Shown here: positions 1-64,000 of the stretch, in pieces | How positions within the stretch are numbered: the first letter of the stretch is position 1 | How the letters are laid out: each line of letters opens with the position of its first letter | Assembly: GCA_900095095.1 (NCBI GenBank) | Contig: FMBT01000479.1 | Location: 18,432 to 82,431, forward strand | Origin: Fragilariopsis cylindrus CCMP1102 | Taxonomy: Eukaryota > Bacillariophyta > Bacillariophyceae > Bacillariales > Bacillariaceae | Direction of reading: 5' to 3' | Length of the DNA: 64,000 bases | The notes under the pieces: generated by a model | Told to the model about the DNA's origin: nothing | Database searches by the model: none | Seen by the model: only the letters and a program-made list of their open reading frames with translations | Program-made: the position numbers and the translations under genes

Positions 1-72
1 ATTTGGTATTTTGTTCTCAAAGTGATTCATTTTCTAATTCTCTAATCTACTAATTATTCATTAATCTACTAG

Positions 73-798
73 GGGATATGATAGCGATCATGAGCGTGTA
101 GTAGGAGATGTAGGTATGGCAGGCGTTTCGATAGACACTCTTAAAGATATGGAGATCCTGTTTGATGGGATCGATTTGACTAAAGTTTCTGTAAGTATGA
201 CTATGAACGGAGCTGTGCTACCGATTCTTGCATTTTACGTTCAAGCGGCTATAGAACAAAGTCCCAACAAAGATCCAAGCGAGGTAATGGCTTCCCTGAA
301 AGGGACGATTCAAAACGATATTCTCAAAGAATTCATGGTTAGGAATACTTTTATTTATCCACCCGAACCATCAGTCAATAGAGTTATTGCAGATATCATG
401 GGATACACAGCAGTTCATATGACGAAATTCAATTCGATAAGTATATCAGGCTATCACTTACAAGAGGCAGGTGCTGATGCTGCAATTGAGATGGCATTTA
501 CGATTGCGGATGGCCTCGAGTATCTCCGAACTGCTGTGGATGTTGCCAAATTGAATGTTGACGACGTAGCCCCGAGACTTTCTTTCTTTTGGGGTATCGG
601 TCTTAATTTTTACACAGAGGTAAGGAAATGAAAAATGATGGTGCGAACGATCGATCATGACTGAGATAGATATTACATATTATTACTAATGGTCGTTTTG
701 AACTGTTTTTGATTTTGCTATTGTTTTTGTTATTGTTATTGATATTGATATTGATATTGATATTGATATTGGTATTGATGTTGATTCTGACCTTGTTA

Positions 799-837
<39 letters not shown>

Positions 838-2550
838 CTATTGCTACTTAGATCGCAAAAATGAGAGGCGCAAGGTGAGGAAATAATTAGTGTTACTTCC
901 CAAATTAACATTATCGTACTGTTATAAATCGTATCGTTCTCTTGTAGTGCGCTTCTCACTGATGTTGATTGCTACTACCGAAAATAGAAAGTTATGGGCC
1001 GAATCAGTTAAGGAAAAGTTCAATCCAAAGAATCGCAAATCTCTTCTTTTGAGAACACATTGTCAAACGAGTGGATATTCTTTGACGGAGACTCAGCCGA
1101 TGAACAACATCATTAGAACCACTATCGAGGCTATGGCGGCCGTCCAAGGTGGAACGCAGAGTCTTCATACTAATTCATACGACGAAGCAGTTGGACTCCC
1201 GACTGAACAATCTGCTCGAATAGCAAGAAATACTCAGTTGATTCTTCAAGAAGAGACAGGGATATCATCGGTCGCTGATCCTTGGGGAGGCAGCTACATG
1301 ATGGAATCCCTTACAGATGAACTGTACAACAAAGCGAAAGAAATCATGGTTCAGATCGAGAGCAAAGGTGGTATGACGGCTTTCGTTAACAACGGACATG
1401 CGAAACTTATGCTCGAAGAAAGTGCTGCGACAAAACAGGGTCGTGTAGATTCTGGTGCTGACGTCGTTGTTGGTGTCAATAAGTACCGACTGAACGCCGA
1501 AGATGAAGAATTAGAGAGAGTGGACGTCTTGCAAATCAATAATACCGACGTTAGAAAAAAGCAGATCGACCGAATGAATGAAATTAAAGCCTCTCGCGAC
1601 GACGATGCAGTACAATTGGCTCTAGCTAAGCTAGAAACAAGTGCTCGTAGCACTGAAAGTACTAGTACTGGAGATGACCCGAACAATCTAATGAGCCTCT
1701 GTATTGATTGTGCTAGAGTAAGGTAGGTTTTAACCACTTGTAGTGAAACACGAATAGATATTTCTGAAAATCTTGATCTTGCACCATTTCTGATTACATC
1801 CTCACCGTCATGGATTTTACCTTATTTTACTGGGGACATCGAACAAAGGTGTACGCTAGGAGAAATGTCACAAGCTTTGGAAAACGCTTGGGGCAGACAT
1901 GTTCCTAGTACATCCATGGTTCAAGGAGCATATGCTGCCTCCTTCAATTCAGGGAATTCTCAAGAAAACACAGAGAATTATCAATCGACCTTTAATATGG
2001 TCGAAGAATTTGAAGCGTCCGAAGGCCGACGACCTAGAATACTTATAGCTAAGATGGGTCAAGATGGACATGATCGTGGAGCCAAGGTTATTGCGAGTGG
2101 CTTTGCAGATTTGGGCTTTGACGTTGATATAGGACCATTGTTTCAGACCCCGAAAGAGGTAGCTCTACAAGCAATAGATTCTGATGTGCATATCATTGGT
2201 GTGTCAAGTCAAGCTGCCGGACACAAAACACTCTTACCCGCCCTGAAGAAGGTACGTGTTTGTATGAATATGTTTGAATGTGTTTGTGTGCTTATTCAGT
2301 TCTATTATTTTTGTATTCGTTTCGATTTGATCCCATTCATATTTCTAACGTTTAATTTTATCATTAATAGGAACTCGAGGATCTTGGAGCTGACCATATG
2401 GTGGTTGTAGCAGGTGGTGTTATTCCTCATTCAGACTACGACTATTTGCTTAAGGAGACGAAGTCTTGCGCTGCTATATTTGGACCTGGAACAAGAATCG
2501 TTGATGCTGCCAAAGAAGTTTTGAATGTGATCCCTCGGAACCTTCAATAA
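73..2550 (+). CDS. MUT: Methylmalonyl-CoA mutase, 3' part of gene (5' end outside window)
   Basis: Adenosylcobalamin-dependent isomerase that converts (R)-methylmalonyl-CoA to succinyl-CoA, normally in the mitochondrial matrix in propionyl-CoA breakdown. Exons read: 73-619, 852-874, 988-1722, 1849-2251 and 2371-2550; bases 1-72 are the end of an intron (acceptor CTACTAG). The family hallmarks are all present: the substrate-barrel segments [14 protein letters not shown] and [15 protein letters not shown], then QTSGYSLTE and [20 protein letters not shown], and the C-terminal B12-binding domain with [11 protein letters not shown] (DxHxxG, the His that ligates cobalt) and [18 protein letters not shown]. 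The second exon here is only 23 nt and encodes IAKMRGA plus a split Arg; without it the conserved [18 protein letters not shown] block is lost. The protein ends [23 protein letters not shown], the usual family end. It is unlike the bacterial two-subunit enzyme: a single chain carries both domains. The N-terminus and targeting peptide are not in the window. Confidence 0.95.
737..838. repeat. Hexanucleotide microsatellites in a MUT intron
   Basis: Two simple repeats lie inside the 232-nt intron before the microexon: about six copies of TTGATA (737-771) and about six copies of GTTGTC (801-838). They make the intron length prone to slippage. Confidence 0.9.
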
Positions 2551-3222
2551 AGAGATCGACCAGAATTGGTTTATTTGATACATGATACACTAGAGTAGAA
2601 GATAAATACCCCATATATAGTATCATTTGATGTATAGGAACCAACTTTAACCCTATCAAACCCTACACATTTTCCTCATTACAATATGTTTAGCGCTACA
2701 TTTTATCGATAGGAGCAGTATTAGTAATGACGATACATGTATGATTGATTATTTTCTTCCATCATATTGATGATGAACAATAGAATTAATTTCACAGGTG
2801 AGCTAATATTCTTCGTGTATTATTATTTGGTCGGAATACGCCAGTGCTTCGAAGCTTACTGTATACAATGAATGTAATGTTGCATGTAGAATTAAAATGC
2901 ATACGCTATGTTCAACGAGATTCATCCCAACATGCCATGAATGAGAAGAATGAAAAAATGGTAACTCCAGTACAAATGCTTGAAAGGCCTAATCTAATGG
3001 TTCACATTTTACAAAAATCATTCTGGATATTTTGAGGAAATAACCATTTTAATTGAATGTGTTAGACTATCTCAGTCCTATCGTGGCATTCGACGACTTT
3101 CATCCGATAAATGAACAAAGAAAGCGGTATCGCAGATGATATCTATTGAATGTACGATTAGTTACTATTGTATAAAAGGAAGTCAACCGAAATAACGAAT
3201 TGTTTGGTATGATATAAATGAT
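2551..3222. other. Intergenic region between MUT and histone H3
   Basis: About 670 bp between the MUT stop and the conserved 3' block of H3. The two genes converge here, so this holds both 3' ends. A 63-codon open frame at 2844-3035 has no family resemblance and I do not call it. Confidence 0.6.
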
Positions 3223-3266
3223 TTGAATTTCTGTTTCAAAATGTGGAGATTAAAATCTCCGGTTTG
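3223..3266 (-). terminator. Histone H3 mRNA 3' element with stem-loop
   Basis: Read on the minus strand, 58 nt after the H3 stop, this 44-bp block is identical to the block after histone H4 (4922-4965). It contains a perfect 6-bp stem with a UUUA loop, GGAGATTTTAATCTCC (3245-3260), flanked 5' by CAAACC and 3' by ACA and a conserved GAAACAGAAATT. Stem length, tetraloop and position match the replication-dependent histone stem-loop bound by SLBP; the downstream part could play the role of the histone downstream element. The role is inferred from structure. Confidence 0.75.
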
Positions 3267-3323
3267 TTTTTGTTTTGTTGTTATGACACAACGCCCTAAA
3301 CATCACTCATAAGAGAGAGTTGT

Positions 3324-4852
<1,529 letters not shown>

Positions 4853-4921
4853 ACAGCGTTCACACGTTGTTTAGCTATTGCACTTTCTGTAGGAAGATCG
4901 TTAATAACAAAAACAAAAAAA

Positions 4922-4965
4922 CAAACCGGAGATTTTAATCTCCACATTTTGAAACAGAAATTCAA
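4922..4965 (+). terminator. Histone H4 mRNA 3' element with stem-loop
   Basis: 44 bp identical to the block after H3; hairpin at 4928-4943 (6-bp stem, UUUA loop), 75 nt after the H4 stop, followed by GAAACAGAAATT. Identity of this untranslated block in the two genes, against unrelated sequence outside it, points to a selected RNA-processing signal. Confidence 0.75.
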
Positions 4966-5909
4966 GGATTAATTTCATTCATACATTTACTGTTCGTTAA
5001 TTTACCACGATAATATTCTCGTACATTGTATAATACCGTACATAATCAATCCATTTTTCTCTTTTATTATCTATACATTAAAGCTTCTCTATTTCAAACT
5101 TTGAATTATGTGCTATAATATCCATACTAATCCATACGACGTATCTTACGAATGATTGTACTAGCAAGATGACCAAATTATTGTATGTACAGTAACAGTA
5201 GTAACAAATCAATTTCTTCCTTTCTTTAGTTCTCTATTTATCTCTTTTTTTCATGTGTGAGTTACTAGCATGTGCTCCATTGCTTCGCTTCTCATTTTGA
5301 TATATGGTGTGTAATTGGAAACTCACCCAGTATTGTAGCTATGTTTAATCTGATCATATTGTGAGATCAGCTGCACGAAAGTTAAACTTTGATGATGCTG
5401 CACGAAAGTTAAACTTTGATGATGAACCACATGGTGAACTTTCCGGCATACTGTATAGAATAGCATATCATCCAATCCCATCTGCAAATTTAGTCGGCAC
5501 AAGCAAAATAGCTCGCTAGGTATGCCCCGTCTTTTTTACGACATACTGCACTAGCGGAGTTAGAAAGCAGCTACATACATTGTATACAGAATTGTAGGTT
5601 TAATAGACAATATGTTTTTTTACTCTTCGTCGGTTTAGCTTCACTATTTCGTATTATTTAAAATGAGATTTTACACTTTTGAAGACGGAAAGGTTCTAGC
5701 AAATTAATGATTGCATGCTTTTATCGTTTGTACTCTATACCGGCTCGTCATCTCATTCACTATAAACTTCAAATCAAACCGTGACGTTCTCTGTGTAGAC
5801 AGCATTGTTTTATTTCGTTCACTGAATGATTCTTTCTGTACTACTATTATCAACTGCGCTCTATGATCCTATACAAAGATACGTATAGCATTTTCTTTTT
5901 CAGTCAAGA
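4966..5909. other. Intergenic region, convergent H4 and fibrillin genes
   Basis: About 940 bp of AT-rich DNA downstream of two convergent genes. I see no gene. It contains one short tandem duplication (5370-5423), listed separately. Confidence 0.6.
5370..5423. repeat. 27-bp tandem duplication
   Basis: GCTGCACGAAAGTTAAACTT plus seven more bases, repeated exactly once (5370-5396 and 5397-5423). Each unit contains the palindrome AAAGTTAAACTTT. Confidence 0.9.
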
Positions 5910-7233
5910 TCAATTCTCGATATCTGACGGTGCTTTAACTCCATCCGAGTCATCGTCATCGTCGGCAGCACTATTATTTTCTTCGTCGTCACTTTCGACA
6001 ACAATAACTGCATCGACGGTAGTATCATCTGCAAGCTCATCATCGTCATCGTCATCAACGGCAAGCTCGTCATCATCAACGTCTTCTTCTTCTTCAACAA
6101 CAACAGAAGCGTCAACCTTCTGGTCGTCTACTTTAACGAAAACGCGAATCTGTTCAACGGGACCAACCTTGCTACGACTAACACGAATTGATTCATCGAG
6201 GACGGTCGTTTCAAATGATCCTGCATTAAGAAATTCTCCAAAGGGAATGTTAATACCAAGGACATCTGCACCACTTGGCTCGAGCTGCTGAGATTTTCCC
6301 GCAACGTTGACTGAAACGCAAAAAAAAGGAATAGAATGAAGAAAATCAAAATAATGAATGAATTAATGGTGAGTGCATTCAACCCAATGAGAATCAGCAG
6401 GAAGGAAAGGTATAAATCAACCCACGTTTTTTTCGTCTAGAAAGCCAATTTCACTTCTCTTTCACACATGAAGACCATACTGAATGATTTTTGCAAGCAT
6501 CCAAACAAAAACTCAAGTATCTGTACTTACTGACTACACTCTGAAGACTGAGCTTAGTTTTGATTACCGGTATCACAGCTTCTACCTCTGCCTTATGCTT
6601 TAATACGACCTTGGTATCACTAACTTTCAGGGGATTAATATCCAAATCTTTAATGGCATCGGGAAGATCTTTCAGAAATGATGACAATACATTAGGGGGT
6701 GCATAATTAATAATGTGATCGATGGAATCTATACTGTTTGAGGACTCCCCGTACTTAATACGTTGTACGACTTCGATAGAATCATTCAAGGTATCCTTAA
6801 TGTCTTTGATAGGACCCTCATTAAGGAAAGGAATTTTACTTGTATCAATAATGTTCGTGTTTTTGGGAAATGCACTACTATAACTGCACAGAAGCGTCCA
6901 ATCTCCAACAAGTAAAGACGTATCGGTTGGAGAATCTGTTAAATTTTCAAGTTTCTCGACAGCATCCCGAAAGGATTCTTTTGCTTTCGAATCGACAAGT
7001 AGAACACCATATTGTGATTTCAAATCTCTAGTTAACTCCATTAATTCTTCTTTAGCTATCGACTTGTCTGGATCGACGACTGAGACTACAACATCTTCGA
7101 CTTCGGCGGCTACTGAGAAAACAGCAGTAGATGCAATTCGTCGGCTGCCAACTGCGGAATGTGTGACGAAAGCTGACGACAAAGAACTTGGCGAAAATAG
7201 CACGGAGAACGTAGTAAGGAAGATGATCCTCAT
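5910..7233 (-). CDS. Plastid lipid-associated protein (PAP/fibrillin family)
   Basis: Fibrillins bind lipids in plastoglobules and thylakoids. Two exons: 7233-6531 and 6310-5910 (donor GTAAGT, acceptor TTTCAG). I chose the ATG at 7233 because it starts a compact signal peptide (MRIIFLTTFSVLF...LSSAF); an in-frame ATG at 7257 adds eight residues. SAFV at the cleavage site is an ASAFAP-like plastid signal. The mature part has the fibrillin N-block (KEELMELTRDLKSQYGVLLV), the LVGDWTLLCSYSSAFPKN motif, and the C-terminal lipocalin-like block with FLNAGSFETTVLDESIRVSR. The last ~65 residues form a very acidic D/E/S/V-rich tail that ordinary fibrillins lack. Protein about 367 residues. Confidence 0.88.
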
Positions 7234-7257
7234 ATTGTTGATGTGGTCAATAGTCAA

Positions 7258-7622
7258 TTGTAGTAGGAAATATTGAATATAATATTATGTTTGTGTCTCT
7301 TCTTTCTATTATATCTTGTGAATGAATGATGGATGGATACGGTACTATTTCAAAGATTGTTCTTCATTTTGTGTGATGTCGATTTTTCCAGCAGTTTCAA
7401 GTCTCTGCTGTGATTCACATTTGAAAAAAAAGATACAAATGGTAGATAGTATAGATACATTAGTAGCTATTATACGTATGTATAGAATTCAAAATCGAAA
7501 CCCGTGTACCAACCAACACAAAAAACTAACCCAAAACACAATTCGAGCCAAATAAGACAAGAAAACAAATTGCTTGTGCGTCGTAGACATCAACGTGCTT
7601 ACATCTTCTATCTTACTGCACA
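7258..7622. other. Intergenic, divergent fibrillin and GPKOW promoters
   Basis: Short AT-rich spacer between two divergent genes; it must hold both promoters. No recognisable motif or RNA gene. Confidence 0.5.
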
Positions 7623-9566
7623 ATGAGTAGAAATGACGAAAAAATAAAGAGTGCCATGGATGGGGAAGCTGGAGGAGGAGGAGTGAAGAAATTTGGCTTT
7701 TCGCTGACGGCCAACAAAAAGGGGGGCAAAAAACGAGGCACAACAACAGCATCGTCGTCGTCGTCGTCGTCGACGACCGCAGCAGCAGCAGCAGCAGCAG
7801 CGTTCGCATTTGATGATCCCGACGATGACGATTTGCGAAATGAAGATGACATCAACCCTGACATTCCAAAGAAACCTCTTGTTATTCCTCTCCAACAAGA
7901 TAAGAGAAAATCTCTACAGGAACAAGCAAGGTCGCGGCGACAAAATGAACTTAATAGGATACAACAACAACAACAACAACAACAACCGGACGTTGTCCGA
8001 AGCAATAATGACCCAAAAGACATCAACGATAACGGCAGCAGCAATATAATAGTGAAAAATGAGCAGCAAAATGACAATGACGTTAGTACAACTAGTAATA
8101 TCAACAGCAGCAACAATGACATATTGATGTCTGAGGAAGATCGAGCTGCTATACTGGCCTTGCAACGAGAGGCTTCGGCAGCTCAAGGGACGGGTGGGGA
8201 TGATGATAATCGTAATGGTAACAATAAAAGAGTTATCGCCTCGTCTAGTAATACATTTCAGCATAATAATCGAGATGACGATCAAAAACAGTTCGAAAAC
8301 GATATTGAACAATTGCCCCCTGATATTTCTGTTGAGTCCCAAGTGTACAAGGCAGTTCCCATAAGTGAATTTGGAGCAGCTATGTTACGGGGTATGGGTT
8401 GGAGTGGTGGAAATAATAATGATCGCAATGGAAAGAATAGGAAAAATAATGACCCGACTACGATGCCAAGACCGTCTCGGTTAGGATTGGGAGCGACACC
8501 GAAAATGAATGCGTCGGGAGATGCTCCCGATACGCACGCTCGTCGTCGACCACGACGACAGGATCAAGTACAACGTGAAGAAAAATTAAGGAGACAACAA
8601 GAAGATATGGAACGAGATCGACAAAAGCAATTCGCCATGGATAAACAAAGAGTGCTGCAAATCGGGAGTATTGTTTTTGTGGTAGTCACGGATAATACTG
8701 AAACACGACAGCGACAGAGACGGGCCATTATTAAAAAATTAACAGGGGTTCCCGGGCTTAATATGATACTAGTAAAATACGAGGGAGAGGCTACGACAAC
8801 AAAGATGAAGAAGGGTAATATTGAAATGGTAGAACGTAGTGATATAGAAGAGAAACCGTTTCAAGAAGTAGATGAAAAAATTGAAAAGGTGAAAGATAAT
8901 GATAAAGAAGTATTAGTCAAAAGGGAAGATTCTGACCAAAGAAATCGCGATCGTCGTCATCGAGATGAAGGGAGATACGAAAGAAATGATCGCAAAAGAA
9001 ATTCCGATGATCGACGACGAGATAAGAATAATGAGTACGATGAAAGAGATCGTGATCGTGACAATGATCGCCACAAACGAAGGCGTGACGATGACAAACG
9101 TCGTGACGATGAAAAACGCCACAAAAAAAGTTCAAGGGATATCCCATCTGCTTCCAGGAAAATAGAATCCAACCACCATAATAGTAATCCTTCGGCGACT
9201 ATGACTTCGTGGTTGATTCCAAATATTCGAGTTCGTGTTATTTCGTCGAAGTATGGGGGGTCCGTCTATAAAGAGAAGGGGGTCGTTGTCGATGTGACGA
9301 GGAGGGGAGTAGCGACCTTGAGGATGGGTAATGGACAGGTAATCAATGTGGCGGAACGACATTTAGAAACTGCCCTACCGAAAGCCGGAGGTAATTCCAT
9401 AATATTAAGTGGAGACCAGCGACATTCCAAGGGACGTTTACTGGAACGAGATTCTAAGAAAAATCGTGGTGTTGTACAGGTATTTGAGGACATGTCTGTT
9501 ATTACTACCTCACTGGATGAAATGGCGGAATGGTGCGGCCCCTTAGATGACGACTTGGAAAATTAG
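7623..9566 (+). CDS. GPKOW: G-patch and KOW domain spliceosome factor (GPKOW / Spp2 / MOS2 type)
   Basis: Nuclear pre-mRNA splicing protein; yeast Spp2 and human GPKOW bind the DEAH helicase Prp2/DHX16 through the G-patch and activate it. Single exon, 647 residues. In order: the KFGFSL motif (about 23-28) typical of the GPKOW N-terminus; poly-Ser/Thr/Ala and poly-Gln tracts; YKAVPISEFGAAMLRGMGW (about 241-259), the core G-patch start, followed by RPSRLGLGATPK; a first KOW-like segment (about 345-405); an Arg/Asp/Lys-rich RD/RE region (about 440-515); and from 530 the C-terminal KOW unit ending SLDEMAEWCGPLDDD, which matches the human end. The G-patch is degenerate in its middle, with an Asn-rich insertion. 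The trinucleotide repeats at 7751-7802 are coding. Confidence 0.88.
   Translation: MSRNDEKIKSAMDGEAGGGGVKKFGFSLTANKKGGKKRGTTTASSSSSSSTTAAAAAAAAFAFDDPDDDDLRNEDDINPDIPKKPLVIPLQQDKRKSLQEQARSRRQNELNRIQQQQQQQQPDVVRSNNDPKDINDNGSSNIIVKNEQQNDNDVSTTSNINSSNNDILMSEEDRAAILALQREASAAQGTGGDDDNRNGNNKRVIASSSNTFQHNNRDDDQKQFENDIEQLPPDISVESQVYKAVPISEFGAAMLRGMGWSGGNNNDRNGKNRKNNDPTTMPRPSRLGLGATPKMNASGDAPDTHARRRPRRQDQVQREEKLRRQQEDMERDRQKQFAMDKQRVLQIGSIVFVVVTDNTETRQRQRRAIIKKLTGVPGLNMILVKYEGEATTTKMKKGNIEMVERSDIEEKPFQEVDEKIEKVKDNDKEVLVKREDSDQRNRDRRHRDEGRYERNDRKRNSDDRRRDKNNEYDERDRDRDNDRHKRRRDDDKRRDDEKRHKKSSRDIPSASRKIESNHHNSNPSATMTSWLIPNIRVRVISSKYGGSVYKEKGVVVDVTRRGVATLRMGNGQVINVAERHLETALPKAGGNSIILSGDQRHSKGRLLERDSKKNRGVVQVFEDMSVITTSLDEMAEWCGPLDDDLEN
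7751..7802. repeat. Coding trinucleotide repeats (TCG)n and (GCA)n
   Basis: Uninterrupted TCG then GCA triplets inside the GPKOW gene, encoding Ser, Thr and Ala runs. Antisense open frames across this stretch come from the repeat itself. Confidence 0.9.
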
Positions 9567-10137
9567 TAGAAGTCCTGATCATCTCCTCATGGGAATTTTG
9601 TCCCGTCTAGCCATAATAATGGTCTTCAAGGATTCATTCTTATATTAAAAAGCATTAATTTTTTTTCTGTTACACTTCTTTCTACCTGGAGCTAGTTAAA
9701 TGATTCATCCTTTACTGGCGGCAAATATCTAATACAAACACTAAGAAGGCCTACTATTCAATAGGTAGCTAACTTTGCTAGTAAGTTTAAAAGTGTTGCC
9801 GTACAGTATTACAGTAGCGACTTCTTTCGATTAAAAAAAACCTTAACCCTATTTTACATAAAATTGCACGTAAAACGAGAGGCTGCAATTGTACGTGTTA
9901 TATAAGGCATAATCTATAATCTCAAACGCACACATCATCATTCAAATCATTTCATGCATCCGTCATATGAGAAGAATACCGCTAGTAAGTAAATCCATCA
10001 TCTCCGTCGTCTAATAACAAAATAATGCCCACAGTTCAATGTACTCGCACCGGCAGCAACTTTTGAATCAATCGTCTGTGGAACTCTCTCTCTCTCTCTC
10101 TCGCACAATAAAGCAAATACCTCCGTTCTAATAGACG
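9567..10137. other. Intergenic region upstream of KEA
   Basis: 570 bp without a gene. It holds the GPKOW 3' end and the KEA promoter, plus a CT dinucleotide repeat just upstream of the KEA start (10084-10101). Confidence 0.55.
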
Positions 10138-13040
10138 ATGAAAAAGTTCCTCCGAGCTAAGGACAATTCTAGCAGAGACAATACCTCATCCCCAATGAAA
10201 TATGGGTGTCTTTTCTTGATGTTGATCTGCACTTCTGGATTCCTGGTTGGCAAATCTTTTGCCTTCAACAATGGCCCGAGTTTTAGTGTCTCGTCAAGAA
10301 TACCATCGAGAAGTATCGCAGCGGTCACTTCCTATCGAAACGCTCCATCGGTATTTCTTGCACAGAAAACCTCTGTTCAATTAGAGGAAGAGGTGAGTTT
10401 TCATTTTGTTTTTGTATGTTGTCTGATTACTGTAACGAAAATCTTAAAATAACTGCTAAGTTTATGCATTTGTATCTAACGATGACTTCGATTACTCCTC
10501 CGTACATGTTTTAAAAAAAATATACACAGGATTTTTCCGGTCACAACAAAAACAATCTCTGTAATAATTGGACGAAACGAAGATTGCAGTCCTGCAAACA
10601 CTTTGCAGCACGGACACGGATTTTGATGAGTCGGGTTGTGTTTTGGAAAACGACAAAAGGAAAAAGTCTCATAGCTGCAGCGGCCTTATCATTCGCGTTG
10701 ATCTTTGGTTCGGGACAACAAATTAGCACGTACACACCGGTTCCGATAACTCCAACGACGGAAGTTCATGTTTTGGCTAGTCGAGGTGGTGCAGATGCAG
10801 CATCAACTAGTGTCCAAAAGCAACCATTACGATCACGGACAAAGTTAATGACATTTAATAAAAAAGAAAGCAACAGTAAGACAGTAGTAGTGAAGGAGGC
10901 TGTAGTGACGGCTGCAGATTCTACGTCCCGAACGTTTAAAGAAGCAATGGTTGAGTTGGGAAGATTTATGAAAGGTCCCAAATCAGATACATTATGGTTG
11001 CTATTGGCCACGGCGTTGATTACACCTCTATGTCAAATGGTTGGAGCTTCACCGATCCTTGGATTTTTAGCATCAGGTATGCTTTTAGGGCCGAACGGTT
11101 TCGGTTTAATTGGTGGTATTCACGCGACAGAAACATTGGCTGAACTTGGAATCGTCTTCTTTCTTTTCGAAATGGGACTCGAACTCAGTGTTGCTCGACT
11201 TTTGAGTATGAAACGGGACGTTTTTGGATTAGGATTATCACAATTTCTTTGCTCTGCCTTAGCGATTGCGGGTGTTGGAAAGATTTTGAAACTCCCAGCG
11301 AACGCCCTAGTAGTAATAGGAGGTGGTCTGGCATTGTCGAGTTCAGCCTTTGTTTTGCAGCTTCTCAAAGACAAAAACCAAATGGCCACCCGATTCGGAA
11401 AGGCTTCCTTTGGTGTTCTTCTCTTTCAGGACTTGGCAGTTGTACCGTTGTTAGTCGTCACTCCTATTTTGGCCGGAGGCGGAAGTGGCTTGGCAGCTGC
11501 CCTAGGAAGTGCTGTCTTGAAGGCCGGCATTGCCCTTGGAGCCATTACGCTTGCCGGTCGGTACGTTTTAAATCCATTGTTTAAGACTGTTGCATCGTCA
11601 CAATCGCAGGAGGCGTTTCTTGGGGTTATCTTATTAACGGTTCTTAGTATGTCATTTATGACAGAGGGATTAGGATTGAGTAATACATTGGGGGCCTTTC
11701 TTGCTGGTGTCCTTCTTTCGGAAACAAAATATCGATACCAGGTAGAGGCTGACATCGCGCCTTTCCGTGGGGTCTTGTTGGGGTTGTTTTTTGTGACTGT
11801 TGGTTTTGAAATCGATCTTGCTTTAATCTTTTCAAACTTGCCAGCGGTTTCCGCAATCGTTTTTGGGATAATGGCTATTAAAACAATTGTCTTGACTTGT
11901 CTGAGTTTAGCTTTTGGTCTTAGTCTGTCAGTTTCACAACAAACAGGTCTTGTTCTTAGTCAGGGTGGTGAATTTGCCTTCGTCGCATTTGGTTTAGCCA
12001 GGTCACTGGGTATTCTCGATACGCCAACAACCAAGCTATTGTTGACCAGTGTTAGTCTTACTATGGCCTTAACTCCTGCCATGGCATCGATTGGGGGAAA
12101 GGTTGCCAAGGCACTTGAAGAAAAAAGCGACTTCACTCACTATCTTGGTCAAGATCGTGATGCTAATGAAATTACACAAGGAGAAAGTGGGGATGACTTT
12201 GCCGTTGTAATTGGTTATGGAGCGGTTGGAAAAGTTGTGTGTGACTTGCTGGATCGCAAACTGATTAAATATGTCGGTATAGAAAATGATCCAAACAAGG
12301 CCATACAGGCACGAAATGCTGGTCTTCCAGTCTTTTATGGTGATATTGGTCGTCAGGAAGTTGCAGATGCTTTCAATGTTGGTAAAGCCAAAGCAGTGGT
12401 AGTGTGTATTTCGGACAAAGACCAAGCGAACCGTGCAGTGATTGCTTTGCGAAGATGGTATCCCGATATGAAGATCTTCAGTCGCGCAAAGGATAAGGAT
12501 CACGCATATCGTTTGCAATCAACGCTAAATGTAGCTGCTATGGTACCCATCCTTCCCGAGGATAACTTGTTGTTGACACTTCCGTTCGGCGGAGCTGTTT
12601 TGAAGGCACTAGGGGGAACACCAGAAGAAGTGAATGCCATCCTAGAATCGAAGCGTAAGGAAGTGATGAGCGGAAGATCTCTAGTCGAATCCGAAGAAGA
12701 TATGGCACTGGTACAGTTAGGTATTGATCCAGAAGAGAGGAGGGCAGAAAGGAAGAAAGAAAGTAATAGTAATAACACCTCCTCTTCTGCTAAAAGCCGA
12801 ATAGAGGAGACTAAGGAAAAGAGTCCTTTTGTTGCAGAGGTCATTGGAGATGTCTGCCCAGAGGCCGAAGAGGATTTTGAACCTGAAATAGTTATCGAGA
12901 CTATTTTCAATGAGGAGGAGAACAAAAACGGCGACGTTGAAGTTGTGGAAGTAGTAGTATCTGCATTAGAAGTAGTATCTGACGAGGATGTGAATGGAGA
13001 TGTTGCTGAATTAGAAGCTGTATCTGACCCAAAGAAATAG
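10138..13040 (+). CDS. Plastid-type K+/H+ antiporter (KEA / KefB family, CPA2)
   Basis: Monovalent cation/proton antiporter, probably of the plastid envelope or thylakoid. Exons 10138-10392 and 10530-13040, donor GTGAGT, acceptor TACACAG; 921 residues. A signal peptide (MKYGCLFLMLICTSGFLVGK from the in-frame ATG at 10195) is followed by SFAF, an ASAFAP-like plastid signal; either ATG could be the start. After a Ser/Thr/Lys-rich linker come the CPA2 membrane domain (from SDTLWLLLATALITPL; core motifs LGFLASGMLLGPNGFG, FFLFEMGLELS, LLFQDLAVVPLLVV, LSNTLGAFLAGVLLSETKYR and FVTVGFEIDL) and a cytosolic RCK_N/TrkA-N Rossmann domain (VVIGYGAVGKVVCDLL, then GIENDP, VFYGDIGR and VVVCISDKDQANRAV). The C-terminus is a ~130-residue acidic tail. 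Resembles plant KEA1-3 and bacterial KefB; which KEA subgroup is not resolved. Confidence 0.92.
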
Positions 13041-13774
13041 ATGGAGACTACTGTATTGAATAGCTAGAACAGTAGGATAGCACACGTGTACCTAACATAG
13101 TAAATAATTATTAGAGCGTCTTAATTACAAAAATACGTTTGACAATAATTGACTACAGTACTTCCTCCGTGCAACGCTTTTTGTCACGCGCGCTATCGCG
13201 TGAAAATTTAGCCTATTATTAACACGCTATCACTCAAAAAACTAAATAATGCCCAAAAAATAACTAGCAAATACTAGTAAAACTATCCATCATTCAACTG
13301 TGTGCAACTCTATCAATAAACAATTTCTTTCAAAATTTGAAGGTTCTATCTAAACTATTATTATACACAGATTTCATATATCAACATCAATAAGGTTCTA
13401 TATTTCCTGCTGAAATAGGCATTCTGATAGACCAAATTAGCATGTGTGAAATGCACGTTACAAATTTTCACACGATAGAAATCGTGACAAAAAGCGTTGC
13501 ACGGAGGAAGTATGCTACTACTACTTATTGTCTGCATTGTTTGCTTTAGAGCTACTAGTACTAGTACGGTAACGTTAGCTACAGCAGTACTGTAACTAAA
13601 TTATTAGTATGTACAGGAAATTGATGAGTTTCAATGCACGACTGGGGTCATTGCAAGTTCGAAAAAAACTCTTTTATCCTTTGTGTTTTTTTTGTAGGAA
13701 TTTCCAGTCCAAAAATCCCCCTTTTGCATAGTATATTTTTTCCATTCAATCATTCTTAATACCTTTATGTGACC
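13041..13774. other. Intergenic region containing a MITE
   Basis: About 730 bp between KEA and AP-1 mu. Roughly half is a terminal-inverted-repeat element (13159-13512), listed separately; the remaining ~260 bp next to AP-1 mu should hold its promoter. Confidence 0.7.
13159..13512. mobile_element. Non-autonomous TIR element (Stowaway-like MITE)
   Basis: The left end TACTTCCTCCGTGCAACGC and the right end GCGTTGCACGGAGGAAGTA are reverse complements. Inverted identity is perfect for 28 bp inside the TA and imperfect to about 50 bp (through GTGAAAATTT). The element is 354 bp with the flanking TA on each side, encodes nothing, and is AT-rich. TA target duplication and a CTYCCTCCGT terminus are the signature of Stowaway elements mobilised by Tc1/mariner transposases. 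A related left end sits at 45030. Confidence 0.85.
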
Positions 13775-15385
13775 ATGGTGGCTTCAGCTGTCTTCATAAC
13801 AGACCTACAGGGGAAGGCTATCATCAGTCGAAATTACAGAGGCGACGTTCCTTTGACACAAGTTATCGAAACTTTTGCGAAGTATCTAGTGGAAGTTGAC
13901 GATGAGGCTAAGAAACCTGTCTTTCATGTGGACGTGAACGGCGATGTCCAAAGTGGAGAAGATGTCGGGGCGACTGGTACGGGGGGAGAACATTTTGTTT
14001 ACGTATCGGTAAGTACTGATCAACGCTATTCATCCCCCTTTATAAATTACATTTCAGAGTTAGATTTGAACATTTTCAATTTAGGCTTTAAATGCATCGG
14101 AGGTCATTTGAAGGTATTTGTTCCTATGCTTTCGTCTGTCGAAACTAACAGCTGTTCCAACCTTTGTTTCTTTTGTGGCTACCTACCGTACCGTGTTGTG
14201 TTGCTGCTATGGCTTCGACCTCTGTACAATATTAATATTATCCGTGAAAATTAGCACCAAAATGTTTATCTTTGTGCAGTAACGACGAAGAACTCCAATG
14301 TTGCTTTGATATTTACATTTTTGTATCGTTTGGCACAAGTTTTTAAAGATTATTTTGGTTCGTTAGAAGAGGAATCGATTCGAGATAATTTTGTAGTCAT
14401 TTATGAATTATTAGACGAAACAATGGATCACGGTATGCCACAGTCGTTGGATAGTAACATTTTACGATCCTTCATCACTCAAGATGCTAATCGAATGTCA
14501 GAAGATTCTAAGAGTAAGCCACCGGTGGCATTAACCAATGCAGTTTCTTGGCGTGCTGAGGGTATTAAACACAAAAAGAATGAAATTTTCCTTGACGTGG
14601 TAGAAAAATTGAACCTTTTGGTTGCCGCCAATGGTACTGTTTTGCACTCTGAAATTAATGCTGCAGTTAAGATGAGATCCTTTTTATCGGGTATGCCAGA
14701 ATTGAAACTCGGTTTAAACGACAAACTTATGTTCGAGGCGACTGGACGTTCCAACCAAGCTAAAGGAAAGTCGATTGAACTGGAGGATATTAAATTCCAT
14801 CAATGTGTACGACTGGCAAGATTTGAAAATGATAGAACGATTTCATTTATTCCTCCTGACGGTGAATTTGATCTTATGACGTATCGTCTCAATACGAAGG
14901 TAAAGCCATTAATTTGGGTAGAAGCTGTAGTCGAACCACATAAGGGATCACGTATCGAATACATGATCAAAACGAGATCCCAATTTAAATCGAGAAGTGT
15001 TGCCAATAATGTTGAGATTATTATCCCAGTTCCACCGGACGTCGACAGTCCATCATTCAAATCTAGTGTCGGTAATGTAACATATCTTCCCGACAAAGAC
15101 GCTATTGTTTGGAATATTAAGCAATTTCATGGAGGGAGGGAGTATCTGATGAGAGCTCATTTTGGATTGCCTTCGATCAGTGCTGCCGATGTCGATCCTG
15201 ACGGAAAGAAAAAGGGAGAAAACTCATGGAAGAAACCGATTAGTGTTAATTTTGAAATCCCATACTTTACCGTTAGTGGTATTCAAGTACGTTATTTGAA
15301 AATAATTGAAAAGAGTGGCTACCAAGCATTACCATGGGTACGATACATTACGGCTAATGGTGATTATCAACTTCGAATGGCGTAA
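13775..15385 (+). CDS. AP1M: AP-1 clathrin adaptor complex subunit mu
   Basis: Medium chain of the AP-1 adaptor, which binds Yxx-phi sorting signals at the trans-Golgi/endosome. Exons 13775-14008 and 14255-15385 (donor GTAAGT, acceptor AAAATTAG), 454 residues; the second exon continues HQNVYLCAVTTKNSNVALIF directly after HFVYVS. N-terminal longin-like domain: MVASAVFITDLQGKAIISRN, YRGDVP, then EEESIRDNFVVIYELLDETM. Mu-homology domain: TNAVSWRAEGIKHKKNEIFL, SGMPELKLGLNDKL, KFHQCVRLARFENDRTISF, GEFDLMTYRLNTKVKPLIW, and the end GYQALPWVRYITANGDYQLR. These blocks fit mu1 better than mu2. Slightly long because of an acidic insert near residues 45-75. Confidence 0.95.
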
Positions 15386-15618
15386 GAATATAAAATATGT
15401 AATGTAATATTGTCTATTTAAATTTTATAAATGAAACACTATGGGAGTAAAACAAATAAATGCTTCTATTTGTAGCCTATCGTAGATGTGCTTCGCTCGC
15501 GTGTCCTTTCATATATAGGCACCACTAAAACACCTCAAAATCTATTCGTTTTGACAGAGGAAAATCATAAATGAATATATTATTTGTCAATCGAAGCGCA
15601 AGAAGATGGACTTATTTA

Positions 15619-17215
15619 CTATACTAAGTTATGCTTCGATTCGTCCATTAACTTGGGATTATCATACAAGCCTCGTTGCCTGTCGATACGAATCAACCCA
15701 TTTCCGACAACCAAATCAAGGTGATCTCTCCGTTCCTTCAACTTCTTCAACTTTCCATTGATGGATGGTGCGATGTCAACTATTACAGGGTCTGCTAAAC
15801 CACCCTGATCTACCTGAATGTCACGAAAATGTTTCCAGTGAAGTTGATGAGAGAGTTTGGTGTCGACATCCCAATCGTGACCATCACCGTGTAAATATAC
15901 TACAGGTAAATCTTGCCGATGAGTAATGTTGACAAAGTAATCAGCTACGGACAAGAAAAATGGTCTAGTCCTTGGAGAACGCAAGGCATGACCGAGAATG
16001 ATAACACCCCGTATCTCCAATTTTTCAAAATACGATTCTATATTATATGCCACCCATTCTTTGTTCATCTTCATTCGTGAATTCCAAGAATCTATATCCT
16101 CATGATCTAGTGGAGCATTAATCAAATGAATCCCTATAAACAAAATACCTTCCCTATAGAAAACAAATAGTTCCTGATTTTCCGATGACCGTTCAATGCC
16201 TAAAGGTTTATAATCATTTCTATGCCATTTAGTTTCAAGGGTACCAAAATATTGAAGAAAAAAGTTGAAACTTTCGGTTCGATTCGGGCAGTCATACCAA
16301 TCATTGTCTCCGGGTACTGCAATCGTTGGTAGGGGGCTAGGAAAAATAATAGTAATATCCAGTAATATTTCAAATGAGGAAAACATTATAGGTTACTAGT
16401 AGTGTGAGAATAGGCGATCGATCAAAAACGTACATGTTTGGGATAAAAAATCTGATGTGAATACTGTATTCAACACACTGTACTGTACAACTCACCCTTT
16501 ACGAAGCAAGGTAGAGATATTTTTGTAAGAAGATTCTTCACATTGTGTATTCGCAATTTTCTGAATATCGCCCACATGAACCGTAAATGATAGGTTACGT
16601 TCTGGATGTGTCTTTACATATTTCTTCATTTCAGACATTTGAATTCCCAGTCTAGTTTCTTGCCAATCTCTGTACTGCCATAGTGTGATATGATATGATA
16701 TGATATGATATGATACGATACAATATGATATGATGTGTATTGGATATGAATAGATAAATAATGAGGAAAAAATGGTTCAGAACTATTCCAAATGGGAAAT
16801 TAGCAGTTTTCATGGAACGGAAGGCCTCATTCAGACAGGACTCTCTCACTCGTTCCCTTATTTATTTGTGTATCAAAAAAAAAATCCTGTAACATACCGG
16901 TGTATCACCCATCAAATAAAAGCTAAAAGCATTGAACGTAGTCGTAGTAGCATCTTCTTTCTTCTTCAAATTGAAGTCTTTTGTGCCGTCAGGTTGAGGT
17001 AAAATCACAGAGCTTTCTAAGCTTATTTTCGTCAATATCGTTCCTCTTGCGTTGGATGTTGTTGATGTCGTTGTTGTTATTTTTATTATTCGGTGACTAT
17101 TCAAAATTATAATAACGAAAGAACCGCCTCCAACAAATAATAACACCCATTTCAATATTCTACGTTGAGAAAAAGATAGGAGATCTGATCTCTCTTTAAG
17201 TCGGATATCCACCAT
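15619..17215 (-). CDS. Membrane-anchored calcineurin-like metallophosphoesterase, paralogue A
   Basis: Three exons: 17215-16898, 16674-16496 and 16336-15619 (donors GTATGT and GTGAG, acceptors GGCAG and CCTAG), about 404 residues. I chose the ATG at 17215 because MVDIRLKE aligns with the MVEISS start of paralogue B; an ATG at 17233 is also in frame. One membrane segment (RILKWVLLFVGGGSFVIIIL) is followed by the metal-binding blocks in family order: FYLMGDTP (motif I), VHVGDIQK (GD), VPGDNDWYDCPNR (GNxD/H-type), GHALRSPRTRPFF and YLHGDGHDWD (GHxH-type). This predicts a lumenal or extracellular PF00149 phosphoesterase. The substrate is unknown. The first intron holds a TGATA microsatellite. 40-50% similar by eye to the gene at 19562-21063. 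Confidence 0.82.
16686..16735. repeat. TGATA pentanucleotide microsatellite
   Basis: Repeated ATGAT/TGATA units within the first intron of phosphoesterase A, beginning a few bases from the splice acceptor (minus-strand reading). Confidence 0.85.
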
Positions 17216-17923
17216 AATTAAATTTAATATCAAAATGCTTGGTATTACCCTACTACTAGTTTTCTGTTGTTTTGTGTAATCACCTTTGGGATTAATTTCT
17301 TGGGCATCACGACAAGAGAGAAATCCGAATTCTAGAAACTCTCACTTGTTGCCATGTCTCAATTTGATCGATACAGTATGTATGATGATAATACACGCAA
17401 TTTCTCCGTCTCGTGCTGAGAGACTATTAGTCTAGAAAGTAATGAAGGTGTTTTTTGACAGTTGGGTCAAAAACTGACAGCTAGCGGTTGATGAGATGAT
17501 TCTACCAGTATAAGTGGTTTTGTTGAGACGAAAGTAGAATTGGTTCAAAATTAGATTGGGTCAAGAACTAACAGCTAGTGGTTGATAAGATGATTCTACT
17601 AGTATAAGTGGTTTTGTTGAGACGAAAGTAGAATTGGTTCAAAATTAGACCGCCATGGTCAATTGCCTATTTATGGATGGAGGGAGTATATTCAATATGA
17701 TGTTATTATTTTTTTGATAAAACAAAGTGAAAAAAATTTCAATCGCGTGGCTTCACTTTCACGTCTCAAAATTTTATCGCGCAAAAAAGCGTCTTGGAAA
17801 ATCTCACAGATTTCTTGGAATTTTCACTTTTCACAACAACACAGCACAACAACGGTATCTGTTATCAGGTGTATCTTAATCATCGCACATATCATCATTC
17901 GCTTTTTTATTGTTTGATATAAA
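17216..17923. other. Divergent promoter region with 94-bp duplication
   Basis: Between phosphoesterase A and the ankyrin gene. It holds a 94-bp tandem duplication (17462-17649), and just after it GGATGGAGGGAGTA (17675-17688), which looks like a Stowaway-type terminal sequence without a visible partner. Confidence 0.6.
17462..17649. repeat. 94-bp tandem duplication
   Basis: Units 17462-17555 and 17556-17649 differ at only about five positions. Each starts TTGGGTCAA and ends CAAAATTAGA. No coding potential. Confidence 0.9.
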
Positions 17924-19198
17924 ATGGGCAATCGTTCGTCGACATCGATACAGCAAGCTCCTCCTACTGGACCGCCAGCGCTACTATCGGCTGCTGTTCG
18001 TGGTGACTTGAAAAAGTTTCGAGAGTCTTGGACTAACAATGAGGAAGCCGCTATACATGTGAAAGACGCGCAAAGAAATAATTGTCTACATGTACTTTTC
18101 AGTTGCCGTAGCATTGAAAATGAAAATAATTGTTTGGAAATATTGAACGACATCCATAATTCGCTCTCGGACTTACAAGTCAAAGAAGCGTATCGAGAGA
18201 AAAATACCATAGGTTGTACTCCTCTTTGGATACTAGTTGCGTATGGGAATGTAAAATTATTGAAGAAAGTACAACAAATATTGTTTGCTGATGAGGATGA
18301 TAATGACGATGGTGATGGTGGTGATGATGATGGTGATGATCAGAAGAACAAGAAGAACAAGGATGATGATTTTTCTACAATGCTATGTATACCCAATAAT
18401 CAGGGAGATACATCATTTTTAGCAACGTGTTCTCAAGGAAATATTGATATGATTCAATTTTTAAAAGAGGAGATATTGACGTCCGATCAATTCAATAGAG
18501 CATTGACTGAAGCAAACCAAAAAGGAACAACACCATTACAAATAATCGTTGGGAATCATCATATCGAATTATTACAGTATGTACTTCAGGAACAAGGTAG
18601 TAATTATGTTCTCCATGATCAACTGTTGATGTCTAATACAGCAGGATTGTCACTTTTCCATATATGTTCTGAACGTAATGCCCATGCAATACTTCAGAAA
18701 CTTTTTACTTATAGTATTGTTATTCAGAATCAGAAGACGACTACAATAAATAACAATAATGAGGAAGAAGGAGACTATTATATCGCAGCATTGGAACAAA
18801 TATTATCATTAAAAGATAAAAATGGTGCTAATGCATTACACGTTGCTGCATTCTGTGGAAATTTTGAGACTGTACAACTTTGGATCGATATAATTAGTAG
18901 TAATAATAAGAGTGAAGATTCTGATAATGTTACCAATAAATTGAGCAGCCAGAGTCAGAGCAGTAAGAAATCTACGATAGTCATTGATATGTTGGACAAA
19001 TTAGATGGACAAGGAAGGACAGCATATTGGTTAGGAATGGTCCAAGGTCATGATACAATTGGTAAACTATTGGCAGAAGAAGGTGTTGATACGGTACATC
19101 CTAAAATGGTGAAAGAAGTAACGGAGGCTAAAGAAAAACGATCAAATAAGCAGCAAACTCGAGCTGTCGATGGATCCGCATTGCTCAGTAAACAATAA
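17924..19198 (+). CDS. Ankyrin-repeat protein with N-myristoylation motif
   Basis: Single exon, 424 residues. MGNRSSTS fits the N-myristoylation consensus (Gly2, Ser6). Ankyrin-type helices follow: LLSAAVRGDLKKFRESW, NCLHVLFSCRS, GCTPLWILVAYGNVKLLKKV, GDTSFLATCSQGNIDMIQFL, GTTPLQIIVGNHHIELLQYV, GLSLFHICSERNAHAILQKL, NGANALHVAAFCGNFETVQL and GRTAYWLGMVQGHDTIGKLL. A ~30-residue Asp/Gly/Asn-rich acidic loop (about 125-150) interrupts the array. A membrane-tethered scaffold is the simplest reading; no catalytic domain is seen. It sits between two paralogous phosphoesterase genes on the opposite strand. Confidence 0.8.
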   Translation: MGNRSSTSIQQAPPTGPPALLSAAVRGDLKKFRESWTNNEEAAIHVKDAQRNNCLHVLFSCRSIENENNCLEILNDIHNSLSDLQVKEAYREKNTIGCTPLWILVAYGNVKLLKKVQQILFADEDDNDDGDGGDDDGDDQKNKKNKDDDFSTMLCIPNNQGDTSFLATCSQGNIDMIQFLKEEILTSDQFNRALTEANQKGTTPLQIIVGNHHIELLQYVLQEQGSNYVLHDQLLMSNTAGLSLFHICSERNAHAILQKLFTYSIVIQNQKTTTINNNNEEEGDYYIAALEQILSLKDKNGANALHVAAFCGNFETVQLWIDIISSNNKSEDSDNVTNKLSSQSQSSKKSTIVIDMLDKLDGQGRTAYWLGMVQGHDTIGKLLAEEGVDTVHPKMVKEVTEAKEKRSNKQQTRAVDGSALLSKQ

Positions 19199-19561
19199 CG
19201 ACGGCTAGTAGGATTCACGACGCTTGATATCCGATCTTGCCATCAAAAACAAAAACAAAATGAGTACGAGATCATTGTACTGCAATCGCGATCACTTTAT
19301 TCGACGATAAAGTATGTGGTGTTTAAAATCGCAAATTTCAGCTAAGTCCTCTACTAGCTAGCTAATGTTAGAATGAGCCTAAAAACGTAATTTATTTGCA
19401 GTGACTCCCAACATACCATTCGCTTTTACAAAGTACGCAAGGTCGCTTAATTAAATTAAGCGAATGTATAATACTGCGTGAAAATAATTAAAATACTTGG
19501 TTGAAACATGCAAAATAATAATAATTCTAAATTATGATCATATTAGCAGTAAAATATTACA
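19199..19561. other. Convergent intergenic region
   Basis: 363 bp between the 3' ends of the ankyrin gene and phosphoesterase B. Apart from a 9-bp-arm palindrome (19443-19463) nothing is recognised. Confidence 0.6.
19443..19463. repeat. Palindrome between convergent genes
   Basis: TCGCTTAAT-TAA-ATTAAGCGA: 9-bp perfect arms with a 3-nt loop. Its place between two converging 3' ends would suit a bidirectional 3'-end or transcription-arrest signal, but that is a guess. Confidence 0.6.
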
Positions 19562-21063
19562 TCAAACAATGTCCATAGGATTTTCGTACCGACCTTGTCT
19601 TTGGTCGAGACGAAATAGGCCTTTTCCAAACGTAGTTATAATACCATCGCCTTTATCCCTTTGAAACCCCTGGACAGTACCTTTTCGTTGTGCTGCTACG
19701 TCAAAAATAACTGGATCAGCAAAGCCAGATTGTTCAATTTGGACATCGTAAAAATAATCCCAATTAACGTCGTCAGGGAACGTTCGATCCACTACATGCG
19801 TGAGACCATCACCGTGTAGGTACATTACAGGGACCTCACGAGTAGCAATGTTAGTAAAGTATTTTGCCATGTTTTTAAAGAACGGACGGTTGCGTTCTGA
19901 TCGTCCAGCGTGTCCCATTATGAAAACGCCTCTAATTACACGCTTTGCAAAGTTCGTTTCAACAGATTCGGCTAACCATTCCATACTCGATTTCATTCGT
20001 TTGTCTCTTGACGTTTTTGATTCTGTATTGAGTGGTGCGGCGATCATGTGAACTCCTATGAAAAGAATACCCTCGACGTAAAAGTTAAATAATTCTGGAT
20101 TGTCCTCCGATCGTTGTATGTCTAAATTTACATAATGTTCAGAATGCCACTTCGAGACGAAATTCGGACCAAAATTGTTCATAAAGTAACCAAAGGCTTC
20201 CTCACGTCGGGGACAATTGTACCAATCATTGTTCCCGGGAACAACAAACGTTGGACGTGGCCCTTTGGTAATAATGTAACTAACTCGTTCATATGCTGAC
20301 TCGGCGCAGAGTGAATTCGAAACTTTTTGTGTATCTCCTAGGTGAAGGCCCAAACTAATATTACGTTGAGGATTATTTTTGCTATAATCTCTCAGATCTG
20401 CCATTTGAGATCGGAGTCTTTTTTCTTGCCAATCAGTATACTGTAATTTTGAAAGTGATCCACCAAGAACGAGAGAGAAAAGAAAAAACTTAATGAGGAA
20501 GATATTTTATTTTGGACAAATCTCTAAACCGAAACGAAACTTTAAAATGGGAGGGGGGAAATTATATAATATGAAAGAGATAGCATAATTCTCATATGTA
20601 TATTTTTTATCCTTACCGGTGTATCTGTCATGACGTAAAAACTGAATCCGTTGAAATCCGAAGAATTGTTTCCTGCTTTCGTTATATAATCCATTAACCC
20701 GTCACTTGGTTTGGGAAGTATACTATTTTCCAATTTAGCCAAAAGAGCGGCATCTGTAGTTTTCGATTTCGACTTTGATTTAGTCCGAGAGGTATGTATC
20801 GATCCTCCGTACATGCTAGATCCATAATTGGCGCTCACAACATGTTGTTCAGCACCGGCACTATCATGGATTTCAAGACTGTCATTGTGTTCGCTTTCTG
20901 CGATCTTCGACTGGACGAAATTTTTTTGGTTTTCATACGTCCGAACGGCATTCAAACATACTAGGATGAACAGAGCATAAATCGCAATAAGCCATGCGGG
21001 TTTCCTTGCTGTCGACGTCGACAAAATTGAACGTGATATAGCAGTACTGGATATTTCTACCAT
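19562..21063 (-). CDS. Membrane-anchored calcineurin-like metallophosphoesterase, paralogue B
   Basis: Two exons, 21063-20617 and 20440-19562 (donor GTAAGG, acceptor AATTACAG), 441 residues. A membrane segment (PAWLIAIYALFILVCLNAV, about 24-42) precedes a Ser/Lys-rich linker and the catalytic domain: FYVMTDTPYTDWQEKRL (motif I), LHLGDTQK, VPGNNDWYNCPRREEAF, GILFIGVHMIAAPLN, GHAGRSERNRPFF and YLHGDGLTHVVD. The second exon starts YTDWQEKRL, matching YRDWQETRL in paralogue A, and the splice site after ...DTP is at the same codon and phase, so the two genes are a local duplication; A has an extra intron before VPGDNDW. In the last motif A has GDGHDWD where B has GDGLTHV, so metal ligands may differ. 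Substrate unknown. Confidence 0.82.
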
Positions 21064-21744
21064 GTTTTGCCTTGCCTTGCCTTGCTTGCTTTTTTATCCC
21101 TTTATTTCTGTGCCCTGCGGATGTGATATCTTATATGATTTCCTTCTGGATGTGATAGAAGGTAGGTGGATCCACGATATACTCTGGCTAGCTAGCTCTA
21201 TGCCTTATTGCTTGTAATAATAAGGAACAAGATCTCCAATAAAGTTTTCGCCATGGTCGTTTTGTCGTCGTGAGCTAAGCGTGAAACTTTGTTCTTATTA
21301 GCGTTCACACACACGTGACACGGGAATAAATAAATAAATTTAAATAATACTAGTACTTCTGATAACACCGTACGACTAATTTTCTAATTTTGTCGCGCCA
21401 TCCGTCGGAAAGTATTGGGGGAAGGTGTGTTAATTTTCGAATTTGGGGGGAGACGATTTCAAATTTCAGATAACTGACTCACTCCACAAATTTCGACATT
21501 TCGTAGAAAATGAATTACGCATTTCATGATGATGATGTGATACAATGATGTACTTCGTAGTGAGGTTTAGTGAGAGTATTTTTTATGAACAACGACTACG
21601 AAAACCTCTAAGTCATCGATAGGAATATCTCAGGACCAGAGCTAAATCGACGAGGATTGAAGAAAGCAATATTATACATATACAGTAGTAACGAACATAG
21701 TTGTACCCCATAGCTTTCATAATTTGATATACACCGTTACAATA
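21064..21744. other. Divergent intergenic region
   Basis: About 680 bp between phosphoesterase B and the methyltransferase, presumably both promoters. No gene or RNA seen. Confidence 0.5.
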
Positions 21745-22944
21745 ATGAAGTGCATTACGTTCCCATCACTCTCAATTCTTTCAGTATTGATCTGTCTTGT
21801 TTTTCTTGAAGGACGGTCAGTATGTTCCTTTATTGGTAACACGGGTTCTACAACTTCATCTTCTCTAAGATCGACGATGGCAGACTATGATTTAATGAAG
21901 AAAGAAGAATTGATGAAACAAAAAAAGAAATTATTGTCGTTGCTTGGTCCAAAAACATACAAAGATCCTGTTTTGGCAGATCCGATCACAAAAGAAGGAA
22001 TCCAAATCACCTCAAATGGTGGTACGTCATATAAAATACAATCCCCAACTGCTACGTATAAAGGAAGTGCTGAAACGTATTTGGATCTGCTGGAACCTGT
22101 TCCGGAAAGTACTTCTTCCGATAACGATGCCTCATCATCGTCGTCATCACCCTTGTTGAAGGCCGTAATGCGTCAGGCTGTTCCATTTATTCCACCAAAT
22201 CTTCGTGGACAATTTTCGTCACTTATGAGTGTGGATGGAGAAGAAGGAGGAGAAGATGAATATGTTCCTATGAGAGATTTGTTTACAAACCCAACAGTGT
22301 CATTTGCATATGAACGAGGATGGCGACAGCAATTTGCGACTGCTGGGTTTCCTGGTCCAGATACAGAGGCTGAGATGGCTATGGATTACTTTGCTCCTGT
22401 CGTTGCAATGGCAAGTCCACAAACATCTGTTGTAGTTGATATGTCGTGTGCTACAGGATTATTTACTCGTAGATTAGCAACTTCAGGAAAGTACGGACGA
22501 GTTTTGGGTTGTGATTATTCACCATCAATGTTAACAGAAGCAAGACGAAGGATCAATGCTGACCCCAAGCTCTCGAATAATAACTCGTTAGATCTAGTTC
22601 GTCTTGACGTAGGACAGATTCCAATGAGGACAGATTCCGTGGATGCATTGCATGCCGGTGCTGCTATGCATTGTTGGCCTGATCTAAATGCAGCCATGTC
22701 CGAAATTCATCGTACACTCAAGCCGGGTGGAAGATACTTCGCTACGACGTTTCTATCGACATTTTTTAAAAATGTAGCAGCAATGGATGGTCAAGCTGGA
22801 ATGACTCCTTCACAACAGGCATTTCAATATTTTGATTCAGTTGATACACTACGAGATTTATTGATTAGTGGTGGATTCGATGAGGACAAGATACTGATAG
22901 AAGTTTTGGGTTCTGCTTGTGTAGTTATCAGAGCCGAAAAGTAG
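21745..22944 (+). CDS. Plastid-targeted SAM-dependent methyltransferase (At1g78140/At2g41040 type)
   Basis: Class I methyltransferase, 399 residues, single exon. Start at the ATG followed by KCITFPS; the upstream open frame has no ATG. The signal peptide (ILSVLICLVFLEGRSV) ends at CSFIGN, an ASAFAP-like plastid signal. A Zn-ribbon-like LADPITKEGI region is followed by the SAM fold: motif I VVVDMSCATGLFTRRLA, motif II LGCDYSPSMLTEARRR, LVRLDVGQIPMRTDSVDALH, then HCWPDLNAAMSEIHRTLKPG GR (split here for length) and FATTFLSTFF. HAGAAMHCWP and the overall order match the plant plastoglobule methyltransferases At1g78140 and At2g41040. The acceptor is not known; a prenylquinone role would be inference from location only. 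Confidence 0.85.
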   Translation: MKCITFPSLSILSVLICLVFLEGRSVCSFIGNTGSTTSSSLRSTMADYDLMKKEELMKQKKKLLSLLGPKTYKDPVLADPITKEGIQITSNGGTSYKIQSPTATYKGSAETYLDLLEPVPESTSSDNDASSSSSSPLLKAVMRQAVPFIPPNLRGQFSSLMSVDGEEGGEDEYVPMRDLFTNPTVSFAYERGWRQQFATAGFPGPDTEAEMAMDYFAPVVAMASPQTSVVVDMSCATGLFTRRLATSGKYGRVLGCDYSPSMLTEARRRINADPKLSNNNSLDLVRLDVGQIPMRTDSVDALHAGAAMHCWPDLNAAMSEIHRTLKPGGRYFATTFLSTFFKNVAAMDGQAGMTPSQQAFQYFDSVDTLRDLLISGGFDEDKILIEVLGSACVVIRAEK

Positions 22945-23417
22945 CACTAGTACGTGTAGTTGTAACGAATTCGATTCATTATATAAAAGGGATTATACAA
23001 TATTTTTTTATAATCAGTTTTACTATTTTAATACAAACTTTCGCACATATTCACTATATCACGATCATTATCTATCGTAGGAACATCATAATGACGTTAC
23101 TATTACTATTGTCAAGCTATTTCGTATCACTTTTTCAAAAAACTGTAATTTATCACTATTCTAGATTTATTTTACGTGGATCAGTTTATATATTATTATT
23201 TATTTATTTACTTATTTTTTTCTTTTGGGGGGGGGGGGGGGGGGGTATCTTCAATTCAGTCAGTGGACAAAGGGAAAATCCGCACACCCACACACGTACA
23301 CATAACACACCATATATATATATAAATAGTATTGTTAATTCATTAGACAACAACACCTCTATAATGGCTCACACTAACAGTCACTTCATGCCTCGTCGTA
23401 ATTGTTCGAAGATGAAA
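22945..23417. other. Convergent intergenic region with poly-G tract
   Basis: Between the 3' ends of the methyltransferase and the SPFH gene. Contains a run of 19 G (23227-23245) and a CA-rich stretch just after it. An open frame over this region is low-complexity and not called. Confidence 0.7.
23227..23245. repeat. 19-base poly-G tract
   Basis: Nineteen consecutive G residues in otherwise AT-rich DNA; able to form G-quadruplex DNA and liable to length errors in sequencing. Confidence 0.95.
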
Positions 23418-24547
23418 TTATTTATTGCCACCAGTCAAAAACGCTGTTCCGACGGAATGACGTAGGGATGCGACCGTGGATGGATCATGCTCAACGATCA
23501 ACGAGTTGGCTCCCACAGATGCAAGAGTATCAAAATATTGAGTCAATAACAAGATATCCATAACATCCTTGGGTGTGGCTCCTTCCACTTCACTGGAAAA
23601 GCTTCCAACAGATTCTTGTAAACCATGTACAATAGCCTTTCTTTGACGAGCGACACCCAAACCACTTAGGTATCGAGCTTCTGCCTCAGCTTCTGCTGCC
23701 TTTACCTGTTTGACCTTATCGGCTTCAGCCTTGTGACTAGCAGCTACATGAGGTGGAAAAATAAAACAAAGAAAATAGAAAAATGGAGACAAATAAATTA
23801 GTGTACCGTATTTTCCAAAACACGATTCACATTTTTTTTTTTAAATTAAAGATAATAAATAACGTGACGATGATTGTATGTATAAAGTTTACATACCTTC
23901 TTTCAAACGTCTACTGGCATTAATTTCATTCATACTGGCCTTAACACGATTGTCCGGTGCTAGATCAGTTACCAAAGTTTTCTTAATCTCGTACCCATAA
24001 TCCTTCATAACATCTCTTAGTTGAGTTAAGACGGCGCTTCCGACCTCATCTTTCGATACGAATGCATCATCGAGGTCCATTCTTGGTACAGTTGAACGGA
24101 CAACATCGAAGACTTGAAAAAGGAAAACAAAAATTTAATTGATTCAAGAAATAGAATAAAATTAGTCAAGGGAAAAAAGAATGAAAGAAAGAAGAAATAG
24201 AAGATAATAATAATTCAAAAAAGAATGAATTCTCTCGTTTTCTTACCATACGATTGAATTTGATTTCGAGGATCAGTCAATCTGTAGTATGCATCATATG
24301 CACCATCCACCAACACACGGTATTGGACAGCAACACCTACTTGAACAAAAACATTGTCCTTAGTTTTGGTTTCGCAAACAACATCCAACTGTTGGATACG
24401 GAGCGACATTCGTCCTACAACATTACTGAGTGGATAAAAAATACAATGAAGGCCCGGATCAAGTAATTGTTTAAATTGGCCTAAATCTTCAACTACCCCC
24501 ACCTCCTGGGTGCGGACGCAAACGAGACAGCAACAAGCATCGGACAT
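23418..24547 (-). CDS. SPFH / band 7 protein, hypersensitive-induced-response (HIR) type
   Basis: Membrane-microdomain scaffold of the stomatin/prohibitin/HIR superfamily. Three exons: 24547-24247, 24112-23897 and 23743-23418 (donors GTAAGA and GTATGT; acceptors TTCAAG and ATGTAG), 280 residues. MSDACCCLVCV gives clustered N-terminal cysteines suited to palmitoylation. The SPFH domain shows LDPGLHCIFYPLSNVVGRMS, LRIQQLDVVCETKTKDNVFV, VGVAVQYRVL, YDAYYRL and, across the splice, QSYVFDVVRSTVPRMDLDD, then YGYEIKKTLVTDLAPDNRVK and MNEINASRRLKE. The C-terminal coiled coil AEAEARYLSGLGVARQRKAI and DVMDILLLTQYFDTL match plant HIR proteins closely. Confidence 0.92.
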
Positions 24548-25618
24548 TTTTTTGTTAAATTAATTAATTGATATAAGTTTATTGTGAGTGAGTGTGATGA
24601 TCAAATGGGCTTTTGGATCGTGTTTCGCTGTTTAGCTACTCTTCTGTGTCGTTGTTGATTGATTTGATTGCAATTAAAAAACGGGATTACGTGGTGTGTT
24701 GTACGGTGCTAGTAGGAGTACAGCAGTGAATGGCGCGATGAAAATCTTTCTCTGGAAATTTTCCATAATAACAAGCGAACTCAATAAGAATGGGAAGATT
24801 AGGACTAAATCATGCTTAGCAAAACACTCAAATACCCTCCAACATCATATATAATATTTTCTCTCTACTCTATCAATGATGTATATCTTACTTATCAGAT
24901 TCAGCTAAGTTGACCCACCTCCTAGGGTAGTAGGTCCTGGCTGGGCAGCAGGCATAAAATAACATAAAAGTGGGCCTCATAGCTAAGAATGAAAAAGATT
25001 GGTAGTGTGTTGAAGGTCTCATGACAATGTTATATGGTGGGAGGACCATATGCTGTATTTATAACACAAGAAGTATAAAACAAAAGGTAAGTAGGCAGGG
25101 TCACTGAACAGTCTATAATTAGCTCACTTGCACTACTTTATACATCATGCATAATTTGACTCCATGTTTTGTGCTGTGTTAAACTGAGCTGTGCATTACT
25201 GATATGATCCTGGAATCACTAGCAAGCGGGACTAACAGTAATACTATTACCCCATTACTAGCCAGCACAATAAAGACTACAGCTCAGTACAACAGTTGAA
25301 ACTAGGCGAGCCATACCCAGTCACATATCATTTGCTTGGTAAGGAAGATTGCCTACCCATTGAATAGACAAGTGTAATGGGAGTAGCCCCAGGTAGACGC
25401 TAGGATAGATAGCTCATAATAACTTTAGACATTAGCTTAATATCAAGGAACATTATACCGTAGCTTAACAGTCTAAAGTTATATTGTTGACAAGCAACAA
25501 GGAGACACTAAACAAGATAAAAAAATACCGTAAGTTCACAACATACCGTAGAAGAAAAAGAGAAAAGAATAACAGACAGTAGTATATCAAATCGAATACA
25601 GCAACAACAGAAAGGATC
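24548..25618. other. Repeat-rich intergenic region
   Basis: First kilobase upstream of the SPFH gene. I see no gene. Short motifs of the form ACCRTAGCTTAAC recur here (about 25456) and at about 26210, on either side of the Copia-like remnant. Confidence 0.5.
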
Positions 25619-26140
25619 ATGTTAAAAGAAATAGGAGAAGAAATTGACTTAACCGGCATTACCCGTAACAACAGTTCACCAACTCTGATTATTAGTACTA
25701 CTAAAGCCAGGAGAGAAATCAGCCGGCAGTTACAGACAAGGGTATGTGCTGATCCACACACATATGACCATGGTCGCTCCTACATTGTATGGAATGACAG
25801 TGACTGGTTAAGAAAGAGGCAGGTCACAGATGAGATCATTCCACCAACCAACCCAGGAGCATATAGAGGAACAACACACAATGCGCTAGAAATCCATAGG
25901 GGGGCGCAACTAGCATGGAAAAGATATAAGCTAGCCCAGGCAGCGACAAAGAAAATGATCATGCATGCATTTAAAGACTACCACTTCCTAGAATTGTAGG
26001 ATGACAATGGAGACATTGTAGGATACATAGCAATTGAACTCGAACATCTAATGGACCAATATGCCCAGCCGGAAGATGTGGCGGATCAGGTGACAGCACT
26101 ACACAAGCTACTTGAACAAGACTTCAATCCGAATGAATGA
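25619..26140 (+). pseudogene. Copia-like (diatom CoDi-type) gag remnant
   Basis: A decayed Gag-like frame, about 173 codons with an in-frame TAG after HFLEL (25997-25999), reading on in the same frame to a TGA. The stretch with PGAYRGTTHNALEIHRGAQL, WKRYKLAQAATKKMIMHAF, KDYHFLEL, stop, DDNGDIVGYIAIELEHLMDQ and YAQPEDVADQVTALHKLLEQ resembles the Gag N-region of Copia elements common in diatoms (Ala/His/Arg-rich helices, then a D...GY...LxxHL-type block). No protease, integrase, RT or LTRs were recognised around it. It could instead be another degenerate gene; family assignment is from memory. Confidence 0.5.
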
Positions 26141-26970
26141 AGATCCCCAAGTGTACTACAAGGCAGCACAAGATGCAAAGAACACCCTTGGACTCAACCA
26201 GTAATTATACCATAGCTTAACAATCACTTCCAAGCACAAACTTGTACCATACAGGCAACTTCTGTGTGGATGTTGGTTTCTGTGTTACAATTGAGATCTT
26301 TGTACAGTCAAGCCTTGGATTGATAATAAGATCCCACATAAAAATAAATGTGCACTAATGTGATGCGCATGTGACATTGGAAAGACTAGACTTCTCCATA
26401 GGATTTCAGCACATCATGTCATTGTTATCTTACTCTGAATCTTGCACAACCATACCATATCAGCCCTTTTTAGCTCTTGTTGAACACATCAGTATTAGTA
26501 ACTAGGAGGAAATATACCATAATACTGTAGTAGGCATGACACTGTAACCCAACACAGCAAATAAATTGGTTAAAGGTACAGATAATGTTGCTGATGATAG
26601 TATACACATTAGTTGACTTGCAAAGTTAGGTAGAAATACATGGATGTTGAGAGGTGGTCAATAACAACAGTATCAACACACCATAGCTATCCATCTTCTT
26701 GGTGCACATTTAATTTAGTAAAAAATAGATCCAGCAAGTTAAAGACTGGTCTTATTCCAATTGGATGGATTATGCCAAGATTAACAAAAGATAGTTGTAG
26801 GATCATGAAAAAAACAAACTTTCCTATTGACAGATTGGTTTATAAATAGAGTATAGAATAATATTAAAAAACAAGACAGTAGTAAACTTATCATTATTGT
26901 TTAAACATATATATATTTGCTTTCTATCCTGAATCTCTAGTTTCTTGATTCAGTTATTCAATCTCTTCAA
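26141..26970. other. Intergenic region upstream of remnant, 3' of LRR gene 1
   Basis: About 830 bp with no gene I can support; a 69-codon frame at 26640-26849 resembles nothing known to me. Probably further decayed element sequence. Confidence 0.45.
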
Positions 26971-29592
26971 CTACTGTAGAACACACTTAGTACAGCACTC
27001 TGGGATTTCACATACAACACCAAAATCTTCTACCCCAGTTGCACTTTCTATTTCGATAGGGCAATCAACAACGAAAACATCTAAACGGTCCTTGCGCAAA
27101 TCACATATCTTATCTTCCACTCGATCTTCCAATCGGTTTGCCTCTAGTTGCATGGTTTCTAAATTATAGAAGAAAAGAATGAAGTAAGTATAAGAAGAGG
27201 GTCACATCTAGTTCCGTTTGACTTTCAATTAGTACGATAACATTACCAAACATGCAACGAGACTCTCAGCATGCGTGTCATCAGAAAATATTTTACTCAC
27301 CCAAAGAGCTCAGATTACTAATTGAAATTGGAATGCCGCCTTCGAGCAAGTTGTTATTTAATCTTATTTGCTGCAACGTCGAAATATTGCCTATAGCCTC
27401 TGGAATTGTGCCATCGAGAAAATTTTGTTCCAAGTTAAGAGTGACTAGGAAATCAAAAAGGAATCGGAAGAGAATTAAAAACGAGAAAAAAATTAGTAAA
27501 AAATCGCAACTTTGCAAAGCTTTAAACACGCGTATATATAGATGATAGCGCTTACCAAGATTCTTGAGATTTCCGAGCTCAGAAGGGATTGTACTTCGTA
27601 GCTGATTCTTACTGAATTCAAGTATTTCTAGATTTGGTAGCATCCCAAACGAAGTATCGATGCTACCTTCAATACCTGTGTCAGAAATAATAATTTCTTG
27701 GAGATTCGTGAGCTTAAATCCGAATTCCGCAGGGATGCGACCACGAAGGCCTTTGATTCCACGAGCAGATAGGTAGCTCAGACGGCTGAGAGAACTGATG
27801 GTCGATGGGATGGTTCCTGTAAACAAATTAGGACCAAGAGTTAGCCTACTGAGCCCATTTAGCTTTGAAATATCCTCGGAGATTGTACCTATGAATTGGT
27901 TGTCTCCGATGTTGAGTTCTATCATTTGCTTCAAATTGAATAATTCCATGGGGAGGTCAGATACGAATTGATTCGATTTCAAATTTAGATAACCCAGATT
28001 TTTTGCTTCACCAATTCTTTTTGTCAGGCGACCACTCATAAAATTATTCTCTACATTCAACGAGTTTAGATATAAGGCATCGCCTACAGTTGGGGGGATT
28101 ACACCAGTCATGCTATTGAAACCAACATCGACGGTTCCAATCATTTCTAACGAGAACAATGAGACTGGTATGGGCCCGTCAATTTTGTTCCGCGCTACCA
28201 TCAGAAACTGTAATTTTTCCAACAAGCTTACTTGAGATGGAAGCTGGAAGAATGAAAGCACAGAAAAGAGTACGTAAGGTGACATTCTATAATACCATGA
28301 ACAATTCCAATGATACTTATACTTACCATTCCAACCAAGTTGTTTCCATCCAGGACTAGTTCTGTAGCAACACCCTCGGCACACGCCACACCAAACCAAG
28401 TACAACTATCGTCATATGTTAGCCAGTTTTCACTATTGTTCCACTTAGTACCACCCAGAGACGCATAAATAGTCGCAAGGGCAAATCTTTGTATTCTCTG
28501 GGTGGTGGTTAGCGCTGCATCGTCACCAGAAGATACCCAGACTAGAGCTTGATTTATTGGGCTACACGAACTGATATCATCGTCGTAATTTTCGAAATAA
28601 GTTTCTATAAAACTTTCGAGGTTATAACGATATCGTTCCCTAATGTCTCTTTCGATAGTAGCAATCTCTCCAAAACAAATACACTGATCGATAGGATTAG
28701 GATTCGACGCACCATCAAAGTTACATTCTCCACCCTGAACATCATCGAAGTATGTAGAAACACCAACTGAAGGTGCCGCTGTTGGCGGTGCCGTGCGATT
28801 TGGTGACTGTATGGTTGATATATCATCTCCATCTCGCGTTGTTAGCCAATATCCACCTCCTGCAGCAGCTCCGATCAGTCCCAAAAAGATTATACACAAG
28901 ATCCAGTACCAACATACACTGGGGGATGGTAAAGGTTTTTCGGGTTCCCTTTTCACTAAGATCTGCTGCCTTCTTAATTGTTCTTGCTGATACTCAACTT
29001 GCTCCCTTCTTAGTTCTTGCTGGTTCTCAACTTGCTCCCTTCTTGGTTGCTGCTGGATAGGTGCATTATTATTCATTTTCTGGGTATGTGCTGATTCAGT
29101 AATATCTTCTCCAGTTTGTCGCGTTTGATTCTCGGGAGCAATCTGATAATTAGGTGCGTACTGTCTTTCCACATCTTCGTCGACGATTTCTTCCAAGATT
29201 TCTTCTTCAAACTCGTCATCGTTATCATCTTCATCATCATCATCTATAACCTCTTCTTCCATTAGATCATCATCTTCAATAAGTTCTTCCTCATAATCTA
29301 CTTCCATTTCTTCTTCTTCTAGATATTCTCTCTCAGACATTGCATCAGTATTGGTAGGAGGGTCTGATCCAGATCCGTCTGATCCGTCTCTTAGAAGATT
29401 ATCTGTCCTATTATGCCCTCCTCCATCAGTATTATTAGGGAGGGTATCATCTCCAGAAAGTACAGCATCTTGGATATTTTGTGGAACGCAACCTATCGCC
29501 ATTCTCTGCATAACCGCTCCTTCTGGGAGTCCCATGTTTAACATCTTCCTATATTGGGATGCAATTTCCTCGTCATCTGGAGTAAGCGCCAT
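26971..29592 (-). CDS. Single-pass leucine-rich-repeat protein, paralogue 1
   Basis: Four exons: 29592-28327, 28243-27556, 27444-27301 and 27158-26971; all GT-AG with continuous frame, 761 residues from MALTPDDEE. The frame is open to an ATG at 29898, so the start is uncertain. The N-terminus (DDEEIASQYRKMLNMGLPEG) resembles the short CCDC53/WASHC3-like motif seen in many protist proteins. A long acidic D/E stretch and a Gln/Arg region precede one membrane segment (VCWYWILCIIFLGLIGAAAG, about 226-247). Beyond it: a Cys-rich segment (CNFDG...CICFG), the LRR N-cap (RFALATIYASLGGTKWNNSE, then CTWFGVACAEG), about 12 plant-type LRRs (e.g. NQFIGTISEDISKLNGLSRL) and a C-cap ending VCEIPECCTKCVLQ. 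No kinase domain. A surface receptor-like or adhesion role is inference. Confidence 0.85.
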
Positions 29593-30225
29593 CGTATACA
29601 GACTTATGGTTTCGGGCCAAGTGTCAACACCACCAAAGTTTTTCTCACTTCTCAAAACTCTTGGGGATAGGGATGTGAGCTTTTGACCTTGAGCTTTGCG
29701 ACAAATAATTATTCTAAGAGAATTTCCTTTTACAAGATTGATCGACGATTTTAGTGAGCGTGATAAGACACGGAACCCAAGAATCTGAATCCTGGAACAT
29801 CCTCGCTTTGAAAAAAATCGAAAAATCAGCGAAAATTCACATCCCCCCAGCGCGCGCGCGATCATTTTGATGGCTACGAGTTGAATCAAATGAGTCAAAT
29901 GGTTCAGACTCTAAATATTTGATCTTTTTATTACACAAGCCTGTTTAGAAGAAAATCTGACTATATTGTATGTCATTTAGTGCATTGACCACACCCAGTT
30001 GATCCTATGTACAAATGTACTGCAAAATTGATGGTTGAAGAGTTTGTTCATCCATTTCTCAAAGTAATCACCTTTGCAAGTTGTAAACTAACTAACTAAC
30101 TAACTAACTACTTTAGTTCGTGACAATAACTTCTTTTTCAGTAATTAATTGTTGATTGGCATTAGTATTTTTAACATTGGTTCTAAAAGAAGCTTCAGCA
30201 ATAAGACGTTTACATTCTCGTTTTA
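29593..30225. other. Spacer between LRR genes
   Basis: Promoter side of LRR gene 1 and 3' side of LRR gene 2, both on minus. The first ~300 bp may be an N-terminal extension of LRR gene 1 if the ATG at 29898 is used. A CTAA tetranucleotide repeat lies at about 30089-30108. Confidence 0.5.
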
Positions 30226-33078
30226 TCATATGCATTCAGTACAGCAATTAGGGACACTGCAAATTATTCCTACAACAATTTGAGACTCGCCCAAAAGAGA
30301 AGGGCAATCAACGATGAACTTGTTGAGCTCAGCATCTCTCAACGCGCACACTCCAATCGGTGCCCTGCCGTCCATGAAGTTTCCATCAAACGTAAGCGTC
30401 CCTATTGGTTGGAAAACAATTAACAAATTAGAAAAATGATACATGACATAAGCATCAGATGAAGGATTTAAAATTCCATTCCATAGCAAAAATTCTCTTT
30501 GTAGTCACTTTTCCCACAAATTTCAAATTTTCTTTAAAACTTAAAAATCTCTAAAATTTTCACTTACTTATGTCAACAAGATTACCGATCTCCTCAGGGA
30601 TGGTTCCAATTAATCTATTGGAATGGAGCTGAAGCTCTTGAAGTATAGATAGTGATCCCATTTCAGATGGCACTGTACCTGAGAAAGCATTCCCATTTAA
30701 ATGGAGACTCTCTATAAATTTGAATATGAAAAGCAAACCAAAAATCGTGGTAAGGAAACAGCAAACATGCATATCGATCGATCAACATTAGATGAGAGCA
30801 TTGAATATATGCTTACCAAGATTTGTCAATAGACCCAAACTGGAAGGGATGTTGCGTGCAAGACTGTTATTGTTTAGTCGGAGAATCTCCAAATTCGTCA
30901 TCAAAGAAAATTGTAATGGAATATCCCCCTCAACGCTTGTTTCAGCTATAGAAAGTTCAACCAAATTAGTCAAAGATAGGCCAAAAGAAGCTGGAAGCCT
31001 CCCACCTAGGTCAGGAATCCCAACCATGGATAATTGTACTAAGTTTGTGAGCTCACTAAGACTCGTTGCTATTTCTCCAGTGAAAAGGTTGGGACCTAAC
31101 GAAAGTGAAGTTAGCGTAGATACCCCTGAAAGAGCTACAGGTGTCGTTCCAGTAAAAACATTTCCTCCAATAGCGAGGTCCGTTAGAGGCAAATCAAAAA
31201 GAGAATCTGGCAGTGTCCCAGAGAACGCATTCGATTCAACATTGAAAATAGTCAGATCAGCGGCATTATTAATTGACCGCGGTACAGATCCCTTCAGGCT
31301 ATTCATTGCAAGATTTATTTCAGTGAGCTTAGTGCGCTGGGAGAAAGAGGAAAGCTCGCCAGACAAGGCATTGTCACTAAAGTTTACGGAAAGCAAGCTC
31401 CCATTGGTAAAGTATGATTTAGGAATGGACCCAAACAAGTTGTTACTTGCCACGTAATATCCTTCAATAGCGTTAAGTAGAGTAGGTGCATCGGAAAGCT
31501 TCACAACAAAGGTGTAAGGATAAAATCAATTGAGAGTGAGTAATCGTTAATCATTCTATCCGACAGCCCATAGTACTACTAACAAACACTACTTACTTGG
31601 CCTGTCAATCGATTCTGATTGAGATTTAAAGTACGAACGAATGAGTTATCGTTGCATTCGACACCTTCCCAAACGCATATGCTCTTTTCAGAAAGCCAAT
31701 TTGTTGAGCGTCTCCATTCGGTTCCTCCTTGTTGGTAATACACGACAGCCAAAATATAACGTTGCAATCTATGCAGATCGTTGATCTCTCCGCCATTGTT
31801 GATCCCCGATGACAACCACAATAGAGCTTGATTTTCCGAAGAACAAGAATTTATAGGTTCATTCCATTGAGGATAAATGGATGGTATAAAATCTTCGACG
31901 TAGTAATTCCACCGAGAAATAATATCATCGGCAAGAATATCAACATACCCGTCATCGCAATCGCATTGGTCAATAATGTTTGGTTGATTTAATGTATCGA
32001 AATCGCAATTCTTTTGAACTGGGTCAAATTCAGTTGTTGCGGCTGCATCGACGTTTCCGCTAGATGAAATTGTTGGGTCCATCGGTGGATACTTGGTCGG
32101 TGTTGGTGCCATTGTAGGGGTAAGAGGAGACATTATCCTATCTTCGTTCAGAACAACAAAGAAAACAACCAGCAAGATAGCCGAAGCAAGTAAGAAAAAG
32201 ACCAAGATCGGAATTACCCAACTCATTTTACTTCGTTTTCCCTTCTCTGGGCTACGGAGAATCCGTTGTCGTTGTTGTTCAATATCGTATGCTGCTGCCG
32301 CTTTTGATCGACGCATAGCTTGCTCCTTGTTTGCATCAATGCGAGTAACGTTAGTGGTGGTCGTATTAACTCCTTCATTTCTTGACGTTGTGTAAGCAGG
32401 AATATTTCTATTATTATCATTGCGTGATAAATAATCATCATCATAACCTCCTCCCATCACGGGAGTATTATTCTCCTCATACCGCTTACCGTCATTTTCA
32501 TCACGTTGTTGAAGCTGATGATGAGGAGGAACAATTTCGTTTCCATCCTCATCTTCAAATATTTCTTCCTCCGTCATGTAACTGCGTGGCATCGTCGTTT
32601 CTTCGTTTGATAACTTATCTGGATCAACGACCCAACTTGCACCAAAGTCTGATGTTTCTTGACCTTCCATCATCGCCTTGGAATCTGTGGAACCAAAACG
32701 CGGAACTTCTTCTGTCTTCTCTTCCTCCTCTTCTTCTTTTTCTTTCAGTTCTTCATCATCGGAGAGTATTGGTATGTGCGTTGATATTTCCGTTTCAGGT
32801 TGTTCCTCAGCAGCAGGAGGATCTTCTCCTCCATTACGAGTTCCAGTTTCATTAGTATCATCATTTACGACATTTCCATCATTTGCCGTAGTAGTAGTAG
32901 TAGCAGCAGCAGTACTACTACGAGTAACTACTGGAGCGTCTGTATCGTCCAGGTCAACTCTTTTCGAAGGTTCAACTGTTCTCACAATTCCATCATTTAC
33001 CACAACCGTAACTTCTTCTTCTTCCTTTTGACCAATTTCTTGGAATTTTGACATCCATTCTGGCTGAGTGGACGACAT
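30226..33078 (-). CDS. Single-pass leucine-rich-repeat protein, paralogue 2
   Basis: Four exons: 33078-31597, 31498-30817, 30711-30568 and 30401-30226; 827 residues from MSSTQPEWMSKFQEIGQKEE (an upstream in-frame ATG at 33102 adds eight). Layout as in paralogue 1: cytosolic acidic/Ser-Thr-rich N-terminus of about 290 residues, a membrane segment (WVIPILVFFLLASAILLVVF), a Cys-rich segment (CNFDTLNQ...CDCDDG), the cap LQRYILAVVYYQQGGTEWRR and CVWEGVECND, LRRs such as NLFTGEIATSLSELTNLVQL, and a C-cap ending VPNCCTECI. Intron positions and phases correspond, and exon 3 is 144 nt in both genes. The N-terminal motifs of the two differ, so they may connect to different intracellular partners. Confidence 0.85.
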
Positions 33079-33826
33079 TATTGTTTTTGCTAATAATAAC
33101 AAATGCGACGGCTACAGTAGTACGGTATCAGTTACACAGCAAGCTTTCAGGAAGACTATTTGACTTCTTCTATCTTACAAAATAAGATAGCCGAGACAAT
33201 CATTTGAAGTTCATTCAGCTCTCATGTAGAAGAATAAATTCGGAAGCACTCTTCTCAAATCAATGAAAAAACCTCCCGTCAACAAAATTCGCGGACATTT
33301 TTGTCGAATAGAAAAAGAGAATAAATAGATTTAAAGAGAGTTTCCAAACCCGCATCAATCTTTTGAATGAATCTTGTGATGATGAAAAGAATGCAATTAA
33401 TTTCTGGCCGTAAGTCGTAAAATACGGTAAAAGGAGGCGGAACCTTGATCTACGAGGACGGTCCATCTTTATGCATTGGCACCAAGAACAATCAACATAC
33501 ACGGTATAATAGAATGCAAGATTAATGCTTATTGCTATAATAACGTACAACAATAACGCACAACAAGCAATAATTGTTCTACAACCACAAATATCATCCT
33601 CCACGAAGATATTACTAATCAGAAAATCGTATGGGTACTACTAAACACTGATTTTGTCACCACATGACGGTACCTACCTTGTAGCTTTTGGTTTAGACAG
33701 ACACCTTTTTTTTTTTTTTTTTTGCTGTACTGTAATCGAATTTGAAAACTCTTTTTTTTTGAAACTAAATTTTGACATTCGAATAATAATAATAGTGACC
33801 ATTGCATTCATTAATATATCAGCATC
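33079..33826. other. Divergent promoter region, LRR2 and TPR genes
   Basis: About 750 bp with poly-T tracts (for example 33707-33723). A 114-codon minus-strand frame (33260-33604) ends with low-complexity residues and matches nothing I know, so it is not called. Confidence 0.5.
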
Positions 33827-36800
33827 ATGAATTCGGCCGAACACCCTCCAGATCTTATTAAAATTCATATCGATGATGATCCATCGTTCGGAAATCCGTT
33901 GCTAACCACGATTCCTCTACCGGATTCTCCGTTGTCAACCCCTCCAGACTCTCCTCGACGTGTGGATACGGATGATGACGATGATGATGACGATGATGAC
34001 GACGACGACGATGAGGATGAGAAGAAAGAAAAGGAAGAAGAGAAAAAGGAAGAAGAAAATTTAAATATCAATACGAGTAGTACTAACAATAACGAAACGT
34101 TTTCAAATGACGATTTACAAATCACTACTACCAACAGTGATATGGTGGCACCGTTCGATGAAGCTGTAAAAAAGAAAAAAATACGTAATAAGAAGGACGT
34201 GTACAGTATCGATGATAAAAACATGACTAGAAGGAAAGATGGCGATGATGAAGAAGAAGAGGAGGAAGAATCTGTTCCAGATGATGAAAAAAATGTCCGC
34301 GATCACGATTCGTCCTTACAAACTTTACAAATAAATAATTTAATATCATCTACTACTAGCAATAATGACGATTATGGAGACGACAATAATAATGACCTTG
34401 ACCGTGATGAATTGATGAACAACTCGTCAACAATACCGACCAACAGAATCGATAGGAAGGAACTTGTACAAGTACCACCGATAATAAGAAGATCGACAAC
34501 TACTACTACTACTACTACTATAACAAAGCAAACAATAGAGAAGGATGACAATCATGAGGATCTTACTAGCGAAGAAGAAGAAGAACCGCCACCGCTGGCG
34601 ATTGAACAACCACCATCGTTGGCGATCAAAATAAGATCCAAGTCGTTACTATCGGTTGACAACGACAAGAATAAGAACGGTGACGACGCCAACACCAACG
34701 CCAACGAGGCGCCACAGGTATCATCTCTATTAGTGCAAGAGGAAATCAAGAAACAGTTATCATTCAGTAGTGGACGGTCGGTGACGGCTGCAACTGCAGC
34801 TGCAACCGAAACTTTGAGCTTTACTAGAACAAAATCGTACGACGAGGAACCACCGTCACTCTCACGGATTGAAGAAGCAAAGAAACGTTCATTGAACAGA
34901 TCCAATTATGTGGTACCGCGAGGACGAGCCAAGACAACACCGCCACGACCTACAAAACAAAAATCAACAACAACAACAACAGCAGCAGTTAATGTAAATG
35001 ATGATTCCGGAGGAGCTGCTACTACACTTACTGCTGATCCAACAACATCAAATAAGGGAAGTAGCGAATCGAATCGATTAGCGAATCTGAAGCGAGATAT
35101 TATGTCGTTGAAATCATCCCTATCCGACATGAACGAGCAACTACACAACAACGTTGGTGGTGGAATCGAAAATAATAATAAGATACAGAACGAAATTGAT
35201 ACAAAAACAAAAACCAGCCCTGCTAATGATGATGTTGCCATCACGACAACTACTACAACATCCACAAAAGAAGAAGTTGATAAAGACGATCATGTGACAC
35301 CTAACATTAATTTAGAATCCAATGACAACAATATACACAATGATGGAAAAAGTAATTTACATGATCCCAAAAAAGGCGGAAATCTTAAATCTGTGCACGT
35401 GAATTCAGATCCCAGTATTACCGCCGACTTCTTACCATCTTTAACGACGGCAACCAAGAGTAATATTGGTCAGAACGAGCAGACATCTTCTTCCCAGGAC
35501 GAAGACGTGGCGGTGGAGGTCCCAGCTATCGAGGTGGTACATGTAGAAGACGACGACGAGGACGACGAAATCATGCGCAAGAATAGCAGTTCAATTTTGA
35601 TACTCGATAAGAAGAAGAAGAAGAGGAAGGAGACAATAGAGTGGTCCGGTAGTGACACAAAAGATAGTGTCGCTATCAATGCTACGCAAGAAAGAATGAC
35701 CAGTCAAAGCGAGTCGATAGCGAGAGGGAAGTCAGCGACCACTTCTTACCGAAAATTGACCCCCAAAAAGGACTTGCAGGGTTCAGATAATAGTGCAGCA
35801 TGGCTTGAGGAAGAATTGCGACGAAGGGCCTTTATAAAGCGCGAAATCAACAATGCAATAGAATCAAAAGGACAAAAACCGAAGAAAACAATTGAGGAAG
35901 AGTTACCATCGTTCTATTCTAATACAAACCTACGAAATAGTCAGTCTACCATGGATGAAGAAGTTGCTGCTATCACAGCCCACGGAAGAACCTTATCGAT
36001 CGAAGATCCAATAACGGACTATTTCTCTAATGATGACCAACCTTCGACTAACAATAACGTGGATGGACCAAATCCTCGAAAACTTGACTATGGCGATTTC
36101 AGGCAGACAGATCAATTTGCAATGGACGCCAATGATGAAGGAGATACCAGTGGTTATGAAGGTTTCAAACCAGTAGCATTTGACTATGATGAAATTCAGG
36201 ATGAAATGAAAAAATTTGCAAGCGACACAAGGGCAGCCTTGCGGGAGACATCTTTCACAGATATTGTACAAGATCCATTTTCAAGTGCTGTGCCAGTAGC
36301 ATTCAGTAGTCCCATGTCTACGAATCGTTCATTGGATGCTGAGAACCCCAATACTGATCCCGATTTCCAGACAAATGCTGTTTCTGATCCAAAAATAGAA
36401 TCATATCCCAAGGGTACTTCTACTGATAACAGGACAATAAAAATCAATTTTTCCGATCTGCAGGCAAACGAGACACCAGTTTTGCTAAATACCTTGGATT
36501 CTTTTGATGGTATCGCTCCGGGTGACATCACTCTATCGCTTTTGAGTGAAAATACTGGTAGAGCTGATACATCTGTTGCTGCCACTTGGGCAAATCGAGT
36601 ACACGGAGCTACTTGGCGAGCGAGAAGGATGCGGCGGAATTTGATTCACCCAGGTGAAATCCCTCCATCAAATACTGATGATATTAGAGTCGGTAATGGT
36701 TTGCAGACTGTTGCCTGTATCCAGCAAGCTGCTCTTACGCACTTAAAACATGACGAAATGGATCAGTCTATCACCCTAATTGAGGGCGTTGTATTTTCGT

Positions 36801-38123
36801 ACTATTCCTTCTTTGAAAGATCTCTCAATTTAAGGGAGAAGAACCCGACATCAGATATGGGCTTCGAGACGATTAATTTCAAAACTTATATCGGCGTTGG
36901 CTTGCATAATTTAGGTGTCTTGAATCTCTTGAAAGGAGATTACGAGGAAGCTCTTTCTTATTTCAGTCGCGCAGTCGAGAGCAGGAAGGATCATTTGGGA
37001 GACAATCATCCAGACTATATTGTAAGTTTCAAATCGCAGTTATAATATTGAATTACTTTGTTGAGCTTCTATTCCTCTTACAGCTGTTACCTACCTTATA
37101 GTCCTCCCTAGTCAGGCTAGCAATATGTCGATATGCGCTCAACGAGTTCGCCGAAGCCCATGCACGGCTAGAAGAAGCATTGATATGTGCTAAAGTATCA
37201 TGCTCGACATTAGAAGACCGTTTACAGATGGCTGGTAAGCATTACAGTTCCATTTAGAACACCGATAAGAACTGTTGACTCGTACATGCACTCACTTAGT
37301 CCTAATTTTTTTCTCTTCTTCTATATCATTTAAAGAGATTCTTAATAATCTTGGATGCCTTGCTTATATGTCAGGCCAGCCAGTCGCAGCCAGCTCGTAC
37401 TACAGAGATTCTATGGATATCCAATTTGGAGCATTGAGTGATAGTTTGTATATCGGAAATGCCATGTCTGGACAATCGATCTCTCTTAGTATATCGATCG
37501 TAAGAGCAAATATAGGATTCATCAAACTTGTGACGAAAGACCTCCCAGTCGCCATTACAGCACTAGAAAACGCACTCATGGAGCAGCAAATTCTGCTTAG
37601 AGGTGCACATGACACGATCATAGCAACCATGGATCACTTAGCTTTGTCAAATCTATTAAAAGGAGACCAAGAAAAAGCTGCACTGGTAAGACATTGGAGT
37701 GAACATCTTTAAAAAGCAGTATTTATCATTATTTGCGCCGCTCACTTGTGATTTTTTAATTAAATTATATCGCATCTCTCTTTGCAGATGTTCAATCGCA
37801 TTTTGCAGCTACAGAAAAACGAATATGGACCTCATGACAGACGCTGCTTTGTTACTGTTGACAAAATCAACATGGTTCAGAGCAAAGGGGCTCAGTATGA
37901 AGATGCCATCGAGGAATTACGGAAAACGTTTTCAATGCCTTCGGCTCCTGCTTCAGTTAGCAGTAGTCCGTCGATTAGTTCGTCCATTGGGACGACGAAG
38001 GTCAAACAAAACCCTCGGAGGGATAAAAATGTTCAACCTCAAAGAAGTAGTAGAGGGAAAATTAAGAAGAAAAAGAATAAAGTTATGCAAGTCTTCAGTT
38101 CTATGAGAAAGACGAATCCGTAA
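33827..38123 (+). CDS. Large tetratricopeptide-repeat protein
   Basis: Four exons: 33827-37021, 37102-37234, 37336-37685 and 37788-38123 (donors GTAAGT, GTAAGC, GTAAGA), 1337 residues. About the first 900 residues are low complexity and probably disordered: Asp runs, Asn/Thr tracts, Lys/Glu blocks. The C-terminal third is helical with kinesin-light-chain-like TPRs: YIGVGLHNLGVLNLLKGDYE, EALSYFSRAVESRKDHLGDN HP (split), VRLAICRYALNEFAEAHARL, LNNLGCLAYMSGQPVAASSY, VRANIGFIKLVTKDLPVAIT and LALSNLLKGDQEKAAL, then a Lys-rich tail. Several diatom TPR proteins have this build (disordered N-part, KLC-like C-part). No catalytic domain; a protein-interaction role is inferred. Confidence 0.8.
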
Positions 38124-38720
38124 TGAAAGCCTTAGCCACAAATATACACTTTATATGAATAAGCTCAAACACTGTAGTAAATATTAAGCTTCAGTAGGTG
38201 CATTTTACTACCCAGATTTTTTTAACCCTGTAAGTAACTACTTTAGCGCTAGGCTGAATACCAATACTATATTATACGCATCATTTTTACTTTGGAGAGA
38301 TAACTTATCTTCAACAACCCCTACTATAATTTGTATAAATCATTTCCTTATGTAACTACCATTGGTCGTGATCAGCTCGTCTGTAACACCATCATAATAT
38401 ACACCTTTGGTTTATGATTCTTCTACTGTATCTGTCGTAGCTAGTGTCGCGCTGAATTGCAATCACAAAAATTGCATACTGTACTGTACCTCCTTAAGTA
38501 AAACTAAATAAGCCTCCGAGATATCACGATTTTTAAAAAAAAATATTGATCTACGCGTGTAATGGATCTTCTGCATTAATAGAAATACGGAAATACGACA
38601 TCAAACACCATCATTCATCATTTCATCCGATCAACAACTCACCTCGCACACTCACACCAACCACCCAGCTAGTTGTCCACCTTGTAGCTGAAGTAGAACG
38701 ACTTGCATTAGTCTAACAAG
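38124..38720. other. Intergenic region
   Basis: About 600 bp between two plus-strand genes: 3' end of the TPR gene and promoter of the trigger-factor-like gene. Nothing else seen. Confidence 0.5.
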
Positions 38721-39569
38721 ATGAGAGCTTATTTACTGAATTTTATCTACGTCGCGCTTGCTTTGACATGCGGTGTCATAGAGGAAGTCGAATCTTTTCG
38801 TACAGTAATAAATCAAAATAATAATCCGTTATCATCTTCATTACAGAAAAGCTCGCCAATTATCCTACACTCTTCTGTCCAGAAGTTCAGAGAGGATGAC
38901 GAATGGAAGGGGGAGGTCACTACGGGGGGGACGATGCGTGGATGTACTGTTCAACAAGTACAAGATTCTGTAACTGAATTTACCATCCGTATTGATGGAG
39001 TAGAAGCTGATCTTGGACGGTTTTCTAAGGCTATTTTCACAAAAATGATAACTGATGCGAAACAAGAAAGATTCCAGGGCTTCCGTCCCGGAACTATTCC
39101 ACCACAATTATATAAAACATACAGAGCTTTCTCAATGGACGAGTGTGCGAGAGAAACAGTACTGGAAGCGATGCAGCAAAATAATATCCGGCCTTTTACT
39201 AATGCAAGAGAGGAAATATTAATTGAACAGGTTAGTATCCCACCACCACCGCCACCACCGCAGGCTAAGAAGAAGAAGAAAAAGTATCCTAAAAAAAAGA
39301 AGAAAACTGATGAAGTACTCACTAATAATATCGATGATGATGATGATACTGACGACAAGAATGAATCGACGATGAGCGAAGATGAAGTGTTAACGGATGA
39401 ACCACCATCAACACCGCAATGGCAGACATTTGACACAATGGACGATGCGATCAAAGCTGGATGGGCACCCGGTCAAAGCTTTAGTTTTGTTGCAAAAAAT
39501 GTAAACGGACAGAACGTACTTTCTGATACGTCAGGTGCGAAGCCACTTGGTACAAAAATTGTAGTATAA
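38721..39569 (+). CDS. Plastid protein with trigger-factor-like N domain
   Basis: Single exon, 282 residues. Signal peptide MRAYLLNFIYVALALTCGVI, then VESFRTV, where Phe after the predicted cleavage site fits a plastid bipartite presequence. The domain at about 60-170 looks like the ribosome-binding domain of trigger factor: TVQQVQDSVTEFTIRIDG, then ERFQGFRPGTIPPQLYKTY, where GFRPGxxPPxLxxxY matches the conserved GFRxGKxP signature. After it come a Pro7 run, a Lys-rich stretch, an acidic stretch, and a small C-terminal block (WQTFDTMDDAIKAGWAPGQS). The substrate-binding and PPIase domains of full trigger factor are absent. A plastid nascent-chain role is possible but unproven. Confidence 0.7.
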   Translation: MRAYLLNFIYVALALTCGVIEEVESFRTVINQNNNPLSSSLQKSSPIILHSSVQKFREDDEWKGEVTTGGTMRGCTVQQVQDSVTEFTIRIDGVEADLGRFSKAIFTKMITDAKQERFQGFRPGTIPPQLYKTYRAFSMDECARETVLEAMQQNNIRPFTNAREEILIEQVSIPPPPPPPQAKKKKKKYPKKKKKTDEVLTNNIDDDDDTDDKNESTMSEDEVLTDEPPSTPQWQTFDTMDDAIKAGWAPGQSFSFVAKNVNGQNVLSDTSGAKPLGTKIVV

Positions 39570-41065
39570 CAAATAATATGCGAGAGTTACACCATCCGTA
39601 TCGTACTAAGTGTATCCACCCCTGAGCGAAGTATAAGGTATACGAAGAAAATACTTCCTATGAAAGTTATAATACATGATATGATTTAGCTATCTAGCCT
39701 TCACAGATAGAAACTTTATCCTTGTTATCATAATTTGACATCAAATCATGATAATTGACACAAATTAATTTCCTGAGACGTTCACTTAAATTGTTCTGTA
39801 CTAAAACATTCATCGGCTCAACAGCGAATAAATATCATGCTGCTATTTGCTGTTGTTGAAGTCGAAGTTGCTATTCATTGGAAGTAGAGTTAAAATTGGT
39901 TTCTGTTTAAGTAGGTAGATGACAAAAGAGAGATTAGATCATGACTTCATAGCATCACATAGAGAGGCTAACTTTCTAAGAAACTTGGCTTCTAGAAACT
40001 GATGTTTGCCCTTGTTTGTTTTCCATAATATCTTTCCATCCTTCAATTCGATGTCATGTGTTTAGTGTCCGTTCAGATTTAGGCCTTGACTGAATTTCAT
40101 TCGTGGTATAAAACGATATAATTGTATTCATCATTATCGTCTCATTTTTTAATTTCAAACAATTTATTTTTAAACCTAACTAATGTTGCTGCTGGGACTC
40201 AATTTTTCTTAAAATAGACGTTAAATGTCAGATTTATGTTCCCGTGTGAATCAAATTAGGCACGTGTATTTTCAAGAAGCTACATGTAATTTGTATGTGT
40301 GAGGTGGTCACGCTATCGGCGTATATCTGAAAATAATAACCAAATTTGCACGATTGCACGAGGCAAAAAATGATCCTGCTGTCAAGCAACGGTCGTATTT
40401 GACGAACCATGGACACGATAAAAATATAAAAACAGTGTTTGTGCCATGTTCCCACACACAAGCAAAACGCATTTGAGCGAATACATCATTAACCATTATT
40501 AAATCAAATAATTATTAGAAATAAAAATAAATTAAACGCATCATCAATGGAGAAAGCTGATATTCATCATTTATTTACTTATCCATATATCGCATCTATT
40601 GAACCTCCCCGGTGATAGATTGTTTACTAAATCATTCCAGCCACAAGTATATCATTGTCATTCGACAGGGTATTTGAACAGGCGATTGATTCGTTATCTA
40701 CCTGCTTCATTGACACGACAAAATCATTCATTCAGGTTTTTTCTCGTTCCCGAGTTCTTATACTTATTGTTCCTACGATATTTCTACTCATCTAAGCTAC
40801 AATTAAACAACAATTGAGAAATTAAAAAAAGCACTCAGATCGGCTGTCTCGTTCCCGAGTTCTTATTGTTTCCATTATTATATTCCTACTCATCTAGCTA
40901 CAACACAATAGTTGAGGACTAAAAAAGAAAAGAAGAAAAAGCAGATCGGGGAACAACAAGATACGACAACAACTTCGACGAGCCCGCTTTGTTATTTAAG
41001 GGTGTGTTGCCGCAACATTTTTGAGTTGGGATAACTTTCCATAACGGGTTATTTATATTTTTGTG
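39570..41065. other. Intergenic region with diverged 105-bp duplication
   Basis: 1.5 kb without a convincing gene. The only structure seen is a diverged tandem duplication at 40742-40949 just upstream of the next gene. Confidence 0.55.
40742..40949. repeat. Diverged ~105-bp tandem duplication
   Basis: Both units begin TCTCGTTCCCGAGTTCTTAT (40742 and 40847) and share CCTACTCATCTA..GCTACAA and a GCAGATCGG/CTCAGATCGG end. Lies within ~220 bp of the next start codon, so it is probably promoter or 5' UTR. Confidence 0.75.
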
Positions 41066-44000
41066 ATGCCCACTCAGTCTAGAGGCTTCTTTGCCTGCGA
41101 CTATTGTGGCTTGCAGCACGACACTCTTGAGGAAGCGTCAGAACACGAGCTCTCTCAATGTCCACGTGCGGCAGCTCAACGACGGCAGCAGATATCGCAA
41201 TTTCCTCCTCAACAGCAGCATCAAATATTGCCACAGCGTCATCATAGTTATTTTTTACAACAACAGCAGCAGCAGCCTCCTCAACACTACCAGCAGCGGT
41301 TTTCTGCGATGGGACCATTATCAGTCACAACGGGGGAAGGTATAGAAACTCATCCGCCATATCCTTCTTCGCGAGTCACTAATTATCCAGGAGGATACAA
41401 TCATGGAATTTCTCCCCTCGGTGGTGGTGGTGGTGCCGAATCTTACCCGAAATCGGTGACAACAACAATTGGTGGAGTATCTTCGACGGGCCAACAAGGG
41501 CAATCGCGTTTTTTTTCCCTTGTAAATTATCCTCCCGATCAAGCCTCAAATAATCTCACCGTCTCGGACAGATTGGCATGTCAAAACATAGAAGTTTTCG
41601 AAGCATCTCGAGAATTTATTGCTGAATACGAACGAACGACGAGTAGAGATAATAGGGATATTGGTAGTGGGATTGTTCCCAAACAAATCGGTCTCCGATG
41701 TCGGAATTGTGGTTATGGAAGCAACAACAGCAACAGCAGCAATCCTACACAATTCAGTTCGGACTTTCCGGTCGATCTTACTACTGTAGGGGACAGCGTG
41801 AGACGTATCGCTGATCGTCACTTAGTGTCATGTAGAATGACCGATCCGGATGTACAGGAGACTTGTCAAAGAGCTGCAAACAAAAGACAACAACGAAAAC
41901 GGGGCTTGGGTATGACATTGGATGACGACAATGACGACATCGAGCGAACTAGCAGAACTGTATTGGTCGATTACTGTGTCGGTATTTGTCAGCAAAAGGG
42001 GGCTGTAAACAAACCGTCGCGACCGCCACATAGTAATAAATCGGGGATTGAATTTATTACGGAAGGAGGTGTTCGTGGGGAGGGATCAATCGCCGCAACA
42101 CCACTCCAACGAAGAGGTGATCGATTTAATGATCAAATGACAACTGTGGAATCGGGACAGCAACAACAGTACGATCCTTCTACCAGCCTCCCCTTTTACC
42201 AAGAAAATGATAGAACGTGGCACTGTAAGTTCTGCAGTTACGTGCCGCATCAATTTCGTGATTCCCAATCTATTTGGACTACTCCAGGAGGAGGTCCTCC
42301 ACCAAATAGCTTTATCGAACAACACTTGAGTATGTGTCGGGTCTACCAGCAGCAACAGCAACAACAACATCAACAAAACTTTTCGATGTTTCCATCAGCA
42401 CAGGCCTCCTTCGGTAGGGTACATTATGGTAATCACCCATCATCATATGGTATGCAACCGCACGGACCGCCACCCGGAGGCTCATGGGAAGCAACAACAA
42501 CTCATAACTCGCAGTATTCTTCGGCCGGGCTATTACCACCGCAGCACCACGAATCCAATTATCTCTACGGGCATTCCCAATCCTTGCCTCCTGGTATAAT
42601 GGAGAGAAGCATGGGGGGAAGATTCCTTGGACAAAGTGATCACGGGAGTGGATATCCGGATGGACGACCCCAAGGCATCGGCGGCAGTGGCAGCAGTAGA
42701 AATGTTTCGGGAAGGACAGCTTCAGCGCTGGGAAGTGCGAAAATGCCACCATTTGGTCTCAGCGGAGAAAATTCAACTGATGCGATGAATAATGCGATGA
42801 ATTTTCTTGGCCAATTTGACAAGGAATACTACGCTCGTGATCCTGCCAATGCTGCAATTCCCAAGTTGGTGTTGGACGAGGACCATTTGCTCTTGACAAA
42901 CTACTTCTTTTACCTTATGAAACAATTGCGTCTATGTCGATTTACTGAGAACGATAGAAAGACGAGAGGCGGAAAGAGAGAAAAAATTAAGATCGGGTAC
43001 GGAGGCTTGCAATGTATCCATTGTGCTGACCTACCCATGTCACGTAAATTTTTCTGGAGCAATGTAGACCGTCTCGCTAACAGCTTTGCTGAAATTCCAG
43101 GTCATGTGCTGAAGTGTCGAAGATGTCCGCAAAAAAATAAGGATGCGCTAATGCGGTTGAAGCAGGGCCACCCAGATCAAATGTCGAAGCTTCCACGTGG
43201 TTCTCAAAAGATCTTCTTTCGAAGAATGTGGAGACGCTTGCACGATGGTGATCCCCAAGATGAAGATGAAGATACCCCCACAATGCAAGTACCTTCTCCT
43301 CAGGCGGCTATGCTACCGTTGGAAAATCGTCGTCCACCACCGATTGCCTCTATAGCTACCAGTCCAGAAAAAAGCATGGACGATCTCTCACATTCAGGTT
43401 CTCATTCAGGAAGTATTACAGTACTAAGCGACGAAACTATCCTTGTCATGCAGCGGTCGGCAAAAGAATCAGCTATGGCCCTTGCGATATCCACTGCGAA
43501 TAAATCAGGACCATCGTCACCGTCTTCCAGAATCCTTGTAGCAATTCCAGAAGACAAGGAATGGTTATCGGACATCGATGCTTACGTTCGAAAGCAATTG
43601 GAGGTTTTCTCTGCAACCGAAGATGACGTAGCTGCTGCTCAGGCAGATAGAAAATATCCTATAGCTGTAGGTCAAGTCGGTATTCGATGCATCCATTGTT
43701 CAATCGCACAGGGACATGATGCTATTGGACATGCTATCGCCTATCCATTTTCTATCAGCGGAATTTACGAATCTGTGAAAGAGTTCCATCGCTTGCATCT
43801 AGATTCCTGCCCAAATCTCCCTATTACGACCAAGTCTAAGCTCACCAGCATGAAGGGAGCCTCGTCATTGAGCTCTGTTCTTCGTAAATACTATACCTTG
43901 GCTGCCAAGGCACTTGGTCTGCGAGATACCAAAGACGGGATTCGGACAGGGGGTGAATCTAATCCCATTGGCTCGATAGCTGCCTTTACTTTTGCAGAGG

Positions 44001-44197
44001 CTGAGGAATCAAGCCCAACCAAGAATAATGAAGAAAGTAAAGAAAAAAGAAAATTGTCCCCCAGAACAAAAGCATCAGCAGGGTTGAAACAAGAAAGTGA
44101 CGAGATCGGTTCTGCTCAGCCCGATACGTCTGGTAGAAAACGCTCCGGATCACCATCCGAATCATCGAAACCTAAATCAGCTAAAAGGGAAATCTAG
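41066..44197 (+). CDS. Large protein with five Cys2...His/Cys modules
   Basis: Single exon, 1043 residues. Long Gln/Pro/Gly/Ser stretches separate five putative zinc modules of a common form, CxxC, about 25-40 residues, then H followed by C: FFACDYCGLQ..EHELSQC (8-36), GLRCRNCGYG..RHLVSC (~210-255), WHCKFCSYV..QHLSMC (~385-425), GLQCIHCADL..GHVLKC (~647-683) and GIRCIHCSIA..LHLDSC (~872-915). Around module 4: TNYFFYLMKQLRLCRFTEND then RKTRGGKREKIKIGYG. I recall G(L/I)RCxxC..FP-type modules as frequent in diatom proteins without known function, but I cannot name a family. The C-terminus is Lys/Ser-rich. A nuclear, nucleic-acid or chromatin role is only a guess. Confidence 0.75.
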   Translation: MPTQSRGFFACDYCGLQHDTLEEASEHELSQCPRAAAQRRQQISQFPPQQQHQILPQRHHSYFLQQQQQQPPQHYQQRFSAMGPLSVTTGEGIETHPPYPSSRVTNYPGGYNHGISPLGGGGGAESYPKSVTTTIGGVSSTGQQGQSRFFSLVNYPPDQASNNLTVSDRLACQNIEVFEASREFIAEYERTTSRDNRDIGSGIVPKQIGLRCRNCGYGSNNSNSSNPTQFSSDFPVDLTTVGDSVRRIADRHLVSCRMTDPDVQETCQRAANKRQQRKRGLGMTLDDDNDDIERTSRTVLVDYCVGICQQKGAVNKPSRPPHSNKSGIEFITEGGVRGEGSIAATPLQRRGDRFNDQMTTVESGQQQQYDPSTSLPFYQENDRTWHCKFCSYVPHQFRDSQSIWTTPGGGPPPNSFIEQHLSMCRVYQQQQQQQHQQNFSMFPSAQASFGRVHYGNHPSSYGMQPHGPPPGGSWEATTTHNSQYSSAGLLPPQHHESNYLYGHSQSLPPGIMERSMGGRFLGQSDHGSGYPDGRPQGIGGSGSSRNVSGRTASALGSAKMPPFGLSGENSTDAMNNAMNFLGQFDKEYYARDPANAAIPKLVLDEDHLLLTNYFFYLMKQLRLCRFTENDRKTRGGKREKIKIGYGGLQCIHCADLPMSRKFFWSNVDRLANSFAEIPGHVLKCRRCPQKNKDALMRLKQGHPDQMSKLPRGSQKIFFRRMWRRLHDGDPQDEDEDTPTMQVPSPQAAMLPLENRRPPPIASIATSPEKSMDDLSHSGSHSGSITVLSDETILVMQRSAKESAMALAISTANKSGPSSPSSRILVAIPEDKEWLSDIDAYVRKQLEVFSATEDDVAAAQADRKYPIAVGQVGIRCIHCSIAQGHDAIGHAIAYPFSISGIYESVKEFHRLHLDSCPNLPITTKSKLTSMKGASSLSSVLRKYYTLAAKALGLRDTKDGIRTGGESNPIGSIAAFTFAEAEESSPTKNNEESKEKRKLSPRTKASAGLKQESDEIGSAQPDTSGRKRSGSPSESSKPKSAKREI

Positions 44198-45029
44198 GAA
44201 ATGCATGTCAAAGCAAACGGGAAGGCCTACCATGCATATATATATATTATATTTACGGCGAAGAAAATTGCATCGTAGCAAATAATAATGAAATAGAAGA
44301 TTATAATACAGAGCAACACTATAACAAAATTACCATAGATAGACGTGTATTTTTCTTCACAGGAATGTCATAGAACAATTATAGTTTAGTTAGAACCCAA
44401 CTGCAGCCTCGATTGGAGCAGAGATGATTTTGGCACTATGTGTGCACTTTATTTTGACAAGAATACACAAGAATTTGTCTAGATTGAAACTAATCTTGTA
44501 CAGGGATTTGATTGGATTGGTCCAACAGAAGCCAATACAGTAGACTATAGTTTTGGGCCAAAAGAGTTACCTGTTATTGATTGAAAATCTACAAAGTACA
44601 CCAACATAATACAGTATATCAACATACATTGTTCAAAAACATTTCCCAACAAAGTCAGTAAGCTAGCTACTAATATATATATTAAAAGCTACTTGCACAA
44701 ATAAGAAACAACATCTATAAAATGAATATAAACCAAAAATGCTTATTCAATTCTATCAAATAATGATTTGTACTTTTTACTGTTTCATGAATGAACTCCC
44801 TCTGTATGACTGGATGTAATGTTATTATCTTGTCGCCATATGATAACATACTGTCTTACTGTGTATGGACAATCGATAAGCTTATTGTGGTCCGTCATTT
44901 GTTATTGTATTGTACCGTAGGCTCATAACCTACTTCCCAACAAGACCCTTGACATTAGTGATAGGGATCAGTACTGGACTTCTTGCTCAGGAACATCCCC
45001 TGACATAGTGGATGCTGTTACTGTAACAT

Positions 45030-45240
45030 TACTTCCTCCGTGCAACGCTTGTTTCGCACGTGCTATTGTTTGAAAATTTAGAGGGTAATTAAGAGGTTCA
45101 ACGAAGAAATTTGCAAGGAGGATGAGGGAAGCTTGTGACTTTAACCTTCTTTTTTGTGAGTAGATCTTAATATTTTAAGGTTTTAGGGTGCTATTATAAG
45201 CACTAAATTTTCAAACGATACCGCGGTTGAAGGCACAATT
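45030..45240. mobile_element. Degenerate copy of the TA-flanked MITE
   Basis: The left end TACTTCCTCCGTGCAACGCT matches the element at 13159 for about 20 bases and weakly to GAAAATTTA (~50 bp). About 130 bp on, TAAATTTTCAAACGAT at 45203 is the inverted counterpart of the inner terminal repeat, but the outer right terminus has diverged. Confidence 0.65.
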
Positions 45241-45356
45241 TTGTCTGCTTGTGTGGTATTCACTCTTATCGTGAACGAATCAACCAAAAAATTGCATTTG
45301 ATATGTACTCCACCATGGATCGTGTCTATGCATTACTACTCCAGCAGAAAATCGAT

Positions 45357-45530
45357 CACACTACTTGTATCGTATCGTATCGTATCGTGGTTATTGATAT
45401 TACTCCAACATAACGGAGACGGAGAAGAAGGATGGAGACAACCACACTACTTGTATCGTATTGTATCGTATCGTGGCTATTGATACTACTCCAACGTAAC
45501 GGAGACAGAGAAGAAGGATGGAGACGACCA
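45357..45530. repeat. 86-bp tandem duplication
   Basis: Units start CACACTACTTGTATCGTATY (45357 and 45443) and share the inner TATTGATAYTACTCCAACRT and GGAGAAGAAGGATGGAGAC-type sequence. Contains a (TATCG)n microsatellite. Confidence 0.85.
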
Positions 45531-46640
45531 CATAAACAGTGAGTTTCAGGTGAACATTATACTGAAATCTAGTTAACTGTAGTAACATAAATTCTTTTTT
45601 CTTCACTTTCAAATAGAAATTAGAATATAAATTGACAACAAATCAATTATACAATACAATATTATAACACATATATTACTCTACCAGCTACAATTTCATT
45701 GAATTATTGATAGGAAACTTTTGCATAAGATATAAATCTCACTGAGATTGTTTACATTTCATTCAAATTTTCTTGACGATGAGACCATGTAATTGTAGTC
45801 CTGCTACTAATAGTGCTGTTGAAGTACCCGTAGTTTCTACTATAACTGCAGATACTATTAGTAAACGATCGCTGGATAATGTAGAAAAATTTCTCTACCT
45901 ACTACTTGAAGTATTTGTACCCAACTCGTTTTGACTACTTAGATTAGATTAAAATAAAATATTGTGTTGTGTTGAACTTACAGTAGTCGAATAAGATTTC
46001 TGACAGGAGAATCGGTCGTGGAAATCTTTTTTAAAACAACAGAATCTCTTAAACCTTCTTAGTCAACAAATCGGTTACGGTAGTACGAGGAACTCGCGCA
46101 TTAATTTTTTTATTCCACACAGTTCCGTCGCATCAGACTTTCATGATTTCAACTCAAAAATGTTGTTTATCAACTTAAAAACGCAAAAATGAAACCATCA
46201 TCATGCTATGTCGTAATGGTGCAAGGGATGGCAGTCGTGCCGTTACTCTAGAAGCGATTGATTCAGCAATACATTGAAGAAGAAACGGATTTCAATGCTA
46301 TAAGAAGAACGAGTGTTGGATTTTCATGTACATTTTGTTACATTCATAAATTCTAATTTCATTTTGTTACATTCATAAATTCTAATTTCAAAACAAAACA
46401 AAACATCATCATCTTTCCTTTCGCTCCCATTCCAATGGCAAACAATTTGATCAAGCCGTACATACCATCCAAACGCAAGACAAACGATACAATGCTGACA
46501 ATCTTTCAATCATCACGATTTCTTATCTTCCGATAACAGGATAAGCAGATTGGATAATATCCGTGATGCCATCCAAACTGTGGGTCGAAAATATTGTTGC
46601 ACAAGTGGACATGGTGGGGAAGGCGTTCTTATTTACGTTT

Positions 46641-47846
46641 AGAGGACAGTTTTGTCTAAAGATTATCGCACCGTAACTAATGGTAGAATAGAAGACTCAA
46701 AACGACTTTATATTATTATAAACTCTTTGCATTTTCATCTTTGTCTCTGTATCCTTCACACCAAAGCTACAAAATGGATGAAGGTGTTGTTTGAAGATTT
46801 TTTGAATCTCGGTAACAAACACACTATTAATTATAAACAAATCGGTGAACGATAACGATCACCACCACTTTTGGACTTCGTAGAACATTGTGTGACGAGA
46901 TTGACAGAAGAAGATCAGGCAACGTTATTCCGACTTCACGGCACACTAGAGGATGATGATAAAATTCGGGTCGTCTACCTTGTACTGGGATATGGATGGG
47001 ATTTTGTTCTTACTGAAATTGTGTAGGTGATCCCAATTGTTACAAGGATTTGCCGTTGTTCAACATGACTAAGGAGCAATTCAAGAACAAATATGCTGTT
47101 GATGTAAATATTATCATCCAACGATCAACTACTCTGTACGGAAAGTATTTTGACGAACTTAAGCAAGATCCAAAACTTTTTGTGCGTGAAGCCAAAGGAG
47201 TTGGCAAGATGATTCGTATGGAAGACGACGATGATGGCAACGATGGTGATCGGGATGGAGGTGGCGTTGGTGATGTAGGTGAAGGTGGAGGTGGAGGTGG
47301 AGGTGACGATGATGACGATGACGATAACAATCCCAACAACAATAACAATAACAATTTCTTTCCATGTACAGCCCTCATCGTGTACAGCAAAAAGAACATA
47401 TTCGGCTACGGAAACGATGGCGACAACGATCGAACGGAACAGCTCGAAATAGTTGAAATTCCGGGCACGTTTGTATACATTCCAAATTTTTTTCCTGATT
47501 TTTTCCATGACAAAGACAACGATGGTGATCGGGATTTAGGTGGCGTTGGTGATGTAGGTGAAGGTGGAGGTGGAGGTGACAATGATGATGACAATAACGA
47601 CGAAGATGACGATGACGATGATAAAAATGACGACGGCTTTGTGGAAGAAAACACTCTCCCACAAGTTGAGGGACGGGTATCAACAACAGCACCAAACCAA
47701 AGCCATGCAAAACCACCATCTACAGTATCACTCAACACATTTCACGATTCTGTTATCGCATTATTGGTAGTCCTGGTGTCCATTTATGTAATCCTTGTGG
47801 ACGCAACTCAGTCTACTCTAACTTCTAACGGCTCAACCTTCGATGC

Positions 47847-47877
<31 letters not shown>

Positions 47878-48302
47878 TCAACAACAAAATATGATATGAT
47901 TAACAATCAAGAAATCGGACAGGATATTCTTGATGCCGTTGAATTTACCAACTCTTTCTTCGAACCACAAAGAAGGGGTAGCCGGAACGATCGAAGAACA
48001 CCCGGTCACGGATTATTTTCCGATCCCGGATAATTGGGATTATCCGGTATTCGATCCAGTATCAGTTGACAATGAATCGCGTGATCCAAATTCAACCAAT
48101 ATCAAAATCATCGCGATCGGGATAGTGCAGTCGCCACATCACCCGTCGTGGTGGTAACCGATGCCATCGAATACGCCACCGATAGTACGGCCGCCAATAA
48201 AGATCAAACCCACATTGGTGACCAAATCCGCAAAGGAATGGATATGTCACCCACGATGGATTGTATGTTTGTTGCAACCGATGAGAAAAAAATAACAACG
48301 TT
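46641..48302 (+). pseudogene. Decayed gene with Asp/Gly-rich repeats and one membrane segment
   Basis: Coding-like sequence that changes frame repeatedly. A frame with LDFVEHCVTRLTEEDQATLF (46874-47027) passes by a one-base shift into GDPNCYKDLPLFNMTKEQFK and a long open frame (ATG 47065 to 48033). That contains YGKYFDELKQDPKLFVREAK, two similar Asp/Gly blocks (GDRDGGGVGDVGEGGGGG at ~47248 and GDRDLGGVGDVGEGGGGG at ~47527) with DNA-level similarity, a Thr run, and a membrane segment VIALLVVLVSIYVILV. Near 47970 a plausible continuation (TIEEHPVTDYFPIPDNWDYP) is in the next frame, and from 48121 the first frame resumes (AVATSPVVVVTDAIEYATDS). I do not recognise the family. Unrecognised introns could explain part of this. 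Confidence 0.5.
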
Positions 48303-48948
48303 CTTCACAATACAGTACAGTTAGTCAATTAATTAAGCTTGCAATTTGGGGGAGACGATTTTTTTATTTTTATTTTCGACCCTTTTTCACAACCTTCGAA
48401 CCTAGTACTACTTCAAGTATTTATGGGCAATATTAGTCCTAAACTTCCAGTGCAAGACTCCAGGCAACAGGCAACGGAAGGACAATCACAGTCCGTCCGT
48501 TTACCCCGAACCACGCTTGAAGATTCGCGCCGTTACCAACGAAGCATACTAGTAGGATACGTAGATAAGATTCGTAGGTAGAGTAAGGCAGTACCCTTAA
48601 GGTACAGGATATGACGATCCGGCAAAGCAGAATCGCCAAGAGAGGAAGGATAGGGAAATCAGACGACGGAACGTAAACTCACTCGTTCCATTGTTTCTTC
48701 TGATGTCTGTTTCCATGGGTTGCGATTCCTATCAAGCTAATCTAGCTAACAGGATCTCACCATGGGATTTTTCTTTAACAGTAACAAACAGGTTTCACAA
48801 CCAATTCGTTGACAACATATCAACTGTTTCTGTTCTACCGAACACGAAACAACAACTAACGTCCAAATACAAAGATGACACAAAACTCAATAATCGTAAC
48901 AAATATCTGTATTACCATAATCAGACATGCGATTTACACCATATTCTT

Positions 48949-49018
48949 GTCTCACGACTACCGTCTCACGACACCCTGTCTCACGACTACCGTCTCACGA
49001 CACCCTGTCTCACGACGT
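48949..49018. repeat. 29-bp tandem repeat in element leader
   Basis: TCTCACGACTACCG and TCTCACGACACCCTG alternate for about 2.3 periods of 29 bp. Conserved in copy 2 at 59006-59075. Confidence 0.9.
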
Positions 49019-49504
49019 TTCGCTTAGCGATTCACAAAACCAAATCTGAGGACTCCTTACAAGGATCAATCTTCACCATCGGCAATCGACAGTTTTTCAT
49101 TAGCGAAACTAATCCACGAATCGTTTATTAGCAAAACTAATTCACGAATCCTCTGTGGCGATTCGTGACTGATGCTTCGACTGCGAACCTTGACTCAACT
49201 TTCAAAAATTACTTAACGTACAGTCCAACATTGGCTTTCAGGGGAGTACATGTTCTCCTTTCCGAGTTGAAGTGACTAGTCGAGGCAATTGGAACCAAGC
49301 ACAAACAAATGGAATGCTTAGGTACATAGTATTCGTGAAAGTCACATTCACTAAGTGTAACAATATTCACCAAACATATAAGATGAACCACATGTCACCA
49401 CGACTACTATTCCGATACAAAATTCGACAAAAGTGACTTTATTCATAATTGCCGAATCATATATATATATATAATCAAACATATATGAGGATTCCTTCAC
49501 AACC

Positions 49505-49747
49505 ATGATTACATCCTTAAACAACAACTCGATGATCGATCGCGCTCTTCAAACGAAGACTGCATCGGACAATGTTCGCGATCGTAGAAGAACCGATGCT
49601 GATACAACTGACCTAATGCCTCTTTCAAAGACTACATTCAGCTATGTACAAATCGCAGCAATCAAAACCGATAGTAAATATCGATGTCTATGTCGACTCC
49701 GACGTCGACTCCGACGTCAATGTCGATGTCTAACCAATATATACTGA
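49505..49747 (+). CDS. Small leader ORF of the element, uncertain
   Basis: An ATG-started 80-codon frame (MITSLNNNSMIDRALQTKTA...) in the leader, unchanged in copy 2 (59563-59805). It ends in an Arg/Cys-rich stretch encoded by a GTCGACTCCGAC-type repeat. Identity between two young copies is not evidence of selection, and no family is recognised; it may be non-coding leader. Confidence 0.25.
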   Translation: MITSLNNNSMIDRALQTKTASDNVRDRRRTDADTTDLMPLSKTTFSYVQIAAIKTDSKYRCLCRLRRRLRRQCRCLTNIY

Positions 49748-49918
49748 TAGATATATGGATAAACAACGATTAACTGCACAAGAACCGTCTTTTCACAGGA
49801 GAAAACAACGATTCATTACCTACGAATCGTCTCGTCACAAAACCACAACGTAACACAATAATCAGATCAGGTGCTCACAATACGCTTGACGAGAACTTAC
49901 AAACGCAAATCAAACATC

Positions 49919-52243
49919 ATGGCTTCCCAAACCAACGTCTTACGTTTAAATTGCATTAACAAGAATTACAACACCTACTCTGTACTACCACTACGAACAC
50001 CAAGAACCAACGTAAAAGATTACCACTTGAATCTTGGAAAAGATGCGTCCTCGAACATCGGTCGCATCCAACCTGACGAAAATCTACGATACGTGTTCAT
50101 CAACGAGGACATGAAGCTCGATGTATTACGCTGCGTCATTCCAGCTGAGGGATATGACATGGCAGCAATTGCTGGAGACGGCATTATGGATACAACAATG
50201 GTCCGCCTTCGCAACGGCAACACAGTTTTCAACAACTTCGTCGCTATCATGAGTAGAGAGATGGTAAACATGGGAGGGTTCCGAACGATCGATGACGTCG
50301 ACGTCGATGAGCTCATCAAACCTGATGGTTCTCTCGTCACTTTAGCGGACATCGGCCTCGATGGTAACGAGGATGATCCGAAGTTGGTAATCTTACCAAT
50401 TGCTATTCCCATTCCTCATGGACATCCTTTACCCCTCGGCCATAAAGTCGATGAAGATCTTCCACCTTCCGAAGTGGAATATCCTCCATATTTCTTAGCC
50501 TGGTTAAAGGCAGTCAAGATCCTCCAAGCCATCAACAAGGGTGTACCAGTAACTGGTTCAGTGGCAGGTAACGACATGCTTTTCGGTCGCGACCAGTTCC
50601 ACGAAACAGTCGCTGATGCTGATGCTGAAGAGAACAACTACGACAGGATCATTCAAGCTACAGGAGACATGATTTCGAAAGATACTTACGTCCTATGTCC
50701 AATGCCAGTTTTGCCATCATCTGATTTCCATCGTCAGCACTTCGACGAGGCGGAAGTTGTTACAAGACGAGCATTGTTCGATGTCGGACAATGCGCGTCT
50801 GCCGAAACAGTCCAACCGAATCAGACTACAGCGACTGACCTCGCCGGATATTCAAAAATTATCGGTGACGCACTCGCGAAGCGTAGCAAATCGGATGATG
50901 CTAAAAAGACAGGTTTCTCCAACAACGTTGAGGAGAAATTGAAACTTTTTGGAGCATCTACCGGGACAAACGGTTTCGGTGAAGAAATTCTTGTGCTAGG
51001 AACAATTTCCGAAGCGTGCAAAAGTATCTTCGCTGATAAAAACAAAACCTCGTCAGCACAATCCTTCCAGAACGCTATGCACTCCGAAGCAGTAGCCATG
51101 ACGGATGAAGGGGGAAACATCGCAGCGGACAACTTGATCTTCAACGAACGCCAATTCAACGCGGTCTTTGTTGTCAAATTGAAAAGTATGCAATTTATGA
51201 GAACAGCTCTTGCACACAACCGTTTGAACTTCGACGCTGAGATCACCATTTTAAATTTTCTTCCTGCCGACGAGGACAATCTAGCATTCCAGAAGATGTT
51301 ACAATCTGACCGAACGGCCCAAGAGGAGGACCAGATGGAATGCGATATTACGAAACATACTAAGCGGACCACCAATCTCTTCATCGACGGTTATCAGGTC
51401 GATCGTTTCCATCTTTACACCTGTATCGCAACATTCATGTGTTTTATCCGTGTTATGTTCGAGAATGGAAAAGAATCGCTAATCTACAAGGGATTTGAGA
51501 ACCTACTCACATACGTCAAGAGTTCCGAAGGGGCCGGTTGGTTAACTTTGAATACTCGTACCTATTCGAACACTATCCATCACTTGGTCTGCGAGTTACA
51601 AATACTGTTGGTAGGTGTCCAGAAATTTACATCCAACAACGATGCCCTTGTCCGAATGGTCAAGAACGATGCTGAAATTCCTGGTGCACATGCCAACCGC
51701 ATCAAGTCAGTATGCGAAAAAATGCACTTTGTTTGGACACAACGATGCGTCGAACCTGTCAGCACTTTCATCAACGCCCCAGAGACGTTTTCCTGGTTTC
51801 CTCTAATATCAGGAAGGAAGTTTACTATCAAACAACAGGACTATTCTGGCACACCGACACACCAGAAAGATGCGAAAAAGGGCAACGCACCTGCTTCGGG
51901 AAAGCCCAAAGGTGTCGCAAAGCACGATAAGCCTGTAAAGGACAATCCTAATCGTGCCGTCAAGACCAACGACGTAATAGAGAAAGAGAAAAAGGGATGG
52001 CTCATGTACACTGGAACCAGCAAGAAATTACCTTCTTGCGGGGAATTCCATGAGGGACAACGCCTATGCAATGGCTGGATCTATGTGGGACGTCACTGCG
52101 GTGCAGATGCATGCAATCGCATCCATGCCAACAGTTTCGACAAACTTACCCCGGAATTCCAAGGAAGAGTCAGAACTTGGGTAAACGATAAGAAAAACAA
52201 AGTCCGATGGGCACCTGGAAGAGAACCCAAGAATAGTGAGTAA
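49919..52243 (+). CDS. Gag-like ORF1 of the DIRS-like element, copy 1
   Basis: 774 residues from the ATG of MASQTNVLRLNCINKNYNTY (the upstream open frame has no ATG). It is the first large ORF, directly ahead of the RT frame, as Gag is in DIRS elements. Most of it has no recognisable domain. Near the C-terminus, after a Lys/Pro-rich linker, comes LPSCGEFHEGQRLCNGWIYV followed by GRHCGADACNRIH, a Cys/His-rich cluster suited to zinc and nucleic-acid binding. The stop TAA lies inside a consensus splice donor (GTAAAC at 52240), so the full product may be a spliced Gag-Pol fusion and this frame the unspliced Gag. Intact here, broken twice in copy 2. Confidence 0.8.
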   Translation: MASQTNVLRLNCINKNYNTYSVLPLRTPRTNVKDYHLNLGKDASSNIGRIQPDENLRYVFINEDMKLDVLRCVIPAEGYDMAAIAGDGIMDTTMVRLRNGNTVFNNFVAIMSREMVNMGGFRTIDDVDVDELIKPDGSLVTLADIGLDGNEDDPKLVILPIAIPIPHGHPLPLGHKVDEDLPPSEVEYPPYFLAWLKAVKILQAINKGVPVTGSVAGNDMLFGRDQFHETVADADAEENNYDRIIQATGDMISKDTYVLCPMPVLPSSDFHRQHFDEAEVVTRRALFDVGQCASAETVQPNQTTATDLAGYSKIIGDALAKRSKSDDAKKTGFSNNVEEKLKLFGASTGTNGFGEEILVLGTISEACKSIFADKNKTSSAQSFQNAMHSEAVAMTDEGGNIAADNLIFNERQFNAVFVVKLKSMQFMRTALAHNRLNFDAEITILNFLPADEDNLAFQKMLQSDRTAQEEDQMECDITKHTKRTTNLFIDGYQVDRFHLYTCIATFMCFIRVMFENGKESLIYKGFENLLTYVKSSEGAGWLTLNTRTYSNTIHHLVCELQILLVGVQKFTSNNDALVRMVKNDAEIPGAHANRIKSVCEKMHFVWTQRCVEPVSTFINAPETFSWFPLISGRKFTIKQQDYSGTPTHQKDAKKGNAPASGKPKGVAKHDKPVKDNPNRAVKTNDVIEKEKKGWLMYTGTSKKLPSCGEFHEGQRLCNGWIYVGRHCGADACNRIHANSFDKLTPEFQGRVRTWVNDKKNKVRWAPGREPKNSE

Positions 52244-52386
52244 ACAAAACCACGTTTCTTATGTCTACTATCCACGCCCACGAATCGAACAAATACACAT
52301 TACATATAAGATTAACTAATTTTCGTTTAATTTACATACTCTTATTCTACATTCCCTTCACTAGCACTTATTTCACCTATCTGCAG
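52240..52386 (+). other. Putative spliceosomal intron joining Gag and Pol
   Basis: 147 nt from GTAAAC to CTGCAG. Features: donor GA|GTAAAC, a branch-like TTAACTAAT about 90 nt before the end, a pyrimidine-rich stretch and a strong acceptor TATCTGCAG. Removing it joins ...KNSE to EPNTSTLD in frame and skips the ORF1 stop. The same bases are present in copy 2 (62296-62442). The cellular genes in this window use the same kinds of splice sites. Confidence 0.55.
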
Positions 52387-52387
52387 A

Positions 52388-54346
52388 GAGCCAAACACCA
52401 GCACGCTCGATGCCTGTTTTCTTGGTGCTTTCTCAAGCAACAAGGTACTCCAACCAATAATCCCTATTGATCCAGTGGTACCACTCGAGTGCGATCCTAG
52501 AAGTCCTCTATTTAAAATAGCGAGCAAAACAATCAATGAACGATCGCCTGCCTTTACCGAAGAATTCCTTCCGAAAGCAAACGTTGAGTCTCATCGTCAT
52601 CCCAACCAAAGTCCGTTCGTGAACGCTGGACCTCCTGCCTCGTTCTCAACCAACGAACTACATAATTGGGCCAAAAGCCTGCCGGAGGGAGTCAAACAAC
52701 CCTTATTCGACATAAATGGTAAGAATACAAAGAGTATGCGACATAAAAATATTTCGTTTACTAGTGAATATCGTTTTCGCCATATTATCCCTTTCTTGTA
52801 TTTAGGCGAATTCCTTGACAAGGACAGCCAGAAGAACCTCGAAGAAGTTTCGTTCCTAGCGAAACAGTTTTCAGAACTACAATCCGAGTACGGTTCGGTC
52901 GATACGGAACCTATTCGCGGATTTGAAAACTACAAAGATTTCCGAGACGAAACAGAACTCAACAAGCATCGCATCCGTCTCCATTCGGCAGCTCTGCTAC
53001 AACATAGCTGCGATGTTGAGAAATTGGTATATTACTCGGTGGCCCACACGTTGGGGCAAACCGGAATGTACCAAAAGATCCTCCAAGACTTAAAGAAAGG
53101 GGTACAACCAGAAATCCTAGCTGAAATCAAGCGTGTCTTCGAGCACGGTTCGCCAAGGCATATTAATGCCACCAATACTGAACAGAACTTGAAAGATTAC
53201 TACCAATACGGCAACCACGAATCCGTTAACGATAATGAAGACGAAGTTGAGAAAGTACTTCTAAAGGATCACCGAAGAGGTAACACTTTACTCGTCGATC
53301 CAAGACTATTCGCGTACATCCCGAACAGTCATCTTTCTCCACAAGGACTTGCAGACCTTTTTAATCTATGGAAAGAGGCCCGCCACATATCCGATTGCTC
53401 ACATCGCGTACACCCGGAATCGATGTCAATCAATGATTGGACCAACAAAAAGAACGAACCTCCAGTCTATTTTGCTGGAAGTTTCGTTCGATTCTGCCAG
53501 TGGATATACAACCTAAGGATTTCATATCCAAAGCGACGTATCCTCCTTGGCGACGACGATATGACGAATGCTTTCAGATTCATCAAAAACAATCCGTCTA
53601 CAGTTGCCATGAATGGCTTCATGGCGAATGGGCATCTCGGGTTCTCTACAGGACAATGCTTCGGCGCCTGTTTTTCTCCACCGAATTTTGACCAAGGAGC
53701 AAAAGGACGGCAGCAACAAGCAAGCTATCTCTGGGAGAAAGAACCAGAACGTACTTTAGCTAGAGCAGTGGACCATACAAGCCAAATGGTCTTTGAAGAA
53801 TGCACCTCAACGGAATCATTCACACAAGCATCAAAGGACGCCCTCAACACGGGCGTGTTTCGGAATAACGGATCGCGGAAACCACCGGAATTTCCTATGC
53901 AAGTAGATGATTGCATGTATGCTGACGTCGAAGAATATTTCAAACTGACTGCAGCATCTAGCATCATGTCTCTTGAGGACGTTTTTGGAGTAGACCATCC
54001 GTGCCAGGAGAAGGCCCTATCACAAAAGAAGTTCAATCCATTGTACAACGAAGAACGACTCACCGTCGGACACGAAGTGCAATCGCGTAGAATGGTAGTC
54101 GTCGTTTCAGTACGACGACGTGCTAAGGTCATAGCATATCTGACCGATGAAGGGTGGACAGTAGTAGGTTCACTTAAATCAATCAGAGAAGCATGCACCG
54201 TCTTGGGTTTAATTGGCTCAGCAGCAGAATATAATCCTTGGGCTCGAGCCCAATTATTCATACTGCAGAACCTCGTAAGAGAGGAACTGGCAATACGATA
54301 CAAAAAAGCGAAAATCGATCAACGACTTAAAAAAGCTAATCGATAA
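52388..54346 (+). CDS. Pol part 1: reverse transcriptase of the DIRS-like element, copy 1
   Basis: Open frame from 52388 (open to 52331) with no ATG near its beginning, consistent with expression by splicing from ORF1. RT motifs: a basic palm lead-in (ISYPKRRILL), motif A GDDDMTNAFRFIK (53552-53590), GHLGFSTGQCFGACFSPPNF for motif B, and motif C MQVDDCMYADVEEYF (catalytic VDD, 53903-53911). GDDD..AF and HVDD/QVDDCMYAD are typical of DIRS-like RTs in diatoms, as I recall them. It ends at TAA 54344-54346, but the next frame overlaps it from 54279 and continues the protein; the A6 run at 54329-54334 is where one base too many would cause this. An 87-nt intron-like segment lies at 52719-52805. 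Confidence 0.8.
   Translation, partial: EPNTSTLDACFLGAFSSNKVLQPIIPIDPVVPLECDPRSPLFKIASKTINERSPAFTEEFLPKANVESHRHPNQSPFVNAGPPASFSTNELHNWAKSLPEGVKQPLFDINGKNTKSMRHKNISFTSEYRFRHIIPFLYLGEFLDKDSQKNLEEVSFLAKQFSELQSEYGSVDTEPIRGFENYKDFRDETELNKHRIRLHSAALLQHSCDVEKLVYYSVAHTLGQTGMYQKILQDLKKGVQPEILAEIKRVFEHGSPRHINATNTEQNLKDYYQYGNHESVNDNEDEVEKVLLKDHRRGNTLLVDPRLFAYIPNSHLSPQGLADLFNLWKEARHISDCSHRVHPESMSINDWTNKKNEPPVYFAGSFVRFCQWIYNLRISYPKRRILLGDDDMTNAFRFIKNNPSTVAMNGFMANGHLGFSTGQCFGACFSPPNFDQGAKGRQQQASYLWEKEPERTLARAVDHTSQMVFEECTSTESFTQASKDALNTGVFRNNGSRKPPEFPMQVDDCMYADVEEYFKLTAASSIMSLEDVFGVDHPCQEKALSQKKFNPLYNEERLTVGHEVQSRRMVVVVSVRRRAKVIAYLTDEGWTVVGSLKSIREACTVLGLIGSAAEYNPWARAQLFILQNLVREELAIRYKKAKIDQRLKKANR
52719..52805 (+). 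other. Second intron-like segment inside the RT frame
   Basis: GTAAGAAT ... TTTCTTGTATTTAG, 87 nt (29 codons, no stop), clearly more AT-rich than its flanks. With it spliced, FDING joins to EFLDKDSQKN via a Gly codon; unspliced, 29 extra residues with several aromatic and basic residues are translated. Present unchanged in copy 2 (62775-62861). Confidence 0.45.
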
Positions 54347-56273
54347 TAAAGTACGTCGATTGCCCACCACCATGAGGCATCGGATGGAAAGCATCGTTGC
54401 AACAGAATATGCTGCCTACATGTACCGTAACGGAATCTATTTTGCACTCAGTGAACCAATAACTAAGTGTGTCATGATTATCATACGCAGTCTAGCGGAT
54501 AAGCGATGGGAATGTCCCATAGGACATATTATTCCTAGAATGCCGACTTGGACAACATCGGGCGATGCATCTGATTTAGCCCTATCCGTATACATCAAGC
54601 AAGCCAAAGTTTTTTGTTTGGTACCATTCGGCAAAGACCTTTTCTCACGAATCAAAGGCCTAGGAAAAGACAAAGAAGTCTTCATTAATAGCCTCGAGTA
54701 CATCGCGCTCCAGCTGGCTCATATCATCATCAACGAAATCTACGACGAAAATCCGTCGGCGTTTCCTCCTTCACCAACGCACTTGGCGTTAGGTGACAAT
54801 ACGCCATCGGTTTCGTGGCTCAACCACCACAGTACAGCTTCTACAATGGGACAAAACCAAATCCGATTGACTGCAGAGTATTCCATCGATGCCAAGGTCA
54901 AATCGTATGCGGAAACATTTGCAAGGAATCAAGAACGAAATGGGAGATACAATTCGCGTCCTCACGAACTCTTTACTCCAAAACTAACAACAATTTATGA
55001 TGTCCCTTTCTCTACACTCGTTAAACAGGTCTGTCAGAAACTTCCAATTCTGCGATCCTATCGGGTTTTCCTCTTGAGTCCAGAGCTCTTCTCAGTCCTG
55101 AGCTCATCATTGTTAAAAAATGTGAGATGGGACGTCCACAAAGCCACAGAGAAACGGACAGCTTGTACCCGTCGATGCCATTTTATCTACTGGTGCACAA
55201 TCCGAGGTGTCTACGACTCAATATTTCCTCTAATCACACTCACCGATACGTCTCTGGTCTACCTCCTAGCCTGTTACACAGCTTTCCTGCAACAGGACAT
55301 GCGATCGGCTTGAAAAGTATCAAATCGGGAACAGTCGATGCATATCTTCTTACTATCAAGAAGTTTTTAAAAAAACTTCGACGAAATAAGCGATCGGGAA
55401 CGCTCGTATGTTTACCGGGACCGCTGTTATTGCACCCCGATCAAAAAGGTCATTGATGAAATGAAGCGGTTTGAAAAACAACCGAACCGAAGAGAGCCTT
55501 GGACATTACAACTTCAAGCCAGATTATACAAAGAATCGCAAGATGAACCTGCTGATAGCCTAACTAAAGTAGGATTCCAGTGGTTTAGTTGCGTTCTCCC
55601 AGCAGGTTGCCGACGCATCGAATGGTGCCAACCGTATGCTAGCCGGGATCCCACCAAAGAACCAGAACTCAACATTCGAAACGAAACGTATGCATTCTGT
55701 GTTGATGATGTCCAGTTCCTTGGAATAGGACAGAGACGCTTTACAACGCCATATGCAATACAAAATCGTGATGAGGTGTACTTCGTGGAACTCACTTTCA
55801 GAGTGCAGAAAAACGGAAAGAACGGAGAAGTAAAGCGCTTTGCGCGTAACTATAGATCACCGTTCATGGATCAAATCACCCATTGGATAACCATTCTCGA
55901 ACGCTTCTCCCGTTTGGTTGGATTAGAAGATAAGACACGCCCTCTTGCAATTTATTATGACTATGCCAAAGGGAAAGTGTTGAACATCTGTTCCGACGAT
56001 TCAAAAAGTATTTTACAGAACATCGTCCGCCTTGAATACGGCATAACCGATCCCAAGGAACTTAGCAAATGGACGAATCATTCTATTCGAGTAGGAATGG
56101 CATGTATTCTCCAATCGCAAGGGAAATCGGGGGACTATATCCAGCGAGCACTAAGATGGTGCAGCGAATCATGGAAATTATACACTCGAAACCTTTGGAG
56201 CGAATCGATTGATCTGTCAAATACAATGTCAAATGAATTGGAAACTGTTACACAACTATTGGATGCATATTAA
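54279..56273 (+). pseudogene. Pol part 2: RNase H and tyrosine recombinase, frame interrupted
   Basis: Frame continues RT (KLIDNKVRRLPTTMRHRMES) into an RNase-H-like domain with LALGDNTPSVSWLNHHS (about 54784-54834), the DNT..SWL signature of DIRS RNase H. It goes out of frame near 55295 (one base short after YTAFLQQ, then GHAIGLKSIKSGTVDAYLLT) and back at the A7 run 55369-55375, after which it runs CYCTPIKKVIDEMKRFEK and QPNRREPWTL to 56273. The recombinase end has HSIRVGMACIL (HxxR, 56079-56090), IQRALRWCSESW and the likely nucleophile in KLYTRN (Tyr codon 56181-56183). The first catalytic Arg is not confidently placed. Two compensating single-base changes mean either a disabled copy or consensus errors. 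Confidence 0.75.
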
Positions 56274-56769
56274 TCAATCGTTCCAATACATACCGTACCG
56301 ATTGCATATTACGAACGCTCTCTAAAAATAAATAATACTAATATATACGCCTCTCAAATTTACCAACCGTCGGATCGCCAAATGCGAAAGCCGTTGATCC
56401 GACCGTTTTTTTCTAGTCGTAAAATTTGAATATTGCGCGCATAACCGCGCATCCAGAATCGCGATGTCAACAACTGACACACATTTTACATTCGACCACA
56501 ACTGACAATTTTCAGCATAACATCATATACTCCTATCGATGCAATTCGAAACGGAATCATCACGTTAGCTAAAAAGCGTTTCTCTTTCGTCGTTTCTATT
56601 ATTCGTAACCAACATACAGAACCATGCTAGTAACCAGCATACATCGGCAACGATGTACAAAACTTTCAATATTTCACTTTTCCACACAAACGTTCTGTCC
56701 ATAACGTACACATAAATTCAAAAACTCGACAAATCAATCCCCGAGTTCAAATACACACTACCGATTACA

Positions 56770-57340
56770 ATGAAAAGTCTATTCGGCTTCATGTCTCCTA
56801 AAAAGGCACCATCTCCTCCGATTGTCCCACCTCCTCCGGTTGATCCATCGTACTATAATATGTTGGGTGCTTTACCAGTAGCGCAACAATTCATGGTCCT
56901 TGGACATATCAAGCGATTGTATTCCGGGCTTGCCGCGGCTGGTACAACAACCTACGCCGCTGCTATTGGAAACAATGACTCCGGTAGCAACCGCACAAAC
57001 GAGCATCGTCGGGGTCACACCTGAATCGGATCGTAACGTAAGACGTCGACTCGACTTTGCTCCACCCAACGAAGCGGCACTCGACGCAATGTTGTCGGAA
57101 AAGGACGAATATGGAATCCACCACATTTTCGGCAATGCGCTTATCAACCACTATCTAAAGAAGTATTCTTCACCCACGATCGAGGTCGTCGTGAAGGAAT
57201 TGAGTACCGGACCGCACCCGTATTACAAATTCAACGCAATGCAGCTGCTATACACAGTATTCCAGATGACGAAGGCTACGGACGCTGTCATCAGTAGTGT
57301 CAACACACAATTCGCTAACCATATTCCGGTAACGCGGTGA
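56770..57340 (+). pseudogene. Tail accessory ORF A of the element
   Basis: An ATG frame starts MKSLFGFMSPKKAPSPPIVP, then PPPVDPSYYNMLGALPVAQQ, to about 56930; the continuation with better composition is in the next frame (TSIVGVTPESDRNVRRRLDF, then NALINHYLKKYSSPTIEVVV) to 57340. One single-base change would join them into a product of about 190 residues: Pro-rich N-terminus, basic middle, helical C-terminus. Unrecognised. Lies after the recombinase where DIRS elements normally have only terminal repeats. Confidence 0.4.
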
Positions 57341-57408
57341 CAACATGCCAGCAGACACGTTATACGTTTCCTCAATAAAACGGCGTTAAAACGTGGGAGG
57401 TTCCAAAG

Positions 57409-57775
57409 ATGACTTACGAAGCCCTATTGTCAGTTGAACACAAAACCGATCATCATCGAGTATTGCGCGACAAACACAAATTTGAAGATGAGGCTGGCCC
57501 CCATTATTGGCCCATCTTCTGCATTTTATTCAGAAAGGAACGACTCCTTCTCCCTTTCAACGATACCAGTGCCGGTCTTATTCTTGGTTCCCAATTCTTG
57601 GAGCAAGATTGGGATCGAAAAGGTTTCAAAAACTATGTAAAGACTTGCCTGCACAACAAGATTGTCCTGTTGTTGACAATAAAGCTAGAAAGACCAATCA
57701 AAGCGTTATCCGCGAATTGAAATACCTCAAGGCGTGGACTATCGCTGCCAAAACTGGGACTAGGGTTGGTTAAAC
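57409..57775 (+). pseudogene. Tail accessory ORF B of the element
   Basis: MTYEALLSVEHKTDHHRVLR, then GPHYWPIFCILFRKERLLLP, to FKNYVK near 57640, after which the plausible continuation (LPAQQDCPVVDNKARKTNQS, VIRELKYLKAWTIAAKTGTR) is in another frame; one missing G at an AAG-GAC site would join them. About 121 residues if joined. Unrecognised. Confidence 0.4.
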
Positions 57776-57796
57776 ATACAATCCACCAATACATTT

Positions 57797-57956
57797 GTGA
57801 GCGCTGATCCTTCGACAGACTCACTATACAATACATTTCATACAATCCGTGAGCCGATCCTTCGACAGACTCACTATACATTACATTACATACGATCCGT
57901 GAGCACTGATCCTCGACAGACTCACTATACAATAACAATACATACATACCGTGAGC
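57797..57956. repeat. ~52-bp minisatellite in element tail
   Basis: Three units starting GTGAGC at 57797, 57849 and 57899 (periods 52 and 50), with a fourth start at 57951. Core GATCCTTCGACAGACTCACT in the first two units; the third lacks one T. Confidence 0.9.
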
Positions 57957-57985
57957 GTACATACAAATACGTCCCACTATACTAC

Positions 57986-58061
57986 AACTGACATCATCTA
58001 TATCCGATCATGCCAAATAACATAACTGGCATCATCTATACCCGATTATGCCAAATAACAT
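57986..58061. repeat. 38-bp tandem duplication in element tail
   Basis: AACTGRCATCATCTATAYCC (57986 and 58024), each unit ending ATGCCAAATAACAT; 3-4 differences between units. Confidence 0.9.
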
Positions 58062-58091
58062 ACAACAAAGTATAATATTAACTATATAAAA

Positions 58092-58140
58092 TTTCAAAAA
58101 AAAAAAAAAAAAAAACTTTCTTTTCTTTTCTTTTTTATCC
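58092..58140. repeat. Poly-A and pyrimidine tract in element tail
   Basis: About 21 A residues followed by CTTTCTTTTCTTTTCTTTTTT. Could be a relic of a polyadenylated RNA end or a simple repeat. Confidence 0.8.
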
Positions 58141-59005
58141 GGCTGGCCTGCCACTATATTTACATGGCGGCTACGAACTCACCGATTACTGGTACAAACA
58201 CCATCAACCGACTCATTATAGTCGCAGCCCATTAGTGGCGGTGTTAGGAGCATCGCGCTTCCTGCAACGATCGCAATTTCGGGATCCCCAAACCCGAATA
58301 CCGAAATGCAATCTCTACAGTAATCACTCACTATCTCTCTAGCAGCTTAGTTAACCTGCCAATCACTCCTATGTACTAAACATAGTATTCATAGGACCAT
58401 AGGTAGATCACATAGCTAGAAATAGTGCCTCCAGCACATGCCATGCATTCTGTAGGAGCAGACCAGCCGAGACGGCGCACGTGAATTGGGCGAAGTAGAT
58501 TCTCCAGTGCAAGACTCCAGGCAACAGGCAACGGAAGGACAATCACAGTCCGTCCGTTTACCCCGAACCACGCTTGAAGATTCGCGCCGTTACCAACGAA
58601 GCATACTAGTAGGATACGTAGATAAGATTCGTAGGTAGAGTAAGGCAGTACCCTTAAGGTACAGGATATGACGATCCGGCAAAGCAGAATCGCCAAGAGA
58701 GGAAGGATAGGGAAATCAGACGACGGAACGTAAACTCACTCGTTCCATTGTTTCTTCTGATGTCTGTTTCCATGGGTTGCGATTCCTATCAAGCTAATCT
58801 AGCTAACAGGATCTCACCATGGGATTTTTCTTTAACAGTAACAAACAGGTTTCACAACCAATTCGTTGACAACATATCAACTGTTTCTGTTCTACCGAAC
58901 ACGAAACAACAACTAACGTCCAAATACAAAGATGACACAAAACTCAATAATCGTAACAAATATCTGTATTACCATAATCAGACATGCGATTTACACCATA
59001 TTCTT

Positions 59006-59075
59006 GTCTCACGACTACCGTCTCACGACACCCTGTCTCACGACTACCGTCTCACGACACCCTGTCTCACGACGT
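59006..59075. repeat. 29-bp tandem repeat in leader of copy 2
   Basis: Same alternating TCTCACGAC units as at 48949-49018. Confidence 0.88.
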
Positions 59076-59976
59076 TTCGCTTAGCGATTCACAAAACCAA
59101 ATCTGAGGACTCCTTACAAGGATCAATCTTCACCATCGGCAATCGACAGTTTTTCATTAGCGAAACTAATCCACGAATCGTTTATTAGCAAAACTAATTC
59201 ACGAATCCTCTGTGGCGATTCGTGACTGATGCTTCGACTGCGAACCTTGACTCAACTTTCAAAAATTACTTAACGAACAGTCCAACATTGGCTTTCAGGG
59301 GAGTACATGTTCTCCTTTCCGAGTTGAAGTGACTAGTCGAGGCAATTGGAACCAAGCACAAACAAATGGAATGCTTAGGTACATAGTATTCGTGAAAGTC
59401 ACATTCACTAAGTGTAACAATATTCACCAAACATATAAGATGAACCACATGTCACCACGACTACTATTCCGATACAAAATTCGACAAAAGTGACTTTATT
59501 CATAATTGCCGAATCATATATATATATAATAATCAAACATATATGAGGATTCCTTCACAACCATGATTACATCCTTAAACAACAACTCGATGATCGATCG
59601 CGCTCTTCAAACGAAGACTGCATCGGACAATGTTCGCGATCGTAGAAGAACCGATGCTGATACAACTGACCTAATGCCTCTTTCAAAGACTACATTCAGC
59701 TATGTACAAATCGCAGCAATCAAAACCGATAGTAAATATCGATGTCTATGTCGACTCCGACGTCGACTCCGACGTCAATGTCGATGTCTAACCAATATAT
59801 ACTGATAGATATATGGATAAACAACGATTAACTGCACAAGAACCGTCTTTTCACAGGAGAAAACAACGATTCATTACCTACGAATCGTCTCTTCACAAAA
59901 CCACAACGTAACACAATAATCAGATCAGGTGCTCACAATACGCTTGACGAGAACTTACAAACGCAAATCAAACATC

Positions 59977-62299
59977 ATGGCTTCCCAAACCAACGTCTTA
60001 CGTTTAAATTGCATTAACAAGAATTACAACACCTACTCTGTACTACCACTACGAACACCAAGAACCAACGTAAAAGATTACCACTTGAATCTTGGAAAAG
60101 ATGCGTCCTCGAACATCGGTCGCATCCAACCTGACGAAAATCTACGATACGTGTTCATCAACGAGGACATGAAGCTCGATGTATTACGCTGCGTCATTCC
60201 AGCTGAGGGATATGACATGGCAGCAATTGCTGGAGACGGCATTATGGATACAACAATGGTCCGCCTTCGCAACGGCAACACAGTTTTCAACAACTTCGTC
60301 GCTATCATGAGTAGAGAGATGGTAAACATGGGAGGGTTCCGAACGATCGATGACGTCGACGTCGATGAGCTCATCAAACCTGATGGTTCTCTCGTCACTT
60401 TAGCGGACATCGGCCTCGATGGTAACGAGGATGATCCGAAGTTGGTAATCTTACCAATTGCTATTCCCATTCCTCATGGACATCCTTTACCCCTCGGCCA
60501 TAAAGTCGATGAAGATCTTCCACCTTCCGAAGTGGAATATCCCCATATTTCTTAGCCTGGTTAAAGGCAGTCAAGATCCTCCAAGCCATCAACAAGGGTG
60601 TACCAGTAACTGGTTCAGTGGCAGGTAACGACATGCTTTTCGGTCGCGACCAGTTCCACGAAACAGTCGCTGATGCTGATGCTGAAGAGAACAACTACGA
60701 CAGGATCATTCAAGCTACAGGAGACATGATTTCGAAAGATACTTACGTCCTATGTCCAATGCCAGTTTTGCCATCATCTGATTTCCATCGTCAGCACTTC
60801 GACGAGGCGGAAGTTGTTACAAGACGAGCATTGTTCGATGTCGGACAATGCGCGTCTGCCGAAACAGTCCAACCGAATCAGACTACAGCGACTGACCTCG
60901 CCGGATATTCAAAAATTATCGGTGACGCACTCGCGAAGCGTAGCAAATCGGATGATGCTAAAAAGACAGGTTTCTCCAACAACGTTGAGGAGAAATTGAA
61001 ACTTTTTGGAGCATCTACCGGGACAAACGGTTTCGGTGAAGAAATTCTTGTGCTAGGAACAATTTCCGAAGCGTGCAAAAGTATCTTCGCTGATAAAAAC
61101 AAAACCTCGTCAGCACAATGCTTCCAGAACGCTATGCACTCCGAAGCAGTAGCCATGACGGATGAAGGGGGAAACATCGCAGCGGACAACTTGATCTTCA
61201 ACGAACGCCAATTCAACGCGGTCTTTGTTGTCAAATTGAAAAGTATGCAATTTATGAGAACAGCCCTTGCACACAACCGTTTGACTTCGACGCTGAGATC
61301 ACCATTTTAAATTTTCTTCCTGCCGACGAGGACAATCTAGCATTCCAGAAGATGTTACAATCTGACCGAACGGCCCAAGAGGAGGATCAGATGGAATGCG
61401 ATATTACGAAACATACTAAGCGGACCACCAATCTCTTCATCGACGGTTATCAGGTCGATCGTTTCCATCTTTACACCTGTATCGCAACATTCATGTGTTT
61501 TATCCGTGTTATGTTCGAGAATGGAAAAGAATCGCTAATCTACAAGGGATTTGAGAACCTACTCACATACGTCAAGAGTTCCGAAGGGGCCGGTTGGTTA
61601 ACTTTGAATACTCGTACCTATTCGAACACTATCCATCACTTGGTCTGCGAGTTACAAATACTGTTGGTAGGTGTCCAGAAATTTACATCCAACAACGATG
61701 CCCTTGTCCGAATGGTCAAGAACGATGCTGAAATTCCTGGTGCACATGCCAACCGCATCAAGTCAGTATGCGAAAAAATGCACTTTGTTTGGACACAACG
61801 ATGCGTCGAACCTGTCAGCACTTTCATCAACGCCCCAGAGACGTTTTCCTGGTTTCCTCTAATATCAGGAAGGAAGTTTACTATCAAACAACAGGACTAT
61901 TCTGGCACACCGACACACCAGAAAGATGCGAAAAAGGGCGACGCACCTGCTTCGGGAAAGCCCAAAGGTGTCGCAAAGCACGATAAGCCTGTAAAGGACA
62001 ATCCTAATCGTGCCGTCAAGACCAACGAGGTAATAGAGAAAGAGAAAAAGGGATGGCTCATGTACACTGGAACCAGCAAGAAATTACCTTCTTGCGGGGA
62101 ATTCCATGAGGGAAAACGCCTATGCAATGGCTGGATCTATGTGGGACGTCACTGCGGTGCAGATGCATGCAATCGCATCCATGCCAACAGTTTCGACAAA
62201 CTTACCCCGGAATTCCAAGGAAGAGTCAGAACTTGGGTAAACGATAAGAAAAACAAAGTCCGATGGGCACCTGGAAGAGAACCCAAGAATAGTGAGTAA
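59977..62299 (+). pseudogene. Gag-like ORF1 of copy 2, frame broken twice
   Basis: Same ATG (MASQTNVLRL) as copy 1. One T is missing at about 60542 (CCCC for CCTCC), giving a stop at 60553-60555, and one A is missing at about 61284 (TTGACTTC for TTGAACTTC). The frame then runs to the same TAA. Replacement differences from copy 1 are few (S/C, N/D, D/E, Q/K). Confidence 0.85.
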
Positions 62300-62443
62300 A
62301 CAAAACCACGTTTCTTATGTCTACTATCCACGCCCACGAATCGAACAAATACACATTACATATAAGATTAACTAATTTTCGTTTAATTTACATACTCTTA
62401 TTCTACATTCCCTTCACTAGCACTTATTTCACCTATCTGCAGA

Positions 62444-64000
62444 GAGCCAAACACCAGCACGCTCGATGCCTGTTTTCTTGGTGCTTTCTCAAGCAACAAG
62501 GTACTCCAACCAATAATCCCTATTGATCCAGTGGTACCACTCGAGTGCGATCCTAGTAGTCCTCTATTTAAAATAGCGAGCAAAACAATCAATGAACGAT
62601 CGCCTGCCTTTACCGAAGAATTCCTTCCAAAAGCAAACGTTGAGTCTCATCGTCATCCCAACCAAAGTCCGTTCGTGAACGCTGGACCTCCTGCCTCGTT
62701 CTCAACCAACGAACTACATAATTGGGCCAAAAGCCTGCCGGAGGGAGTCAAACAACCCTTATTCGACATAAATGGTAAGAATACAAAGAGTATGCGACAT
62801 AAAAATATTTCGTTTACTAGTGAATATCGTTTTCGCCATATTATCCCTTTCTTGTATTTAGGCGAATTCCTTGACAAGGAAAGCCAGAAGAACCTCGAAG
62901 AAGTTTCGTTCCTAGCGAAACAGTTTTCAGAACTACAATCCGAGTACGGTTCGGTCGATACGGAACCTATTCGCGGATTTGAAAACTACAAAGATTTCCG
63001 AGACGAAACAGAACTCAACAAGCATCGCATCCGTCTCCATTCGGCAGCTCTGCTACAACATAGCTGCGATGTTGAGAAATTGGTATATTACTCGGTGGCC
63101 CACACGTTGGGGCAAACCGGAATGTACCAAAAATCCTCCAAGACTTAAAGAAAGGGGTACAACCAGAAATCCTAGCCGAAATCAAGCGTGTCTTCGAGCA
63201 CGGTTCGCCAAGGCATATTAATGCCACCAATACTGAACAGAACTTGAAAGATTACTACCAATACGGCAACCACGAATCCGTTAACGATAATGAAGACGAA
63301 GTTGAGAAAGTACTTCTAAAGGATCACCGAAGAGGTAACACTTTACTCGTCGATCCAAGACTATTCGCGTACATCCCGAACAGTCATCTTTCTCCACAAG
63401 GACTTGCAGACCTTTTTAATCTATGGAAAGAGGCCCGCCACATATCCGATTGCTCACATCGCGTACACCCGGAATCGATGTCAATCAATGATTGGACCAA
63501 CAAAAAGAACGAACCTCCAGTCTATTTTGCTGGAAGTTTCGTTCGATTCTGCCAGTGGATATACAACCTAAGGATTTCATATCCAAAGCGACGTATCCTC
63601 CTTGGCGACGACGATATGACGAATGCTTTCAGATTCATCAAAAACAATCCGTCTACAGTTGCCATGAATGGCTTCATGGCGAATGGGCATCTCGGGTTCT
63701 CTACAGGACAATGCTTCGGCGCCTGTTTTTCTCCACCGAATTTTGACCAAGGAGCAAAAGGACGGCAGCAACAAGCAAGCTATCTCTGGGAGAAAGAACC
63801 AGAACGTACTTTAGCTAGAGCAGTGGACCATACAAGCCGAATGGTCTTTGAAGAATGCACCTCGACGGAATCATTCACACAAGCATCAAAGGACGCCCTC
63901 AACACGGGCGTGTTTCGGAATAACGGATCGCGGAAACCACCGGAATTTCCTATGCAAGTAGATGATTGCATGTATGCTGACGTCGAAGAATATTTCAAAC
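62444..64000 (+). pseudogene. Pol (RT) of copy 2, frame broken, cut by window end
   Basis: Corresponds to the RT frame of copy 1. One G is missing at about 63132 (CCAAAAATCC for CCAAAAGATCC), ending the frame at 63146-63148; the other frame then carries motif A and motif C unchanged up to the window edge. Confidence 0.85.

Follow-up and report, generated by a model that had tools for sequence, protein, structure and literature searches.

The Gag and Pol reading frames of a retrotransposon in Fragilariopsis cylindrus CCMP1102, whose repeats point to the Ngaro type, are separated by a stop-containing spacer, and its removal by the spliceosome, yielding Gag-Pol, is the best of the explanations that we considered. 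Judged from sequence, we give it an even chance. The element lies in a stretch of 64,000 nucleotides (the window). An earlier reading, made from the sequence alone, had proposed that splicing fuses Gag and Pol. That proposal stands as the best explanation considered, given the layout of the frames, the missing ATG of Pol and the conserved sites, but the donor named in it is probably the wrong one.

According to this model, unspliced RNA would be translated into Gag, up to a stop codon lying across the 5' splice site. Part of the transcripts would lose the AT-rich spacer, with its four in-frame stops, to the host spliceosome, so that Gag would be read into RT-RNase H. The likeliest sites would be 52236 and 52364 (129 nt), followed by the pairs 52240-52386 (147 nt) and 52236-52388 (153 nt). 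The template for copying would be unspliced RNA, and the intron would thereby be kept. We infer splicing itself, its exact sites, the ratio of the proteins and the choice of the RNA that is copied.

Reading frames and the border between Gag and Pol

Gag and Pol lie in the same register (position = 2 mod 3). Between them are four in-frame stops, at 52241 (the Gag stop TAA, 52241-52243), 52307, 52313 and 52328, which neither simple read-through nor a single frameshift could get past. The absence of an early ATG from the Pol frame, which had been noticed before, was borne out, the earliest in-frame ATG being at 52736 with none before residue 136. Pol residues 56-135, upstream of this ATG, are 51-56% identical to the relatives P0008, P0009, P0010 and P0012 (67-78 aligned residues), and only 13-36% identical to six more distant relatives (P0013, P0014, P0016-P0019). 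Since this stretch is conserved in the four closer proteins, it is coding. The match to P0012 runs gap-free back to about 52391, near the acceptors. Against the model, the relatives P0009 and P0010 each carry a Met close to where Pol begins. The spacer (52236-52388) has a GC content of 0.34, compared with 0.46 and 0.45 in the flanking coding DNA. All features are collected in the table.

Table. Positions in the window of the element's repeats, reading frames and candidate splice signals
Feature	Positions	Strand	Evidence or remark
A1 (331 bp), half of the split direct repeats at the left terminus	48446..48776	+	100% over 331 bp vs A2 of contig C684
Gag-like ORF, 774 aa when started at its first ATG	49919..52243	+	relatives P0021-P0025 at 44-53% identity
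Preferred donor GTGAGT, overlapping Gag end	52236..52241	+	6.4 bits, top 1.9% of + strand window GTs
Putative intron, preferred version, 129 nt	52236..52364	+	rivals 52236-52388 (153 nt), 52240-52386 (147 nt)
Rival donor GTAAAC	52240..52245	+	-0.6 bits, lower than all 14 host donors; altered in C265 copy
Branch-like TTAACTAAT	52312..52320	+	seen in sequence, without host branch-site model; next AG ends at 52364
Open frame of Pol with N-terminal region and RT; first ATG 52736	52331..54346	+	ORF list; RT-RNase H fold of close relative P0006
Possible acceptor AG in CACTAG; pairs in frame with 52236	52363..52364	+	2.2 bits, within host leave-one-out range
AG in CTGCAG, the strongest acceptor nearby; pairs in frame only with 52240	52385..52386	+	9.3 bits, top 0.4% of AGs
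Possible acceptor AG in GCAGAG; pairs in frame with 52236	52387..52388	+	-3.9 bits
Remainder of RT-RNase H, shifted frame in window copy	54279..55313	+	single 919-aa frame in P0006 and P0007
Tyrosine-recombinase-like (YR) ORF, HSIRVG...RW...Y	55371..56273	+	open frame of 416 aa in 5 other copies
B1, internal half of split direct repeats, 253 bp	58250..58502	+	99.6% identical to B2 of contig C684
A2	58503..58833	+	C684: then 20 nt and B2; window: then further element copy

The domains of Pol were assigned by structure. A structure model of the close relative P0006 has an RNase H and RT-like fold, and both domains are present; its structure alignment (VIA-align) covers little outside model residues 217-836, so that the N-terminal part is barely covered. 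The Pfam models for RT, RNase H and integrase gave no match to the element. For the YR ORF neither Pfam nor PHROGs returned a match, and a single-sequence model (pLDDT 42) was too poor for a structure search. The HSIR...RW...Y of P0004 (HxxR and the catalytic Tyr) is what we take to be the tyrosine-recombinase motif.

At the other end of Pol, RT-RNase H terminates in YFL or CFL in 7 of 14 aligned relatives, with YR in an overlapping frame (window 55095-55313). Some relatives end in SG[E/K]S..YFL, which is donor-like; an intron at this border was considered and set aside, the YR frame overlapping there and the ORFs being read as an overlap. In the C342 copy, small differences place RT-RNase H and YR in one ORF of 1,314 aa. 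Downstream of YR, a further open frame of 152 aa (window 56882-57340) has no Pfam match.

A 1,314-aa Pol query, with proteins up to about 2,300 aa admitted, found 15 relatives, none longer than 1,009 aa and none a Gag-Pol fusion. This fits an unlikely alternative in which nothing is spliced and Pol is reached by reinitiation at ATG 52261 (frame 1) with a +1 shift into Pol within 52331-52467, or by a non-AUG start. The ATG lies 18 nt past the Gag stop, and frame 1 is open to 52468, crosses the spacer and overlaps Pol; nevertheless, reinitiation would require two unusual events. No DNA of the relatives was confirmed in the viral and genome contigs that we scanned with Pol and Gag alignments.

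Candidate splice sites and their conservation

In the host genome, which is rich in light-harvesting genes, introns were collected from chaperonin, Ras and proteasome family searches, for which 19 stretches were fetched. Six of these were dropped: three (L072, L073 and L076) were interpreted as in-frame insertions, L065 was truncated, and L062 and L069 resembled L061 and L074. In the other 13 stretches, 14 introns were fixed by uninterrupted joined translation across the gaps between adjacent exons. They measure 158-289 nt, have a GC content of 0.23-0.38 and all carry G at +5. Their donors are GTACGT (four introns), GTGAGT (three), GTAAGT (three) and four others found once each. With splice-site matrices built from these 14 introns only, leave-one-out scores ranged from 2.9 to 11.7 bits for host donors and from -10.2 to 8.5 bits for host acceptors.

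Three in-frame pairs of sites at the Gag-Pol border scored above -10: 52236-52364 (8.6 bits), 52240-52386 (8.6 bits) and 52236-52388 (2.5 bits). The two best single sites, 52236 and 52386, would give an out-of-frame product. The 20 nt before the acceptor at 52364 are 80% pyrimidine. The GC content of the spacer falls within the host intron range. None of the candidate introns (129, 147 and 153 nt) reaches the length of the shortest host intron sampled, a point against splicing. The best in-frame pair score was reached by 6.3% of 20,000 random anchors of the same geometry, drawn from both strands of the window's first 48,000 bases. The splice signals alone thus exceed chance weakly, and the case rests on comparative evidence. 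Splice-like sites do arise by chance in this element, as illustrated by a second GT-AG pair at 52719-52805 (GTAAGA...TTTAG, 87 nt, in frame, donor 6.2 bits), which we rejected as an intron, the residues that it encodes being conserved coding sequence in close relatives.

The sequence-only reading had placed the intron exactly at 52240-52386, with a donor GTAAAC overlapping the Gag stop, an acceptor CTGCAG and a branch-like TTAACTAAT. All three elements are present (at 52240, ending at 52386 and at 52312, respectively), and excision of the 147 nt keeps Gag and Pol in frame. However, this is one of three such pairs, and its donor is probably misplaced: the overlapping GTGAGT at 52236 scores 6.4 bits versus -0.6, and GTAAAC has A at +5, where each of the 14 host introns has G, and scores under all host donors. 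In total score the pair equals the preferred one, its acceptor is excellent, and the GAG-TAA of its donor would encode the terminal Glu of Gag and the stop. Against it also stand the altered hexamer in the C265 copy and the relative P0012, whose protein has Leu opposite the AG of 52386, and no Leu codon begins with AG. We regard this exact placement as quite improbable, and its share is contained in the even chance given to splicing as a whole. P0012 permits an AG at 52388; at 52364 it does so only if the alignment is extended upstream gap-free, which the aligner did not do.

We then compared copies of the border. A 601-bp query (52100-52700) gave 16 matches, 15 of which span the spacer while one stops short of it, and identity over the query was 96-100%. 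The spacer was present in all 15 spanning matches. That no intron-less genomic copy appeared fits the copying of unspliced RNA, and it equally fits an absence of splicing. For the alignment, 12 of the 15 were used, leaving out C342, C265 and C84 as further copies of a contig-end piece represented by C773b. GTGAGTAA, CACTAG and CTGCAGAGAG were kept in 12/12 aligned copies and GTAAAC in 11/12, the change being in the C265 copy.

Eleven copies, not counting the one on C53, were inspected between the acceptor and the first ATG. Five are intact there, and none of the five has an earlier in-frame ATG; the other six contain indels and in-frame stops. These six, the frameshift within Pol of the window copy and a signal strength near chance would suit a decayed or non-functional border, in a family that makes no Pol now and whose splice-like sites are accidental. 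We nonetheless consider decay highly unlikely, given the five intact copies and the 96-100% identity, by which the copies are recent.

The end of Gag was compared with five relatives, three of which reach the C-terminus (46-51% identity). All three end at the final column of the window Gag with a final Glu (PKSRE, PKNRE and PKNRE versus PKNSE in the window); the other two stop or diverge earlier. The relatives in the database presumably carry a stop right after the shared last residue. Such a common end would be explicable by a stop fixed under an overlapping donor (GTGAGTAA or GAG-TAA), and ordinary conservation could explain it as well.

The shared end residue also bears on the possibility that Pol is translated from a separate spliced mRNA with a 5' exon further upstream and an acceptor at 52386 or 52364, leaving Gag and Pol unfused. 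A separately spliced Pol mRNA is the pattern of foamy viruses. With 9.3 bits, 52386 belongs to the strongest acceptors in the element (54268 reaches 11.0), and an upstream donor at 51611 (9.5 bits) is stronger than 52236, but 51611 lies inside conserved Gag. Moreover, the common end residue and a donor near the Gag end in the distant C90 family (see below) argue for a donor at the end of Gag, and we hold a separate Pol mRNA to be rather improbable.

Ends and type of the element

The repeats of the element have the order A1-ORFs-B1A2-B2. The left end, A1, coincides in three loci (the window, C342 and C84), whose left flanks differ. The right end was resolved on C684, where A2 (331 bp) is followed by 20 nt, B2 (253 bp) and flank. 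The junction was searched with 300 bp around 58502/58503 (40 of 56 candidates scored; 43 matches including weaker and partial ones), and the full-length B1A2 junction was found in 11 places. Its upstream half (B) recurs alone 604 bp downstream on six contigs (C684, C329, C53, C743, C99, C641), and its downstream half (A) occurs alone at the left end on nine (C773, C743, C641, C342, C265, C84, C53, C21, C669). Elements with both ends, about 10.7 kb long, are found on C743 and C641.

The ends of the element are therefore direct repeats, and this split arrangement points to the Ngaro type rather than the DIRS1 type. Ngaro and PAT type both fit the repeats, PAT elements having split direct repeats too in the part of PMC4157794 used here. 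DIRS1-like elements are characterized by inverted terminal repeats, internal complementary regions and a methyltransferase domain, as described in the part of PMC3266345 drawn upon. Self-comparison of the 10,057-bp unit detected neither such terminal repeats nor complementary regions, only short palindromes, and Pfam found no methyltransferase domain in the element, although Pfam is also blind to its RT and YR. Lack of this domain sets Ngaro elements apart from PAT and DIRS1. The earlier assignment as DIRS-like was correct with regard to the order of YR retrotransposons, the window element sharing Gag, RT-RNase H and a YR-like ORF with DIRS1-like elements; it was wrong for DIRS1, since the window element has split direct repeats instead of inverted ones.

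Several further arrangements were observed. C421, C411 and C414 contain A-B arrangements a few hundred bases long that resemble solo AB repeats or non-autonomous derivatives. Upstream of B1, a unit of about 60 bp containing CGACAGACTCACTATACA occurs in several near-tandem copies (window 57795-57960, by eye). On C53 (58707-79436), a gap of about 20.7 kb splits one element copy, and the same 16 bp of the element are matched at either side of it, as if a large mobile element had inserted with target-site duplication; none of the 45 integrase-core (rve) matches listed is located on C53.

After 58503 the window appears to contain a second copy of the element, which probably results from the assembler joining one repeat piece to the ends of four contigs. 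C773, C342, C84 and C265 all break off at one position of the element, where their match scores are identical, and the C84 end piece is 100% identical to window 57770-64000. The "second copy" is thus likely a collapsed repeat, an assembly effect. A tandem array of two copies was dropped in favour of split direct repeats and an assembler-shared piece, though a genuine tandem insertion may still exist. When both copies were said to keep the splice layout, two probably non-independent sequences were compared; the spacer itself is present in every spanning match.

Other families of the genome and known systems

A second family, represented by C90, is distant from the window element (Pol 21%, YR 26-27% identical). 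Its Gag and Pol lie in different frames, 155 nt apart. GTACGT, the donor of 4/14 host introns, is located 17 nt before the Gag stop of C90 and at the same place in all four junctions seen (C90, C32, C269, C573); L078, one of five C90-type stretches, showed no junction. In C90, in-frame acceptors would give introns of 188 or 200 nt, and the best pair was matched by 5.9% of random anchors in the C90 geometry.

Other borders are built differently. In C184 and C762, and in C771, one stop codon alone separates the Gag-like and Pol frames, which lie in the same register. In C184 and C771 this stop is TGA-CGA, a candidate read-through signal. GTACGT is also present close to where Gag ends in C184 and C762, within coding sequence where no intron is needed, which indicates that such hexamers can be accidental. 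On C395, C172 and C350, the stretches examined for Gag or Pol relics contained no Gag or Pol match.

Two ways of bridging the Gag-Pol border thus seem to exist, in support of a need for Gag-Pol fusion. The single-stop borders of C184, C762 and C771 lend some support to the proposal that splicing replaces a frameshift or stop read-through. At somewhat less than even chances, at least two distant tyrosine-recombinase families may keep a spliceosomal intron at the Gag-Pol border, with a donor that overlaps the Gag stop or lies shortly before it, while others use a single leaky stop; these would be interchangeable ways to set the ratio of Gag to Gag-Pol in a single retroelement order and a single genome. 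If the model is true, an intron would be kept in the copied RNA yet removed in the Pol message, and nuclear export and splicing control would set the activity of the element.

Splicing separates the output of Gag and Pol in copia (Gag) and foamy virus (Pol) without fusing Gag to Pol, whereas fusion is proposed for the window element. Our search of the open literature, with the original DIRS and Ngaro descriptions lying outside it, returned no report of a gag-pol intron in a Ngaro-type element in the parts of the papers covered. The word "intron" is absent from the main text of PMC3266345, PMC3783388, PMC2685390, PMC9210276 and PMC4157794, and the parts consulted of PMC8547959, PMC5633606, PMC3212892, PMC5890265 and PMC5718144 describe no gag-pol intron of a YR retrotransposon. 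PMC12477816, consulted on DIRS, Ngaro and PAT, likewise gave no such report.

Ngaro elements, for example in Cafeteria burkhardae, have the structure A1-[ORFs]-B1A2B2 with a Gag-like ORF1, an RT-RNase H ORF2 and a YR ORF3, and they leave solo AB repeats (PMC8547959, in part). The window element is like them in its split direct repeats and its Gag-like, RT-RNase H and YR-like ORFs. It differs in length (about 10.7 kb versus about 6 kb), in escaping the Pfam models for RT, RNase H and integrase, and in its candidate gag-pol intron, which the same part of PMC8547959 does not mention for Ngaro.

The closest known case is Ogre of plants, for which the parts of PMC6317226 used here give a mechanism the same in kind as the one proposed, namely Gag-Pol by splicing; Bianca is described there as another element with separated ORFs. 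Ogre is an LTR element with an integrase and a spacer averaging 274 bp (PMC6317226, same parts), while the window holds a tyrosine-recombinase element with a candidate spacer of about 129-153 nt. If confirmed, Ogre-like splicing by an element of the Ngaro type whose host genome also contains single-stop families would be new, and the presence of both border types in the same host would allow their direct comparison.
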